DNA from: Dechloromonas hankyongensis | Lineage (GTDB): Bacteria > Pseudomonadota > Gammaproteobacteria > Burkholderiales > Rhodocyclaceae | Length of the DNA: 64,000 nt | Assembly: GCF_022012295.1 (NCBI RefSeq) | Contig: NZ_JAKLTN010000001.1 | Coordinates: 992,001-1,056,000 of the forward strand | Direction: 5' to 3' | Shown here: positions 1 through 64,000 of the stretch, in pieces | How positions within the stretch are numbered: the first letter of the stretch is position 1 | How the letters are laid out: each line of letters begins with the position of its first letter | Made by a program: the position numbers and the translations under genes | Notes under the pieces: model-generated | Databases searched by the model: none | Told to the model about the DNA's origin: nothing | What the model saw: only the letters and a program-made list of their open reading frames with translations

Positions 1-1
1 C

Positions 2-3000
2 AGCCTGGAAACGGCGGCAGGCGGCGTGCTGCCCCCTGAGCCCCACAAGCAGCTGACCTTCCGGTTGGCCGGAAAAGCTTTGGAACAGGACGCCGAACGC
101 GGCTGGGGTCTGCTTGACCACCCCGGTCGCCTGCGCATCACGACGCTCGACGCGCTGTGCGCCAGCCTGGCCCGGCAGATGCCTTACCTCAGCCGTTTCG
201 GCAGCCAGCCCGGCGTCGCCGAGGATGCCGCGGCACACTACGCGACGGCGGCGCGGCGCACGCTGGAAATGGTCGAGGCCGGGGGCGACGACGCCGAGGT
301 GGTGGCCGCCGCGCTGGCCTTCATGGACAACAACGCCGGCCGCCTGGAGAACCTGCTCGTCGCCATGCTCGGCAAGCGTGACCAGTGGCTGCACCACGCC
401 TCGCGCATCGAAAGCGGCGCCATGAAAAGCGAGGTCGAGGCCGGTTTCGCTGCGCTGATCGAGCGCGACCTGGCGACGGCCGCCGGATTGCTCGACGGCC
501 GCATGCAGTCGCTGCTCATGCCGCTGGCCCGCTTCGCCGATGCCAATGCGCCCGGCACCTGCGCGGCGCTGGCCGACTGGTCCGCGCCGCTCGCCGCGGC
601 GATGGACGACCTGGCACGCTGGCAGGGCCTGGCCGGCCTGCTGCTGACCGGGACGGGCACGCTGCGCAAGACGGTGGACAAGCGTTGCGGCTTCCCAGCC
701 GATAAGGAATACGCCGACCAGAAAAAAGCCATGCTCGAAGTGCTGGCTGACCTGCGCGGCACGGCCGGCGTCGAAGCCGCCCTCGGCGTGCTGCAGACCT
801 TGCCGCAGGCGCAGTTGAGTGAAGCCGAATGGGCCACCGTCGAGTGCTTCTCGCGCCTGCTCCGGCTGGCCGCCGGGCAACTGTGGCTGGCCTTCCAGGA
901 AGCCGGCGAGGTCGATTTCATCGAGATCGCCGGCCGCGCCAGCCTGGCGCTGGGCGACGACGAGGCGCCGACCGACCTGGCGCAGGCCCTCGATTACCGC
1001 ATCCGCCATCTGCTGGTCGATGAATTCCAGGACACCAGCCCGACCCAGGTCGGCCTGCTCGAAAAGCTGACCCGTGGCTGGACTCCAGATGACGGCCGCA
1101 CGCTGTTCGTGGTCGGCGACCCGATGCAGTCCATCTACCGTTTCCGCAAGGCCGACGTCGGGCTCTTCCTGCGCGTCCGCGAGCGCGGCATCGGAGACAT
1201 CCACCTCGAACACCTGCGCCTGTTCCGCAACAACCGCTCGTATCCGGGTATCGTCGATTGGGTCAATGCCGTCTTCCCCGACATCTTCCCAGCCGAAGAC
1301 TGGCCGGAAACCGGCGCCGTGCGCTATGCCGAATCGGCGGCGACCCGCGGGGTACGGGAAGACAGCGGCGTGCTCATGCACCCGGTCATCGAAGGCGAGG
1401 GCAGCGACAGCGCCGGCGACGAGGCGCGCCAGGTGCTCGCCCTGATCCAGCAAGCCCGCAGCGAGGCGCCGGACAAGAGTGTCGCTGTGCTGGTCCGCGC
1501 GCGCAGCCACCTCGACGCGCTGGTCGCCGAAATCAGGCGCAGCGCGCCCGACCTGCGTTTCCAGGCGGTCGACATCGAAGGGCTGGACGGCCGCCAGCAC
1601 GTGCAGGACCTGCTGACCCTGTTCCGCGCCCTGCATCATCGCGCCGACCGCGTGCATTGGCTGGCCCTGCTGCGTGCCCCGTGGTGTGGCCTGACCCTGG
1701 ACGACCTGCATGCGCTGGCTGCCGACGACCGGCAGAGCACGATCTGGCAACTGATGCAGAACGACGGGCGTATCGCAAGGCTGTCCGCCGATGGCCAGCA
1801 ACGCCTGATGCATGTGCGTGACGTGCTGGCCGCGGCCTTCGCCGCGCGCGACCGGCAGCATCCACGGCGCTGGCTGGAAGGCGTCTGGCTGATGCTGGGC
1901 GGCCCGCGCTGCCTGGAAGCGCCGGAAGCGCTGGGCGACGTGGCGGCCTTCTTTGCGCTGGTAGATCGCCTTGTCGCGGCGCGCAGCCTGAATGCCGAAA
2001 CGCTGGCGACGCAGGCGGCCGAACTGTTCGCGCCGGCCGACCCGCAAGGCGACGCGGTGCAGATGATGACCATCCACAAGTCCAAGGGCCTGGAATTCGA
2101 CACCGTCATCGTGCCCGGCGTGCATCGCGAAACCGGCGGCAACGAGAGCAGCCTGCTGCTGTGGGACGAAGTGGCCGGCGCCGACGGCAACGAACATCTG
2201 CTCGTCGCGCCCATCCGCCAGAAGGGCAGCGACGCCGAAGCGACCGCCTACGACTACCTGCGCCGACTGGAAGCCGAACGCACCGCGCACGAAACCGAGC
2301 GCCTGCTCTACGTTGCCGCCACCCGGGCCATCCGCCGCCTGCATCTGGTCGGCGTCGCCCGGGCCGACGAGCGCAAGGACGACGGGCTACGGCCGCCGGG
2401 CAGCGGCACGCTGCTCAAGCTGCTGTGGCCGGCGGTGGCCCAGCCGGCGTGCGCTGCGGCGCTAGGCGGTGCCCTGCCGGAAGCACGGCGGGGCAGCATC
2501 GATCCGGCCCGTTTCGTGCCGCCGCTGCTACGCCTGCGCCAGGCCGGCCTGCCCGAGTCGTTGCAGGCGCCGCCGCCGGGCGCGCGCCCGGCCGATAACC
2601 CGGTCGATCTCGACATCGCCGAAAGCGGCCTGTCGCTCGAAGCCTCGGTCGGCACGCTGGTCCATCGCTGCCTGGAATTGATCGCCCGCCAAGGTCTAGA
2701 TGGCTGGTCGACGGAGCGCGTCGAAGGCGCCCGGCCGGCCTACCGGCGCTGGCTGGAGAACCAGGGGCATGCCGCCGACGCGGCGACGAGCGGGGCGGCC
2801 GACGTGGTGGCGGCGCTGTCCTGCACGCTGGGCAGCACGACCGGCCGCTGGCTGCTCGCCGCCCACCCGGAGGCTGCCGCCGAGCAGGCGTGGACGTCCA
2901 CGGACAGCGTCGCGACCAGCCATCACGTCATCGACCGCAGTTTCGTCGCCGACGGCTGCCGCTGGATCGTCGACTACAAGACGGCGCGCCTGCCGGATGG

Positions 3001-3172
3001 CGAACTACGCCCGCGTGCCGAAAGCTACCGGCCACAGCTGGAACGCTATGCCGGGCTGTTCGCCGGTGACTCCTTGCCGCTGCGGGCGGCGATCTTTTTC
3101 CCGTTGCAGGGCGAACTGGTCGAATTGCCGCTGGCCTGTCCCGGCGAGCAATATGATCTTGGCCTAGGGTAA
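2..3172 (+). CDS. UvrD-family helicase with C-terminal PD-(D/E)XK nuclease, AddA-like (5' partial)
   Basis: A superfamily 1 DNA helicase-nuclease for double-strand break processing, resembling the AddA subunit. The frame is open to the left edge, so the start and the N-terminal Walker A motif lie outside the window; the first in-window GTG at 26 is not the true start. Visible motifs in order are ITTLDALCASLARQMP (motif Ic region), LLVDEFQDTSPTQ (Walker B/motif II), FVVGDPMQSIYRFR (motif III), MMTIHKSKGLEFD (motif V) and LLYVAATRA (motif VI). The last 200 residues hold a RecB-type nuclease: GTLVHRCLE, IVDYKT (about 2968-2985) and PQLERY. An AddB-like partner would be expected just upstream. 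Family assignment is firm; AddA rather than another UvrD-nuclease is an inference. Confidence 0.9.
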   Translation, partial: SLETAAGGVLPPEPHKQLTFRLAGKALEQDAERGWGLLDHPGRLRITTLDALCASLARQMPYLSRFGSQPGVAEDAAAHYATAARRTLEMVEAGGDDAEVVAAALAFMDNNAGRLENLLVAMLGKRDQWLHHASRIESGAMKSEVEAGFAALIERDLATAAGLLDGRMQSLLMPLARFADANAPGTCAALADWSAPLAAAMDDLARWQGLAGLLLTGTGTLRKTVDKRCGFPADKEYADQKKAMLEVLADLRGTAGVEAALGVLQTLPQAQLSEAEWATVECFSRLLRLAAGQLWLAFQEAGEVDFIEIAGRASLALGDDEAPTDLAQALDYRIRHLLVDEFQDTSPTQVGLLEKLTRGWTPDDGRTLFVVGDPMQSIYRFRKADVGLFLRVRERGIGDIHLEHLRLFRNNRSYPGIVDWVNAVFPDIFPAEDWPETGAVRYAESAATRGVREDSGVLMHPVIEGEGSDSAGDEARQVLALIQQARSEAPDKSVAVLVRARSHLDALVAEIRRSAPDLRFQAVDIEGLDGRQHVQDLLTLFRALHHRADRVHWLALLRAPWCGLTLDDLHALAADDRQSTIWQLMQNDGRIARLSADGQQRLMHVRDVLAAAFAARDRQHPRRWLEGVWLMLGGPRCLEAPEALGDVAAFFALVDRLVAARSLNAETLATQAAELFAPADPQGDAVQMMTIHKSKGLEFDTVIVPGVHRETGGNESSLLLWDEVAGADGNEHLLVAPIRQKGSDAEATAYDYLRRLEAERTAHETERLLYVAATRAIRRLHLVGVARADERKDDGLRPPGSGTLLKLLWPAVAQPACAAALGGALPEARRGSIDPARFVPPLLRLRQAGLPESLQAPPPGARPADNPVDLDIAESGLSLEASVGTLVHRCLELIARQGLDGWSTERVEGARPAYRRWLENQGHAADAATSGAADVVAALSCTLGSTTGRWLLAAHPEAAAEQAWTSTDSVATSHHVIDRSFVADGCRWIVDYKTARLPDGELRPRAESYRPQLERYAGLFAGDSLPLRAAIFFPLQGELVELPLACPGEQYDLGLG

Positions 3173-3203
3173 AAACCAGTAACGCATGTCCTGCGGCAAG
3201 ACC

Positions 3204-3209
3204 TATAAT
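3204..3209 (+). promoter_or_regulatory. Candidate -10 box (TATAAT)
   Basis: A perfect TATAAT sits 28 bases before the ATG of the periplasmic binding protein gene, in the only gap between it and the helicase gene. The matching -35 region (around 3181-3186) is poor, so this is a plausible but unproven sigma-70 promoter. Confidence 0.4.
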
Positions 3210-3236
3210 TGCCGCTTGTCATAAAATGACTTCGGC

Positions 3237-3980
3237 ATGCTGCGCTTTTTCCTGTCCTTCCTGCTCTGCCTTGTCCTCTCCCTGCGGGTGGGAGCGGAGG
3301 GTGGGCGGCCGCTGGAACTGCGCGTCGTCGTGCCGGACGATGCGGCGCCGATGGCGTATCGCGAGAAATCCGGCCATCTGACCGGGTTCAGCGTCGAAAT
3401 CGCCCGCGCCCTGTGCAACGAATTGCAGGCCAGTTGCGTGTTTGACGTGGTGGCACCGGGCAATCTGCTCGAGCACCTGCTCCAGGGCAAGGCCGACATC
3501 GCGGCGAGCGGCGTTTTCGAGACCCCGGAGCAGCGCAACAGGATGCTGCAGGCCACGCCGTATTACCGTTCCTTCAGCCTGTGGCTGGGGCAGAGCGACG
3601 TGCCGCCGGGACGGAGGGGGCTGCGCGTCGCCGTGATGTACGGCTCCATCCAGGAAGACTATGCCCGCCGGCAAGGCTGGGAAATACGCTCGGTACGCAG
3701 CAGCGAGGAACTGATGCGCATCCTGGTCGCCGGCGAGGCGCAGGCCGCTCTGGTACCGATGATAGGCGCGCTGCAGATGCAGAAGAACGAAGCGTTCCGG
3801 CGCCTGGGGCTGGCGCCGACCGTGCTGCGGGCACCCGAACTGGGCGGCGACATCTCCTTCGGCATTTCACCTTTGCGTCCGCAGTTGCGGACAGAAATTA
3901 ACACGGCGTTGGAGCGAATCAAGCGCAATGGGACGTATGATCGTATCAATTCCCGCTTTCTTCCTTTTCGGGTGAGTTGA
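3237..3980 (+). CDS. Periplasmic substrate-binding protein, SBP_bac_3 type
   Basis: A 247-residue secreted solute-binding protein of the amino-acid-binding (SBP_bac_3) fold. Residues 1-20 form a Sec signal peptide ending near RVGAEG. The mature part starts with the family pattern of a beta strand followed by a YREKSGHLTGFSVEIA segment, and later shows the KADIAASG hinge region typical of the fold. No ABC permease or ATPase is adjacent. The next gene, 39 bases downstream on the same strand, is a membrane diguanylate cyclase, so the protein may serve as a sensory binding protein rather than a transport component. That role is an inference; ligand unknown. Confidence 0.8.
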   Translation: MLRFFLSFLLCLVLSLRVGAEGGRPLELRVVVPDDAAPMAYREKSGHLTGFSVEIARALCNELQASCVFDVVAPGNLLEHLLQGKADIAASGVFETPEQRNRMLQATPYYRSFSLWLGQSDVPPGRRGLRVAVMYGSIQEDYARRQGWEIRSVRSSEELMRILVAGEAQAALVPMIGALQMQKNEAFRRLGLAPTVLRAPELGGDISFGISPLRPQLRTEINTALERIKRNGTYDRINSRFLPFRVS

Positions 3981-4019
3981 TGCTGTCGTCCATCCTGTTC
4001 CGTCGCTTGCTTCGCTACC

Positions 4020-5324
4020 ATGCCTGAAGCCGGCAAGCAGCCCAAGGGCGTTCATGCCGGCCGGGCTTTCGGCTTGCTGGCGGCCATTTTCGTCGTCGCC
4101 TTCGGGCTGGCCGTGCTGCTGCTGGCTGCCGACCAGCAGCGCGTGCTCGAAGCCAACGATCGTCTGCAGGAGCGGACGGTCCCGGAAATCATCCGCTACC
4201 AGCGCCTGGCGCGTAACCTCGAACAGCTGCGTCAGGAAGGCGAGCGCATCTTCGCGGTCAGTTCGCATGCCTCACGCCAGCAATCCATGTTCGTGGTGAC
4301 CCTGATCGCCAGCCATCCGAGCGTCCTCGAGCATCCGCAGGCCGCCCGTCTGGCGCGGGAGGCCGAGCAGTTCCTCGGCAAGGTGGTCAGCCAGTCGGCG
4401 CAGGACGAAAAGCGGCCGGCCGCCTATTACGAAGAGTGGCAACGCCTGGCGGAACGCCTCGGCATCCAGGTCGACGATGTGTCGATCGAAGGCGTCAATC
4501 TCGCCAGCGGCGACCTCAAGTTGGCCTCGGCGGCGATGATGCTGGCACGCTACAAGCTGATCGCGGTTCTCGTGCTGGTCGGGTTGTTTCTCGTCGCCTT
4601 CGTCATCCTGGTTCGCCGTCATCTGATCTATCCGCTGCAGCGCATCGACCGTGCCCTGTCCGGCCTCAGCGCCGAGCATCCCGTCCCGGCCTTCGACACC
4701 TCGCGGATGCTGGAAATCCAGTCCGTCGAGGAAGCGATCCGCGAGCACCACGCGCTGCTCATCCAGAACGAGGAAATCCGGCGCGGACTGGAAGCGCTGG
4801 CCAACAAGGATGGCCTGACCGGCCTGATGAATCGCCGCTATTTCATGCAGTCGGCCGAGGTCGAGTTGCAGCGGGCGCAGCGTTATCGCCGGCCGGTGAC
4901 GGTGGCCATGGCCGACCTCGACTACTTCAAAAAACTCAACGACACCTACGGCCATGCCGCCGGCGATGCCGTGTTGCGGGTTTTTGCCGAGCGGGTGCGC
5001 GAAACCCTGCGCCAGTCCGATCTGGTCTGCCGTTACGGTGGCGAGGAATTCGCTTTCCTGTTCCCGGAAATTACGCCGGCCGAAACCGCGATCCTGACCG
5101 AGCGGCTGCGCGCCAGCGCAGCGGATAACGAGGTTGTCCTGCCCGATGGTCGGCGGGTCACGGCAACGGTCAGTATCGGGCTGGCCGATGCCAGCGAATG
5201 CCCGATCGAAATCGCCCTCCGGCATGCCGACGAGGCCTTGTACGAGGCCAAGCGCCTGGGCCGCAACCGGGTGGTGATCGGTGGCGGAGCCACGGTCATC
5301 AAGCTGGTACAAGAAAATCGCTGA
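4020..5324 (+). CDS. Membrane diguanylate cyclase (GGDEF)
   Basis: A 434-residue enzyme predicted to make cyclic di-GMP from two GTP. Two transmembrane helices (about residues 17-39 and 182-204) flank a roughly 140-residue periplasmic helical domain, followed by a short HAMP-like linker and a GGDEF domain from about residue 255. The active-site signature RYGGEEFAF is intact (GGEEF variant), and the DLDYFKKLNDTYGHAAGD segment holds the metal-binding Asp. I see no EAL domain. The start at 4020 has no good ribosome binding site but is the first ATG in frame. Probably co-transcribed with the binding-protein gene upstream, which could feed it a periplasmic signal. Confidence 0.88.
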   Translation: MPEAGKQPKGVHAGRAFGLLAAIFVVAFGLAVLLLAADQQRVLEANDRLQERTVPEIIRYQRLARNLEQLRQEGERIFAVSSHASRQQSMFVVTLIASHPSVLEHPQAARLAREAEQFLGKVVSQSAQDEKRPAAYYEEWQRLAERLGIQVDDVSIEGVNLASGDLKLASAAMMLARYKLIAVLVLVGLFLVAFVILVRRHLIYPLQRIDRALSGLSAEHPVPAFDTSRMLEIQSVEEAIREHHALLIQNEEIRRGLEALANKDGLTGLMNRRYFMQSAEVELQRAQRYRRPVTVAMADLDYFKKLNDTYGHAAGDAVLRVFAERVRETLRQSDLVCRYGGEEFAFLFPEITPAETAILTERLRASAADNEVVLPDGRRVTATVSIGLADASECPIEIALRHADEALYEAKRLGRNRVVIGGGATVIKLVQENR

Positions 5325-5376
5325 TCGGACTCGGCGGCCAGTTAAAATCCCGGGCTGAATTTTTCGGGTAGTTTTT

Positions 5377-7044
5377 ATGCGTCGACCGCTGGCTGCGCTT
5401 ATTTCATTCGCTCAACGCCTTGCCGCGGGGCAGGTCGTTCTCTCCATCGAGAGCGTGCTGCTCCTTGCCAGCCTGTTCTTCGCGCTGTTCTGCAACACCA
5501 TGTTTCTGTCCGGCATGCTGGCCGGCTACGACATGGCGCGGCCCGCCAGTTGGCTGCTCGGCGCCTCCCTGTTCGTCGTGCTGGTTGCGGTGCATTTCGT
5601 GCTCCTCGGTCTGGTGGCCACCCGCTGGACGACCAAGCCGCTGCTCGCCGTCCTGTTCGTGGCCACCGCCTTCGCCGTCCATTTCATGACCCGCTACAAG
5701 GTCTATCTCGACACCGCCATGTTGCGCAACGTGCTGGCCACCGACGTGCGTGAGGCGCGCGACCTGATGACCTGGTCGCTGATTCCGCAGCTGCTGCTAT
5801 TTGCCGGCATCCCGCTCTGGGTCTTGAGCCGTGTCCGCCTGCAGCAGCGCGCCATCGGCCGTGCCCTGCTGGTACGGACTGGCTCGCTGCTGCTTGCCCT
5901 GTTGCTGGCGGGCGGCGCGGTGTTCGCCAATTTCCAGGATCTGGCCTCGCTGATGCGCAACAATCGCGAATTGCGCTTTCTGGTCACTCCAGCCAATTAT
6001 CTGTATTCACTGAGCCAGGTGGCACGCAGCCAGGCCAAGGAGGCCGACAAGGTGCGCGAACCGGTCGGCACCGATGCCGTACCAGGCGCCAGCTGGCACG
6101 AGCGGAAGAAACCGGTGGTCATGGTCATGGTCCTCGGCGAAACGGCACGTGCCGCCAACTGGGGCCTGTCCGGCTACGCCCGGCAGACGACGCCGGAGCT
6201 CGCGGCCGAGGCGGGCATCATTAATTTCGCCGACGTCACCAGTTGCGGCACCGACACCGAGACCTCGTTACCCTGCATCTTCTCGCCGTGGGGGCGCCGC
6301 GATTATCAGGAAACGCGCATCCGGAGCAGCGAATCGGTCCTCGACGTCGTCGCCCGGGCCGGTTTCCGGGTGGTCTGGGTCGACAACCAGTCCGGTTGCA
6401 AGGGCGTGTGCAACGGCGTCGAATCGACGCGGCCCGATCCGGCCAAGTCGCCCGCCCTGTGCGCTGGCGGTGAGTGCCAGGACGGTGCGCTGGTCGAGTC
6501 GCTGAAGCAACTGGTCGGCGAAACGCCGGGCAACCTGATGATCGTCCTGCACCAGATGGGCAACCACGGCCCGGCCTACTTCAAGCGCTATCCCGACGAA
6601 TTCAAGCAGTTCACGCCGGCCTGCGAAGACCCGGACCTGCCCAAGTGCACCGGCGACAGCATCGTCAATGCCTACGACAACGCGATCCGCTACACCGACC
6701 ATGTGGTCGCTTCGCTGGTCCGCACGCTGCGCGACCACGCCGGCCACGATTCGGCGCTGCTCTATGTCTCCGACCACGGCGAGTCGCTGGGCGAGAAGGG
6801 CCTCTTCCTGCATGGCGTGCCGTACAAGATCGCGCCCGACGTGCAGACCAAGGTGCCGATGGTGATGTGGTTTTCGACCGGCTTCCCGGCCAGCTTCAAA
6901 CTTGATGACGGGTGTGTCGGCAAGGTTGCGGCGACACCGCTCAGCCATGACAACATTTTCCACACCCTGCTCGGCTTGCTGGACGTGAAAACCTCGGTTT
7001 ACGCCCGGGAAATGGATTTTTCGGCCAAGTGCCGCAAGCCCTGA
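5377..7044 (+). CDS. Phosphoethanolamine transferase, EptA-like
   Basis: A 555-residue inner-membrane enzyme of the lipid A phosphoethanolamine transferase family. About five transmembrane helices fill residues 10-185; the rest is a periplasmic sulfatase-fold catalytic domain. It shows VLGETARAANWGLSGY (metal site), SCGTDTETSLPC near residue 290 containing the nucleophilic Thr, and SDHGESLGEKGLFLHG (metal-binding Asp-His), plus several cysteines expected to form disulfides. Family members decorate lipid A or core sugars and reduce binding of cationic peptides. No two-component regulator is adjacent. Whether the target is lipid A or core cannot be told from sequence. Confidence 0.88.
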   Translation: MRRPLAALISFAQRLAAGQVVLSIESVLLLASLFFALFCNTMFLSGMLAGYDMARPASWLLGASLFVVLVAVHFVLLGLVATRWTTKPLLAVLFVATAFAVHFMTRYKVYLDTAMLRNVLATDVREARDLMTWSLIPQLLLFAGIPLWVLSRVRLQQRAIGRALLVRTGSLLLALLLAGGAVFANFQDLASLMRNNRELRFLVTPANYLYSLSQVARSQAKEADKVREPVGTDAVPGASWHERKKPVVMVMVLGETARAANWGLSGYARQTTPELAAEAGIINFADVTSCGTDTETSLPCIFSPWGRRDYQETRIRSSESVLDVVARAGFRVVWVDNQSGCKGVCNGVESTRPDPAKSPALCAGGECQDGALVESLKQLVGETPGNLMIVLHQMGNHGPAYFKRYPDEFKQFTPACEDPDLPKCTGDSIVNAYDNAIRYTDHVVASLVRTLRDHAGHDSALLYVSDHGESLGEKGLFLHGVPYKIAPDVQTKVPMVMWFSTGFPASFKLDDGCVGKVAATPLSHDNIFHTLLGLLDVKTSVYAREMDFSAKCRKP

Positions 7045-7058
7045 GGCTGCTCAGGGCT
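7037..7058. terminator. Hairpin between convergent eptA-like gene and dgkA
   Basis: AGCCCTGAG and CTCAGGGCT form a perfect 9-bp stem with a GCTG loop. It spans the stop codon of the phosphoethanolamine transferase gene and sits just before the end of dgkA on the other strand. There is no U-tract on either side, so it is a weak terminator candidate. Confidence 0.35.
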
Positions 7059-7064
7059 GAATGA

Positions 7065-7450
7065 TCACCAGAGCACGCAGGCCCAGATCACCGCCGCATT
7101 GAGCAGCGACAGCAGCACCGCGGCGCTGCCCATGTCCTTGGCTCGCTTGGCCAGTTCGTGCTTTTCCGGCGAGGCCTTGTCGACCACGGCCTCGACGGCC
7201 GAATTCAGGATTTCAACAATCAGGACAACGATGATGCTGCCCGCCATCAGCGCCCGCTCGATGCCGTTGTGGCCGAGGTAGAAGGCGAGCGGGAAGGCCA
7301 CGGCGGCGAGCAGCACTTCTTCGCGGAAGGCCGCTTCGTTCTGCCAGGCGGCGCACAGGCCGTCCCGGGAATAGCCGAGCGCATTGATCAGCCGGGTCAG
7401 GCCCTGCTTGCCCTTGAATTCGTCGATGGCGCTGTTGGCCGGTTCGTGGC

Positions 7451-7454
<4 letters not shown>
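7065..7454 (-). CDS. dgkA: Diacylglycerol kinase
   Basis: A 129-residue integral membrane kinase that phosphorylates diacylglycerol to phosphatidic acid, recycling lipid released when phosphoglycerol or phosphoethanolamine is transferred to periplasmic glycans or lipid A. Three transmembrane helices and the signature [13 protein letters not shown] (about residues 82-94) identify the prokaryotic DgkA family; length is normal. Its ATG overlaps the uvrA stop (ATGA), so it is the second gene of a uvrA-dgkA unit. The convergent neighbour is a phosphoethanolamine transferase, whose reaction releases diacylglycerol, which makes the proximity sensible. Confidence 0.93.
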
Positions 7455-10276
<2,822 letters not shown>

Positions 10277-10344
10277 CGCTGGTCTGGGAACGGTTGGGGA
10301 GAGGGATGAACTATACGCAAAATGCCCCCTTTATGCACGGACAA

Positions 10345-10360
10345 CTGTTTTTATATACAG
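10345..10360 (-). promoter_or_regulatory. LexA (SOS) box upstream of uvrA
   Basis: The 16-mer CTGTTTTTATATACAG matches the CTG-N10-CAG SOS box with an AT-only core, and its complement reads CTGTATATAAAAACAG. It lies 69 bases before the uvrA ATG in the gap shared with the divergent M48 peptidase gene. Repression of uvrA by LexA is a well-established arrangement in Proteobacteria. Confidence 0.88.
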
Positions 10361-10504
10361 CCTTAATTGCTCGCGGGTGGCCGGAGTGAAAAGAGTTGCG
10401 CTATTTCATCTGCATAAAACCCATTTCGAATTATGTCAAAGTGATAAAATTTTCGCCTTGGCCGCAGTGGGCGGCCATTTTTCCAACGAATTAGGATTCC
10501 CGCC

Positions 10505-11293
10505 ATGAAATTTGGTTCGCCTCTTTTCCTCTCCGTCGCCGCCCTGTCCGTCTCGCTTCTGAGCGCCTGCAGCAATACCGGCGGCGGCACCACCGCCGTT
10601 TCCGCCGCCAATGCCGAAGGCCTGATGACAGCAGGCAAGGCTGCGGTCCAGGCCGCCACGTTGAGCGACGCCGACGTGATGCAGCTATCCGACAAGTCCT
10701 GCGCCGAACTCGACGGTCAATCGAAGATCGCCGCGCCGAAAGGCAAGTACGCCTTGCGCCTGGCCAAGATCACCAAGAACATGCCCAAGGACGTCAATGG
10801 CGTGACCATCAACTACAAGGTCTACGAGACCAAGGACGTCAACGCCTGGGCCATGAACAATGGCTGCGTGCGTGTCTATTCCGGCCTGATGGACTTGATG
10901 ACCGACGACGAAGTGCGCGGCGTGGTCGGCCACGAAATCGGCCACGTCGCCCTCGGCCATTCCAAGAAATCGATGCAGGTCGCCTACGCCGCCGGCGCCG
11001 CCCGCCAGGTGGCGGCCGCCTCGGGCAATTCCGCCGTGGCCGCCCTGAGTTCTTCCGACATCGGCGCCATTGCCGAAAAACTGGTCAATGCCCAGTTTTC
11101 GCAAGCCCAGGAAAGCGACGCCGACGATTACTCCTTCGATCTGCTGACCGCCGCCAAGCTCAAGCGCGAGGGCCTGATCACCGCCTTCGAGAAGCTCGCC
11201 AAACTGGGCGACAGCAACAGCATGCTGAGCTCGCATCCGTCTTCATCGGGCCGCGCCCAGCACATCCGCGAGCGCATCGCCGCGAAGAAGTAA
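10505..11293 (+). CDS. M48-family metallopeptidase lipoprotein
   Basis: A 262-residue periplasmic zinc peptidase related to the BepA/LoiP group. The N-terminus is a lipoprotein signal with lipobox LLSAC (Cys22). The catalytic motif HEIGH is at residues 143-147, and a downstream [13 protein letters not shown] segment supplies the third zinc ligand Glu. Family members degrade or assist folding of outer-membrane proteins. An AGGA ribosome binding site precedes the ATG. The gene is divergent from uvrA across 228 bases and ends in a strong intrinsic terminator, so it is monocistronic. Confidence 0.9.
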
Positions 11294-11331
11294 GCACACC
11301 CCCAGGCCTTCCTCCCTCAGATGGCCATTGG

Positions 11332-11358
11332 CCCGACGCTTGCCGTCGGGTTTTTTTT
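11332..11358 (+). terminator. Intrinsic terminator of the M48 peptidase gene
   Basis: CCCGACG and CGTCGGG form a 7-bp GC-rich stem with a CTTGC loop, followed directly by eight T residues. It lies 39 bases after the stop codon on the same strand. Confidence 0.9.
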
Positions 11359-11448
11359 GCCCGGACGGCTGCTATGGGGCGGAGCGGATAGTCTGTCCGA
11401 GCGGCGCCATGACTGGACGACGGTGGGGCGTGGAATCCGCCTCGTCGA

Positions 11449-14037
11449 TCACGCCTGGTAGAAGGCAAACCGGCCGCGGCCGCTGCGCTTGGCCTGATAC
11501 AGCGCCTGATCGGCCAGTTCGATAAGTTGCTCGGGCTGCTCGCCGTATTCGGGAAACATGGCGATGCCGATACTGCCGCCAATCTGGACCGCGCGCTCAC
11601 CGGACAGTACAAACGGTTTCTGCAACTCGTTGATCAGCGATTGCGCGACATGGGCGGCACCTTCTCGATTGTTGATTTCATCGAGTACCACCACGAATTC
11701 GTCGCCGCCTTGCCGGGCCAGGGTATCGACCCCGCGTAAGCGGTCGCCCAGGCGCTTGGCTACCAATTGCAGCAGTTCGTCTCCGGCGGCATGGCCCAAG
11801 GTGTCGTTGACCGGTTTGAAGCGGTCGAGATCGATGTAGAGGACGGCGCCGAGCATCCGGTGGCGCTTGGCCCGCTCGACGGTATGCTCGAGTCGGGTGG
11901 CCAGCAACAGGCGGTTGGGCAACTCGGTCAGCGCATCGTACTGGGCCAGGCGCTCGAGCTTGGTTTCCGTATGCTGCATGCGGGACATGTCAATCTGCAC
12001 CCCGATATAGTGGGTCAGCTCGCCCTCGGCGTTGCGCACCGAGCTGATGGCGATCCATTCCGGATAGACTTCGCCGCTCTTGCGGCGATTCCAGATTTCG
12101 CCCTGCCAGAATCCCGTTACTTCCAGGCTGTGGTACATGTTGCTGTAGAAGGCCTCGTCGTGGCGGCCCGAGCGCAACAGGCGCATGTTGTTGCCGACGA
12201 CTTCCTCAGCCGCGTATTCGCTGATCGCGGTGAAGGCAGGATTGACCGCGAGTACGGTGCCTTGGATATCGGTGATGACGATGCCTTCCTGCACGCTTGA
12301 AAACACAGCTGCGTGCAGGCGTAGCGTTTCTTCCGATTTGCGGCGCCCGGTCACGTCCTGGGTGACCCCGCGATAACCCTTGAATTCGCCATATACGCCG
12401 AAAATCGGGTCGCCGCTGATGACGAACCAGCGCAGTTCCCCATCTCGATTGACCAAGCCAAGCTCGAAATTGCGAAATGGCTGATGGTTCTCCAGGGTGG
12501 CCCGGTGCTGTGCCCAGGCCGCCGCATCGACCCCGACGCACGGTATTTCCCAGCGGGTTTTGCCGATGTACTCCTGATAGTCGAGTTTGGAATGCTTGGC
12601 GATGGAAGAGGAAATCTGCGTAAAGCGGAAGCGCTCGTCGATAGCCCAGAAATAGTCGGAGGCGATTCCCGCCAGGTTTTTGAGAACCTGCTGTTTCTCG
12701 GCCAGTCTCGCCTCGGTGTTTTTGCGGGAACTGATGTCTTCGACCACCGAAATGAAGTAGTCCGGCGATCCGTCGGCTTTCCGGACCAGGGAAACCGTCA
12801 GGTTGATCCACACGATGGTGCCACTCTTGTGCCAGTAACGCTTCTCCATCGAGTAGAAAGCGAGCTCGCCGGCCAGCACCTGGCGCACGTATTCTTCATC
12901 GAGCGCCAGATCGTCGGGGTGGGTGATGTCCTGAAAGGACTTGTCCAGCAGTTCGTCGCTCGAATAGCCGACGATTTCGCACAGCCGCTCATTGACCCGC
13001 AGCCAGTGTCCGTCCGGCCCGACATGCGCAATGCCGACCGCCGCCTGGTCGAAGGTGGCCCGGAATCGCCGCTCACCCTCCTGCAGCGCGTTATTGGCCG
13101 AGACCAGGAGTTCCCGGGCGGTGGCGATTTCAATGATGGAAGATTCAGCCTCCGGGCTGTCGGTCCCGGTCAGCGAAATGACCTCGCGGGCCAGCCGCCG
13201 GCTGGCCCACAAGCCGCCCAGCACGCTCGCCAGCACGGTGACGACGATGGCCGCGGCGAGCGCCAGGCCGGCGGAAACCAACGGCGTGCGATAGACGTCA
13301 CGGGGGATTTCGAGCACGACGGACCACGGGGCCACCCCCATCGGGGCAACCACCCGTCCCTGCCCGTCGGGATCGCCGGCCGCACCGGTTTTTTCCGGAG
13401 GCCCGACGCGGGCGATGGTTTGCTTGTTCCCATCGACGACGGCCATCGACCATCCCTGGGGCAGGGCCAACTGCTCCAGGCGCTGCTGTAGCTGTTTGGT
13501 CTCGAGGGTGGTCAGCAGCAGTTTGACGGCCTTCCCGTCGCGCAAGACAGGTACCGCGATGGCGACCAGCGGGGCCTTGGCGATGGGGCCGTGCAGCAGA
13601 TCGCTGATCGCCGGTTTTCCCGTCGCCAAGGCTAAAGGAGCAGCCGCCCGCCCATCGGGCCGCGGCAGGGCGGGCAGGGCTGTGCCGTAGGGCGTCCGGG
13701 TATTGAACAGCATGCGCATTTCGGTGTCGGCGAAAATGACATGGCTGTCGAAGCTTTGCTGGAAATTTTGTGCCTCCCGATAGAACTCGGGCCAGCGGGC
13801 GGCATTGTCCGCCAGCGGAGAGAGCGCCAGCATGTTCAGGGACTTGATGCGGGAAGTCAGGTTCTGGTCGAGCGCTGTCGCAAAGTTGTGCGCCAGAAAG
13901 AAAGCCTTTTGATCCCGGCCGTCCTTGGCGACCTGGATGCTGTCTTTGGCGAGGTAAGCCGCCAGCAGCACGAGCGGGGCGATACAAATGCCGATCAGCA
14001 GTGTCAGGAATGCATTCAGTGATTGCTTTTTTTTCAT
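11449..14037 (-). CDS. Membrane PAS-PAS-PAS-GGDEF diguanylate cyclase
   Basis: An 862-residue sensory protein predicted to make cyclic di-GMP. An N-terminal helix (about residues 8-30) and a second near 262-285 bracket a periplasmic Cache-like sensor of about 230 residues. Three PAS domains follow (about 315-440, 445-565, 570-690), each closing with the DxxxRK/R type PAC end. The C-terminal GGDEF domain starts near residue 700 and has the intact RQGGDEFVV motif and [18 protein letters not shown]. There is no EAL domain. Neighbours give no clue to the signal. Multi-PAS architecture suggests integration of redox or small-ligand cues. Confidence 0.9.
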
Positions 14038-14144
14038 CGCAAGCTGTCCGCCCTTAGGCGGTGTCCCGGTATCTTTTTGCTATTGGTTGCGGAATGGGAT
14101 TCTGGCAGATGACGGCGGCAAGATGTCCGTCGCCATACAAATAA

Positions 14145-15116
14145 TCATCCTTCCGTCCGCATATCCAGGAACGGGGCCTGTTCCTTCGCGATCAACCGCC
14201 CCTCGCGCCAGCTGCCGTCACGGCAAAGCTCGCCGACCAGCGTCTGCACCACCCGGGCCACGGCCAGGGTGGCAGCCGAGGCGGGGATGTGGCGGGAGGC
14301 GCAGAGCATGACGCGGCGGCTCAGGTGTTCCGGGGCAATCGGCACGGCGCGCAGTTCGCCGCGCTCCAGTTCGCGCTGCATCGGCATCGGCGGCAACAGA
14401 GTGTGGCCGAGTCCGGCGAGCAGGCTGGTGCGCAGGATGCTGATCGAGCTGATGTCGGCCACGACGTTGGGGGCAGCCAGTCCGGCCTGGCGGGCGGCGG
14501 CTTCGACGATGGGGCGGACGCCGTGCGGCTGAGCGGGAAGGATGAGCGGCAGGCGCAGGGCGTCGCGCAGGCCGATCGGGCCGCTGGGTGCATCCGGGGC
14601 ATCGGCCGGCGAGATGAGCAGCAGCGCTTCGTCGAGCAGCGGGTGGCAGCGGAATTCGTCGAGCCGGCCGTCGTCGAAGAGCACCGCCAGATGGAGCAGG
14701 CCGGTCCGCAACTGCGGCACCAGGTTGCCGGTGAGTTCTTCGGTCAGTTCCAGTTCGACGCGGGGCAGGGCGGCGCGCACGGCCTTGAGCAGCGGCAGGG
14801 CGAGGGCCTGCGAAATGCTGTGCGGGATGCCGAAGATGACCTTGCCGACCGCTTCGCCCTCGGCCTGGGTGACGCTCTGCCGGGCATCCTCGACCTGGCG
14901 CAGGATGGCCAGGGCGTGCGGGTGGAAGGCGCGGCCGGCCGCCGTGAGTTCGACGCCGCGCGGCAGGCGCTGAAAGAGGGGCTGGCCGAGTTCGCTTTCC
15001 AGTTGCGCCAGCTGCTGGCTGAGCGCCGACTGCGCGACAAAGACCGCACTGGCGGCCTTGGAGAAGCTGCCGTGTTCGGCAATGGCGAGAAAGTAGCGGA
15101 GCTGGCGCAGTTCCAT
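14145..15116 (-). CDS. LysR-family transcriptional regulator
   Basis: A 323-residue DNA-binding regulator. The N-terminal winged helix-turn-helix is typical: MELRQLRYFLAIAEHGSFSK, then a recognition helix containing SALSQQLAQLE. Residues 90-300 form the LysR substrate-binding domain. LysR genes usually lie divergent from their target, but the 294 bases upstream here contain no divergent gene; the next gene on that side is a chemoreceptor ending toward it. The target and inducer are unknown. It may be an orphan or may act at a distance. Confidence 0.9.
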   Translation of the reverse strand: MELRQLRYFLAIAEHGSFSKAASAVFVAQSALSQQLAQLESELGQPLFQRLPRGVELTAAGRAFHPHALAILRQVEDARQSVTQAEGEAVGKVIFGIPHSISQALALPLLKAVRAALPRVELELTEELTGNLVPQLRTGLLHLAVLFDDGRLDEFRCHPLLDEALLLISPADAPDAPSGPIGLRDALRLPLILPAQPHGVRPIVEAAARQAGLAAPNVVADISSISILRTSLLAGLGHTLLPPMPMQRELERGELRAVPIAPEHLSRRVMLCASRHIPASAATLAVARVVQTLVGELCRDGSWREGRLIAKEQAPFLDMRTEG

Positions 15117-15338
15117 GGCGAAACGGGAAATTAACGATGTTGCAGTCTATCGTTTTTCCAGATGCCGTTATCACAATTCTTAATTTTTCAGATGGCTCAC
15201 GCTGGGTTCTAATGGCCTCAACTGATCTGCACCGACGCTTCCGGCCACCAGCCGGGAGACTTGGCCGAACCCCGGCTCCGGTTGGTCCGGACAGGCGCTG
15301 CTTACCGGTAGCGTTGCCCCGGCAGGGGAATGGAACAA

Positions 15339-15365
15339 GGGCAGGCCGGCATCGCCGGTCTGCCC
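15339..15365 (-). terminator. Hairpin terminator after the 4HB chemoreceptor gene
   Basis: GGGCAGGCCGGC pairs with GCCGGTCTGCCC (12 pairs including one wobble, ATC loop). On the minus strand it is followed by TTGTT and on the plus strand by TTTGCCTTTG. Its place, 46 bases after the chemoreceptor stop codon, fits a terminator for that gene and insulates the LysR gene. Confidence 0.6.
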
Positions 15366-15410
15366 TTTGCCTTTGTGCGGCTTACTCGCCGTGGCGAGGG
15401 GCGGTACCGC

Positions 15411-17036
15411 TCAGATGCGGAAGGCGGCGACCGCCTGATGGCTTTCGGCCGCCAGTTTTTGCAGGCGAACGGCGGTGTCGGCCACCGAGCGCACGGCGAT
15501 GCTGTTTTCCTCCGAGCGTTGGGCGATGTTTTCGACATTGGCGGCGATTTCGTTGCTCGCCGTGCCCTGTTCGCTCAGCGCGTTGGAGATGTCGGTCACC
15601 GTCTGCATGACCTGGCGGGCGCCGTCGTTGATGCTGAGCATCGATTGGCTCGACTTGCGCGCCAGGTTCACGCCGTCCTCGACGCGGGCGACGCTTTCGG
15701 CCATGGTGCTGACCGCCTGGTGGGCGTTGTCCTGGACGGCGGCGACCATTTCCGAAATTTCCGTGGTCGCCTTGGCAGTCCGCTCGGCAAGCTTGCGGAC
15801 CTCGTCGGCGACCACGGCGAAGCCGCGTCCGGCCTCGCCGGCGCGGGCCGCCTCGATGGCGGCATTGAGGGCAAGCAGGTTGGTCTGGTCGGCGACGTCC
15901 TTGATCACGCCGACGATGCCGCTGATCCGTTGCGAGCTTTCGCCCATTTCGCGGATGGTGTTCGAGGCGTCGTGCACGGTGGCCGAGATGCGCTGCATTT
16001 CGGCGACGGTGTGTTCGATGGCCTGATTGCCGGCATCCGACAGCTCGCCGGTTTGCGTGGTGACGGCGTGGGCCTGGCGGGCGCTGTCCGAAACGTGGTT
16101 GATGGACACCGTCATCTGTTCGACGGCCGCAGCCATCGACGAGGCCGCTTCGGATTGCAGCGCCGTGGCGCTGGCCACCTGATGCGAGGCGGTCGCCATT
16201 TCCTGCGCCGAAGTGGCGACGCCCTCGGCATTGCGGTGCAGTTCGGCCAGCATTCGGCGCAGGCTGGTCTGCATCTTGTGGGTCGCTGCCATCAGGCTGT
16301 GCGCGTCGTTGTCACGCACCGGGATGGTGGCCGTCAGGTCGCCTTCGGCGATACGCTCGATCACTTCCTGGGCGGCGGCCGGTTCGCCGCCGAGCGGGCC
16401 GGTGACCGAACGGATCACCCACAGGGCGAGGCCGATCGACACGACGAGCGCCGCACAAACGATGCCTATGCTCAGGTTGCGGGCATTGCCGTAATGCTCG
16501 TGGGCCTGAACGACGGCGCGGGCGACCTGCTCGTCCTGATAAGCGTTGAAATCCTTGAGCGCCGTCTGGTACTGCAGCAGGATGGGGCGCAGCTCGCTGT
16601 TCAGGTAGCGCCGCGCTTCGTCGGCCGATCCCGCTTCGATGGTCGCCATCAGCTTTTCCTGGCCCTCGATGTAGCGGCCGCGTTGCGCCTTGGCCCGTTC
16701 GAGGATTTCGCGGGCGTGCGGGTCGCTGACCAGCGGCCAGAGCTTTTCGATGTCCTTCAGGATGGAGGCCCGGTTATCGAGCACGGCCTGCTTCTGGCGG
16801 GCGAGATCGTCGCGGTTCTCGGCGAGCAGCATGTTGCGCAGCGCGATGGCGATCTGATTGGTCTTGGTGATGATGCTGTTGCTCAGGCCGACCATCTCAA
16901 CCTGAGTTTCGATGGTCCGCGTATTGGTGTCGAGCAGGGACAGATTGGAAATGCCGATGGCGGCAACGGTCAGGACGAGGGCAATGATGACGCTGAAGCC
17001 AATGCCGAGTCGGCTGGCGACGGTGAGGTTTGGCAT
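15411..17036 (-). CDS. Methyl-accepting chemotaxis protein (four-helix-bundle sensor)
   Basis: A 541-residue chemoreceptor. Transmembrane helices at about residues 9-31 and 190-210 enclose an all-helical periplasmic domain of the 4HB_MCP type, followed by a HAMP segment and a cytoplasmic signalling domain. The kinase-contact tip shows the near-invariant segment [20 protein letters not shown] and [12 protein letters not shown]. No C-terminal CheR-docking pentapeptide is seen (it ends AAFRI). The gene is isolated, with terminators on both sides and a candidate promoter at 17165. Ligand unknown. Confidence 0.93.
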
Positions 17037-17164
17037 GAGATTTTCCGGATGGGATGGATGTGGGATGGTGCGCTGGCGGTGACGGATACTGCCGGCACGG
17101 TTGCTTGTTTTGACTTGTGCTATTTGACGAGAACCGGGTATTCCTTTTGGAATATACCGGCGAC

Positions 17165-17170
17165 ATTATA
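17165..17170 (-). promoter_or_regulatory. Candidate -10 box for the 4HB chemoreceptor gene
   Basis: Read on the minus strand this is TATAAT, with TCAACA 18 bases upstream as a weak -35. It lies about 130 bases before the chemoreceptor ATG and just beyond the terminators of the preceding operon. A TATTCC-TTTT-GGAATA hairpin (17139-17154) lies in the would-be leader. In the remaining part of this 334-base gap I see only the two terminator hairpins listed separately. Confidence 0.4.
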
Positions 17171-17221
17171 GGCATGGCTTGGCCTTGTTGTTGATAGATA
17201 TCAAATAACTATACCTTTTGG

Positions 17222-17247
17222 CAAAAAACGGATTTCTGCCGTTTTTC
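17222..17247 (-). terminator. Distal intrinsic terminator of the RiPP-TIR-STAND operon
   Basis: On the minus strand AAAAACGG-CAGAAAT-CCGTTTTTT forms an 8-bp stem whose descending arm runs into a T tract, the classic A-stem/U-tract layout. It is the second of two hairpins after the STAND gene stop. Confidence 0.7.
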
Positions 17248-17291
17248 GGCGCAGTGGCGGACGGAACGCGGCCGCATCGCCGCCAGGCAGT

Positions 17292-17331
17292 AAAAGGTCA
17301 GGCTTTCCGCCGGACGAAGGCGGAAAGCCTG
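17292..17331 (-). terminator. Proximal hairpin terminator of the RiPP-TIR-STAND operon
   Basis: CAGGCTTTCCGCC pairs perfectly with GGCGGAAAGCCTG (13 bp, 7-base loop). On the minus strand it is followed by ACCTTTTA, a short U-tract. It starts 40 bases after the STAND gene stop codon, so two tandem hairpins close the operon. Confidence 0.65.
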
Positions 17332-17370
17332 GCTGCCGGCCCGCTCGTCGAGGTAAGGATAGTCCGTTTT

Positions 17371-20300
17371 CTATTGTGCGGCCGGCGTTCCCGGCGGATT
17401 TTGATGGGCCGGTGACGGCGCCGGGGCGTGGTTGACCACTTCCCGGCCCAGCTTGACGAGGGCGGACGTGCTCCACGGTGCACCGACGAATTCCCTCTTG
17501 TCGTCCTTTTGGCGTACCGCCAGCCACCCCTCGTAGGGACCAGAAACGCCTACCATCCAGTCGGCCCCGGCCCAGCGGGCACCGGCGAACGGTGAAATGC
17601 TGGCGACCGGCACGGGGGTCGTTTCGGCCAGCAGGTCGAGCAATATCGGCTCGTCGTAGACGCCGATCAGCACCTTGCTGGCGTAGTTCGGCCCGGCGCG
17701 TTGGGCGGTAGGCGCCCGTCCTGGCCCGGCCGCTCCCGGCTTTTGAATCTGGAAGCAATGCTTGTCGTGGTGATACATCAGGGAATCGAAGCCCGGCGTT
17801 ATCCCCAGTTCCTTCAGCCGCTTGTTCAACCGGCCGCAGCCGGAGTCCTCCGGCGCCTCGGCGGCCAGTGGCTGCCAGTCCTGGTCGCTGCCCGGGCTGC
17901 CGATGATGCGCTGCGCCCCGTCGGCGAACAGGCGCCATGACAGGCCGGCGACGCGAACGCCGATGCCGCCGACCTCTCGCCAGGACAGCACGCTTTTGAC
18001 GCGCGGATCGCCGTCCTGTTTCGGCTGCGCCTCGATTTCCTTGCGCAGGATGGCGACCGCTTCCTCGCCGATGACCTGGGTCAGCAATTCGGCGCGCGCG
18101 GACAGCGACTTTTCATCATCGTCCCAATGGATCTTGAACAGGCTGACCGAAGGCGGTTCGTCGGACAGCCCGCTGCGCGAAACCGCCATGTAGCGGATCC
18201 GGGCGTCGAACAGGATGAAGGTATCGGGCGAATTATTGGGTTTGCTGATCAGGTCGACCGTCTGGCAAGTTCCGTCCTGCTTCGCATAGCGGGCGGAATA
18301 CAGTTCGACGTCTTCCCATTGGTCGTAATCGCGCTTCTTGACGAAGATGCCCCTTCCCTTGCTGGCTTCTGGGTACAGTACACCGCGCACCGCCTTGCCT
18401 TTGCCGGCCTGGTCGACTACGCAGTCGAGCGCCAGCGGCTTGTCGGGAATGAATTTCTCCTGTTTGAATTCGCCGGCATCGGGATTGGTGGCGCTGTGCC
18501 ACATGCCGGTGGTCAGGCGGCGGCGCAGGTTGCCATTCACGTAATAGTCGGTATCGTGGAATTCGAGCAGCTTCTTGGCCAGGGTCACCTGGGGCAGCCA
18601 GTTGAACAGATTGCTGGCCGGGCTGCGCACGTAGGCCGACTGATCCCGGCCCATGGCGGCCAGGTCGGCCGCCGCCAGCAATTTGGCCAGTTCGCGGTCG
18701 GCCGCGCCGAGGTCCGGGGTCGCGCTGTCGGCATAACGCAGTTCGACCTGCTGGCGGGCCATGCCGAATTTGTCCACGGCCATCATCACCGGGTAGGTGG
18801 CGACAAAAGGCGCCAGTACGAAAAACGCGCCGGTAATGACCCAGCGCTTGCGCCGCCGGGTCTGCGCCTCGCGTTTCTGTTCCGCCACCATGCGCTCCTG
18901 GCGTTCAGTGGCCCGCCGCGCGTTTTCCTGCGCCTTGTGCTCCCGTTCTTCCAGGATCCGCCTGGCTTCGGCTTCGGCGTCGAGCAGGGCGCGCGAACTG
19001 GCGATATAGTCCGCCACCTCGGTCTTGACGACGCCGAGCCGTTCGCCTTCGCGAAACTGTTTCAGGGTGCGGAACCACTCGTCGCGCAGGTCGGCCTGCA
19101 TCAATACCGGGCCCAGGCCGGCCGCATCGAGGCGGATCAGTTCGGCCTGGCCGAGCAGCAGTTCCGGCCGCCGGGCCGCTTCCTGCCAATCGGAACAGCG
19201 GCGCAGCACGTTCAGGAACTCTTCGAAGCGCTCGGCCTCCGCGTCCACCAGTCCGCGGAAATGCGACCAGCCGCGGATGAAGGATTCGTGCGACACCTTG
19301 AGCGTCACCCGGGCCGGGTTTTCCTTGTCCCAATACAGGTAATGGACGGAATCGAGATAACCGTTCTCGAGCAGATCCCGCAGTTTGTCCGTCCGCGTGG
19401 CATCGCCGGCAAACAGGCCGGGATCGTTCACGTCCAGCCGCTGCTGGTTGTAAGTCCCGTTGTTGGGGTCCTTGAACGCCAGCCGTTCCAATACGAAATC
19501 GATGTGCTTGCGGTCCTCGTCCGACTTGTCGTCGTAGGTCGCCTTCGCCCAGTTCTCCAGGCTGGCGCGCAAGGTGTTCAGGTCGTCCCGCTGGCGCAGC
19601 CAGCCGGCTTCCTTCGCCTTGGGGTCGGCGCCCAGCTCCAGGTCGCCCCATTGGATATCGTTCGGCACCCCGTGCTGGCCATCGACCCCGCAACGCGCAC
19701 TCGCCACCTGCCAGATCCTGGCCAGCAGATGCTGCAATAGCGGCAGATGGTCCGGGTCGTCTGCGATCCGCTCCACGTCCTTGAGCAGGCGGGCGATGAC
19801 GGCATCGGCGAAGACGATGTCGTCGGGCAGGCTGGATGCGCTGTCGCCCCGCTGCAGCAGGCGCAGGAAAACCTTGGCCGGCCCGGTGATGGCATCGCGC
19901 AGCTCGTCCTCGTCGGGCCGGCGAACCAGATAGACCGACTCGTTGATCGCATCCGGTAATTCGAGATAGCCGGCGCAGTCGGCGAGGTGTTCGCTGCGCA
20001 TGGTCAGGATGACGAAGCAGCGGGGATGCGGGCTGAAAAAATGATCGATGATCGCCTCGATCAGCGTGCGGGTGTCGGCATTCCCCTTGTTGTTGGGGTG
20101 AAAGAGTTCTTCGAACTGGTCGATGACGAAGAGAAAACGGGCATTTTTCCGGTCCGGTCCGGCGGCCGGAAGGTCTTCGGTGTAGGCGTCGACCAGGCGG
20201 GCGAAGCCGGCCCCCTGGCGGAAAATGGTTGCGATGCCGTCCAGGCGACGGGCGTTTTCCCGGTCTGCATCGACATTGCCGGCCTCGGCCGTTTGCCCCT

Positions 20301-20721
20301 GCTTCTCCAGCCGCCGGCGCACGGGCAGTTCGGCCGGTTCGAGCTGTTGCGAAAACTTCCAGGCCAGGCGGGTGATGGGCGTCTGGTTGGCCGGGACATC
20401 TGCCTCGCTTGCGCTGTCGCCGGTGGGCAGCATGGCCGTGGTGCCCGGCGTGAAGACGACCGGCACCCAGTAGTCGCCAGCGTCGGGAATGCCGTAGCCG
20501 CGCAGTTTCGGAACGACGCCGGCACGCACCAGCGACGACTTGCCGGAGCCCGAACCGCCGACCACGGCGACGAACTGGCTTTGCGTCAGGCGTTTGACGA
20601 CATCGTCGATCTGCCGCTTGCGGCCGAGAAACAGCGCCGCCTCGTGGTCGAGGAAAGGGCGCAGGCCGGGATAGGGCGAGGTCGGAAAGCGGAACGCGCC
20701 CAGCCCGTTGGTGCCGCTCAT
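17371..20721 (-). CDS. nSTAND1-type NTPase with one transmembrane helix and an extracytoplasmic C-terminal domain
   Basis: A 1116-residue signal-transduction NTPase. Residues 16-23 read PYPGLRPF and are followed by ALFLGR, the entry motif of nSTAND1 domains. Walker A is GGSGSGKSS with Lys61, and Walker B is FVIDQFEELF (198-207, Asp201). An all-helical region continues to about 560, then a charged coiled coil (about 565-625), an RRRKR stop-transfer cluster and one transmembrane helix (about 627-650). The last 465 residues match no family I know and should lie outside the cytoplasm. The ATG overlaps the stop of the TIR gene (ATGA), which fixes the start; the longer frame upstream is antisense-like noise. 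STAND ATPases act as ligand-triggered oligomeric switches. Here it is the last gene of the RiPP operon and probably the regulator or partner of the TIR protein (inference). Confidence 0.88.
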   Translation of the reverse strand: MSGTNGLGAFRFPTSPYPGLRPFLDHEAALFLGRKRQIDDVVKRLTQSQFVAVVGGSGSGKSSLVRAGVVPKLRGYGIPDAGDYWVPVVFTPGTTAMLPTGDSASEADVPANQTPITRLAWKFSQQLEPAELPVRRRLEKQGQTAEAGNVDADRENARRLDGIATIFRQGAGFARLVDAYTEDLPAAGPDRKNARFLFVIDQFEELFHPNNKGNADTRTLIEAIIDHFFSPHPRCFVILTMRSEHLADCAGYLELPDAINESVYLVRRPDEDELRDAITGPAKVFLRLLQRGDSASSLPDDIVFADAVIARLLKDVERIADDPDHLPLLQHLLARIWQVASARCGVDGQHGVPNDIQWGDLELGADPKAKEAGWLRQRDDLNTLRASLENWAKATYDDKSDEDRKHIDFVLERLAFKDPNNGTYNQQRLDVNDPGLFAGDATRTDKLRDLLENGYLDSVHYLYWDKENPARVTLKVSHESFIRGWSHFRGLVDAEAERFEEFLNVLRRCSDWQEAARRPELLLGQAELIRLDAAGLGPVLMQADLRDEWFRTLKQFREGERLGVVKTEVADYIASSRALLDAEAEARRILEEREHKAQENARRATERQERMVAEQKREAQTRRRKRWVITGAFFVLAPFVATYPVMMAVDKFGMARQQVELRYADSATPDLGAADRELAKLLAAADLAAMGRDQSAYVRSPASNLFNWLPQVTLAKKLLEFHDTDYYVNGNLRRRLTTGMWHSATNPDAGEFKQEKFIPDKPLALDCVVDQAGKGKAVRGVLYPEASKGRGIFVKKRDYDQWEDVELYSARYAKQDGTCQTVDLISKPNNSPDTFILFDARIRYMAVSRSGLSDEPPSVSLFKIHWDDDEKSLSARAELLTQVIGEEAVAILRKEIEAQPKQDGDPRVKSVLSWREVGGIGVRVAGLSWRLFADGAQRIIGSPGSDQDWQPLAAEAPEDSGCGRLNKRLKELGITPGFDSLMYHHDKHCFQIQKPGAAGPGRAPTAQRAGPNYASKVLIGVYDEPILLDLLAETTPVPVASISPFAGARWAGADWMVGVSGPYEGWLAVRQKDDKREFVGAPWSTSALVKLGREVVNHAPAPSPAHQNPPGTPAAQ

Positions 20722-21851
20722 TTCGGCTCCTCGGTACCGGCCAGCAGGCGCTGGCGTTTGCGCTCCAGGACCTTGGTCAGAAAGATGACCAGCGCCGTGC
20801 CATCCTGGTCGGCGATGTGCAGGCCGCCTTGCCCATCCGGCTCGAATTTCAGGACCTGCCAGTTTGACACGCGGTTGGCCTCCGGCGGCTTGCCGCCGGG
20901 CTCCATCAGGTAGGCGATGATGCAGGGCGCGGCGGTCCTGCCGCGCAGCTTGCCTTCGACCATCGTGATCTGCGCCAGCAGCGACTCCGAAGTCTTCTTG
21001 TCCCACAACAGGACGACGCCATCGGCATCGTCGAGATAGGGGCGGCTGTTGATTTCGTTCATCGGTAGACCGGTTGGCCGCACGTACAGAGAGGGTTCGA
21101 CGTGCTCGCTGGCGATCAGCTGGTCCCAGCTCTTGGTGACCTGTTTGCCCAGCGACTCCCAATAGGTTTCCTGCCGCTCGTTGCTCTCGATGTAAATGCG
21201 CACGGTGGCGGAGTCCTCGGTCGGCGCGGGGGCGACTAGCTGTTTGCTGCGGGTCGCAGCCTGGCGGATTTTGTCGGCCAGCCCCTCGCGGATTTCGACG
21301 AAGGCCTCCCAGAACGCATTGGAGACGACCCGCCGCTTGCCTTCGGCCGAATTGTCGTCGCCGGAATAGATCGGCACCGGCCGGTTCGGCTTGGCCAGCT
21401 GGTAAAAAGGCATCCACAGCTGCCCTTCGAAGGGGCAGATGGTCTTCCAGGCGTCGCGGCTGGTCAGCGTGTCGATCGCGTCCTTGGACATCGCAATGAC
21501 GTAGAGCCGATAGCGGAATCCATCCTCGCCGAAATGTTTGCGGAAATATTCCAGTTCCTTCAGGCACCATTTCGAGTCGAGGTAGTTGTCGTGCACGAAC
21601 AGGAACAGCGAAAACGAATCGCGCACGTTGTCTTCCAGGCGCTCGTTGAGCACGCCGGAGACCAGGGGATCGTCGCCGCACAGGTGGATGGGCGGCAATT
21701 TGATGCCCCGCAAGCGGCTGGGCAAGGAATAGAACAGTTCGTCCTTGAAGCAGGACACCCACTGATTCCAGCCCTCGTCGTCCGGCACCGAATAGCTGAA
21801 GAATGCATAAAACCGGCATTCGGAAAACGGGCGCTCCATTGCTTCAGTCAT
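20718..21851 (-). CDS. TIR-domain protein, FxsC-like context
   Basis: A 377-residue protein starting with a TIR fold. Visible elements are YAFFSYS (strand A, residues 15-21), FLFVHDNYL (83-91) and SKWCLKELEYF (93-103), in which Glu99 sits where the catalytic Glu of TIR NAD-hydrolases lies. After about residue 175 a second alpha/beta region repeats TIR-like spacing: VRIYIESNE, then ADGVVLLWDK and LLAQI, suggesting a degenerate second TIR-like domain. The start at 21851 is set by the ATGA overlap with the maturase stop and matches the first TIR residues. Enzymatic TIRs cleave NAD+ in bacterial immunity; in actinobacterial Fxs loci a TIR-like protein (FxsC) accompanies a cyclophane-forming radical SAM enzyme. 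Activity here is inferred. Confidence 0.87.
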   Translation of the reverse strand: MTEAMERPFSECRFYAFFSYSVPDDEGWNQWVSCFKDELFYSLPSRLRGIKLPPIHLCGDDPLVSGVLNERLEDNVRDSFSLFLFVHDNYLDSKWCLKELEYFRKHFGEDGFRYRLYVIAMSKDAIDTLTSRDAWKTICPFEGQLWMPFYQLAKPNRPVPIYSGDDNSAEGKRRVVSNAFWEAFVEIREGLADKIRQAATRSKQLVAPAPTEDSATVRIYIESNERQETYWESLGKQVTKSWDQLIASEHVEPSLYVRPTGLPMNEINSRPYLDDADGVVLLWDKKTSESLLAQITMVEGKLRGRTAAPCIIAYLMEPGGKPPEANRVSNWQVLKFEPDGQGGLHIADQDGTALVIFLTKVLERKRQRLLAGTEEPK

Positions 21852-23119
21852 GGCATCCCCTCCATCTCCGCTAGTGCGGTGCAACTGTCCTTGCGGTCGC
21901 CGGCCGCGTCGCGTTCCAGCCGTGCGAGCACCGCGTCGAATGGGCGCTTCAGCATCGTGCGGCAATACAGCGTCTCGGCGCTGGCCAGATCGCCGTTTTC
22001 GTACAGCTTGTTGGCCGGGGCGCCGCCGCCGCAGAAGCCGAAGTAGGCGCAGCTCGCTTCGCACATCCCAGTGCCGCGACGGATGGCCGTCCACAGATCG
22101 ACGAAATGCTGATGCCGCGCACTGTCCAGGAAGCTGTCGGCGTGCACGTTGCCGAGCACGAAATCGCCGTATTCCGGCGACGGCTGGCCGAGGAGTTCCG
22201 GCGAAAAGGTCGTGAAATCGCCGTTGTGCGCCACGGTAATCAGCGCGAAGGGCAGGGTCTGCGCATTGTCCGGCAGTTCACGGCCCCGCCAGCGGTAACT
22301 CGCCAGCGGCTCGGCGATCAGATGCATGGCCATCTCCAGTTCGCGGAACCGCAGACTGCCGCCGCTCTCGATGCTGCGCGCGAGCAGGCGCTCGACGAAG
22401 CGGGCGTGGGGCGGCTCGTGATCGGCCAGGCTGGAGCGGTCGTTCACGCCCTCGGCCTCGTCGAAGTTGCAACCGACTTCGTGTATCCCCTGCGCCAGGA
22501 AGAAGTCGCAGAAGGCATCGGCGTGGCCCAGCGTTTCCGCCGTGACGACGGCAATGGCGTGATACGGAATGCCGTGTTCGCGTAGCCGGGCCATGCCCTG
22601 CACGACCCGCTGGTGGGTGGTCTGCCCGCGCCGGGTGCGGCGATGCCGGTCGTGCAGCCAGGCCGGCCCGTCGACGCTGATGCCGATGCGTACGCCGTGG
22701 CGTGTGAACAGTCGGCACCAGGCGTCGTCAATTAGCGTGGCATTGGTCTGGATGGAATGCGAAACCGCGCAGCTTGCACCGAGCACGTCGGCGATCAAGG
22801 GAATGGCCTCGTCGTAGAACGATGGCGGCACGGTCAGCGGTTCGCCGGCATGCCAGACCACCGTCAACTCGGCGCCGGCCAGTCCATCGTCCACCAGTCG
22901 CCGGGCGGCCTTGCGCACGGTTTCCAGGCTCATTCGCGCCTTGGCGTCGCGCTGCGGCAGGTAGCAATAGTCGCAGTCGAGATTGCAGAACGGGGTCGGC
23001 TGCAATATCAGCAGCCGGGTACGCAGCGCCGGGAAGAAATCGGCCGGGGCGAAGCTGGCCGCTTCCGACCGGACCGCTGTCGAAGTGGGCCGTGGACTCC
23101 AGCGGATAGTCGACACCAT
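21848..23119 (-). CDS. Radical SAM/SPASM peptide maturase, GrrM-like (cyclophane-forming)
   Basis: A 423-residue radical S-adenosylmethionine enzyme. The cluster-binding motif CNLDCDYC places Cys45, Cys49 and Cys52, followed by YLPQ. The C-terminal SPASM-like region has Cys353, Cys357, Cys363 and Cys386 in a C-x3-C-AYFGF-CGGG-APANKLYENG context, characteristic of the GrrM/OscB group that installs three-residue cyclophanes on repeat-containing peptides. The gene starts 28 bases after the precursor stop codon; I chose ATG 23119, though GTG 23125 has a better-spaced GGGGGA. It overlaps the TIR gene by four bases. The predicted reaction joins the Trp side chain to Asn C-beta in the neighbouring precursor's Trp-x-Asn units (inference from known families). 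Confidence 0.9.
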   Translation of the reverse strand: MVSTIRWSPRPTSTAVRSEAASFAPADFFPALRTRLLILQPTPFCNLDCDYCYLPQRDAKARMSLETVRKAARRLVDDGLAGAELTVVWHAGEPLTVPPSFYDEAIPLIADVLGASCAVSHSIQTNATLIDDAWCRLFTRHGVRIGISVDGPAWLHDRHRRTRRGQTTHQRVVQGMARLREHGIPYHAIAVVTAETLGHADAFCDFFLAQGIHEVGCNFDEAEGVNDRSSLADHEPPHARFVERLLARSIESGGSLRFRELEMAMHLIAEPLASYRWRGRELPDNAQTLPFALITVAHNGDFTTFSPELLGQPSPEYGDFVLGNVHADSFLDSARHQHFVDLWTAIRRGTGMCEASCAYFGFCGGGAPANKLYENGDLASAETLYCRTMLKRPFDAVLARLERDAAGDRKDSCTALAEMEGMP

Positions 23120-23147
23120 GCTCACCGTCACTTCCCCCTTGCGCAGA

Positions 23148-23426
23148 TTAACGATTGAACCAGTTACCCCAGTTCCGCCAGTTCGGCCAGTTGTTCCAGT
23201 TGCCCCAGTTCTGCCAGTTGAACCACTGGGCGTATTTCGGTCCGGGTTCGCTGCCGGCGTCGGGGGACTGCGCATCGTGCAGGAACTTGCGCATCTCGAG
23301 GACGCGCGCTTCCAGAATCTGCCGCTCGGTTTTCGCTTCCTCGACACTGGCGCCAGCCGTCGCGGTACCCAGGCCCCCGACAGCAGCCAGCAAGGCCAGG
23401 CACAGGCGGCGCAGCACAGCGATCAC
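23148..23426 (-). CDS. Secreted RiPP precursor with eight tandem Trp-x-Asn triplets
   Basis: A 92-residue ribosomal peptide precursor if translation starts at GTG 23426, which has AGGAAA five bases upstream; a GTG at 23471 would give 107 residues. Residues 1-25 form a Sec signal peptide (VIAVLRRLCLALLAAVGGLG, then TATAGA). A charged helical leader (EEAKTERQILEARVLEMRKF) follows, then a short Pro/Gly linker. Residues 68-91 are eight contiguous W-x-N triplets with x = F, Q, G, N, P, R, G, F, ended by a single Arg. Trp-x-Asn is the substrate pattern for three-residue cyclophane formation by radical SAM enzymes of the Xye/Grr/Fxs groups, and the next gene encodes such an enzyme. The product is probably a rigid, exported poly-cyclophane rod. 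Related by logic, not obviously by sequence, to GrrA/OscA. Confidence 0.87.
   Translation of the reverse strand: MIAVLRRLCLALLAAVGGLGTATAGASVEEAKTERQILEARVLEMRKFLHDAQSPDAGSEPGPKYAQWFNWQNWGNWNNWPNWRNWGNWFNR
23154..23225 (-). repeat. Eight in-frame 9-bp repeats (TGG-NNN-AAY) in the RiPP precursor
   Basis: The 72 bases read as eight TGG-NNN-AAC units on the minus strand, the last ending in AAT. The middle codon differs nearly every time (TTC, CAG, GGC, AAC, CCG, CGG, GGT, TTC) while Trp and Asn never change. This is a pattern of selection on the peptide motif rather than recent slippage. Confidence 0.92.
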
Positions 23427-23486
23427 GCGATTTCCTGAATTGTTCACGGTTCCCCCGACAGGAACACCCACAAAACCATGCAGCTA

Positions 23487-23496
23487 ACAAATTTGT
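23487..23496. promoter_or_regulatory. AT-rich palindrome ACAAATTTGT upstream of the RiPP operon
   Basis: A perfect 10-bp palindrome sits in an AT-rich island (about 23480-23520), unusual for this GC-rich DNA, 61 bases before the precursor GTG. It is the obvious place for the operon promoter and possibly an operator. I cannot assign a convincing -35/-10 pair. Confidence 0.35.
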
Positions 23497-23565
23497 GATT
23501 TCTCATTGTGAATAAAGTTCCGGTTGATCCTTGATGCGTACGGCAATCCGGCAACGGCGCCGCAG

Positions 23566-24054
23566 TTATTTCGGTCGGCAAGCCTTGCCTTCGTACTGGT
23601 GGCGATGCAAGGCATATTGCTGGCCGTTCCAGCGCTCGATCGGGAAGCAGAAGCCGGGGCCGCCGACTTCGAGATCGGGCCAGTTGCCGGCTCCCCGCGT
23701 GTTCAGGACATTGAGCATGCCCGTGCCCTTGGTGATCAGCTTCCAGCTGCCATCGGCCTGTTTGCTGACCAGGCTGTAAGCGACACCGGTATTGCCGTAG
23801 CAGTTGCTGCTGCCTTCGCTGATGATGGCCTCGGGCAGGCCATCGCCGTTGAGGTCGCGGACGTCTTCGATGACACCCGGCGTGTAGGACGGGCTGGGGT
23901 CGTCACAGGCTTGCCAGCGCTTGCTCTTGAGCTTGAAACCGGCTGCCTTGAAGGCTGCCGTCTGGTCGGCCGGCGACAGTTTGTCGGGAGCGCCGAAGGC
24001 GGCGGTGCAGGCAAATGCCAGCAGAGTGCCGGCGATCAGGAGATTTTGTTTCAT
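23566..24054 (-). CDS. Small secreted protein of unknown function
   Basis: A 162-residue protein with a clear Sec signal peptide (MKQNLLIAGTLLAFACTAAF, cleavage near FGAP). The mature part contains VRDLNGDGLPEAIISEGS, an Asp-rich DxNxDGxxD-like loop seen in FG-GAP/VCBS-type and calcium-binding repeats, and three cysteines that could pair. A GGAAGG ribosome binding site precedes the ATG. It lies between the cytochrome cluster (51 bases upstream) and the RiPP operon (139 bases downstream), all on the same strand, so it could be the last gene of the cytochrome unit. I do not recognise a function. Confidence 0.72.
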   Translation of the reverse strand: MKQNLLIAGTLLAFACTAAFGAPDKLSPADQTAAFKAAGFKLKSKRWQACDDPSPSYTPGVIEDVRDLNGDGLPEAIISEGSSNCYGNTGVAYSLVSKQADGSWKLITKGTGMLNVLNTRGAGNWPDLEVGGPGFCFPIERWNGQQYALHRHQYEGKACRPK

Positions 24055-24105
24055 CGCAAACCTTCCTTTCCTCTTCGCTGCCGCCAGCCATGGCGGCCGG
24101 GCAAA

Positions 24106-25584
24106 TCACAGCGTCTTCAGATACTCGACCAGGGCCTCCTTGTCGGCGGCCGGCAGGGTCGTCCCGAATTCGTGCCCCTGGTTGCCGCCGCCCTTGGTCG
24201 CGACGTCGAGTCGGGTGCCGACCCGGCGCGCCTCGGCGCCGTCGCTGACGAATCCCGCCTTCGCCTGGTCATACACGTCGTAGCCCCGCCAGAAGACCTT
24301 GGGCCGCCTGGCGGCGGGTTCGAGCAGGTCGCGCAGGGTCGGCACCGAGCCGTTGTGCAAGTAAGGGGCTTTCAGCCAGATGCCGTCGAGGAAGGGGGCG
24401 ATGTAACCGATCAGGTCGGCCTCGACCAGGCCCTTGCGCTCCAGCCCCATCTCCTTGACCACCTGGTTGGCCTTGATGGCGGCGCCCTTGTTCCACGAGT
24501 CAAGCCGGCCGCGGTCTGTGCCGACGGCGGCCAGCGGCAGCGGGGTCCCGGTCTTGTCGCTGGCGTGGCAGCCAGCGCAGTGGGTGTTGAACAGTGGCTT
24601 GCCGGCGGCCGCTTTGGCGGCGTTGATGGAGAACGGGTATTTGGGCGGCGGCAGCTCCGACAGGTAGTCCTTGAGCCACTTCACCTGCGCCAGGAAGTCC
24701 GCCTTGTCGGCCGGCGGGGCGCCGAGCACGCCGAGGGCGGAATCCATGATTACCGAGTAGGCGTCGTGGCTGTCGCCGGCGTAGTTCATCCGATGGCCCT
24801 TGTCCCAGACGTATTTCTTCAGGTTCCACAGCGACGGCATGTCGGTCGGGCCGAAGGTGTCGTCCATCGGCGCCTTGATCATGAAGTACTTGGTCAGGTT
24901 CATCGCGTCGTCGCGGCCGCGGCCCCACTCGGGAAAATCCGGGCGGTAGAGCCAGGCAAACTGGGCTTCGCGTTCGAGCAGGCGCTTCTTGGTGATGGGG
25001 ATGACCAAAAAGCGGTAGAGCAGCTTGTCGATCCAGTCGAGGTGCGTCACGCGGTTGATCTCGGCCATCAGGATGTCGGCGTTGAAGCGCGGGTCCTTGG
25101 CGCAGTCGATGAGCAGCCGGAAGAAGGCCTGGACGTTGGTGGTATGGCCGGCGCCGCCGACCACGAAGACCGGGTTGCTGTCCGGCGTCGCGCGGTAGCT
25201 GGTGGTGTGGCAGACGGCGCAGTTGTTGGCAACGCGCGGGAAGCCGATGGTCTTCTTGGTGAAGCCGACCGGCAGTTCCTGGCCCATCTCCCAGGCGACG
25301 CCGAGCGCCGCGTAGCCGCCGGGGACGACCTTGCCGTCTTCCCTGAATTTTTCCGGAAAGACCCGGGGCAGGACGTAGAAAATCCAGTACGGGATGCCGG
25401 CGTCGTGCTCGGCACCGATCGAGCCGTACTTGAAGCGCATCTCCGGCGTCGCGGTCACCCAGTCGGGTTGCGGGTATTCGCGGAAGCCGCGGTCGTAGCC
25501 GATCATGGCGCCGATCACGGCCAGCGTGGCGACGCCGAGCGCGGCGTATTTCAGCCAGGTCTTGCACGAGCAGGAGGTCGTCAT
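24106..25584 (-). CDS. Membrane-anchored di-heme c-type cytochrome, peroxidase/RoxA-like superfamily
   Basis: A 492-residue periplasmic cytochrome anchored by one N-terminal helix (about residues 10-30). Two covalent heme sites are visible: CAVCH at 122-126 and CAGCH at 336-340. The C-terminal half carries APYLHNGSVPTLRDLLEPA, a segment shared by the di-heme cytochrome c peroxidase, MauG and RoxA superfamily. It is clearly a paralogue of the next gene upstream (same spacing, same YLHNGS and DVYD segments). A GAGAGGGGA ribosome binding site precedes the ATG. Substrate unknown; a redox role with neighbouring cytochromes is likely. Confidence 0.85.
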   Translation of the reverse strand: MTTSCSCKTWLKYAALGVATLAVIGAMIGYDRGFREYPQPDWVTATPEMRFKYGSIGAEHDAGIPYWIFYVLPRVFPEKFREDGKVVPGGYAALGVAWEMGQELPVGFTKKTIGFPRVANNCAVCHTTSYRATPDSNPVFVVGGAGHTTNVQAFFRLLIDCAKDPRFNADILMAEINRVTHLDWIDKLLYRFLVIPITKKRLLEREAQFAWLYRPDFPEWGRGRDDAMNLTKYFMIKAPMDDTFGPTDMPSLWNLKKYVWDKGHRMNYAGDSHDAYSVIMDSALGVLGAPPADKADFLAQVKWLKDYLSELPPPKYPFSINAAKAAAGKPLFNTHCAGCHASDKTGTPLPLAAVGTDRGRLDSWNKGAAIKANQVVKEMGLERKGLVEADLIGYIAPFLDGIWLKAPYLHNGSVPTLRDLLEPAARRPKVFWRGYDVYDQAKAGFVSDGAEARRVGTRLDVATKGGGNQGHEFGTTLPAADKEALVEYLKTL

Positions 25585-25598
25585 GATGTCATCCCCTC

Positions 25599-27131
25599 TC
25601 AGAATGTCTTCAGGAACTCGACCAGCGCCGTCTTCTCGGCGGCGCTCAGTTCCGTCCCATAGGCCTTGCCCTCGTGGCCGCCGTTGCCGTTGCCCGGCAC
25701 GCTGGTGTCGAGGCGGAAGAATTTCTTGCCGCCGGCTTCCGCCACGTTGGAGACGAAGCCGACCTTCACCGGGTCATACACATCGTTGCCGCGATAGAAG
25801 GCGGTCGGGCGCCTGGCCGCCGGTTCCAGCAGGTCGCGCAGGCTGGGCACCGAGCCGTTGTGCAGGTAGGGGGCGCGCAGCCACAGGCCGTCGAGCGGCA
25901 TGTTGGCGTAGCCGTGGGTCTTCTGGAAATGCGTGAAGCGCCACGGGTAGCCGGCGTACAGCGTGGCCTGATTGGCGGCCAGCGTGTAGGTGTAGGAATC
26001 CAGCCGCCGGCGGTCGGTGCCGATCCTGGTCAGCGGCTCGACGGTGCCGACGTACTCGCCGCTGAAGTCGCTGCCCGAGGCGCCGTGGCAGGCCGCGCAG
26101 TATTTCTGGTAAATCGGGGCGCCCTGGGCGGCCAGCTGGCGGTCGATAGTGAAGAAGTCGGCAAAGGCCGGCGGCGTGGCGTCCATGATCCACGCCTCGA
26201 CGCGCTTGATGCGGGCGAGGTCGATGGTCGGCGGCGTCGTGCCGGTGCCGAAGGCGGCGCTCTTGTTGCGCTCCTCGACAGTGGTGTTGTTGCCGTCCCA
26301 GTGCAGTTGCATCTCCTTCGGCTCCTTGCGCTGGCGCTGCCGCCAGATCGACGGGAAGTCGGCCGGGGCGTCGAATTCCCCGGGGTCGAGGTGGCTCATC
26401 GGGAAATTGAAAATAACCTTGGCCGAGTTGAAGGTATCGACCCGGCCCGGCCCCCATTCGTGCTGCTTGAACACCCAGTCGAAACGCCCGGCCAGGGCCA
26501 GCACCCGGTCGCGCATGATGGCGATGGCGATGGGGTAGACCAGGTAGCGGTCGAGCAGGTCGAGATTGGCGCCCTGTTTCTCGATTTCCGGCAGGATGTA
26601 TTCCTTCGAGAATTTGGGATCGGCGGCGCAGCGGAAGAAGAATTCCTCGAAGCCTTTCATGTTGAAGGTGGCGGCCGGCATGCCGAGGACGACGGTCGGT
26701 GCCTTGTCGGCGGCAGTGCGTAAGGTGCTGACATGGCAGACGGCGCAATTGACGAAAACGCGGTTGATGCCCTGAAAGCGGCGCTGCGAGGTGCCGACCG
26801 GCAGGTCGCGGTCGCTGCCGTCGGTTTTCTTCTCGTAAATCATGCCCAGCGATTGGTAGCCCTTGCCCGGCAGGTATTGCGGGCAGACTTCGGGCAGCGC
26901 CTTCCAGATCCAGTAGGGAAAGCCCATTTCGTGCTCGCCGCCGGTCGAACCGTACTTGAAATGCTCGCTCGGGCTGGCGTAATCGACCGGGGTGTCGTCG
27001 CCGAAGCGCTTGAGCAGCAACAGGCCGATGAAGCCGGGAATGATGACGGTGAGCGTCAGGAGAATCAGGAAGCGGCACTTCCAGGGGCTGGCGGGCGGGT
27101 TGCTGGGGCTCGATGCGGACACTTCGTTCAT
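25599..27131 (-). CDS. Membrane-anchored di-heme c-type cytochrome, paralogue of the downstream gene
   Basis: A 510-residue protein with a single N-terminal membrane helix (about residues 20-40) and a periplasmic body. Heme-binding motifs are CAVCH at 129-133 and CAACH at 345-349. It carries APYLHNGSVPSLRDLLEPA and YRGNDVYDP like its 492-residue neighbour, which starts 14 bases after its stop codon; the pair looks like a tandem duplication. AGGGGAAG precedes the ATG. Family relatives include di-heme peroxidases and rubber oxygenases, but I see no feature that fixes the substrate. Confidence 0.85.
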   Translation of the reverse strand: MNEVSASSPSNPPASPWKCRFLILLTLTVIIPGFIGLLLLKRFGDDTPVDYASPSEHFKYGSTGGEHEMGFPYWIWKALPEVCPQYLPGKGYQSLGMIYEKKTDGSDRDLPVGTSQRRFQGINRVFVNCAVCHVSTLRTAADKAPTVVLGMPAATFNMKGFEEFFFRCAADPKFSKEYILPEIEKQGANLDLLDRYLVYPIAIAIMRDRVLALAGRFDWVFKQHEWGPGRVDTFNSAKVIFNFPMSHLDPGEFDAPADFPSIWRQRQRKEPKEMQLHWDGNNTTVEERNKSAAFGTGTTPPTIDLARIKRVEAWIMDATPPAFADFFTIDRQLAAQGAPIYQKYCAACHGASGSDFSGEYVGTVEPLTRIGTDRRRLDSYTYTLAANQATLYAGYPWRFTHFQKTHGYANMPLDGLWLRAPYLHNGSVPSLRDLLEPAARRPTAFYRGNDVYDPVKVGFVSNVAEAGGKKFFRLDTSVPGNGNGGHEGKAYGTELSAAEKTALVEFLKTF

Positions 27132-27155
27132 GGTGCTTCCCCTCGGTTTCTGGTC

Positions 27156-29324
27156 TTACGGCATGGGCAGGCAGGGGCGCAGGGCTTCATAGCCGTTGGC
27201 CAGCAAGGCGTTGAGGTTAGGTGGCTGGCCGCTTTCGGCGCGCAGCCAGGTGTCGACCTGGGCGAGCAGCGCGGCGCGGGCCGGGCTGTTCTTCCAGCCG
27301 GCGACATCGGTGGCGAAAGCGGGCAGCATGCTTTCCGGCGGCATCGGCGTCTTGTCGCGCTGCTCCGGCGCCAGGTCGGCCATGGCCAGGCGTACGTAGA
27401 GGCGGGGGGCGCACTGGCGCAAACGGGCGGTGACCTGCGTGGCGTTGCCGCTCAGGAAATTGGGCGGGAAGGTTTCGGCCGACCGGTGGCAGGTGGCGCA
27501 GTAGGGGAAGAAGCCTTGCACCCCGGCTTCCATCGGCGTATCGGCACTGCCGCCGGGAACGGCGGCGACGGCTTCCAGCCTGGGCGGCGGCAGCGTATCG
27601 GCGACCTGGCAGCAGGGCGGCGGGCGGGGACTGTCGAGACGGGCGAGCAGCGCCGCGAACAAGGCAGTGCGCGGGATGACGCCTGCCCCGAACAGGGTTT
27701 CGCCCTGCGGCGATGCGAGCAGGGCGGCGACGGCCTGCTCGACGGTAGCGAAGTCGGCGCGGCTATCGAGGACCACCATGCCGGCATCGGGCTGGCCCGC
27801 CTCCGGCTGCACGCGCAGGCGGGTCAGCGCCTGGCCGTCGGCGCTGCGCGGCAGCCGGCCGTTCCAGCGCAGCGCGAAGCCGGTATCGGTGGAGCGGCTG
27901 GTCAGCTCGATATTGATCAGGGCCGTGCCGCCGGGCAAGGTCAGCCGCTCGATGCGGCCGGTGGTCGGGCGTCCGCCGCGGACCGCCAGGGTGGCGTCTA
28001 TGCTCGGCCCGGACTGGCCGGCCGCCGGGGCGCAGCGCACCGACCAGCGCGAAGCCGCCCGCTCGATGCGGCAGGGGGCGGTGTGCTGCGTGCTGGCTAG
28101 GCCGCGCTGGCGTGCCAAAGCCTGGTCCAGCGCCTGGCGGTCGGCGGCGGAAACGAATTCGGCGAGGCCGGCAATGGTGGTGCGCAGGGCGTCCGCAGCC
28201 TGCGGGCGCCAGATGTCGCGCGTTTGCCGCGGCAGCAGCGGATCGAACGGCGCCGCCACGTGGGAACGGGCGATGCGTGCAGCACGTTCTTCCGGCCAAT
28301 TGTCCTGGCCGGCCAGCGGATTGCGGTTGGGCAGGTCCGGGTTGCCGATGGCCAGACCGCCGGGCCAGCGGCGGCCGGCTTCCTGCTGCAGCGGTGCAGC
28401 GACGGTTTGGCGGAAATTGTCGTCGGGCGCCCAGTTCTGGCCACCGGACAGCGCATGGCGCAGGGCGGCGACGAACAGGCCAGCGCGGCAGCGGCGGGCT
28501 GCCAGCTCGTTCTCGCCGCAGCCTTCGCGCCACAGGCGCTGGGTCAGCGCCAAGCCGTTGGCCCGTTCGGTGGCATTGTCGATGGCGTAGGGAATATCGA
28601 CGCCGCGGTCGGGCGGGATGCCGTAGAAAGCGCGGCCGCTGGCGGCGAGCAGGCCGGCGACTTGCGGATTGGCATTGGTTTCGTCCCACAGGGCGCGGGA
28701 GAAGATGGGCGAACCGTTCTGGTGGCAGGCAAAACACAGGTTGCGGTTGGCGTAATAGACCTGCGGCCGGCCGCCGGCCCGGTAGTCCTTGACCAGCTGG
28801 AATTCGAAGCGCCCGGCTGCTTCGTTGTAGCTGATCACTTCCAGCACTGCGGATTTTTCCTGGTAGCCGATGTACAGGCGGTCCTTCAGGAAAAATGGCG
28901 ACTGCGCGCCGCTTTCCGTATCGACCGCCACTACCACGCGCGGGAAGCCGAAATAGTCGGGGGCGGCCGCGGTGCGCTGCAGCGAACGGCCGAGCGGGAT
29001 CAACACGCGCTTGGCTGGCGGTAGCGGGCTGGCCGGATCGCGTGCCAGTTCGCGGTCGAGGCGTTCGAGCAGGGCGGCGAACGGGTAGGGAAGCTCGATA
29101 CTGCTTTGCCCATTGCGCGATACGGCGAACAGCTGGTCGAACAGCGAACGCCCGGCGGGCGGCAGGTTGTCTCCGGCCTGACTGGGCGTGACGACCCAGG
29201 CCGGCGCCGGCGGGCGGGTTTCAGCCGTCGCATCCATGTCGATGCCCAGCCCGCAACCCAGGGCAAGCAGGCCGGCGTGCAGGGAATGGCGCCATGTCAT
29301 GACGAGGGTCCATGACCCGGCCAT
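27156..29324 (-). CDS. Large secreted protein with two c-type heme motifs
   Basis: A 722-residue protein, probably exported through an N-terminal signal (residues about 9-35 from the alternative ATG at 29300). Two heme sites are far apart: CFACH at 197-201 and CATCH at 609-613. The region between them has no family I recognise. The first motif sits in ANRNLCFACHQNGSPIFSR, reminiscent of di-heme cytochromes that handle exported substrates. The gene begins three bases after the lipoprotein gene stop and ends 24 bases before the next cytochrome, so it belongs to the same transcription unit. No catalytic assignment is possible. Confidence 0.8.
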   Translation of the reverse strand: MAGSWTLVMTWRHSLHAGLLALGCGLGIDMDATAETRPPAPAWVVTPSQAGDNLPPAGRSLFDQLFAVSRNGQSSIELPYPFAALLERLDRELARDPASPLPPAKRVLIPLGRSLQRTAAAPDYFGFPRVVVAVDTESGAQSPFFLKDRLYIGYQEKSAVLEVISYNEAAGRFEFQLVKDYRAGGRPQVYYANRNLCFACHQNGSPIFSRALWDETNANPQVAGLLAASGRAFYGIPPDRGVDIPYAIDNATERANGLALTQRLWREGCGENELAARRCRAGLFVAALRHALSGGQNWAPDDNFRQTVAAPLQQEAGRRWPGGLAIGNPDLPNRNPLAGQDNWPEERAARIARSHVAAPFDPLLPRQTRDIWRPQAADALRTTIAGLAEFVSAADRQALDQALARQRGLASTQHTAPCRIERAASRWSVRCAPAAGQSGPSIDATLAVRGGRPTTGRIERLTLPGGTALINIELTSRSTDTGFALRWNGRLPRSADGQALTRLRVQPEAGQPDAGMVVLDSRADFATVEQAVAALLASPQGETLFGAGVIPRTALFAALLARLDSPRPPPCCQVADTLPPPRLEAVAAVPGGSADTPMEAGVQGFFPYCATCHRSAETFPPNFLSGNATQVTARLRQCAPRLYVRLAMADLAPEQRDKTPMPPESMLPAFATDVAGWKNSPARAALLAQVDTWLRAESGQPPNLNALLANGYEALRPCLPMP

Positions 29325-29327
29325 CGC

Positions 29328-30230
29328 TCACGGTTTGGCGGAAACGGCGACGGCGCGGGCCTGGGTGCCGGGCCAGCAGTCCTGCTGCACGGTGCCGGTC
29401 TTGGCGAATTCGTCGCGCCCCTTGTCGTCGCTGGCCTTGTCGTAGAGCGTGAAATTGAGCGCGAAGGCGCGGTCGAGATAGGCCCGGCCGAGGTAGAAGC
29501 CGGGGCGGATCATGCGGATTTCGTCGCGCACCTTGAGGCCGCGGCGACCGGCCAGGAAGTCCGGGCTTTCCTGGTAGCCAGGGATTTCGTCGGTGAAGAA
29601 ATAGTCGATGATGATCGACTCGCGGCGGGCGTCGAGCAGGCTTTGCCCGCAGTACAGCTTGGCCGGGAAGAGCAGCCAGGTTTCCTTGCCGCCGTAGCTC
29701 ATCTTCTTCGGTTCGCCGTCGACCAGCCCGATCTTCTTCAGGATGGACAGGTCTTCGATGCGGTTGCGCAGTACCCGTTCGTCGCGGAAGAAGACCTTGC
29801 CGCGCCACAGCGCCTCGCCGACATCCTCGATAAGCAGCCCCTTGAGGTGCAGGCCCATGCCGGTAAACCCGCCGACGATTTCGGACAGGCGGAACTTGCC
29901 GCTCTCGCCGCGCGGCAGCAGGATGCGGCCGTCGAACGCGCCGTCCGGAATGGGGCCGGCCGGCAGGCGGGCGTAGATCTGGTCGAGCTGCTCCTGATCC
30001 AGCTTGGCCAGATAGTCCGGCGTGATTTTGGCCAGTTCGGCCGGGGTGAGCGGGTACTTGTACTCGACCTGGGCCAGGTTCATCTTGCTCGCATAGTCCT
30101 TGCCGTAGGGGGCGAAGGCGATGTTCGGCGGCTCCGGCTTACTGCAGGCGGCGAGCAGCAGGGTGGCCAGGGCGGCAAGGGTGGCCGAGGCGATCCGGCC
30201 GGTGCGCGGGGTGAGCGTGGTCAGTCTCAT
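29328..30230 (-). CDS. Lipoprotein of unknown function in the cytochrome cluster
   Basis: A 300-residue protein with a lipoprotein signal (lipobox LLAAC near residue 28) and no heme motif. It is rich in charged and aromatic residues and has only two cysteines in the mature part beyond the lipid-anchored one. GGGAG precedes the ATG. It lies 17 bases after the 867-residue cytochrome gene and 3 bases before the 722-residue cytochrome gene, so it is embedded in the operon and may be a membrane-attached assembly or docking partner for them (inference). I do not recognise the family. Confidence 0.75.
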   Translation of the reverse strand: MRLTTLTPRTGRIASATLAALATLLLAACSKPEPPNIAFAPYGKDYASKMNLAQVEYKYPLTPAELAKITPDYLAKLDQEQLDQIYARLPAGPIPDGAFDGRILLPRGESGKFRLSEIVGGFTGMGLHLKGLLIEDVGEALWRGKVFFRDERVLRNRIEDLSILKKIGLVDGEPKKMSYGGKETWLLFPAKLYCGQSLLDARRESIIIDYFFTDEIPGYQESPDFLAGRRGLKVRDEIRMIRPGFYLGRAYLDRAFALNFTLYDKASDDKGRDEFAKTGTVQQDCWPGTQARAVAVSAKP

Positions 30231-30247
30231 GATCGGTCTCCCGTGCC

Positions 30248-32851
30248 TTAGAGGGTGGCGAGGAAGGCGGTCAGCGCCTTCTTGTCGGCTTCGGACAGAT
30301 CCTCGCCGAAGCGGTGGCCCTCGTTTTCGATTTCCTGCGTGCAGGTCTCGTAGTTGGCGCTGAGGAAATCGCGTTTCTCGCGCAGAATCTCGACGAAGCG
30401 GGAGGGATTTTTCAGGACCTCGTCGGCGATTTCCAGCAAGGTCGGTTGCAAGGCCTTGCGCCCGGTTTTTTCAAGCTGCTCGGGGTGGCGCTTGGCGAGG
30501 AACAGGTCGCCGACCAGTTGCTTGTACTCCAGCCCGTTCAGGAAGCCGGCGCTGGCGCCCATCGCAATCTTGACCTGGCCGAAGCCGCCGAGCGGTTTCT
30601 CGGTCTTGCCGTCGAGCGGGCGGATACCGACGTCGAGCAGCAGGTCGGCGTTGGTCAGCGTGCGCTTGCTGCCGCGCTCCTTGGGGTGGAGCAGTTCAAA
30701 CATCGAGCGCTTGTAGAGATCGAAGCGGCCGTCCACCGTCGGGTCGTAGCGCACGCAGTCGGGCTGCGCGGCGAGCAACTGGCCGTCGGCGCCGACGTAG
30801 CGGGCGCGATGGAAGTCGTTGTCCTTGTTGGCCGGCTTGCCGCAGATTTCCGGACCGACCGCGTTGTTGTGCATGAACGGCGCGGTGGCCCAGACATTGA
30901 CCAGCGAAATGTTGCGGTAGTAGCCGCGGCCGCCGTCCTTCAGCTCGGGCCGCTCGGGAATGTCGGCCACCGGCGGCTGCTTGTGCAGCGTGTTGGAGGC
31001 GTATTCCATGTACAGGTGGCCGGGCTTGTGATTGGAGTGCAGCGCCCGGCAGCGGAAGGTGCCGACTTCGGTGGCGGCGGTCGGCTGGTCGTTGCCGAGG
31101 AAATCGTTGCGCACCTTGCGCGGGTGGGCGTCATTGGGGGCAGCGAAGTCGCGATTGGCGAAGGCGCCGCCGACGCTTTCCGGGATGCTCGAATGGCAGC
31201 GTGCGCAGTTGGCGGCGAAGACCGTCTGGCCGCGGCCGACGGCGCCCTTGCCAAATTCCTTGTCGAGATCGGCGGCGAGGTCGGCCCGCGTGTAGGTGGC
31301 GGCCGGGTTCTTCGCCTTGCGCTGGTTGGCGCGGGCGGCGAAGAGGTCGCTTTCATCCGACTCGGCCGAGGCGAAGAAATCGAGGATGTTCTGCAGGCGG
31401 TCCTCGACGGCGCGGAAATTGGGGCAGTCGCGCCGGCACTGGCCGATGTTGAACGCCGTCTGGCCGAAACCGCGCTGTTCCGGGTCGAGCTGGCGCATGT
31501 CGGTGAAGTTGTTGACCCAGCACTGCTCGGAGCACGAGCCGATGTTGAAATAGACGCGCTGGATGGCCTCCAGGGCGCCGATCGAATCCTCGCCGCCCTT
31601 CAGGATGTGATGGACGCCGGGCAGGACGACCTTCTGGCCGCCGAGGAAGATGGCCGTGGTGTCGTCGTCGCGCGTGCTCTTCTGCCAGCACTTGCCGTTG
31701 CGGCCGGGTTCGCACCAGCACTTGTCCTCGTCCTTCTCGGTGCCGCAGGTGTTGGTCTTGCGCCACTTGGTCACCGATTCGCCCTTGAACACCGGGCGCT
31801 GGGCGACATTGATCAGCGCGTTGATCGTGCCCGGGTTGTTGATCTGGTCGTGCGAGATGGCCGAGGTATCGGTGACGCCGGGGCGGGCGTGGGCGAACAT
31901 CTGGTATTCCAGGCTGCTCTTCGGCATGCCGGAGCCGAGCAGTTCGGACATCCGGGTGTATTGGTTGCCGATCAGGCCCTTGATGTTTTCCCACTTCGGG
32001 TGCGCCGGGTCGGCCGGCGGGTTGAGCGGGTCGAAGGCGATGTGGCAGGAGCCGCAGGAGGTGCCGATCAGGAAGGGCGGCTCGACCGAGGCGTCGGCCA
32101 GCTTGGAAACGCGGCTGTCGGACTCGATGCCGGTGGCCGCCGCCTTGCTTGCATTGAAACCGGACCAGCTGGCATTGCCGCCGTTCAGGGCCTGCCACTT
32201 GGCGGCATCGAAGCGCGGGTTGGGGAATTTGCGGAAGCCCAGCGCCCCGGTCGAAGTGCCGAACTTTAGGTCGCAGGCCGAAGCGCGTTGATCGATCTTG
32301 CCGCCCTGGCTGTGCGGATCGTCCGGGTCGAGGGCGGCGTCCTTCAGGCCGCAGGCCGGATCGACGTAGCCCGGCTTGCCGACGTACTTGAGCAGCACGT
32401 CGTCGCCCGGGCACCAGTCGAAGCCGTAGGTCTCCTCGGCCGATTTGGCCGGGCAGTCCGGGTCGCCCGGCTTGCAGCAGGCGGGATCGTTGATGATGCC
32501 CCAGGCCCAGAAGCGGTCGTCGCGCTGGTCGGCGCGCAGCACGCGGAACCAGTCGACCAGCACGCCGATGCGCTGCTGGAAGGTATAGGTGTGGAAACGG
32601 TCATTGCCGGCGGTGGCCTTGAACCAGATCAGGCGGCCGACGCATTCGGATTGGTTGAGCCCCTCGCGGGCGCAGGCCTCCATGTAGGGCGCGTCCTGAT
32701 CGACGACGGAGGCTTCGGGAACTGGCGGGCCGGGGGGCGGTGCCGCGATGGCCAGCGCCTGGCCGATGCCGCGCGGCTCGCTCTGGAAAGCCCAGACACC
32801 GATTGTAAGGGCGACAAAAGCCGCCACCGTGACCAGCAGAGTACGTTTCAT
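30248..32851 (-). CDS. Large cysteine-rich di-heme c-type cytochrome, first gene of the cluster
   Basis: An 867-residue periplasmic protein with an N-terminal helix (about residues 3-22) acting as signal or anchor. Heme motifs CGSCH (266-270) and CARCH (549-553) are present. Between them lie many extra cysteines in short pairs (for example CGTEKDEDKCWCEPG, CSEQCW, CRRDC), unlikely to bind heme and more likely disulfides or a metal site. The C-terminal half has ATAPFMHNNAVGPE, the same APYLHNGS-like segment seen in the smaller cytochromes. The start at 32851 is chosen because GGGGGAG lies seven bases before it. A palindrome at 32935-32949 marks the probable control region. Confidence 0.83.
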   Translation of the reverse strand: MKRTLLVTVAAFVALTIGVWAFQSEPRGIGQALAIAAPPPGPPVPEASVVDQDAPYMEACAREGLNQSECVGRLIWFKATAGNDRFHTYTFQQRIGVLVDWFRVLRADQRDDRFWAWGIINDPACCKPGDPDCPAKSAEETYGFDWCPGDDVLLKYVGKPGYVDPACGLKDAALDPDDPHSQGGKIDQRASACDLKFGTSTGALGFRKFPNPRFDAAKWQALNGGNASWSGFNASKAAATGIESDSRVSKLADASVEPPFLIGTSCGSCHIAFDPLNPPADPAHPKWENIKGLIGNQYTRMSELLGSGMPKSSLEYQMFAHARPGVTDTSAISHDQINNPGTINALINVAQRPVFKGESVTKWRKTNTCGTEKDEDKCWCEPGRNGKCWQKSTRDDDTTAIFLGGQKVVLPGVHHILKGGEDSIGALEAIQRVYFNIGSCSEQCWVNNFTDMRQLDPEQRGFGQTAFNIGQCRRDCPNFRAVEDRLQNILDFFASAESDESDLFAARANQRKAKNPAATYTRADLAADLDKEFGKGAVGRGQTVFAANCARCHSSIPESVGGAFANRDFAAPNDAHPRKVRNDFLGNDQPTAATEVGTFRCRALHSNHKPGHLYMEYASNTLHKQPPVADIPERPELKDGGRGYYRNISLVNVWATAPFMHNNAVGPEICGKPANKDNDFHRARYVGADGQLLAAQPDCVRYDPTVDGRFDLYKRSMFELLHPKERGSKRTLTNADLLLDVGIRPLDGKTEKPLGGFGQVKIAMGASAGFLNGLEYKQLVGDLFLAKRHPEQLEKTGRKALQPTLLEIADEVLKNPSRFVEILREKRDFLSANYETCTQEIENEGHRFGEDLSEADKKALTAFLATL

Positions 32852-32934
32852 ACGCTTCTCCCCCATCGCCAGACGATGCCTTATCCCCACGGCATCCAGC
32901 CACGGGGGTTATGACGTTGGCGCGTTCGGGAAGT

Positions 32935-32949
32935 TCAAACTGCGTTTGA
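32935..32949. promoter_or_regulatory. Inverted repeat TCAAAC-TGC-GTTTGA before the cytochrome cluster
   Basis: A 6-bp perfect inverted repeat with a 3-base centre lies between the end of dctD and the first cytochrome gene, 84 bases before its ATG. It could be an operator for the cluster. No -35/-10 pair is convincing. Confidence 0.3.
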
Positions 32950-32958
32950 TTTTTATCG

Positions 32959-34289
<1,331 letters not shown>

Positions 34290-34293
<4 letters not shown>

Positions 34294-36140
34294 GGCGCGG
34301 GAGCAAGCGGAAGTTCGAGCGTGAAGACGGCACCGCCGCCCGGATGATTGGCGCCGTGCAGGCTACCACCGAAGTCGCCGATGATGCCGGCGGAAATGGC
34401 CAGGCCGAGGCCGAGGCCGTCGCCGGCCGGCTTGGTGGTGAAGAAGGGCTCGAACAGCTTGGCCTGTGCCTCGTCGGTGAGGCCGGGGCCATGATCGCGG
34501 ACGTGCAGGCGGACCATGCCGTCGGCACATTCCCAGCGCAGTTCGAGGCGCGGCCGGGCCTGGTCGGCCATGGCGTCGAGGGCGTTGCCGATCAGGTTGA
34601 TCAGCACCTGTTCCAGCCGGTTGGCGTCGCACAGGGCGACCGGCTCGTCGACCGGGCAGCTACGCTCGATCTCGGCGCCGGCCCGGCGCAGGCGGGCGTC
34701 GAGCAGGGCCAGCGCGTTGTCGAGGGCATGGCAGAGCGGCACCGGCGCCGACTGGCCGCTCGACTTGCGGGCGAAATTGCGCAGCTGGCCGGTGATGCGG
34801 CCCATGCGATCCACCAAATCGGCAATCCGGCCGAGGTTGGTGCGCGTGGTATCGACATCGCCGCGTTCCAGAAAGCGCTCGGCGTTGGCCGACAGGGTAC
34901 GCAGGGCGGCGAGCGGCTGGTTCAGTTCATGGGCGATGCCGGTGGACAGCTGACCGATGACCGCCAGCTTGCCGGCCTGCACCAGTTCGTCCTGGGCGGC
35001 GCGCAGGGTGCGCTCGGCGCGGATGCGTTCGCCGACTTCATCCTGCAGTTGGTGGTTGGCGGCCGATAGGTCGGCGGTGCGCTCCTCGACCTTGCGCTCC
35101 AGTTCGTCGTGCGCCTTCTGCAGCGCCTCGCGGGCGGCCAGGCGGTCGCGCAGGTGGCGGCGCCGCTCGTTCAGGATGACGCCGAGCAGGCACAGGCAGG
35201 CGGCGGCGATGGCAGCCAGCGCGGCGCGGCTCTGGGCGAGGTCGTCGACCTGTTCGAGATGCGACAGCACGGTCAGCGTCCACGGCGTGCCGGGCAGGGT
35301 GCGCGATTGTTCGAGAAAGCGCCCGGTGACCGGATACACCGACACCATTTCCGGGCCGCTGGCGGCGATGCGCACCAGGCGGGCGCCGTGGTCGTAGTCC
35401 TCGATTTCCTTGACGCCGAGCGGCTGCAGGGCGCGCCGGTTGTACTGCTGGGTGTGGTCGAAGGCGGCCCGCGTGCTGTCGTCGAGCGGGCGCAGGGTGG
35501 TGAATTTCCAGCTCGGCACGGCGGACAGGATGACGACGCCGTTCTCGTCGGCGACCAGCACCGGCGCTTCGACCGTGGTCCACGATTTTTCAAGCTGTTC
35601 GAGGCTGACCTTGATCACCGCCACGCCCAGCGTGCCGTTGTCGCCGGTCAGGGCCGACGCCAGGTAGTAGCCGGGCTCGCCGCGCGTCGTGCCGATGCCG
35701 AAGAAACGGCCGTTGCCGCCCTCCAGCGCTTCGCGGAAATAGGGGCGGAAGGACAGCTCTTCGCCGAGGAAGCTGTCCGGGCGCCGCCAGTTGCTGGTGG
35801 CCTGCACCTTGCCGCGGGTGTCCATGACGTAGATGGCCAGCGTGCCGGCGCGTTCGTTCAGCTTTTCGAGGTAGCCGTTGACCCGGGCGCTGGCGTAGTC
35901 GCTGGCGCCACCGGCGAGCAGGTCGAGGACTTCCGGCTCCAGGCTGAGCGTGCCGGGCAGGAAGGCATACTTGCTGATCTCGCGTTCCAGGCTGGTGGCG
36001 TACAGGTCGAGCCGGTGCAGGCCGGTCGCCTGCAGGTCGGCGATGCCCAGGCGCTGCGCGATGCGATAGGCCGAGAAGCCGCTGAGGGCGACCAGCAGCA
36101 GGCAGATCAGCAGCAGCGGCAGGGAGCGGAGTCGGGGCAT
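34290..36140 (-). CDS. dctB: C4-dicarboxylate sensor histidine kinase
   Basis: A 616-residue membrane kinase. Two transmembrane helices (about residues 6-25 and 300-318) bracket a periplasmic double-Cache sensor that binds C4-dicarboxylates in family members. A coiled coil leads to the dimerisation helix with the phosphoacceptor in GIAHELNQPLAAL, then a HATPase_c domain (DNALALLDARL, NLIGNALDAM, DHGPGLT, GDGLGLGLAIS). The architecture matches DctB. Its stop overlaps the dctD start, giving the usual dctBD operon, here 39 bases after a TauE/SafE permease gene. Confidence 0.92.
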
Positions 36141-36179
36141 CGGGTAGCGGACGGGGCAGGAGGACCTATGTTACCGCGC

Positions 36180-36938
36180 TCAGCCGAAGAGGTCGGCCAG
36201 TTGCTTGACGATGAGCACGACGACGACGCCGAGGAAGGCTTTGCGGATGAAGCCAGCGCCATGCTTGAGCGCCAGGTGGGTGCCCATCCACGAACCGGCC
36301 AGGTTGCACACGGCCATGATCAGGCCGATCTGCCACAGCACCGGCCCGTGGCTGGCGAAGAAGGCGATGGCCGACAGGTTGGTGGCGAAATTGATGACCT
36401 TGGCGCTGGCCGAGCCCTGCACGAAATCCATGCCGAACAGGCGGACGAAGCCGAAGATCAGGAAACTGCCGGTGCCCGGTCCGAAGAAACCGTCGTAGAC
36501 GCCGATCAGGCCGCCGAACAGGGCGCCCTTCCAGCGGTCGCGGCCATCGATGACGCGCGTCACCTGCTGGCCGAGATCCTTTTTCATGAAGGTGTAGAGC
36601 GCCACGGCGATCATCATGACGACGACCAGCGGACGCATGGTTTCGCGCGGCAGCCAGGCAACCAGCGCGGCACCGCCCCAGGCGCCGAGCAGGGCGGCGA
36701 CGGTGGCAGGGAGGACGACGATCCACGGGATGCGCACGCTGCGCGCGTAGCGCCACAGGGCGGCGCCGGTGCCGGCGATGCTCGACAGCTTGTTGGTACC
36801 GAACAGGGTGGGGATGGCCGTCTGCGGAAACTGCGAGAGGAGGACGGGAATCTGGATGAGGCCGCCGCCGCCGACCACGGCATCGACCATGCCGGCGAAG
36901 AAGGCTGCGGGAGCGAGGATGGTCCAGTCGATCATCAT
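36180..36938 (-). CDS. TauE/SafE (TSUP) family permease
   Basis: A 252-residue membrane protein with seven to eight helices. The N-terminal FFAGMVDAVVGGGGLIQIP and the second-half GVYDGFFGPGTGSF are the repeated signatures of the sulfite exporter TauE/SafE family, which moves sulfonates, sulfite or other organic anions. The start is uncertain: TTG 36956, ATG 36938 and ATG 36935 are all possible; I chose the first ATG. The dctA terminator ends only 24 bases upstream, so it either has a promoter inside dctA or depends on read-through. It is 39 bases from dctB and may be co-transcribed with dctBD. Confidence 0.85.
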   Translation of the reverse strand: MMIDWTILAPAAFFAGMVDAVVGGGGLIQIPVLLSQFPQTAIPTLFGTNKLSSIAGTGAALWRYARSVRIPWIVVLPATVAALLGAWGGAALVAWLPRETMRPLVVVMMIAVALYTFMKKDLGQQVTRVIDGRDRWKGALFGGLIGVYDGFFGPGTGSFLIFGFVRLFGMDFVQGSASAKVINFATNLSAIAFFASHGPVLWQIGLIMAVCNLAGSWMGTHLALKHGAGFIRKAFLGVVVVLIVKQLADLFG

Positions 36939-36961
36939 GGGCGGGTCACGGGGCAATCAGC

Positions 36962-36987
36962 AAAAAAGCCCGGCGCGGACGCCGGGC
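36962..36987 (-). terminator. Intrinsic terminator of dctA
   Basis: On the minus strand GCCCGGCG-TCCG-CGCCGGGC is followed by six T residues. The 8-bp GC stem starts 54 bases after the dctA stop codon. Confidence 0.9.
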
Positions 36988-37041
36988 AAGCAAGGAGGAT
37001 TCGGCGCCGAGGGCTGGGCCGAATCCGGGGAAGACAACAGG

Positions 37042-38343
37042 TCAGGCAGCCTGGGCGACAACGTCTTCAGGCACCGGCAGGGCTTCGTCGGCTTCGGCCA
37101 GGCTCGGATCGACCGGGTCGATGGCATTTTCCCACTTTGCGACCACCGAGGTGGCAATCGCGTTGCCCAGCACGTTGGTGACGGTACGGCCCATGTCGAG
37201 GAAGTGGTCGATGCCGAGCACCAGCAGCAGGCCGGCTTCCGGCAGGTTGAACATGGGCAGCACGGCGGCGACGACGACCAGCGAGGCACGCGGCACGCCG
37301 GCGATACCCTTGGACGAGACCATCAGCACCAGCAGCATGGTGATCTGCGTGGAGATACTCATCTCGATGCCATAGGCCTGGGCGACGAACAGCGCGGCGA
37401 AGGTGGTGTAGATCATCGAACCGTCGAGGTTAAACGAGTAGCCGAGCGGCAGCACGAAGCTGGTGACGCGGTTCTTGATGCCGAATTTTTCCAGCTGTTC
37501 CATCAGCTTCGGATAGACCGATTCGCTGGAGGCGGTCGAGAAGCCGACCAGCATCGGGCCGCGCACCAGCTTGAGCAGGCGGAAGATGTCCTTGCCGAGC
37601 ACGAAGTAGCCAGCGGTGATGAGCACGACCCACAGCGCAGCCAGGGCGGCGTAGAAGCTGAGCATCAGCTTGCCGAAGACGAGCAGCATGCCGAGACCGT
37701 TGGTCGTGATGGCACCGGCGACGGCACCGAAGACGCCGACCGGAGCAAGACGCATCACGTAGTCGGTGACCTTCAACATGACATGCACCACTTCCTCCAT
37801 GGTGCACACCAGGCTGCGCGCCGTCTGGTTGTGCAGGTGGCCGAGGGCCAGGCCGAAGAACACGGCGAAGACCAGGATCTGCAGGATTTCGTTGGCCGCC
37901 ATCGCCTCGAAGATGTTCTTCGGGAAGACGTGGGTGATGAAATCCTTCAGGTTCAGGGCGCTGGTCTTCAGGTTCAGGCCGGCCGCCGATTCCGGCAGCG
38001 GTACGCTGAGGCCGGTGCCCGGCTGCAGCAGGTTGGCGAAGACCAGGCCGAGCAGCAGCGAGCAGAACGAGGCGCCGACAAACCAGCCGAGGGCCTTGCC
38101 GCCGATGCGGCCGACCGTCTTCGAGTCGCCCATGTTGGCCAGTCCGGCAACCAGGGTGGCGAAGACGAGCGGGGCGATGATCATCTTGATCATGCGCAGG
38201 AAAATGTCGGTCAGGATGCCGAAGTAGCCGGCAATTTCCTTGGCCGCGGCAGCATTCGGGGCCATCGTGTTGCAGGCGTAGCCGACGATGACGCCGAGAA
38301 CCAGCGCACAGCCGATCCAGGTGGTCAGGCGATTCATTTTCAT
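37042..38343 (-). CDS. dctA: C4-dicarboxylate:cation symporter
   Basis: A 433-residue secondary transporter of the glutamate/dicarboxylate symporter (DAACS) family that imports succinate, fumarate and malate. It has eight transmembrane helices plus re-entrant loops; diagnostic segments are VGFSTASSESVYPKLM (serine-rich hairpin), LPLGYSFNLDGSMIY and SSKGIAGVPRASLVV. Length is normal. It lies 39 bases after aspA on the same strand with no terminator between, so both are probably driven by the sigma-54 promoter upstream of aspA. dctBD nearby supports the specificity. Confidence 0.94.
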   Translation of the reverse strand: MKMNRLTTWIGCALVLGVIVGYACNTMAPNAAAAKEIAGYFGILTDIFLRMIKMIIAPLVFATLVAGLANMGDSKTVGRIGGKALGWFVGASFCSLLLGLVFANLLQPGTGLSVPLPESAAGLNLKTSALNLKDFITHVFPKNIFEAMAANEILQILVFAVFFGLALGHLHNQTARSLVCTMEEVVHVMLKVTDYVMRLAPVGVFGAVAGAITTNGLGMLLVFGKLMLSFYAALAALWVVLITAGYFVLGKDIFRLLKLVRGPMLVGFSTASSESVYPKLMEQLEKFGIKNRVTSFVLPLGYSFNLDGSMIYTTFAALFVAQAYGIEMSISTQITMLLVLMVSSKGIAGVPRASLVVVAAVLPMFNLPEAGLLLVLGIDHFLDMGRTVTNVLGNAIATSVVAKWENAIDPVDPSLAEADEALPVPEDVVAQAA

Positions 38344-38382
38344 GATGTTTTCCTTGTGGTGCTAGGTGGAAAGACGCCTGGA

Positions 38383-39807
<1,425 letters not shown>

Positions 39808-39866
39808 CGGTTGTCTCCTGTGGTTGTGCGTGGCCGCAAGCCGGGGCTGCGGATGGCTTTATCTAT

Positions 39867-39882
39867 TGCATGGGGCGTGCCA
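39867..39882 (-). promoter_or_regulatory. Sigma-54 promoter of aspA-dctA
   Basis: On the minus strand the site reads TGGCAC-GCCCC-ATGCA, with the GG and GC dinucleotides exactly 10 bases apart, matching the -24/-12 consensus. Transcription would begin near 39856, giving a leader of about 50 bases before aspA. The sigma-54 activator gene dctD is 6 kb away on the same strand. Confidence 0.85.
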
Positions 39883-39976
39883 GGGTTGGTGTTTGTCGTA
39901 AGTTATTGATTTTGTGTTGATGGATACGGGGCGTGTGGTTTGGCGGGATCGGGAATCCGGATTTGGCGGGGGTCGG

Positions 39977-39996
39977 GCGTTCGGATTTCCGAACGC
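39977..39996. promoter_or_regulatory. Palindromic candidate DctD binding site (UAS)
   Basis: GCGTTCGGATTTCCGAACGC has 9-bp perfect arms around TT. It lies about 100 bases upstream of the sigma-54 -24 element, the usual enhancer distance, and resembles the CGGA-x-TCCG core of known dctA enhancer sites. A second, imperfect AATCCGGATT palindrome lies at about 39953-39962. Confidence 0.65.
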
Positions 39997-40017
39997 GATC
40001 CGGGTTGGCCGGGAAAT

Positions 40018-40055
40018 GGGAACGAAAAAGGGGAACGAAAAAAGGGAATGAAAAA
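40018..40055. repeat. Three imperfect GGGAACGAAAAA repeats
   Basis: Three tandem units of about 13 bases (GGGAACGAAAAA, GGGGAACGAAAAA, AGGGAATGAAAAA) form a pure G/A-rich strand between the chemoreceptor terminator and the putative DctD site. It could be a bent or strand-asymmetric spacer; no function is known. Confidence 0.6.
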
Positions 40056-40073
40056 GGCCGGCAAACGCCGGCC
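40051..40073 (-). terminator. Intrinsic terminator of the dCache chemoreceptor gene
   Basis: On the minus strand GGCCGGC-GTTT-GCCGGCC is followed by TTTTTC, 29 bases after the chemoreceptor stop codon. An A tract plus CCCGGG on the other side may make it work in both directions. Confidence 0.85.
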
Positions 40074-40101
40074 CGGGTTTTTGCTGCAGGGGCTTGCCGG
40101 G

Positions 40102-41982
40102 TTAGAGCAGGAAGCGGCCAACCAGTGCGTTAAGTCGCTGTGACAAGGCGCTTAGCTGGTTCACGGTCCGCGTCGCCGACTGCACAGCCTCGTCGGTATC
40201 CATCGACATGCGGTTGGCGAGTTCGGCGGCGCGGGCCATGTCGGTGGTGGCGGCCGACTGCTCGCGGGTGGCATCGGCAATGTCGCGGATCGACTCGATG
40301 AGGCTGGCGACATCGGTCTGGATGCTGCCGATCTGGCTGGCCACGGCATGCGAAGACTCGACCCCGGCATGAACCGAGCGTTGGGTCTGGCTCATGCCGG
40401 AAAGCGCCGACTGGATTTCGCCATGGGTCGATTCGATCAGACTGCCGATTTCCACCGTTGCCTTGGCTGTCCGCTCGGCCAGCTTGCGTACCTCATCGGC
40501 GACCACGGCAAAGCCGCGTCCGGCTTCACCCGCGCGCGCCGCCTCGATCGCGGCATTGAGGGCAAGCAGGTTGGTCTGGTCGGCAATGTCGCGAATGACG
40601 CCGATGATGGCATTCATTTCAGTCGAGCGCCGGCCCAGCCCGCCGAGCGTCGACGACAGTTGCTCGACTTCGCTGGCGATATGCCGGATACCGGTGGCGA
40701 GTGCGGTGACGGCCTCGGCGGATTGTCGGGAAACCCGGCCGGTCTGCACGGCGATCGCCTCGCCCGAGCTGGCATTGTCGGCGATGTGGTTGATACTGAC
40801 GGTGATCTGTTCGATGGTCGCCGCCGTCGAACTCGATGCTTCGGCCTGGCGTTCCGAATCGGCCGAAACCTTGCGCGTCAGGTCGTTGAGCGAAGACAGT
40901 TCGGCGTGCAGGGTGTCGGCATTTTCGCGGACTTCAATGAACATCTTGCGCAGGCTATCGATGAAACGATTGAAAGCCTCGGCGGTTTGGCCGATTTCGT
41001 CGCTGCTGTCGACATTGAGGCGGCGGGTCAGATCGCCTTGGCCGGTAGAGATTTCGAGCAAGGCGTCGCGCAGTCGGGTGACGCCACCGAGCAGACGGTT
41101 CAGCGCGTAGCTGGCGAACAGCACGCCGCCAAGACCGATGGCCAGCCCGGCGATGCTCAGCGTGGCGATCAGCGAATTGAGCGGCGAGAGTATGGTCTCC
41201 TTGTCGATGACGCTGCCCAGTACCCAGTCGGAACCGGGGACTGGCGAGAGATCGACATAGGCCGTCCGGCCATCGATCTGCATCTCCTGCAGGCGGGTAT
41301 TGTCACTGGCCAGGGCCAGTTGGGCGGTGTCGAAGCCGGGCATGATTTCGCCGACCGGCTTCAGCACGGCATCCGCTTTCGGATGCGCGACGATCTTGCC
41401 GTCGCGAGTGGCCAGGAAGGCAAGGCCATTGCCGCGCAGGCGGATGCCGGCCACGACGGAGCTCACTTCTTCGAGCACGACATCGCCACCGGCCACGCCG
41501 ATCTGCTGCCCCTGGCGCAGGATCGGGCTGGCCACGGTAATGCCCAGTTTCTTCGTGCTGGCAAAGACATAGGGGGCGGTAACCACGGTTGCCCGGGCCT
41601 CGCCGGCCAGTTTGTACCATGGGCGGGCCGTCGGGTCATACCCTTCCGGCGGGCGTTTGTCGGTCAGGTGGTAGAGCATGCGTTTGTCGGCGTAGCCGGC
41701 GAAGGTTTGCTCGAAGCGGCCGGCCTCCTTGCCTTGTATCAGCGCTGGTCGCGGCTCGTCGACTTCGCCGGCGCGGGCAGCTGCAGCGGCAATGACGTCG
41801 CGACGCTGGGTCAGCCACTGGGCGATGGCGTGCCGATTGCCGCTGATCGCGGCATTCAGCTCGTCTTCAACGCCGGCCAGAATCTCGCTGCGCATCCGTT
41901 GGTAGGATAGGCTGGCGAGCAGCCCGATGGTAATGGCGATGAGGACGCTGACAAAAACGAGCAGACGTTTCTTGAGTGACAT
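40102..41982 (-). CDS. Methyl-accepting chemotaxis protein with dCache sensor
   Basis: A 626-residue chemoreceptor. The first transmembrane helix is at about residues 8-28 and the second near 270-292; between them lies a double-Cache ligand-binding domain ([10 protein letters not shown] and [17 protein letters not shown] are typical). HAMP and signalling domains follow, with the tip segment [20 protein letters not shown]. It has a sigma-54 promoter at 42036-42051 and its own terminator. Proximity to the dicarboxylate genes makes C4-dicarboxylates or amino acids plausible ligands, but this is only inference. Confidence 0.93.
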
Positions 41983-42035
41983 GTAATGAACTTTCTCTGC
42001 GGGCGTCCGGTGGCGGACACTGGGGAAAGGTTTAA

Positions 42036-42051
42036 CGCAAGCGCTGTGCCA
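42036..42051 (-). promoter_or_regulatory. Sigma-54 promoter of the dCache chemoreceptor gene
   Basis: On the minus strand the site reads TGGCAC-AGCGC-TTGCG, with the GG and GC exactly 10 bases apart. Predicted start of transcription is near 42024, about 42 bases before the ATG. It matches the consensus as well as the aspA promoter does. Confidence 0.82.
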
Positions 42052-42256
42052 AGTTTGTTGTTTTCGTCAAATAAATGAATTTATTGGTGTTTGTGGTGAC
42101 TCATGGCTGGGAAGTCTGCCGGGTTTCCGGCATTCAGGCCTGCTCGGCTGTTCGGGAAACCGAATGGAGGAGCCGACTTGGTCGGGCCAGGGCGTCGGCG
42201 CCGGCAAACCTGCTAAACTTTCCCCCTCCGCTGCAATGCAACAAAACCAAACAAAA

Positions 42257-43465
42257 ATGTCCCCCCCCACTGATCGCATGAGCCCCGAGGAACGCCGCGC
42301 CGGCGCTTCGCTGGCTTCCATCTTCGCCTTGCGCATGCTCGGCCTGTTCCTGATCCTGCCGGTCTTTTCGGTGTATGCGAAAACCCTCCCCGGGGGCGAC
42401 AACCTGGCGCTGGTCGGTTTCGCGCTGGGCGCCTATGGCCTGACCCAGGCCGTGTTCCAGATTCCCTACGGCATCGCTTCGGACATCTTCGGCCGCAAGC
42501 AGGTCATCGTCGTCGGCCTGCTCATCTTCGCGCTGGGCAGCTTTGTCGCCGCCTGGGCGCCGGACATGAACTGGATCATCGCCGGCCGCGTGCTGCAGGG
42601 CATGGGCGCCATTTCGGCGGCGGTGACGGCGCTGGCCGCCGACCTGACGCGCGAGGAACATCGCACCAAGGTGATGGCGATGATCGGTTCGTCGATCGGC
42701 CTGGTCTTCGCACTGTCGCTGGTCGGCGCGCCCATCCTTTACGGCTGGATCGGCATGTCCGGGCTGTTCGTCATGACCGGCGGGCTCGCCCTGGCGGCCA
42801 TCGGCCTGCTGCTCAAGGCGGTGCCGGCGGCGCCGGCGCCAGCCGGCCATGAAAAGCTGCCGCTGCGCCGGGTGGTTTTCGATCCCGATCTGCTGCGCCT
42901 GAATCTCGGTATCTTCGTGCTGCACATGGTGCAGATGGCCATGTTCGTCGTGCTGCCGCACGCCCTGGTCGATCATGGCGGGCTGGCCGCGGCCTCGCAC
43001 TGGAAGGTCTATCTGCCGGCCGTGCTGGTCTCCTTCGCCATCATGGTGCCGGCGATCATCGCCGCCGAGCGCAAGGACAAGATGCGCCCGGTCTTCATCG
43101 CCGCCGTCGGCCTGCTGGTCGTCGTCCAGGCTGGCCTGTATGTGTTGCACGAAAGCCTGTGGTCGCTCGCCTTCTGGCTGCTGCTTTTCTTCGTCGCCTT
43201 CAATGTGCTGGAAGCCACGTTGCCATCGCTGGTCTCGCGTACCGCGCCGCCGGCGGCCAAAGGCGCTGCCCTGGGCGTTTACAACACGACCCAGGCGATG
43301 GGGCTTTTCATCGGCGGCGCGTTGGGCGGATATATTGCGCAGCATTTCGGCGATAATGCTGTTTTTGCTGCGTGTACCGGTCTGGTCCTGATCTGGCTGG
43401 CGGTGGCGAATACCATGAATTTTCCGCAACGGCGCCAACCGGCCGGGGCGGCACAAACTGTTTAG
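42257..43465 (+). CDS. MFS transporter, drug-efflux/YajR-like
   Basis: A 402-residue major facilitator with twelve predicted helices. The loop between helices 2 and 3 reads GIASDIFGRKQVIV (motif A), and GRVLQGMGAISAAVTAL is motif B, as in proton-coupled exporters. Upstream in-frame ATG codons at 42164 and 42236 exist; none has a ribosome binding site, and I prefer 42257 because the helix-proximal sequence starts soon after. It ends 12 bases before ssb on the same strand. In many betaproteobacteria this MFS gene lies between uvrA and ssb; here uvrA is 32 kb away. Substrate unknown. Confidence 0.88.
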   Translation: MSPPTDRMSPEERRAGASLASIFALRMLGLFLILPVFSVYAKTLPGGDNLALVGFALGAYGLTQAVFQIPYGIASDIFGRKQVIVVGLLIFALGSFVAAWAPDMNWIIAGRVLQGMGAISAAVTALAADLTREEHRTKVMAMIGSSIGLVFALSLVGAPILYGWIGMSGLFVMTGGLALAAIGLLLKAVPAAPAPAGHEKLPLRRVVFDPDLLRLNLGIFVLHMVQMAMFVVLPHALVDHGGLAAASHWKVYLPAVLVSFAIMVPAIIAAERKDKMRPVFIAAVGLLVVVQAGLYVLHESLWSLAFWLLLFFVAFNVLEATLPSLVSRTAPPAAKGAALGVYNTTQAMGLFIGGALGGYIAQHFGDNAVFAACTGLVLIWLAVANTMNFPQRRQPAGAAQTV

Positions 43466-43477
43466 GAGACATAGGCA

Positions 43478-43945
43478 ATGGCATCGGTAAACAAGGTCAT
43501 TCTCGTCGGCAACCTGGGCCGCGACCCGGAAGTACGCTACACCGCCAGCGGTGACGCGATGTGCAACCTGAGCGTGGCGACGACCGACAACTGGCGCGAC
43601 AAGGCCACCGGCGAACGCAAGGAAGTGACCGAGTGGCATCGCGTCTCCTTCTTCGGCAAGACCGCCGAAGTGTGCGGCCAGTACCTGAAGAAGGGCTCGC
43701 AGATCTACGTCGAAGGCAGCCTGCGCACCCGCAAGTGGACCGACAAGGACGGCCAGGAAAAATACACCACCGAAATCCGCGGCGACGCCATGCAGATGCT
43801 GGGCGGCCGTCAAGGCATGGGCGCCCCGGCCGGCGGCGGTGGTGGCGGTGGCGGCTACGACGAGCCGACCGACTACTCCCCGGCGCCGCCGAAGAACAAG
43901 CCGAAGCCCTCGTTCGACGATCTGGGCGACGATATCCCGTTCTGA
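43478..43945 (+). CDS. ssb: Single-stranded DNA-binding protein
   Basis: A 155-residue SSB that coats single-stranded DNA in replication, repair and recombination. The OB fold is recognisable from [18 protein letters not shown] and [29 protein letters not shown] Gly-rich linker (about residues 115-127) leads to the acidic tip DDIPF that docks partner proteins. AGGAGA precedes the ATG. It follows the MFS gene by 12 bases and is probably transcribed with it. No LexA box is seen directly upstream. Confidence 0.96.
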
Positions 43946-43956
43946 TCGCGCCGGTG

Positions 43957-43980
43957 ACCGGGAACGGCGTCGTTCCCGGT
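43957..43980 (+). terminator. Hairpin after ssb
   Basis: ACCGGGAACG and CGTTCCCGGT form a perfect 10-bp stem with a GCGT loop, 12 bases after the ssb stop codon. There is no T tract, so it may be an attenuating or mRNA-stabilising hairpin rather than a full terminator. Confidence 0.45.
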
Positions 43981-44011
43981 GGCATTCGCCTTACTGCCCA
44001 AGGGTACAAGC

Positions 44012-44860
44012 ATGACCAACGCCGTTACCTTCAAGATACTCGAAGACATCGCCCGCGATCTGTCGAGCGACGAGATCACTTTCCCGACCTTTCTCGACAT
44101 CACCTTCCAGGTCCGTTCGGCCCTGAAGGACCCCAATCTCAGCGTCGAGCAACTGGCCAAGCTGGTCGGCGCCGAGCCGCTGATGAGTGCTAAGATCATC
44201 CGCATGTCGAATTCGGTGGCCTTGAATCCGAGCGGGCGCGAGATCGCCGACGTGAAGAGCGCCATCGTCCGGGTCGGTATGGAAGCGGTGCGCACCGTTT
44301 CCTTCGCGGTGGCCATGGAGCAACTGCTCAAGTCGAAGCAGATGCAGCCCTTCGAGAACCTGTCGCAGCGCCTGTGGGAGCACACCTCGCACGTCGCCGC
44401 GCTGTGCCGCGTATTGGCCCGCAAGCTGGCCAAGATCAATGGCGACGAAGCGATGTTCAGCGGCCTGGTGCATGACCTCGGCGTCTTCTACCTGATGTCG
44501 CGGGCGGCCAATTTCCCCGAACTGGTCAATGACAAGGCCGAATTGCACGCCCTGCTCGTTGGCTGGCACGACAATATCGGCCACGCGCTGCTGTCGGCCC
44601 TCGGTTCGCCGGAGTCGGTACTGGAAGCGGTGCGCGACCACGAAACCGATCGCGAGATCAGCACCGTCAGCAATCTGTCGGATGTGCTCTACGTCGCCAA
44701 CAAGATCGCCAACCGCAGTTCGTGCTGGCGCGATCCGGAACTCGACGGCGCGGTCGATACCTCGGTGCTCGATACCTTGTTCGACGCCGAAACGCTGGCC
44801 GAAATCATCGACGAGTCGGAAGAGGAAGTGCAGTCGCTGAAGGCCGCGTTGGGCGGCTGA
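44012..44860 (+). CDS. HDOD-domain signalling protein
   Basis: A 282-residue cytoplasmic protein. Residues about 20-215 form an HDOD domain, an HD-like helical fold common in bacterial signalling, with LVGAEPLMSAKIIRMSNS and VHDLGVFYLMSR as recognisable segments. There is no attached GGDEF, EAL or receiver domain. The start at 44012 is preferred over 43979 because AAGGG lies nine bases upstream. HDOD proteins often act in c-di-GMP, motility or stress pathways; no enzymatic role can be claimed here. Confidence 0.85.
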   Translation: MTNAVTFKILEDIARDLSSDEITFPTFLDITFQVRSALKDPNLSVEQLAKLVGAEPLMSAKIIRMSNSVALNPSGREIADVKSAIVRVGMEAVRTVSFAVAMEQLLKSKQMQPFENLSQRLWEHTSHVAALCRVLARKLAKINGDEAMFSGLVHDLGVFYLMSRAANFPELVNDKAELHALLVGWHDNIGHALLSALGSPESVLEAVRDHETDREISTVSNLSDVLYVANKIANRSSCWRDPELDGAVDTSVLDTLFDAETLAEIIDESEEEVQSLKAALGG

Positions 44861-45020
44861 ACGCCGGAGCGGCAAACATGCCGATAGCCGGCCACGAAAC
44901 GCAACGCGGGGGCGTGCGTTTGGAGTATGTGGCCGGTGCCCCGGCAGGGCGTCCAGCCGGCGCCTTAAAACCGGCATTGGGAGCGGCTCAAACAGAAAGC
45001 CGCCCGTTGAGGGTACAGTC

Positions 45021-46913
45021 ATGAGCAGTCAACACTCTTCCGCAGAGGTCACCGGCCAGCGCTTCGCTGCGCTGGCGCTGGCGGCACTCGGGGTCGTCTA
45101 CGGCGATATCGGGACCAGCCCGCTCTACGCGGTGAAGGAGGTCTTTGCCGGCAATCACCCGATTCCGGTCACCGTCGCCAATATCTACGGCAGCCTGTCG
45201 CTGTTCTTCTGGGCGCTGGTCATCGTCGTTTCGGTCAAATACGTCACCTTCATCATGCGCGCTGACAACCGCGGCGAAGGCGGCATCATGGCGCTGATCG
45301 CCCTGGCCCTGCATACGGTGCAGGACAAGCCGCACCACGCCCGGTGGATCATGATCGTCGGCGTGCTCGGCGCCGCGATGTTCTACGGCGACGGCATGGT
45401 GACGCCGGCCATTTCCGTGCTGTCGGCGGTCGAGGGGCTGGAGGTCGGGGCGCCGGCACTGCACGCCTTCGTGATCCCGATCACCATCGTCGTGTTGTTC
45501 ATCCTGTTCTTCGTCCAGAAAAGCGGCACGGCCGTGGTCGGCGCCTTCTTCGGGCCGGTCATGCTGCTGTGGTTCACCACCCTGGCCACGCTGGGCGCGA
45601 TCAATATCGTCGATCACCCGGCCATCCTGAGTGCGCTCAACCCGCTGTACGGCCTCGAGTTCCTGCTCGCCAACAAGGCCATGTCGCTGATGGCCATGGG
45701 CAACGTCGTGCTGGCGGTGACCGGGGCCGAAGCGTTGTATGCCGACATGGGACATTTCGGCCGCAAGCCGATTTCGCGCACCTGGTTCCTGTTCGTGCTG
45801 CCGGCGCTGGTCCTCAATTACTTCGGCCAGGGGGCGCTGATCCTGGGCGACCCGGAAGCAGCCAAGAACCCCTTCTTCCTGTCTGCGCCGGAATGGGCGC
45901 TCTATCCGCTCATCGGGCTGGCCACTCTGGCCACCGTCATCGCTTCGCAGGCGGTCATTTCCGGCGCCTTCTCGGTGACCCGCCAAGCCATGCAGCTCGG
46001 TTTCGTGCCGCGCATGGAAGTGCAGCACACCTCCGAGAAGGAACAGGGGCAGATCTACCTGCCGGCGGTCAATTGGGGCCTGATGGTCGCCGTGATGATC
46101 CTCGTGCTCGGCTTCAAGTCGTCGAACAACCTGGCTGCCGCCTACGGCATCGCGGTGACCGGCGACATGGTGATCACCTCGGTGCTGGCCACCGTCGTCG
46201 TCGCCAAGGTGTGGAAATGGGGCTGGATCAGGGCCGGCCTGATCTTCGCCTGCTTCCTATCGGTCGAACTGGTTTTCCTCACCGCCAATATTCTGAAAAT
46301 CCCCGATGGCGGCTGGTTCCCGCTCGTCGCCGGGATGGCCATCTTCGTCCTGATGACGACCTGGAAGCGCGGCCGCCAACTGCTGGCCGACCGCCTGAAG
46401 GGCGAGCGCCTGGAGCTGATGATGTTCCTCGATTCGCTGGCCTCGTCGATGCCGACGCGGGTGGCTGGCACCGCCGTCTTCCTCAACGCCGACCCCAAGG
46501 GCGTGCCGCATGCCCTGTTGCACAACCTGATGCACAACAAGGTGCTGCACGAGCGGGTGGTGCTCGTTTCGGTGCAGATTTTCGACGTTCCTTATGTGCC
46601 GGACATCGACCGCGTCGAAGTGCGCCAATTGAAGGAGAACTTCTGGAGCGTCATCGTCCAGTACGGTTTCAAGGACGAGCCGGACATACCGGAGGCCATG
46701 GCGCTGTGTGCGGATGCCGGGCTGGAGTTCAGCCAGCTCGAGACCTCCTACTTCATCGGACGGGAAACGCTGATTCCGCGCCTCGGTTCGGAAATGGCAT
46801 TCTGGCGGGAAAAGATTTTCGTCGCCATGTTTCGCAATGGCGGCTCGGCGACGGCCTTCTTCAATATCCCGAGCAACCGCGTCGTCGAACTCGGCACTCA
46901 GGTCGTGCTTTAG
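45021..46913 (+). CDS. kup: Low-affinity potassium uptake protein
   Basis: A 630-residue potassium:proton symporter of the KUP/HAK family. The family opening LALAALGVVYGDIGTSPLYA is intact, with twelve transmembrane helices to about residue 430 and a cytoplasmic C-terminal domain of about 180 residues. Other hallmarks are GEGGIMALIALAL and GDGMVTPAISVLSAVEGLEV. It is monocistronic; a 160-base gap separates it from the HDOD gene, and the next gene is convergent. Confidence 0.94.
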   Translation: MSSQHSSAEVTGQRFAALALAALGVVYGDIGTSPLYAVKEVFAGNHPIPVTVANIYGSLSLFFWALVIVVSVKYVTFIMRADNRGEGGIMALIALALHTVQDKPHHARWIMIVGVLGAAMFYGDGMVTPAISVLSAVEGLEVGAPALHAFVIPITIVVLFILFFVQKSGTAVVGAFFGPVMLLWFTTLATLGAINIVDHPAILSALNPLYGLEFLLANKAMSLMAMGNVVLAVTGAEALYADMGHFGRKPISRTWFLFVLPALVLNYFGQGALILGDPEAAKNPFFLSAPEWALYPLIGLATLATVIASQAVISGAFSVTRQAMQLGFVPRMEVQHTSEKEQGQIYLPAVNWGLMVAVMILVLGFKSSNNLAAAYGIAVTGDMVITSVLATVVVAKVWKWGWIRAGLIFACFLSVELVFLTANILKIPDGGWFPLVAGMAIFVLMTTWKRGRQLLADRLKGERLELMMFLDSLASSMPTRVAGTAVFLNADPKGVPHALLHNLMHNKVLHERVVLVSVQIFDVPYVPDIDRVEVRQLKENFWSVIVQYGFKDEPDIPEAMALCADAGLEFSQLETSYFIGRETLIPRLGSEMAFWREKIFVAMFRNGGSATAFFNIPSNRVVELGTQVVL

Positions 46914-46949
46914 GGCGGCTTCGCCGTCCTTCCTCCTGTAGCTGCCGCC

Positions 46950-47372
46950 CTAACCCGAGCACGCGGCGTAGTTCAGGGCGACGCCGACGTAGGCCCACTG
47001 GTCGTAGGTGCGCAGATAGGCGTTCTGGGCGCGATAGGCCTGCGCCTCGGTGCGCAGGGTGGCCTTGCAGTCGGCGTACATCCCGTTGCCGAACTGCCGA
47101 TGCTGCAGGACATGGACGATTTCGTGCAGCAGGAAGGAATGGTCGAGCGGCTGTTCGAGATCCAGCGTGTCGCGATACAGAATGCGGTAGTGCAGCGCGT
47201 CGAAATAGGCGGCGATGCCGCGGCAGCCATTGCCGCCGTCCGGGCACACCTGGCGTTCGAGTTCGCTGGGCGCCAACGCAACGAAAGACGGCAGTTCCTC
47301 AACCGCCACCGGCGGCAGGCCGGTGATGCGGGCGGCAGCGACAAGCAGGAAAGCGATCAGCGTGGTGTCCAT
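46950..47372 (-). CDS. Small exported protein with HEIVH zinc-peptidase-like motif
   Basis: A 140-residue protein with an N-terminal hydrophobic signal (residues 3-15). HEIVH at 83-87 matches the HExxH zinc-binding motif, and a Glu about 25 residues later (RTEAQAYRAQ) could be the third ligand, as in minimal gluzincin-like proteins. Four cysteines flank the motif. GGGAG precedes the ATG. Resembles small DUF6647-like putative metallopeptidases, but this is recalled from motif shape only. Neighbours (kup, rfaE2) give no functional hint. Confidence 0.65.
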   Translation of the reverse strand: MDTTLIAFLLVAAARITGLPPVAVEELPSFVALAPSELERQVCPDGGNGCRGIAAYFDALHYRILYRDTLDLEQPLDHSFLLHEIVHVLQHRQFGNGMYADCKATLRTEAQAYRAQNAYLRTYDQWAYVGVALNYAACSG

Positions 47373-47466
47373 GGCGAACTCCCATCCCGGCAGTCCGCAG
47401 ACTGCCCATGACGGGTAGATCGCCGGGGCCGCGGTTCGTTCCGCGCCTAGTTCCTTTGGCGCACGG

Positions 47467-47955
47467 TTACAGGCGGCGGATCTTGTCGAGCAGCGCCGTC
47501 GTCGATTTCTGGTGGATGAAGGGGATCGAATGTACCGTACCGCCCCAGCCGCGCACCTCGCTGCAGCCGACGATCTTGTCCACCGGCCAGTCGCCGCCCT
47601 TGACCAGGATTTCCGGCCGGCAGTCGAGGATGCGCTGGAGCGGCGTGTCTTCGTCGAACCAGGTGACCAGCGCCACGCAGCCGAGCGAAGCCATGACGGC
47701 GAGGCGGTCTTCCAGCGTATTGACCGGGCGGTCGTCGCCCTTGCCCAGGCGCTTGACCGAAGCGTCGCTGTTCAGGGCGACCACCATGCTGGTGCCCAGC
47801 GCGGCGGCCTGGGCCAGATAGGTGACATGGCCGCGGTGCAGGATGTCGAAGCAGCCGTTGGTGAACACCAGCGGGCGGGCCAGCTGGGCGGCGCGGGCGG
47901 CGAGCTGGTCCGGCGGGCAGATTTTGGTTTCGAAGTCGGGCAGGGCGTAGGACAT
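47467..47955 (-). CDS. rfaE2: D-glycero-beta-D-manno-heptose 1-phosphate adenylyltransferase
   Basis: A 162-residue nucleotidyltransferase that activates heptose-1-phosphate to ADP-heptose for the lipopolysaccharide inner core. The nucleotide-binding segment FTNGCFDILHRGHVTYL contains the HxGH motif, and EILVKGGDW and STTALLDKIRR are typical of this half of HldE. In this organism it is a stand-alone enzyme (HldC/RfaE2 form), without the RfaE1 kinase domain. No other heptose gene is adjacent, though the SIS protein at 52.2 kb is a possible relative of GmhA. Confidence 0.93.
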   Translation of the reverse strand: MSYALPDFETKICPPDQLAARAAQLARPLVFTNGCFDILHRGHVTYLAQAAALGTSMVVALNSDASVKRLGKGDDRPVNTLEDRLAVMASLGCVALVTWFDEDTPLQRILDCRPEILVKGGDWPVDKIVGCSEVRGWGGTVHSIPFIHQKSTTALLDKIRRL

Positions 47956-48045
47956 GGCTGGCAGATGAGTGGCAACAACCCGACATTTTAGTGCCTGTTC
48001 GCCGCGTCGGCACGAAAACGCGCGCCGGGCTGCGCCGACCGGCCA

Positions 48046-48357
48046 TCAGGCCGCGCTGCGAGCGATCAGGGCGTGGAGTTCCGGGTAGAAGGCGGGGCGG
48101 TTCCATTCGATCCGCCGCCCCATGCGCAGGGCCTCGTCCACCTCGCGCGCGGCCGGCGAATGCTCGAGCAGTATCGGAAAGTCGCGGCCGGCGTCGCACA
48201 CCTTGAAAATCTGCACCAGCACATGACTGCAGGCCCGGTAGTAATCGGCGTCGAGGCGGACGTTGCAGGCGCCGGCATCGCAGTCGTCAAGATAGGCGGC
48301 GGCCCGGCTGGCGGTGGCGGCAAGTGATTCGAGATCCAGTTGGCTGCAGTAGGTCAT
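48046..48357 (-). CDS. Small hypothetical protein
   Basis: A 103-residue cytoplasmic protein, start chosen at ATG 48357 because AAGGAG lies seven bases upstream (a longer frame to 48456 lacks a binding site). It is mostly helical by composition, with five cysteines (CSQ, DDCDAGACNV, ACSH, VCDAG), a high number for its size that might bind a metal. No family recognised. It lies between rfaE2 (90 bases downstream) and a divergent glutathione peroxidase gene. Confidence 0.65.
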   Translation of the reverse strand: MTYCSQLDLESLAATASRAAAYLDDCDAGACNVRLDADYYRACSHVLVQIFKVCDAGRDFPILLEHSPAAREVDEALRMGRRIEWNRPAFYPELHALIARSAA

Positions 48358-48685
48358 GGCGAAACTCCTTGGTGCGGAGAGCGGGAAATTCGCCGCTCCC
48401 GAGTCTAATAACGTCATTCCGTTGCAAAGGTTGAGCCTGGGGCGGCAATGAAACAAACAGATACAAAGCCGCTACCGGGCGTCAGGCCGGTTCGGTGCGG
48501 CGTGGGGCGAAACGAGGCCGACCGGCCGGTGGCAGGAGCGCTCGGTGGCAGGGCGGCTCGGTGAAGCTTTGGGTCGGTCCGTGAAACTTTTTCAAGGGCG
48601 GGCGAACGACACGGCGTCAGGACGGTCCATCGTTTGGGGCGGGCATGGCTGGCCCGTTGTCTGGAATACCATTGGAGAGTCGGCT
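48358..48685. other. 328-base divergent intergenic region
   Basis: This gap separates the small hypothetical gene (minus) from the glutathione peroxidase gene (plus). It holds both ribosome binding sites and a direct repeat around GGTGGCAG (about 48529-48551). I find no convincing -35/-10 or sigma-54 element and no coding frame with recognisable content. Confidence 0.5.
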
Positions 48686-49243
48686 ATGAACGCCATTCTG
48701 AAACGCTGGTTTTGCATTGCCGGCCTGATTGTGGCCAGCGTGCCGCCCGTCGCCGCGACGGCTGCCTGCCCGCCGCTGCTCGAACACACCTTCACCGGCC
48801 TGCAGGACGGCCAGCCATTGCCGCTCTGCCAATACGCCGGCAAGGTGATTCTGGTCGTCAATACCGCCAGCTATTGCGGCTTCACCTCGCAGTACGACGG
48901 CCTGGAAAAGCTGTATGCCCGGCTCAAGGACAAAGGGCTGGTGGTTCTCGGTTTTCCGTCCAACGACTTCGGCGAGCAGGAGCCGGGCAACAACAAGGAA
49001 ATCGCCGATTTCTGCCGCCTGACCTATGGCGTCGAGTTTCCGATGGTCGGCAAGACGGTGGTCAAGGGTAAATTGGCCAACCCGTTCTATCTGCGGCTGG
49101 CCGAAATCACCGGCAGCCGACCGAAGTGGAATTTCCACAAATACCTGATCAACCGCGATGCGACGCAGGTGGTGGCCTACACCAGCCTGACCAAGCCCGA
49201 TGACCCGGACCTGCTGAAGAAAATCGACGAATTCCTCCGCTAG
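48686..49243 (+). CDS. Exported glutathione peroxidase-family thiol peroxidase
   Basis: A 185-residue peroxidase with a Sec signal peptide (residues 1-25, cleavage near ATAA). The catalytic tetrad region is visible: NTASYCGFTSQY with peroxidatic Cys64 (not selenocysteine), then FPSNDFGEQEPG with the Gln, and KWNFHKYL with the Trp and Asn. Family members reduce hydrogen or lipid peroxides, usually using thioredoxin-type donors in bacteria. A periplasmic location is inferred from the signal. The ATG at 48686 follows GGAGAG; upstream in-frame codons are noncoding. Confidence 0.9.
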   Translation: MNAILKRWFCIAGLIVASVPPVAATAACPPLLEHTFTGLQDGQPLPLCQYAGKVILVVNTASYCGFTSQYDGLEKLYARLKDKGLVVLGFPSNDFGEQEPGNNKEIADFCRLTYGVEFPMVGKTVVKGKLANPFYLRLAEITGSRPKWNFHKYLINRDATQVVAYTSLTKPDDPDLLKKIDEFLR

Positions 49244-49258
49244 CGGCGGGGATTTGCC

Positions 49259-49323
49259 GTTCCCGCGACAGCGGGAACCTGGAAAAACCGTGGCATCTGG
49301 ATTCCCCCTTGCGCGGGAATGAC
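49259..49323. repeat. Intergenic palindromic repeat (GCGGGAA type)
   Basis: GTTCCCGC-GACA-GCGGGAAC forms an 8-bp stem, and 22 bases later ATTCCCCCTTGCGCGGGAATGAC is a related half. Elements of the form TTCCCGC-loop-GCGGGAATGAC are dispersed in many proteobacterial genomes. It sits between the glutathione peroxidase gene and the convergent potassium channel gene and may also help termination. Confidence 0.6.
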
Positions 49324-49372
49324 ACATAACGGAATGGAATTGCTGCTGGTTGCTGTCGGCCGGGCAAGCGGC

Positions 49373-51055
49373 TTAGCGGGCGCCCAGCAGCTTGCCGAGC
49401 AGGCTGCCCGAATTCTCGTGCCCGGTCAGCACGTAGTCGAGTTCGTTGGCGTTGCGCAGGGTCAGTTCGAGGTCGCGCTGCGTCGCCAGCGGGCTGGCGA
49501 ACAGCAGCTGGTCCCCGGCGTGCAGGCGGAAATCGTCGGCCGGCAAAAGATGGTAGTCGCTCCCCCGTTCGACGAGTAGCGGCACCACCGGCAGCCGAAG
49601 TTCGCGGTCGGCGCCGTCGAGCAGGATGTCGCCGAGCCGTATCGTCTGCTCTTGCAGCAGGGCGCGCCACAAGGCCGGTGCTTCGGTGGCGTTCAAGCGG
49701 TTGTCCCAGACCACCGGCGTCAGGCCGGCGCAATCGGCGTGCAGGCGTTCGACCAGTTGCCGGCAGCGTTCCTCGTCGATTTGCTTGATCCGGTCGAGGA
49801 AACGGGCGAGCAGGGGGGCAGTCAGCAGGGCGATGCATTCCTGGGCGATGATGCGGCTGGGCAGCACCGTGAAATCGGCGTCATAGGCGGCGAACAGGGC
49901 GCTGTTGGCAGCATGGTTCTGGCGGGCGACGACGAACAGCTGCGGATTGAGTGCGGCCGCCGTCACAGCGATCGACAGGTTGCTGATGTCGTTGTCGCTG
50001 CCGGCGACGATGCCGCTGGCCTTGACGACGCCGACCTGGCGCAATGTCTCCGCTTCGCTGCCGTCGCCGCTGATGCCGTGGTCGGCATCCTGGGCGACCG
50101 GATCGATGATGGTCAGCGTGATGCCGGTGTCGCGCAGGCGATTGGCCACGGCATGACCGAAGTGGCCGTAGCCGCACAGGATCCAGTGGCCGCGCGGCGG
50201 GCGGTGCGGTTCGGGGATGGCCGTTTCGGGCAGGCTGGTCAGCAGTTCGATCAGGCGGAAACGTTCGGGGGCGGCGACGGCCAGGGCCAGGCTCTCGGCG
50301 AAGCGTTCATAGGGATTGATGATGTGGTCGGTGCCGAACGAAGCCATGTTGGCGGCGACGGCAGCCTGCTCGGCGCGGGCGATGACCGGGATGTCGGGAT
50401 TGAGCAGGCGGACGGCGATGGCGATGGCGAGGTTGGCCTGCTCGTCGTTGGTGATGGCCAGCACACCGCGGCAGCGCGGGTGGTTCAGGCCGGCCAGGCG
50501 CAGGTTCTCCGGCAGGCGGGCATCGGCGGCGAGGGCCGGGGTGTCGGTCTTGAAATCGAGGAGGTCGAGTTCCTCGACGCGCAGTTCTTCCTTCTCGATG
50601 ACCACGAAGGCCTGGCCGATATGGTCGAAGCTGTGGGCGATCAGGCTGCCCGTCTCGCCGCAGCCGCAGATCAGGTAGAAGTCCTGGCTGGTCTGGCGGA
50701 CGCGGCGGGCGAAGCGGTTGGTGGTCAGGGTGTTCTGGAAGCCCTTGCTCTGCAGCAGGGCGATCAGGGTAACCACGGAATACGACCAGCCGATGACGGT
50801 CAGGTAGATGCAGAAGGTGACCCACAGGCGCTGGGCATCGGAGAAGGCAGCGGGAATTTCGCCGAAGCCGATGGTCGTCGCCGTGTAGCTGATGAAATAG
50901 AAGGCGTGGAAGAAGGAGAGCGGGGCGCCGGCCTTGCCGTCGGCATCGACGCCGGGCACCAGGGTCAGACCGAAGATCGAGATCGCATAGATGACGATGA
51001 GCACAATGATCGGCGCCCGCATGCGGCGCAGGACCAGGAAGAAGGTGCTGTTCAT
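49373..51055 (-). CDS. Potassium channel with two RCK (TrkA-N/TrkA-C) modules
   Basis: A 560-residue protein. Two membrane helices (about 14-34 and 76-98) enclose a pore loop whose filter reads TTIGFGE (residues 60-66), a variant of the usual TVGYGD. The cytoplasmic part has two Rossmann RCK units: ICGCGETGSLIAHSF (near 130) and ILCGYGHFGHAVANRL (near 290), the second with a TrkA-C-like tail (about 480-545). Such channels are gated by nucleotides or cations. It is followed upstream on the same strand by the DUF6394 membrane protein gene 10 bases away, so they form one unit. Confidence 0.88.
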   Translation of the reverse strand: MNSTFFLVLRRMRAPIIVLIVIYAISIFGLTLVPGVDADGKAGAPLSFFHAFYFISYTATTIGFGEIPAAFSDAQRLWVTFCIYLTVIGWSYSVVTLIALLQSKGFQNTLTTNRFARRVRQTSQDFYLICGCGETGSLIAHSFDHIGQAFVVIEKEELRVEELDLLDFKTDTPALAADARLPENLRLAGLNHPRCRGVLAITNDEQANLAIAIAVRLLNPDIPVIARAEQAAVAANMASFGTDHIINPYERFAESLALAVAAPERFRLIELLTSLPETAIPEPHRPPRGHWILCGYGHFGHAVANRLRDTGITLTIIDPVAQDADHGISGDGSEAETLRQVGVVKASGIVAGSDNDISNLSIAVTAAALNPQLFVVARQNHAANSALFAAYDADFTVLPSRIIAQECIALLTAPLLARFLDRIKQIDEERCRQLVERLHADCAGLTPVVWDNRLNATEAPALWRALLQEQTIRLGDILLDGADRELRLPVVPLLVERGSDYHLLPADDFRLHAGDQLLFASPLATQRDLELTLRNANELDYVLTGHENSGSLLGKLLGAR

Positions 51056-51065
51056 GCCGTGCGGC

Positions 51066-51449
51066 CTAGCGGCGCAGCATCACGGTTTCGATGATCAGGA
51101 TGATGACCGACACGATGTTGGCGAAGAGCGCCCCACCGGACAGCGACACCACGCTGGAGGTGATATGCGGCGTCATGCCAACGCCGGTGACATGCACGGC
51201 CACGGTCCAGGTGATGGCGGCGGCGATCAGCTGCAGGTCGGCGACCAGGCTGGTGGACAAATGGATAGCGCCGATCTGGGTGCGGTCGCCAAATTTGAGG
51301 GCGGTGGCGATCAGGCTGACGATCAGCGCAGCGGCCAGTTCATAGACGCTGTGCAGTTCGGGGGTGGCGATGTCGCCGATGAAGAAACCGAAGTTGAGCG
51401 TCGCCGCCAACAGGATGAAGAAACCGAAAATGACCTTTTCGAGATTCAT
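51066..51449 (-). CDS. DUF6394-type small membrane protein
   Basis: A 127-residue protein with four predicted transmembrane helices (about 5-24, 35-52, 64-86, 101-123). The ATG at 51449 follows GGGGAA at proper spacing; the frame could extend to 51467. It precedes the RCK channel gene by only 10 bases, a pairing that suggests an accessory or regulatory subunit for potassium flux (inference). Family name is recalled from the overall pattern and has no assigned function. Confidence 0.75.
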   Translation of the reverse strand: MNLEKVIFGFFILLAATLNFGFFIGDIATPELHSVYELAAALIVSLIATALKFGDRTQIGAIHLSTSLVADLQLIAAAITWTVAVHVTGVGMTPHITSSVVSLSGGALFANIVSVIILIIETVMLRR

Positions 51450-51465
51450 GGAGTTTCCCCTCGCC

Positions 51466-51505
51466 AAAACGAACAGGGCGTCCCGCTTTGGCCGGGACGC
51501 CCTGT
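51466..51505 (-). terminator. Intrinsic terminator after the BON-domain lipoprotein gene
   Basis: ACAGGGCGTCCCG pairs perfectly with CGGGACGCCCTGT (13 bp, 7-base loop). On the minus strand it is followed by TCGTTTTGG, 36 bases after the lipoprotein gene stop, and separates it from the DUF6394-channel unit. Confidence 0.75.
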
Positions 51506-51541
51506 CAGCTTACTCCTGTTCGGCGGCGGAGAATTCGCGAA

Positions 51542-52210
51542 TCAGCGATTCTCGACCGGGGCGCTCTGCGCCGGCGGGGTACGGGCGCCGAGGACCTGGT
51601 TGTCGAGGCGGCGGGTTTCCTCCTCGCTGACCACTTCCAGTACATTGACCACCTTGACGACGCCGGCCGTGGTGCGGGCAACGGCGATGGCGACCTTGGC
51701 CTCGCGTTCGTTGACGATGCCCATCAGATAGACGATGCCGCGCTCGGTCAGCACCTTGATGTGGTTGGCCGACAGCTGGTTGGTATCGACCAGGCGGGCC
51801 TTGACCTTGGAAGTAATGAAGCTGTCGTTGCTGCGGCTGGCGAGCGGTGTGGCCGGGCCAATGCCCAGTTCGTTGTACACCTCCTTGACGCCTTCGATCT
51901 TGCGGATCTCGCTTTCGATCATCGACTTCGCTTCGTCGCTCGGCACTTCGCCGGTGATCAGGATGCGGCGGTTGAAGGCGGTGAAGTTGGCGTGCGACAG
52001 GTTCTTGTACTGGGCCGGAACGTGGTTATTGGCTTTCCATTCCATCGTTTCGTCATCGGTCTGCGTGCCGGTCGACCGCCGGTCGTGCGCCGACATCACG
52101 CTGGCCGCGGCGGCAGTGCCGAGCAGGGCGGCTTCGACGCAGCCCTGCAGGGCGGGCAGTGCAATAACCAGGGCCAGCGCGGCCAGGCTCAGTTTGGCTT
52201 TTTGCATCAT
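51542..52210 (-). CDS. Dual BON-domain lipoprotein, DolP/YraP-like
   Basis: A 222-residue outer-membrane lipoprotein. Signal and lipobox are [20 protein letters not shown] then LQGC (Cys24). Two BON domains follow (about residues 75-140 and 155-215), with [14 protein letters not shown] and [14 protein letters not shown] as their strand-turn-strand cores. DolP maintains outer-membrane integrity and localises to division sites in Enterobacteria. The ATG overlaps the stop of the SIS-domain gene (ATGATG/TGA), copying the yraO-yraP order of E. coli. The longer open frame upstream is a shadow of the SIS gene. Confidence 0.88.
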
Positions 52211-52797
52211 TCGACTCCGAGAAGAAGGGCATCGATGCCATCGCACAGGCAGTGGATGGTGAGCAGATGGGTTTCCTGGATGCGCGCCGTGCGGTCGGCC
52301 GGGACGCAGAGATGGATGTCGTCGTCGAGCAGCATCTCGCCGATCTGGCCGCCGCCCTTGCCGGTCAGCGCAATGACGCGCATGTCGGCTTCGTGGGCGG
52401 CCTTGATCGCCTCGATGACGTTGCTCGAATTGCCGGAGGTCGAGATGGCGAGCAGCACATCGCCGGCGTGGCCGAGGCCGCGCACCTGCTTCGAGAAAAT
52501 CTGGTTGAACGAATAGTCGTTGGCGATGGCGGTCAGGATCGAGCTGTCGGTGGTCAGCGCGATGGCGGCCAGTTCCTGGCGCTCGGCTTCGAAGCGGCCG
52601 ATCAGTTCGGCGGCGAAGTGCTGCGCGTCGCCGGCCGAGCCGCCGTTGCCGCACGCGAGAATCTTGCCGCCGTTGATCAGGCTGTTGGTCATCGTCTCGA
52701 TGGCGGCGGCAATTGGAGCGGCCATCATTTCAACGGCATTGAGCTTGGTGTGGGCGCTGTCTTCGAAATTCTTGGCAACGCGGGCGATCAGATCCAT
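52207..52797 (-). CDS. SIS-domain protein, DiaA / phosphoheptose isomerase-like
   Basis: A 196-residue sugar-isomerase-fold protein. [21 protein letters not shown] and [15 protein letters not shown] are the SIS phosphosugar-binding loops shared by GmhA (sedoheptulose-7-phosphate isomerase) and DiaA (DnaA-binding initiation factor). Gene order next to dolP, yraN and rsmI favours DiaA (E. coli yraO); many such genes are labelled gmhA in betaproteobacteria. Both assignments remain open, and the protein may do both jobs here since rfaE2 is present nearby. The start is ATG 52797; a TTG at 52827 is possible. Confidence 0.88.
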
Positions 52798-52838
52798 ATC
52801 GTTCGTGGTTTTGTGTCTATAGATCAAGGCATTCTACC

Positions 52839-53204
52839 TCACAGCTCGACGAAGACTTCGAAGGCCACCCGTTGCCACGGATTTTTGTTGTCGTTTATGG
52901 ACGACACGCGGGCGCTCAAGCGTTCGCCGGCATCCATCGCGGCGGCGATAGCGCGGTTTTCGGCGCGCGGCAGGTAGCCCAGCTTCCGGCCGCGCCATTC
53001 GACGCGGATGGCATTGCGATCATGGCGGTTATCGGCCTCGCGAACCAGGGTCAGCGTATCGCCGGCTTTGATCTCCTGCCACACCGCGCTCAGGGCGTAG
53101 TATTGGCTGCCGGCCAGCGGCGAGCTCTGGATCAGGGCACGCACGCTCTCGGCGTGGGCGGAGCCTAGCCAGGTGAGCAGGCTAAGCGTCAGCAGAAAAC
53201 GCAT
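52839..53204 (-). CDS. Secreted HIRAN-domain protein
   Basis: A 121-residue protein with a clear Sec signal ([18 protein letters not shown]). The mature part is a single HIRAN-like domain: [19 protein letters not shown], then [20 protein letters not shown] and [20 protein letters not shown], the DN-x-D-x-NA and LGY(I/L)PR motifs of the family. HIRAN domains usually bind DNA ends inside large helicases, so an exported single-domain form is unexpected. It overlaps the end of yraN by 23 bases and lies 42 bases before the SIS gene. Confidence 0.82.
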
Positions 53205-53544
53205 CTTTGAGCCATTCCAGCCGCTCCCCGTCGAGCAGCACGCAGTCGAAGCGGCAGTCGCATTCGGGCTGGCCGGCCAGGTAATGCTGCGCAGCGAGCA
53301 CGATACGCCGCCGCTTGCCGACGGTGATGCTGGCCCCGGCGCCGCCGAAGTCGCTGCGGCTGCGCTGGCGCACCTCGACAAAGACCAGCGCCTTGCCATC
53401 GCGGCAGATCAGGTCGATTTCGCCGCCGCGGACACGGAAATTGCGCGCCACGACGCGCAGGCCATGGCGTTCGAGATAGCGTGCCGCGTGTTCCTCGGCT
53501 TCGCGGCCGCGGGCGGTGGTGGTATCGTCGGCTTTTGTCTGCAT
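53182..53544 (-). CDS. yraN: UPF0102 protein YraN, nuclease-fold
   Basis: A 120-residue protein of the endonuclease-like UPF0102 family. [28 protein letters not shown] and [10 protein letters not shown] show the Holliday-junction resolvase-like E...D...ExR core. Cellular role is not established. The ATG at 53544 was chosen because the family begins about ten residues before the GREAE motif. It is divergent from rsmI, with which it shares the CATG at 53542-53545 if rsmI uses its upstream start. It is the first gene of the yraN-HIRAN-SIS-dolP group. Confidence 0.9.
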
Positions 53545-53554
53545 GTCCGAGAAT

Positions 53555-54391
53555 ATGACGGAAGAATCCGCTGCATTGTATGTCGTCCCGACGCCACTCG
53601 GGAACCTCGCCGATCTGACCCGCCGTGCCGAGGAAATCCTGCGCACGGTGCCCTGGGTGGCGGCCGAGGACACCCGGCACAGCGGCCCGCTGCTCAAGCA
53701 ACTCGGCGCCCGGGCGCGCACCCTGCCGGCCCACCAGCACAACGAACACGAAGCGGCGGCGCGCATCGTCGAACGCCTGCAGGCCGGCGAGTCGGTGGCG
53801 CTGATTTCCGATGCCGGCACACCCGGCATTTCCGACCCCGGCGCCCGCATCGTCGCTGCCGTGCGCGCTGCCGGCGGCAGGGTCGTGCCGCTGCCCGGCC
53901 CGTGCGCCGCGACGACTGCGCTATCGGCTTCCGGTCTGCTCGACGAGCATTTTCTGTTCTACGGCTTTCTGCCCTCCAAGGGCGGTCAGCGCCGGCAGGC
54001 GCTGGGAGAACTGCGCGACTATCCCTGCGCCCTGGTTTTCTACGAAGCGCCGCATCGCGTGCTGGAAACCGTGGCCGACATGGCGACAGTGTTCGGCGAA
54101 CGTACCCTGGTCATCGCCCGCGAACTGACCAAACTGTTCGAAACCGTGCATTCCCTGCCGTTGGCCGAAGCGCTGGCCTGGCTGCAGGAAGACACCAACC
54201 GCCAGCGCGGCGAGTTCGTGCTGATGCTATCTGGCGCACCAGCCGGAGGCGATGATGGCGAAGGTAAGCGCGTCCTAAAACTGCTGCTCGCCGACGGCCT
54301 GCCGACCAAGCAGGCGGCCAAGCTCGCCGCGGCCATCACCGGGGCGGCGAAAAACGCGCTTTACGACCTCGCCTTGACGCTGAAACGTTAA
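53555..54391 (+). CDS. rsmI: 16S rRNA (cytidine(1402)-2'-O)-methyltransferase
   Basis: A 278-residue SAM-dependent methyltransferase that modifies the ribose of C1402 in 16S rRNA. Family signatures are [41 protein letters not shown] and [12 protein letters not shown]. Starts at 53543 and 53516 are also possible; 53555 is preferred since the family begins a few residues before the first strand. The yraN gene runs divergently, overlapping the start region, so each promoter must lie inside the other gene or be very compact. pyrC follows 28 bases downstream. Confidence 0.93.
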
Positions 54392-54419
54392 AATTGCGCA
54401 AATTGTTCCGGAAATCATC

Positions 54420-55451
54420 ATGCAACTGACCATCACCCGCCCCGACGACTGGCATCTCCACCTGCGCGACGGCGAAGCGCTCGCCGCCGTGCTGCCGCAT
54501 ACCGCCCGCCAGTTCGGCCGCGCCATCGTCATGCCCAACCTGAAGCCGCCGGTGACCACCGTCGACCAGGCCGCCGCCTATCGCGACCGCATCGTTGCCG
54601 CGCTGCCGGCCGGCGCCTGCTTCGAACCGCTGATGACGCTGTACCTGACCGACAACACGCCGCCGAGCGAAGTGGCCAAGGCCGCGGCCTCCGGTTTCGT
54701 CAAGGCGGTCAAGCTGTACCCGGCCGGGGCGACGACCAATTCCGACGCTGGCCTGACCGACATCGCCAAGGCCTACGCCACGCTGGCCGAGATGGAGCGC
54801 GTCGGCCTGCCGCTGCTGGTGCATGGCGAAGTGACCGACCCGGCGATCGACCTGTTCGACCGCGAGAAGGTGTTCATCGACACCGTACTGGCACCGCTGA
54901 CCCAGCGTTTCCCGCAGCTCAAGGTGGTCATGGAGCACATCACGACCCAGGACGCGGCGGAGTTCGTCGCTTCCACCCCGGCCAACGTGGCGGCCACCAT
55001 CACCGCGCACCACCTGCTGTACAACCGCAACGCCATCTTCCAGGGCGGCGTTCGCCCCCACTGGTACTGCCTGCCGGTACTGAAGCGCGAAACGCATCGC
55101 CAGGCGCTGGTCGCCGCGGCCATTTCCGGCAATCCGAAGTTCTTCCTCGGCACCGATTCGGCGCCGCACGCCAAGGGCGCCAAGGAAGCGGCCTGCGGCT
55201 GCGCCGGCTGCTACACCGCCTACGCCGCCATCGAGCTGTACGCCGAAGCCTTCGAACAGGCCGGCGCGCTGGGCAAGCTGGAAGGCTTCGCCAGCCATTT
55301 CGGCCCGGACTGGTACGGCCTGCCGCGCAACACCGATCGCATCACGCTGGCCAAGGAAAACTGGACAGTGCCGGCCGACTACCCGTATCTGGCCACCGAC
55401 ACCATCGTTCCGCTGCGCGCCGGCGAAACCCTGTCCTGGAAAATGCTCTGA
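54420..55451 (+). CDS. pyrC: Dihydroorotase
   Basis: A 343-residue zinc hydrolase that cyclises carbamoyl-aspartate to dihydroorotate in pyrimidine synthesis. The metal-binding HxH is His12/His14 in [10 protein letters not shown], the carboxylated lysine is Lys98 in [15 protein letters not shown], and further His ligands occur in LLVHGEV and MEHITT. The catalytic Asp is in LGTDSAPH. It is the class II (PyrC) type by length and sequence. It probably shares a transcript with rsmI upstream and the lipoprotein gene 11 bases downstream. Confidence 0.95.
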
Positions 55452-55462
55452 GGAAAACCATC

Positions 55463-55903
55463 ATGCGTCTGCGCCATCTACTCCTGCCGCTGTTTGCCCT
55501 GCCGCTGCTGACGGCCTGCGTGAACGACGGCGCGACGTATGAAATCGACAACACCCGCGAGCATGTGCTGTCGCTGATCCGCGAGCAGCCGTATTTCTGG
55601 GACGGCAAGGTCAATCTCTTCCTCGTCGTGTCGCGCATGCCGTCCTGCATGCGTCGGCACAGCATGGGCGCCTTCACCGAGAAAACCCGGGTCGAGGTGT
55701 ACCAGGTGCCGTCCGGCGCCTTCATCATCAAGGCAGGCAAGAAGATGTTCGCCACCGAGACGCAGACCTGCGAGAGCTTCGCCAAGATGGATGCCGAGCC
55801 GCCCGAAGGCATGGGCACCTTGATGGGCACCTTCCGCGTCAAGAAGGGCGTGCTCGTCTTCGTCAAGGAAGGCGATACCGACAAATCCGCCGGCGAAGAG
55901 TGA
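55463..55903 (+). CDS. Small lipoprotein of unknown function
   Basis: A 146-residue protein with lipobox LLTAC (Cys19). The mature part contains two further cysteines (PSCMRRH, TQTCES) and alternating hydrophobic strands, consistent with a small beta fold. GAGGAAA precedes the ATG. It starts 11 bases after pyrC and its stop overlaps the GTG of the DUF3025 gene (GTGA), so it belongs to the rsmI-pyrC unit. No family recognised. Confidence 0.75.
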   Translation: MRLRHLLLPLFALPLLTACVNDGATYEIDNTREHVLSLIREQPYFWDGKVNLFLVVSRMPSCMRRHSMGAFTEKTRVEVYQVPSGAFIIKAGKKMFATETQTCESFAKMDAEPPEGMGTLMGTFRVKKGVLVFVKEGDTDKSAGEE

Positions 55904-56673
55904 GCGCCGGCTCGCACTTTACTTCCTTCCTGTTCGAACCGCTGCGGTGCTGGCTCGATTGCTTGCCGCCGCGGCCCGATAGCGCGGCACTCGCTGACCT
56001 GGCCGAGCAGCATCCCATCCATACCGAGAACGGCCAGCGCGTCCGTTTCGTGCCGCCGCAGCCGGATGGCCTGGTCTACGAATGCCGGATCTGGGAGAGC
56101 GGCGAAGTCGAGACGCGCCCGGACAACTGGCACGATTTCTTCAATGCCCTGGTCTGGCTGAGCTTTCCGCAGACCAAGATCGCCGTCAGCGCCGCCCACA
56201 TGCGCGCCATGCAGCAGCCGGGCGAGGCGCGGGGCAGGGTGCGCGACGCACTGACACATTTCGACGAATGCGGCATCGTCGTGCTGTCGGCACAGCCCGA
56301 ACTGCTTGAGCTGTTGCGCAGCTTCCACTGGCGGGAGCTGTTTGCAGCCCGGCGGGCCGCCGTGCTGCGCAGCATGCGCTTCGTCATTTTCGGCCACGCG
56401 ACCTACGAACAACTGCTGTCACCGTTTCGCGGCCTGACCGCCAAGGCCGTGCTCTACGAGGTGGATGAGGCCTGGTTGCAGATGCCGGCTACTGAATTGG
56501 TCGCCGCGGTAGATAACAGACTGGCGGCCGATGTCGCCGCCGGTAGCTTCGTCCGGCCACGCGACTTGCAGCCCTTGCCGCTACTGGGCATTCCTGGAGT
56601 GACGCCGGACAACGAAGATCCGGCGTATTACGACGATACCTGGCAGTTCCGGCCCGGCCGGCGGGCTGCCTAG
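55900..56673 (+). CDS. DUF3025 family protein
   Basis: A 257-residue cytoplasmic protein. The segment TRPDNWHDFFNALVWLSFPQTK is diagnostic of DUF3025, a family frequent in Beta- and Gammaproteobacteria without known function; it ends with PGRR-type basic residues. It begins at GTG 55900 overlapping the upstream stop by four bases, which indicates translational coupling. The convergent neighbour is leuA, separated by a hairpin. Confidence 0.85.
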   Translation: MSAGSHFTSFLFEPLRCWLDCLPPRPDSAALADLAEQHPIHTENGQRVRFVPPQPDGLVYECRIWESGEVETRPDNWHDFFNALVWLSFPQTKIAVSAAHMRAMQQPGEARGRVRDALTHFDECGIVVLSAQPELLELLRSFHWRELFAARRAAVLRSMRFVIFGHATYEQLLSPFRGLTAKAVLYEVDEAWLQMPATELVAAVDNRLAADVAAGSFVRPRDLQPLPLLGIPGVTPDNEDPAYYDDTWQFRPGRRAA

Positions 56674-56686
56674 CGCTACTCCAACT

Positions 56687-56706
56687 GGCCCCGGTTACCC
56701 GGGGCC
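56687..56706. terminator. Hairpin between DUF3025 gene and leuA
   Basis: GGCCCCGG-TTAC-CCGGGGCC forms an 8-bp GC stem between two convergent stop codons. Neither side has a T tract, so termination strength is uncertain. Confidence 0.45.
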
Positions 56707-56716
56707 GTGCTGTGAC

Positions 56717-58402
56717 TCAGGCCGCCTGGTCGACCCGGCCGGCTACGTCGAGGCGGTTGATGCCGCTGACGATGGCCTTGATCGACGCTGACACGATATT
56801 GGTGTCGATGCCCACCCCGAAGGTTTCCCCCTTGCCGGTCGCCGCCATTTCGACAAAGGCGCAGGCTCGGGCGTTGCCGTCCTCGCCCATCGGCACCATC
56901 GAGCGTTCCTCGTAGCTGCGCACCTGGACCTTGATGCCGGCGCTTTCGAGGGCGTGCATGGCGGCGTTGATCGGGCCGTTGCCTTCGCCGGTCAGGATAT
57001 GCGGCGTGCCGTCGATGTCGAGCGAAAGGCGGATGCCCTGGGCGCTGCCGTGCTCGTACAGATGGTGCTCGCGGTAGCGCACCGTGCTGCCGCCTTCGAG
57101 GTAGGTCTGGTTGAAGATGTTCCAGATGTCGTCGGCGCTCACTTCGCCGCCATGCTGGTCGGTGTAGCGCTGGACGACGCCGGAGAACTCGACCTGGAGG
57201 CGGCGCGGCATGACCACGCCGTACTCGGTCTCCATGAGATAGGCGATGCCGCCCTTGCCCGACTGGCTGTTCACCCGGATGACCGAATCGTAGCTGCGGC
57301 CGACGTCGGCCGGGTCGATCGGGAGGTAAGGCACTGCCCATTGCTCGTCCGCCTTTTGAGCAGAGAACCCCTTCTTGATGGCGTCCTGGTGGGAGCCGGA
57401 GAAGGCCGTGAAAACGAGATCCCCGACGTACGGGTGGCGCGGATGGATCGGGAGCTGGCTACAGTGTTCGAAGGTGCGCGCAACGGCGTTGATGTCCGAG
57501 AAATCGAGGCCCGGATGGACGCCTTGCGTGTACATGTTGAGGGCGAGGGTGACGAGATCGACGTTGCCGGTGCGCTCGCCGTTGCCGAAGAGGCAGCCCT
57601 CGACGCGGTCGGCGCCGGCCATGAGGCCGAGTTCGGCGGCGGCGACGGCGGTGCCGCGGTCGTTGTGCGGGTGGAGGCTGATGATCACGCTGTCGCGGCG
57701 GGCGAGGTTGCGGTGCATCCACTCGATCTGGTCGGCATAGATGTTGGGCGTGGCGATCTCGACCGTGGTCGGGAGGTTGAGGATGACCTTGCGCTGCGGC
57801 GTGGCGCCCCACACTTCGGTGACGGCGTCGCAGACTTCCTTGGCGAAATCGAGTTCGGTGGCGGTGAAGAGCTCCGGGCTGTATTCGAGGGTGATCTCGG
57901 TTTCCGGCATTTCATCGGCGAGGCTGCGGATGAGGCGGACGGCGTCGGTGGCCATGGCGACGACTTCGGCCTTGCTCATGTTGAATACCGTTTCGCGAAA
58001 GGTCGGGCAGGTGGCGTTATAGACGTGCACGATGGCCTTCCGGGCGCCCTTGAGCGATTCGAAGGTGCGGCGGATGAGGTGTTCGCGGGCCTGGGTGAGG
58101 ACCTCGATGGTCACGTCGTCCGGAATATGGCCGTCTTCGATGAGGCTGCGCACGAAGCCGAATTCGGTTTCCGAGGCCGACGGGAAGGCGACCTCGATTT
58201 GCTTGAAGCCGATGTCGCAGAGCATCTTGAACATGCGCATCTTCTTGTCGACATTCATCGGTTCGAAGAGGGCCTGGTTGCCGTCGCGGAGGTCAGTGCT
58301 CATCCATACCGGCGGCTTGTCGATGGTGCGGCCCGGCCATTGGCGGTCGGTGATCTGGACCGGCGGGAAGGCGGTGTATTTGGTGTGCGGGGTAGTGATC
58401 AT
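56717..58402 (-). CDS. leuA: 2-isopropylmalate synthase (LeuA2 type)
   Basis: A 561-residue enzyme that condenses acetyl-CoA and 2-oxoisovalerate, the first step of leucine synthesis. [15 protein letters not shown] is the metal-binding and catalytic entry motif of the longer LeuA type, [18 protein letters not shown] holds the HxH metal ligands, and [16 protein letters not shown] follows. The C-terminal 130 residues are the leucine-binding regulatory domain. The ATG at 58402 follows AGGAG. It is divergent from an Lrp-family gene, a common control partner for branched-chain amino acid genes. Confidence 0.95.
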
Positions 58403-58532
58403 GGCGGCTCCTGAATGCTTTATCGATGGCGAAAGTTTAGGCCAAAGATGCCGGCAGGTGCTTGCGTATTGGTGTGTTATTCGGCGTATTATTGGCAGAA
58501 AATTGCCCATAAATGATATTGAAAGAAATTAA

Positions 58533-59006
58533 ATGGAACTCGATCGCTACGACCGGCAAATTCTCGCCATCCTGCAGGCCGACGGCCGCATCAGCAACCA
58601 GGATCTGGCCGACCGCATCGGCCTGTCGCCGTCGCCCTGCCTGCGCCGGGTGCGTGCCCTCGAGGAGTCAGGCCTGATCACCGGCTACCGTGCCCTGCTC
58701 GACGCCAAAAAGCTCGGCCTGAGCCTGATGGCGCTGATCGGCATTTCCATGGACCAGCACACGCCGGAGCGCTTCGCCAATCTCGAAGCGACCATCGCCG
58801 ACATTCCCGAGGTGCTCGAATGCCTGCTCATCACCGGCCAGCAGTCGGACTACCAGTTGAAAGTGGTGGTCAAGGACATGGACGCCTATCAGGACCTGCT
58901 GCTCAACAAGGTCACCCGCATCCAGGGAGTGACCGGGGTGCACACCAGTTTCGTGCTGCGCCGGGTGGTCGACCGTACCGGTTTGCCGGTATTTGCCGCG
59001 GGTTGA
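58533..59006 (+). CDS. Lrp/AsnC-family transcriptional regulator
   Basis: A 157-residue regulator with an N-terminal helix-turn-helix (LDRYDRQILAILQADGRISN, then LADRIGLSPSPCLRRV) and a C-terminal RAM ligand-binding domain (about 65-145) that senses amino acids and assembles octamers. It is divergent from leuA across 130 bases, which suggests control of leuA, with leucine as a likely effector. This target is inferred from position only. Confidence 0.9.
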   Translation: MELDRYDRQILAILQADGRISNQDLADRIGLSPSPCLRRVRALEESGLITGYRALLDAKKLGLSLMALIGISMDQHTPERFANLEATIADIPEVLECLLITGQQSDYQLKVVVKDMDAYQDLLLNKVTRIQGVTGVHTSFVLRRVVDRTGLPVFAAG

Positions 59007-59152
59007 CCCCGAATCTGCATGAAGCGGACGGAAAGTCGGCTTGGGTTGACCAGCGGGATTGACCCACCTAGGCTTTTGCTTCAGGATGAAGCAAGGGGTA
59101 GTGCTTTAGTGCTGGTCGGACGCTTGCCGTCTTGCGCATCGGGACGGAGATA

Positions 59153-61486
59153 ATGAAGCAGGGGGAAATCAGGGGGGATGCCGCGAGCCAGGCGCCGGCG
59201 ATGGCGCCGGTCATGGCTGGGGCAGGGGGGTCCGCGGCGCCGGCCGCCCGGCGGGCGCGTCCGGTGCTCAACCTGCTGCTGCGCCTTCTACTCTGGGCCT
59301 TGTTGCCCGGGATGCTCGGGGCGATGGTCATTCTCTATCTGGCCTATCGTGACGACCGCGTGCAGCACGAGGTGGAAACCATCCAGATGGCCCGCGCCCT
59401 GATGCAGTCGGTCGACAGCGAAATGATCAAGACCCGGGCAGTCGCCCAGGCGCTGTCGAAATCTCCTTATCTGGCGAGCGGCGACCTGGCCGCTTTTTAC
59501 CGGCAGGCGACGGGCGTTATCCTGTTGACCGGGGGCGGCAATAACCTCGTGCTGACCGATCAGAGCGGCCAGCAGATACTCAATACGGCGCGTCCTTTCG
59601 GTACCGCGCTGCCGCGCCATGGCAGCCCGGAGACGGTGGAGCGCGTGTTCGCTAACAGCCAGCCGGTGATCTCGAATATCTTCATGGGTTCGGTCCTGCA
59701 GCGCGCGTTGATGACGGTCGATGTACCGGTCGTTATCGACGGCAAGGTGAAATACAGCCTGAGCATTTCGATGTTGCCCGAGCATTTCACCGACTTGCTG
59801 CGTTCGGTTGGCTTGCCGCCCGACTGGGTGCTGGCGGTCTTCGATGCGCAGGGCGTGGTCGCGGCACGCACGCACGGGCCGGAAAAATTCGTCGGCAAGA
59901 AGGCCGTGCCGGCCGTCGTCAAGGCGATCGGCGAGCGGGCCGACGGGATGGTCGAGACTCGGACCCTGGAGGGCACGCCGGCCATTGTCGTATTCAGTCG
60001 TTCGCCCCTGTCGCAGTGGAGCGTCGGCATCGGCATGCCGCTGGAGATGTTCGAGGGGCCGCTGCGCGACCGCTTCCTGTTCCTGCTCGGCATCGTGCTG
60101 GTGCTGGCCCTGGTCGGCCTGCTGGCGGCGGCGTTGCTGGCGACACGCATCGCCGCGTCGATCCGCGCCCTGATCAAGCCGGCGCTGGCGATCGGCGAGG
60201 GCGAGCGCTTCGTCAAGCCACAACTGGACATCAGCGAGGCGGCGGAAGTGGCGACCGCCATGGAAACGGCGGCCCAACTGCTGGCCCAGCGCACGGCGGA
60301 ATTGGACAGAGCCCGCCTCGATGCCGAAGTGGCGAATGTGGCGAAAAGCGCCTTTATCGCCAACATGAGCCACGAAATCCGCACACCGCTCAATGCCATC
60401 ACCGGCATGGGGCATCTGATCCGCCGCGCCGGGATTTCGCCGGAACAGGCCGTGCGGCTGGACAAGATCGACATGGCCGGCCGGCACCTGCTGCAGATCA
60501 TCAACGACATCCTCGACCTGTCGAAAATCGAAGCCGGCAAATTCACGCTTGAAGAGACCGAAGTCAATGTCGAAGCGGTCATGGCCAATGTGCTGTCGAT
60601 GCTCGGTGAACGTGCCCAGGCCAAGCGCCTGGCGTTCCGCAGCGAGGCGCCGGCCATTCCCTGCCGCCTGCTCGGGGACAACACCCGCCTGCAACAGGCG
60701 CTGCTCAACTTCGCCGGCAATGCCATCAAGTTCACCGAGCACGGCAGCGTGACCTTGCGCGCCGAAGTCGAGGAACTGACCGCAACCAGCGCCCTGCTGC
60801 GCTTTTCCGTCATCGATACCGGCATCGGCATCGAGCCGGCCGCGCAGCAAAAGCTCTTTTCGGTCTTCGAGCAGGCGGACAATTCGATCAGCCGCCAGTT
60901 CGGCGGTACCGGCCTGGGCCTGTCGATCAGCAAGAAACTGGCCGAACTGATGGGCGGCACGGTCGGCATGGTCAGTACGCCCGGCGTCGGCAGTACCTTC
61001 TGGTTCACGGCGCGCCTGAAAATCGGCGGCCCGGCCGGTCGACCGCTGCCGGCTACCGGGGAGTCGGCGGAAAGCGTGCTCCTGCGTGACTACCACGGTC
61101 GCCGCATTCTTCTGGTCGAGGACGAGGCGGTCAATCGCGAAGTCGCCCTCGCGCTGCTGGGCGATGTCGGGATGGTCGTCGATGTCGCGGTCGATGGCGT
61201 CGAAGCGGTCGACAAGGCGGCCGCGCAGACCTACGACGTCATCCTGATGGACATGCAAATGCCGCGCATGGACGGCCTCGAGGCGGCGCGGCGGATCCGC
61301 CGGCTGCCGGGCTGCGCCAGCCTGCCCATCCTGGCCATGACGGCCAACGTCTTCGTCGAGGACAAGGTGCGCTGCCACGACGCGGGGATGAACGACTTCA
61401 TCGCCAAGCCGGTCGATCCGGATCTTCTCTTCGCCATCCTGCTGCAATGGCTGGCCGATCCCCTGCACGCGGAGCAGGCGGGCTAG
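59153..61486 (+). CDS. Hybrid sensor histidine kinase with C-terminal receiver
   Basis: A 777-residue membrane kinase. A proline/alanine-rich N-terminus precedes the first membrane helix (about 40-62); a periplasmic Cache-like sensor ends at the second helix (about 305-330). A HAMP-like segment and coiled coil lead to the HisKA domain with His407 in [14 protein letters not shown], then HATPase_c ([24 protein letters not shown]). A receiver domain follows with Asp700 in [13 protein letters not shown] prefer ATG 59153, which follows GGACGGAG, over ATG 59132. No separate HPt or response-regulator gene is adjacent, so its output partner is unknown. Confidence 0.9.
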
Positions 61487-61579
61487 CCGCCGTCTCACAT
61501 ATGGCCGGACACTGGAGCGTTTCGCTGCACGCCGACGGCGTTGAACTCCGGGCTCTCCGGAAAGTCTATTAGCGACAGT

Positions 61580-61615
61580 GAAGACCCCGGCGCGCTAGAT
61601 CGAGGCGGGGTCTTC
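61580..61615. terminator. Hairpin upstream of the phasin gene
   Basis: GAAGACCCCG and CGGGGTCTTC form a 10-bp perfect stem with a 16-base loop, 25 bases before the phasin ATG. There is no T tract. It could terminate the kinase transcript weakly or protect the 5' end of the phasin mRNA. Confidence 0.4.
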
Positions 61616-61640
61616 CGTAACGCTGATACAAGGAGTCATC

Positions 61641-62039
61641 ATGGCTGTCCGCCGTACCACCAAGTCGCTGGCCACCAAATCCGTCGAACTGGCTATCGCC
61701 GCCCCGCAGGTCGTGGCGCATCGCGTTGCCCGCATGGCGGCGGCAGGAGCAATGCCATCGGTGCGAGACCGCCGGGAATTCGAGCGGATGGGTGCCGAGA
61801 AAGTAGCGGCCTTTTCCGAATCGATGACTGCCATGGCGCAGCAAGCCTTCCGGGCCAATCAAACGCTGGCGGCGTCGATGTTCCGGACTTTCTGGTCGCC
61901 GTGGACGGCGAACAGCGCGGCGCGCCTCGGCCGGGACGTGCACGAGGCGGTGCTCGACGTGCTGGACAAAGGCATGGCGCCGGTCCATGGCCGGGCCACG
62001 GCCAATGCCAAACGCCTGGCCCGGAGCAAGCGGCGCTAG
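61641..62039 (+). CDS. Polyhydroxyalkanoate granule-associated phasin
   Basis: A 132-residue amphipathic helical protein of the PHA granule-associated phasin type. The opening RRTTKSLATKSVELAIAAPQVVAHR and the strongly basic C-terminus (KRLARSKRR) are characteristic, with an all-helical body rich in Ala and Met. Phasins coat storage granules and control their number and size. AAGGAG precedes the ATG. No PHA synthase gene is in the window. Assignment rests on recalled family pattern. Confidence 0.8.
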   Translation: MAVRRTTKSLATKSVELAIAAPQVVAHRVARMAAAGAMPSVRDRREFERMGAEKVAAFSESMTAMAQQAFRANQTLAASMFRTFWSPWTANSAARLGRDVHEAVLDVLDKGMAPVHGRATANAKRLARSKRR

Positions 62040-62091
62040 CTGGGCGGCGTTTTCTCAGCCCAGCCATCCCCCGGCGGCTTCGCCAGCCGCG

Positions 62092-62097
62092 TATAAT
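62092..62097 (+). promoter_or_regulatory. Candidate -10 box of rnpB
   Basis: A perfect TATAAT lies 10 bases before the predicted 5' end of the RNase P RNA, the expected distance to the transcription start. The -35 region is GC-rich and poorly matched. Confidence 0.6.
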
Positions 62098-62106
62098 CCG
62101 CCCCGG

Positions 62107-62482
62107 AAAGTCGGCCAGGCAATCGCTGGATACTTCGGTATCGGGAGGAAAGTCCGGGCTCCATTGGGCAGGATGCCAGCTAACGGCTGGGCGCTATAAG
62201 CCGCAAGGCGAAGGCGACGGAAAGTGCAACAGAGAATAGACCGCCGATGGCGTCGCAAGACGTACAGGTAAGGGTGAAACGGCGAGGTAAGAGCTCACCG
62301 CGTCCACGGTAACGGCGGACGGCACGGCAAACCCCATCCGGAGCAAGACCAAATAGGGAAGCTGAGGCGTGGCCCGCGCTGCTTCCGGGTAGGTTGCTTG
62401 AGCCTGTCGGTAACGGCAGGCCTAGAGGAATGATTGCCGAACCCCGCAAGGGGGGAACAGAACCCGGCTTATCGGCCGGCTT
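62107..62482 (+). ncRNA. rnpB: RNase P RNA (bacterial type A)
   Basis: The catalytic RNA of RNase P, which removes 5' leaders of tRNA precursors. The hallmark conserved regions are present in order: GAGGAAAGTCCGGGCTCC after the P3 hairpin, then GGAAAGTGCAACAGAGA, GGTAAGGGTGAAACGGCG, the AAACCCCATCCGGAGCAAGA region, and the 3' ACAGAACCCGGCTTAT that pairs in P4. Length of about 376 bases fits type A. Ends are approximate: the 5' end is set by the AAGTCGGCCAG/CGGCCGGCTT pairing (P1). Confidence 0.95.
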
Positions 62483-62502
62483 TCCATTTTCTTCAGTGCT
62501 AT

Positions 62503-63255
62503 TCAGTCCTGCATTTCGCGGGCAATTTTCCAGCCGCCGTCGGTGCGGCTGACCAACAGAGTCTTGGCACGCCCGGCTTCGCGATAGCTGCCCGCCGCGT
62601 AGTCCTGACGGAAACTGACCTTGAACAGATCAGGTGTCTTGCGCGTGATGGTGACGTCCCGGATCTGCACGTCGATCGCTGCCGTGCCGGTGAGTTTCTT
62701 GGTGCGGGCAGCCACCCAACTGCTGTGGCTGCTGCCGTCGGCCGGCATGAAATCGCTGCCGTAAGCGCCCAGGTAAGCCGCGATGTCACGGTCGCGCCAG
62801 GCCTGCAGCCAGGATTCCAGCATGTTCTCGATTTGCATTTCGTCGGCAACGACCACCGCCGGCTCGGCGCGGACTTGCGTGGGGTTTGCCGCCGCAACGG
62901 CCGGGGCCGCGAGGGCGGCGAGAGGGGCCATGGACGGCTCGGCGCGCGAGTCACTCGCGCTCATGGCAAACCACATGGTGCTCGCTCCGAGGGCCGCCGA
63001 GGCCAGGCTGGCGAGCAGGATGGAGGCGGTGCCGAAGCGGCGGCTGGCGGGGGCGTCTGCGGCGTGCGCCCGGGTATTGACCGGAGTGTTTGCCGCCTCG
63101 TCGCCCAGCGCTGTCTGCAGTTGATGCAGCCGTTGCGTCATGGCCTGCTGGTGGCCGCCGGCGAGGCGAAGTTCCGGACGGGCAGCGGGGCGCGGACGGG
63201 TGAGGAAGGCCGCGTCGATCAGGTGTCCGGTGTGCAGGGTATTTACGGTAGCCAC
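62503..63255 (-). CDS. Membrane protein with NTF2-like (Cds6-type) C-terminal domain
   Basis: A 250-residue protein with a cytoplasmic N-terminal 70 residues, one membrane helix (about 76-98), an Ala/Pro-rich linker, and a C-terminal NTF2-like domain (about 140-250). WLQAWRDRDIAAYLGAYGSDF and the closing TDGGWKIAREMQD match the domain often fused to L,D-transpeptidases or SPOR proteins; no transpeptidase domain is present here. Function unknown. It is the only gene between rnpB and the VWA gene, and its stop codon is about 20 bases from the rnpB 3' end. Confidence 0.78.
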   Translation of the reverse strand: MATVNTLHTGHLIDAAFLTRPRPAARPELRLAGGHQQAMTQRLHQLQTALGDEAANTPVNTRAHAADAPASRRFGTASILLASLASAALGASTMWFAMSASDSRAEPSMAPLAALAAPAVAAANPTQVRAEPAVVVADEMQIENMLESWLQAWRDRDIAAYLGAYGSDFMPADGSSHSSWVAARTKKLTGTAAIDVQIRDVTITRKTPDLFKVSFRQDYAAGSYREAGRAKTLLVSRTDGGWKIAREMQD

Positions 63256-63379
63256 GATATTTCCTCGGTGCGCATCAGGTTTTCTGACGGGATGGAAATA
63301 TTGTCGGCGCGGCGATTCCCGACGGAAATCGATTACTTCACGGTTTTGATGATTTTGACGAAACGGGTGTCGTGGCGGC

Positions 63380-64000
63380 CTATTTTGACAGGCTGCGCAT
63401 GGCCTGCTCCAGGCCGTCCAGGGTCAGCGGGAACATGCGGTCGTTGCCGACGATGTCGCGGATCATGGCGATCGACGGCGTATAGCCCCAGTAATTTTCG
63501 GCCAGCGGGTTGAGCCAGGCGGCGCGCGGCCAGGTGTCGACCAGACGCTGCAGCCAGACGGCGCCGGCTTCCTCGTTCCAGTGTTCGACGCTACCGCCGG
63601 GGCGACCGACTTCATAGGGGCTCATGCTGGCATCGCCGACGAAGATCAGCTTGTAGTCCGGGCCGTAGGTGTGGATGACGTCCCAGGTCGCCAGCTTTTC
63701 GCCGTGCCGCCGGCGATTGTCCTTCCACACCCCTTCATAGACGCAGTTGTGGAAGTAGAAGTGCTCGAGGTGCTTGAACTCGGCGCGGGCGGCGGAGAAT
63801 AGCTCCTCGCAGGCCTGGATGTGGTCGTCCATCGAGCCGCCGACGTCGAGAAAGAGCAGCACCTTGATGGCGTTGTGGCGTTCCGGGCGCAGGTGCAGGT
63901 CGAGCCAGCCGCCATTGCGGGCAGTGCCTGCGATGGTGCCGTCGAGGTCGAGTTCGGTCGCCGCGCCCTTGCGGGCGAAGCGGCGCAGGCGGCGCAGCGC
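63380..64000 (-). CDS. VWA (von Willebrand factor A) domain protein, 5' partial
   Basis: The last 206 codons of a gene cut by the right edge; the frame stays open to base 64000, so the start is outside. LLFLDVGGSMDDH is the DxGxS MIDAS metal site of a VWA domain, followed by VYEGVWKDN and LIFVGDASMSPYE. The spacing and the ARRxxR-type region before it resemble CoxE-like VWA proteins that pair with MoxR-type AAA+ ATPases in metal-centre maturation. A MoxR gene would be expected further right; not visible here. Confidence 0.85.
   Translation of the reverse strand, partial: ALRRLRRFARKGAATELDLDGTIAGTARNGGWLDLHLRPERHNAIKVLLFLDVGGSMDDHIQACEELFSAARAEFKHLEHFYFHNCVYEGVWKDNRRRHGEKLATWDVIHTYGPDYKLIFVGDASMSPYEVGRPGGSVEHWNEEAGAVWLQRLVDTWPRAAWLNPLAENYWGYTPSIAMIRDIVGNDRMFPLTLDGLEQAMRSLSK

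What the first reader, a model, noticed from the sequence alone, without database searches (positions are those of the whole stretch)
17371..23426. Four-gene operon coupling a poly-cyclophane RiPP to a TIR protein and a STAND ATPase
Seen: precursor with eight W-x-N triplets, 28-base gap, GrrM-like radical SAM/SPASM enzyme, then TIR and nSTAND1 genes, each joined by ATGA overlaps and closed by two tandem terminators. Known: Xye, Grr and Fxs maturases form three-residue cyclophanes, and actinobacterial Fxs loci carry a TIR-like protein (FxsC). STAND ATPases and TIR NAD-hydrolases are recurrent in bacterial immunity. Inference: this is a Gram-negative counterpart in which an exported, rigid peptide is matched with an intracellular TIR/STAND switch, perhaps for phage defence, kin recognition or envelope surveillance. 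I know of no described system with exactly this set.
Basis: partly seen in the sequence, partly recalled or inferred. Interest (0 to 1): 0.95.

Follow-up and report, generated by a model that had tools for sequence, protein, structure and literature searches.

The report
Cyclophane peptide wired to membrane TIR–STAND
A bacterium carries a four-gene operon that encodes a tryptophan-repeat peptide, an enzyme predicted to stitch it into rigid rings, a TIR-domain protein and a STAND switch protein with one predicted membrane-spanning helix; this set recurs in related bacteria and likely forms a self-made-peptide alarm resembling plant and animal immune receptors.

Summary
The operon is real: on the minus strand lie a precursor with eight WxN triplets, a GrrM/OscB maturase (395 bits, cut-off 310), a TIR protein and an nSTAND1 NTPase, with ATGA overlaps at the last two joints. 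It recurs: of 23 distinct loci found through the TIR protein, 11 carry GrrM, and all 10 of these with upstream DNA have a precursor with an aromatic-x-[N/K/D] core. In the other 12, no GrrM was found in the locus or the (draft) genome, so TIR–STAND is a separable core and the peptide cassette an add-on. GrrM loci sampled without regard to TIR show an nSTAND1-type neighbour in 2 of 5 other lineages; in one a trypsin-like gene stands where TIR would be. New here: the STAND has one predicted membrane helix (positive inside), then a poorly conserved C-terminal domain with four nearly invariant cysteines, pointing to a periplasmic sensor on the side where the peptide is predicted to go. Actinobacterial FxSxx/radical-SAM/TIR-AP-ATPase systems (Kaur et al. 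2020) already pair these ideas, so I file it as a new variant. My FxsC-kinship lead failed its control. Peptide-as-ligand is inferred, not shown.

The parts
23148..23426 (-). Precursor peptide (92 aa): Sec-like signal peptide, LEARVLEMR leader motif, C-terminal core of eight W-x-N triplets
   Evidence: comparable precursor in 10 of 10 homologous GrrM loci with upstream DNA
21848..23119 (-). Radical SAM/SPASM maturase of the GrrM/OscB family, predicted to form three-residue Trp-Asn cyclophanes
   Evidence: TIGR04261 395.4 bits, cut-off 310; Radical_SAM 8.6e-20; tree
20718..21851 (-). TIR protein (377 aa): N-terminal TIR domain with invariant Glu99 in the WC..EL motif, and a second Rossmann-like domain at about 214-371
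17371..20721 (-). nSTAND1 NTPase (1116 aa): NTPase region 12-560, predicted membrane helix 628-646, C-terminal domain 661-1095 with Cys767/819/962/989
17299..17331 (-). Predicted intrinsic terminator (13-pair hairpin, T-rich tail) after the STAND gene
17223..17246 (-). Second, A/T-rich hairpin with a T-run (possible terminator)
   Evidence: Read by eye; not listed by the scan and not formed as such in the minimum-energy fold

Best explanation
The operon encodes a Trp-x-Asn repeat peptide, a GrrM-family enzyme predicted to cross-link each triplet, a TIR protein and a STAND NTPase with one predicted membrane helix, and it most likely works as an envelope alarm in which the exported peptide would act as the ligand or tether of the STAND protein's outer domain. 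Steps: (1) GrrM would recognise the AR(V/L)xx(V/I/L/M)R leader and form up to eight W-to-N cyclophanes in the cytoplasm (family chemistry known, not tested on this peptide; leader role inferred from conservation). (2) The signal peptide would send the rigid rod to the periplasm through Sec (predicted). (3) The STAND C-terminal domain, predicted to lie in the periplasm, would hold or read the peptide (inferred). (4) Disturbance of the peptide or envelope, for instance by a phage or toxin, would release the NTPase to oligomerise (inferred from STAND biology). (5) The NTPase would activate the TIR domain, whose catalytic-type Glu is invariant, to consume NAD+ and arrest the cell (inferred). The TIR-STAND pair also exists without the peptide, so the peptide cassette is an optional input module.
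Against: In 12 of 23 distinct TIR(-STAND) loci no GrrM was found in locus or draft genome, and no relic; those with a full STAND keep the same architecture, so the outer domain cannot depend on this peptide there. Three TIR-bearing genomes of the order sample (G108, G179, G289) also lack GrrM. GrrM loci without visible STAND or TIR exist: G495, G1324, G1410. By lineage the unconditioned sample is only 2 of 5 besides the window. L042's TIR is not visible (contig end); the g35 STANDs lack a P-loop and are convergent with GrrM, not in its operon. L007's STAND has no clear membrane helix. The TIR gene is absent from the 35 other same-genus genomes searched, some of them incomplete. No defence-library model matched convincingly. 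No interaction, cross-link, NADase or phage data exist.
Confidence: 0.4

Rival explanations
1. The peptide is the weapon: the TIR-STAND switch is the sensor, and the cyclophane peptide is a released toxin or amplifying effector against invaders, neighbours or the cell itself.
For: Kaur et al. propose a toxin or signal role for the FxSxx-type peptides. TIR-STAND occurs without the peptide in many genomes, as expected if the peptide is an extra output. Other radical-SAM cross-linked peptides, such as dynobactin, are antibiotics.
Against: None of the four genes looks like a protease, ABC exporter or immunity protein. The precursor heads the operon with a plain Sec-like signal.
Confidence: 0.27
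2. The peptide is a kin or density signal: exported, shared between cells and read by the STAND outer domain of neighbours, with TIR output in non-kin or crowding.
For: Core type follows STAND clade: the five-triplet WTNWPKWSKWSNWA/G core occurs in the Rubrivivax-type clade, 6-8 triplet cores in the other loci. The STAND C-terminal domain is less conserved than its NTPase.
Against: That match is also expected from plain shared descent; the core is highly conserved within each type rather than polymorphic; none of the four genes looks like an exporter.
Confidence: 0.13
3. Two independent modules travel together: a GrrM peptide with its own envelope role (surface or metal binding) and a TIR-STAND defence pair, linked by transfer or co-regulation only.
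For: Both modules occur apart; the STAND tree needs 4 gains or losses of GrrM.
Against: 4-base overlaps in 7 of 9 homologues, gene reshuffling with retention in L028, and a second, different STAND neighbourhood in another class.
Confidence: 0.2

Closest known systems
Actinobacterial FxSxx-COOH peptide-processing systems coupled to VMAP-ternary/AP-ATPase conflict systems (Kaur et al. 2020, PMC7159879; section 24 read, passages of the rest)
   Same: Small precursor, radical SAM/SPASM maturase, TIR domain and a STAND-type ATPase in one neighbourhood; a peptide toxin or signal is proposed.
   Different: There the TIR is fused to the AP-ATPase, with a metallopeptidase and VMAP/vWA/MoxR partners. 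Here GrrM not FxsB, W-x-N core, separate TIR and nSTAND1 genes, a predicted membrane-spanning STAND, and no VMAP partners in the operon.
GrrM/OscB triceptides (3-CyFE; PMC11002830, passages)
   Same: Maturase family (TIGR04261) and Trp-x-Asn substrate motif.
   Different: Described as RiPP gene clusters; the passages seen mention no TIR or STAND partner.
Plant TIR-NLRs and bacterial TIR systems (RUN1/RPP1, SPARTA, Thoeris)
   Different: TIR and STAND are separate genes; the STAND is predicted to be membrane-anchored with an outer C-terminal domain; no repeat sensor of LRR type was recognised by Pfam.

Membership tests
GrrM/OscB cyclophane maturases | TIGR04261 score above 310 bits | tested here: met
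   395.4 bits
GrrM/OscB triceptides | Aromatic-x-Asn/Asp motif in a nearby precursor | tested here: met
   Eight W-x-N triplets
GrrM/OscB triceptides | C-C cross-links actually formed | not testable with these tools
   Needs co-expression and mass spectrometry/NMR
TIR domain | TIR fold with catalytic-type Glu | tested here: met
TIR NADases | NAD+ cleavage | not testable with these tools
   No assay
STAND NTPases (nSTAND1) | PF20703 above cut-off, intact P-loop | tested here: met
   191.5 bits, cut-off 27.1; GGSGSGKS invariant in 24 of 24
FxsC (Fxs system TIR-like protein) | NF040588 above 130 bits | tested here: not met
   Window 11.8 bits, E 0.17; 32 of 42 homologues E <= 0.01, best 1.6e-7, but a TIR from a GrrM-less locus scores better, 2.5e-9, so the signal is generic TIR
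Fxs peptide-processing systems | FxSxx C-terminus and FxsB maturase | tested here: not met
   Core ends WFNR; FxsB model 104.1 bits against a cut-off of 370
Known anti-phage systems (PADLOC 2023) | Convincing match of rSAM, TIR and STAND to system models | tested here: not met
   Only weak or partial hits: pVip 1.1e-8 to the rSAM core, ThsB 0.03 to TIR, mad3 3.9e-4 to 20 residues of the STAND P-loop region

The most novel reading that the evidence does not exclude
The bacterium makes its own rigid Trp-Asn cyclophane rod, exports it, and uses it as the bait or clamp on the outer domain of a transmembrane NLR-like receptor: a guard system in the periplasm in which a RiPP is the guarded self-ligand, with interchangeable cytoplasmic effectors (TIR here, a trypsin-like protein in another class).
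Probability: 0.3. Interest if true: 0.93.

Novelty: new variant of a known kind. Interest (0 to 1): 0.7.

Why it matters
To my knowledge most triceptides have no known biological role, and STAND sensors studied so far mostly see foreign molecules in the cytoplasm (both recalled). A self-made, exported cyclophane peptide encoded with a membrane-spanning STAND and a TIR effector would give these peptides a concrete, testable function and would place an NLR-like receptor across the inner membrane of Gram-negative bacteria.

Tried and rejected
FxsC kinship: first looked good (32 of 42 homologues), then failed the control; a TIR from a GrrM-less locus (L045) scores better. The single-sequence genome-contig scan with the window TIR found nothing; the 42-row alignment worked. 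At the sensitivity used, no TIR relative in viral contigs or plasmids. Foldseek on the two-domain TIR model gave mixed Rossmann hits, led by sugar-phosphate isomerase domains; VIA-align resolved the TIR part. The fold of the STAND C-terminal domain was barely tested, because NTPase matches filled the list. The empty-site test in same-genus relatives was uninformative: only the neighbour gene is shared. A wider GrrM search in the family of G153 returned only the same three genomes (3 of 12). Nine paper searches listed no paper whose title or abstract start describes a GrrM-TIR-STAND set; I saw listings only, apart from PMC7159879 (section 24 and passages) and PMC11002830 (passages). The library lacks most subscription journals.

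Rows dropped before counts: L022 and L027 were merged with L023 and L013 as halves of one locus at contig edges of the same genomes. L006 was left out of the precursor count because it starts inside GrrM. The window, L026 and L028 were left out of the overlap count. L026's precursor was not examined. L028's leader fits only a separate pattern that I added, so I count it as not matching. GrrM-like matches under the cut-off (G161, G433, G135, G040, G095) were not counted as GrrM. In one search, 118 of the 120 listed GrrM contig lengths were transcribed; the TIR list showed 120 of 174 hits and the GrrM list 120 of 6349.
Full report
WHAT IS THERE. On the minus strand of the window four genes follow one another: a precursor (GTG 23426 to stop 23148, 92 aa), 28 bases, a radical SAM/SPASM enzyme (21848-23119), a TIR protein (20718-21851) and a STAND protein (17371-20721). 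The last two joints are ATGA overlaps. A 13-pair hairpin with a T-rich tail follows at 17331-17299; the scan as a whole found 7 such sites against 7.6 expected, so only its size makes it stand out. A second, A/T-rich hairpin is visible by eye further on, and the whole stretch folds better than 200 of 200 shuffles (z -3.1). The core of the precursor is eight consecutive W-x-N triplets; 50 block shuffles of the window gave at most two in a row.

RECURRENCE. A profile of 42 TIR relatives, scanned against the collection of one genome for each of 84,980 species, gave 25 loci. Two pairs are contig-edge halves from one genome each, so I count 23 loci. GrrM is present in 11 (L005, L006, L007, L013, L014, L016, L019, L020, L023, L026, L028). 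Ten of these hold the DNA upstream of GrrM and all ten have a precursor there. Nine have W-x-[N/K] cores; L028 mixes W and F with N, K and D. Twelve loci have no GrrM nearby, with 4.6 to 9 kb of upstream DNA in hand. A GrrM search of those twelve genomes, drafts of untold completeness, found none at E <= 1e-40, and no relic scored better than E 0.1. In the order sample three more genomes bear a TIR relative (G108, G179, G289) and none of them has GrrM; G179 and G289 have the STAND too. In the protein database 16 longest-contig lengths (15 besides the window's) are shared exactly between the 120 listed TIR hits and 118 transcribed GrrM hits, against 0.93 on average by shifting. In 7 of 9 measured homologous loci rSAM and TIR overlap by 4 bases. 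L028, a Methylumidiphilus MAG, has the order TIR-STAND-precursor-GrrM, so the set survived a rearrangement.

GrrM WITHOUT THE TIR CONDITION. Searching sampled Pseudomonadota genomes for TIGR04261 alone gave eight genomes over the cut-off: G000, G153, G192, G376 (4 of 399), G495 (2 of 369 including G000), G832 (2 of 398 including G000), G1324 and G1410 (3 of 289 including G832). G153, G192 and G376 are one genus; its family search found only these three (3 of 12). Beside their GrrM lies a nSTAND1-type membrane protein (Pfam in L041 and L043; L042's is 72% identical to L041's) and, where the contig reaches, a TIR_2 protein (L041, L043; E about 2e-13). These STANDs lack the P-loop part, and they face GrrM on the other strand. 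G832, of another class, has a trypsin-like gene (Trypsin_2 2e-13), a 620-aa gene without a Pfam match, an nSTAND1 gene (1.9e-54), an F-x-N repeat precursor and GrrM in a row. G495, G1324 and G1410 show no relative of the STAND or TIR queries in the DNA seen, but the contigs of G495 and G1410 end within about 2 kb of GrrM on one side. By lineage that is 2 of 5 besides the window. On the GrrM tree the STAND-linked enzymes group together, with weak support (81/56; 82% of bootstrap trees). On the STAND tree the label GrrM needs four changes. So both modules live apart and together.

THE MEMBRANE. The STAND of the window has one strongly hydrophobic stretch (628-646), net charge +5 before and 0 after. 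Such a stretch follows the NTPase in 20 of 23 STAND homologues (the exceptions are L007, and L021 and L026, which are incomplete here) and in 4 of 4 of L041-L043 and L053. The C-terminal part (661-1095) is far less alike than the NTPase (L005: 35 against 64%; L007: 17 against 55%), yet Cys767, 819, 962 and 989 are kept in 22, 24, 24 and 24 of 24 sequences. The model (mean pLDDT 78.9) shows helices, then many strands there; its fold was barely tested. Fourteen of 14 precursors examined have a positive start, a hydrophobic stretch and an AxA-type site by a simple permissive rule, and 13 of 14 an [AD]R[LV]xx[LIVM]R leader motif. Both the peptide and the STAND's variable domain are thus predicted to end up in the periplasm.

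HOW IT LIKELY WORKS. I commit to the reading that the exported cyclophane rod is the ligand or tether of the STAND outer domain, and that disturbance frees the NTPase to activate the TIR protein. Shown: gene set, families, recurrence. Predicted: export, topology, cross-linking. Inferred: binding, direction of the switch, NAD+ loss, the trigger. The chief counter-evidence is that the same STAND architecture occurs without the peptide in about half of the loci; the peptide must then be an optional input, or an output (rival one), or a fellow traveller (rival three).

WHAT IS KNOWN. Kaur et al. 2020 (PMC7159879; section 24 read, passages of the rest) describe actinobacterial systems with FxSxx peptides, a radical SAM/SPASM enzyme, a metallopeptidase and a separate TIR-AP-ATPase gene, coupled to VMAP-ternary systems, and suggest a toxin or signal role for the peptide. 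That is the nearest kind. The present set differs in maturase family, core motif, separate TIR and nSTAND1 genes, the predicted membrane-spanning STAND and the absence of VMAP partners from the operon. An apparent kinship of the TIR with FxsC (32 of 42 members) did not hold: in the control all seven other TIR proteins tested matched that model at E <= 0.01, and the best was from a GrrM-less locus.

ORGANISM. The window lies in a 4.1 Mb genome; the best named TIR relative (72%) is from Ferribacterium limneticum, so an Azonexaceae-type betaproteobacterium is likely (inferred). None of 35 other genomes of the genus searched, some incomplete, has the TIR gene, which fits a mobile or patchily kept cassette.

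Noticed in passing
L053:1597-9387: In another class, GrrM with an F-x-N repeat precursor follows a trypsin-like gene, a 620-aa gene without Pfam match and an nSTAND1 gene: the same peptide-STAND idea with another effector.
   Followed up: partly
L041, L042, L043: GrrM loci of one genus with a P-loop-less nSTAND1-type membrane protein and (where the contig reaches) a TIR gene on the opposite strand; precursors end WPNGSG(F/W)RNGGWRNY.
   Followed up: partly
L056:8502-13968: W-x-N precursor and GrrM followed by a 251-aa and a 1039-aa protein (N-terminal membrane helix) without Pfam matches.
   Followed up: no
L045:5174-9274: A GrrM-less TIR-nSTAND1 pair next to a lysozyme-like gene (judged by eye); its TIR matches FxsC_Nterm best of the TIRs tested (2.5e-9).
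   Followed up: no
window 24106-30230 (-): Adjacent large proteins, two of them with CxxCH motifs and the shared stretch LRAPYLHNGSVP-LRDLLEPAARRP, probably duplicated c-type cytochromes (by eye).
   Followed up: no
L009, L010, L015: GrrM-less TIR-STAND pairs in Rubrivivax-type MAGs; upstream neighbours include TetR-like and tripartite-tricarboxylate-binding-like genes (judged from the reading frames only).
   Followed up: no
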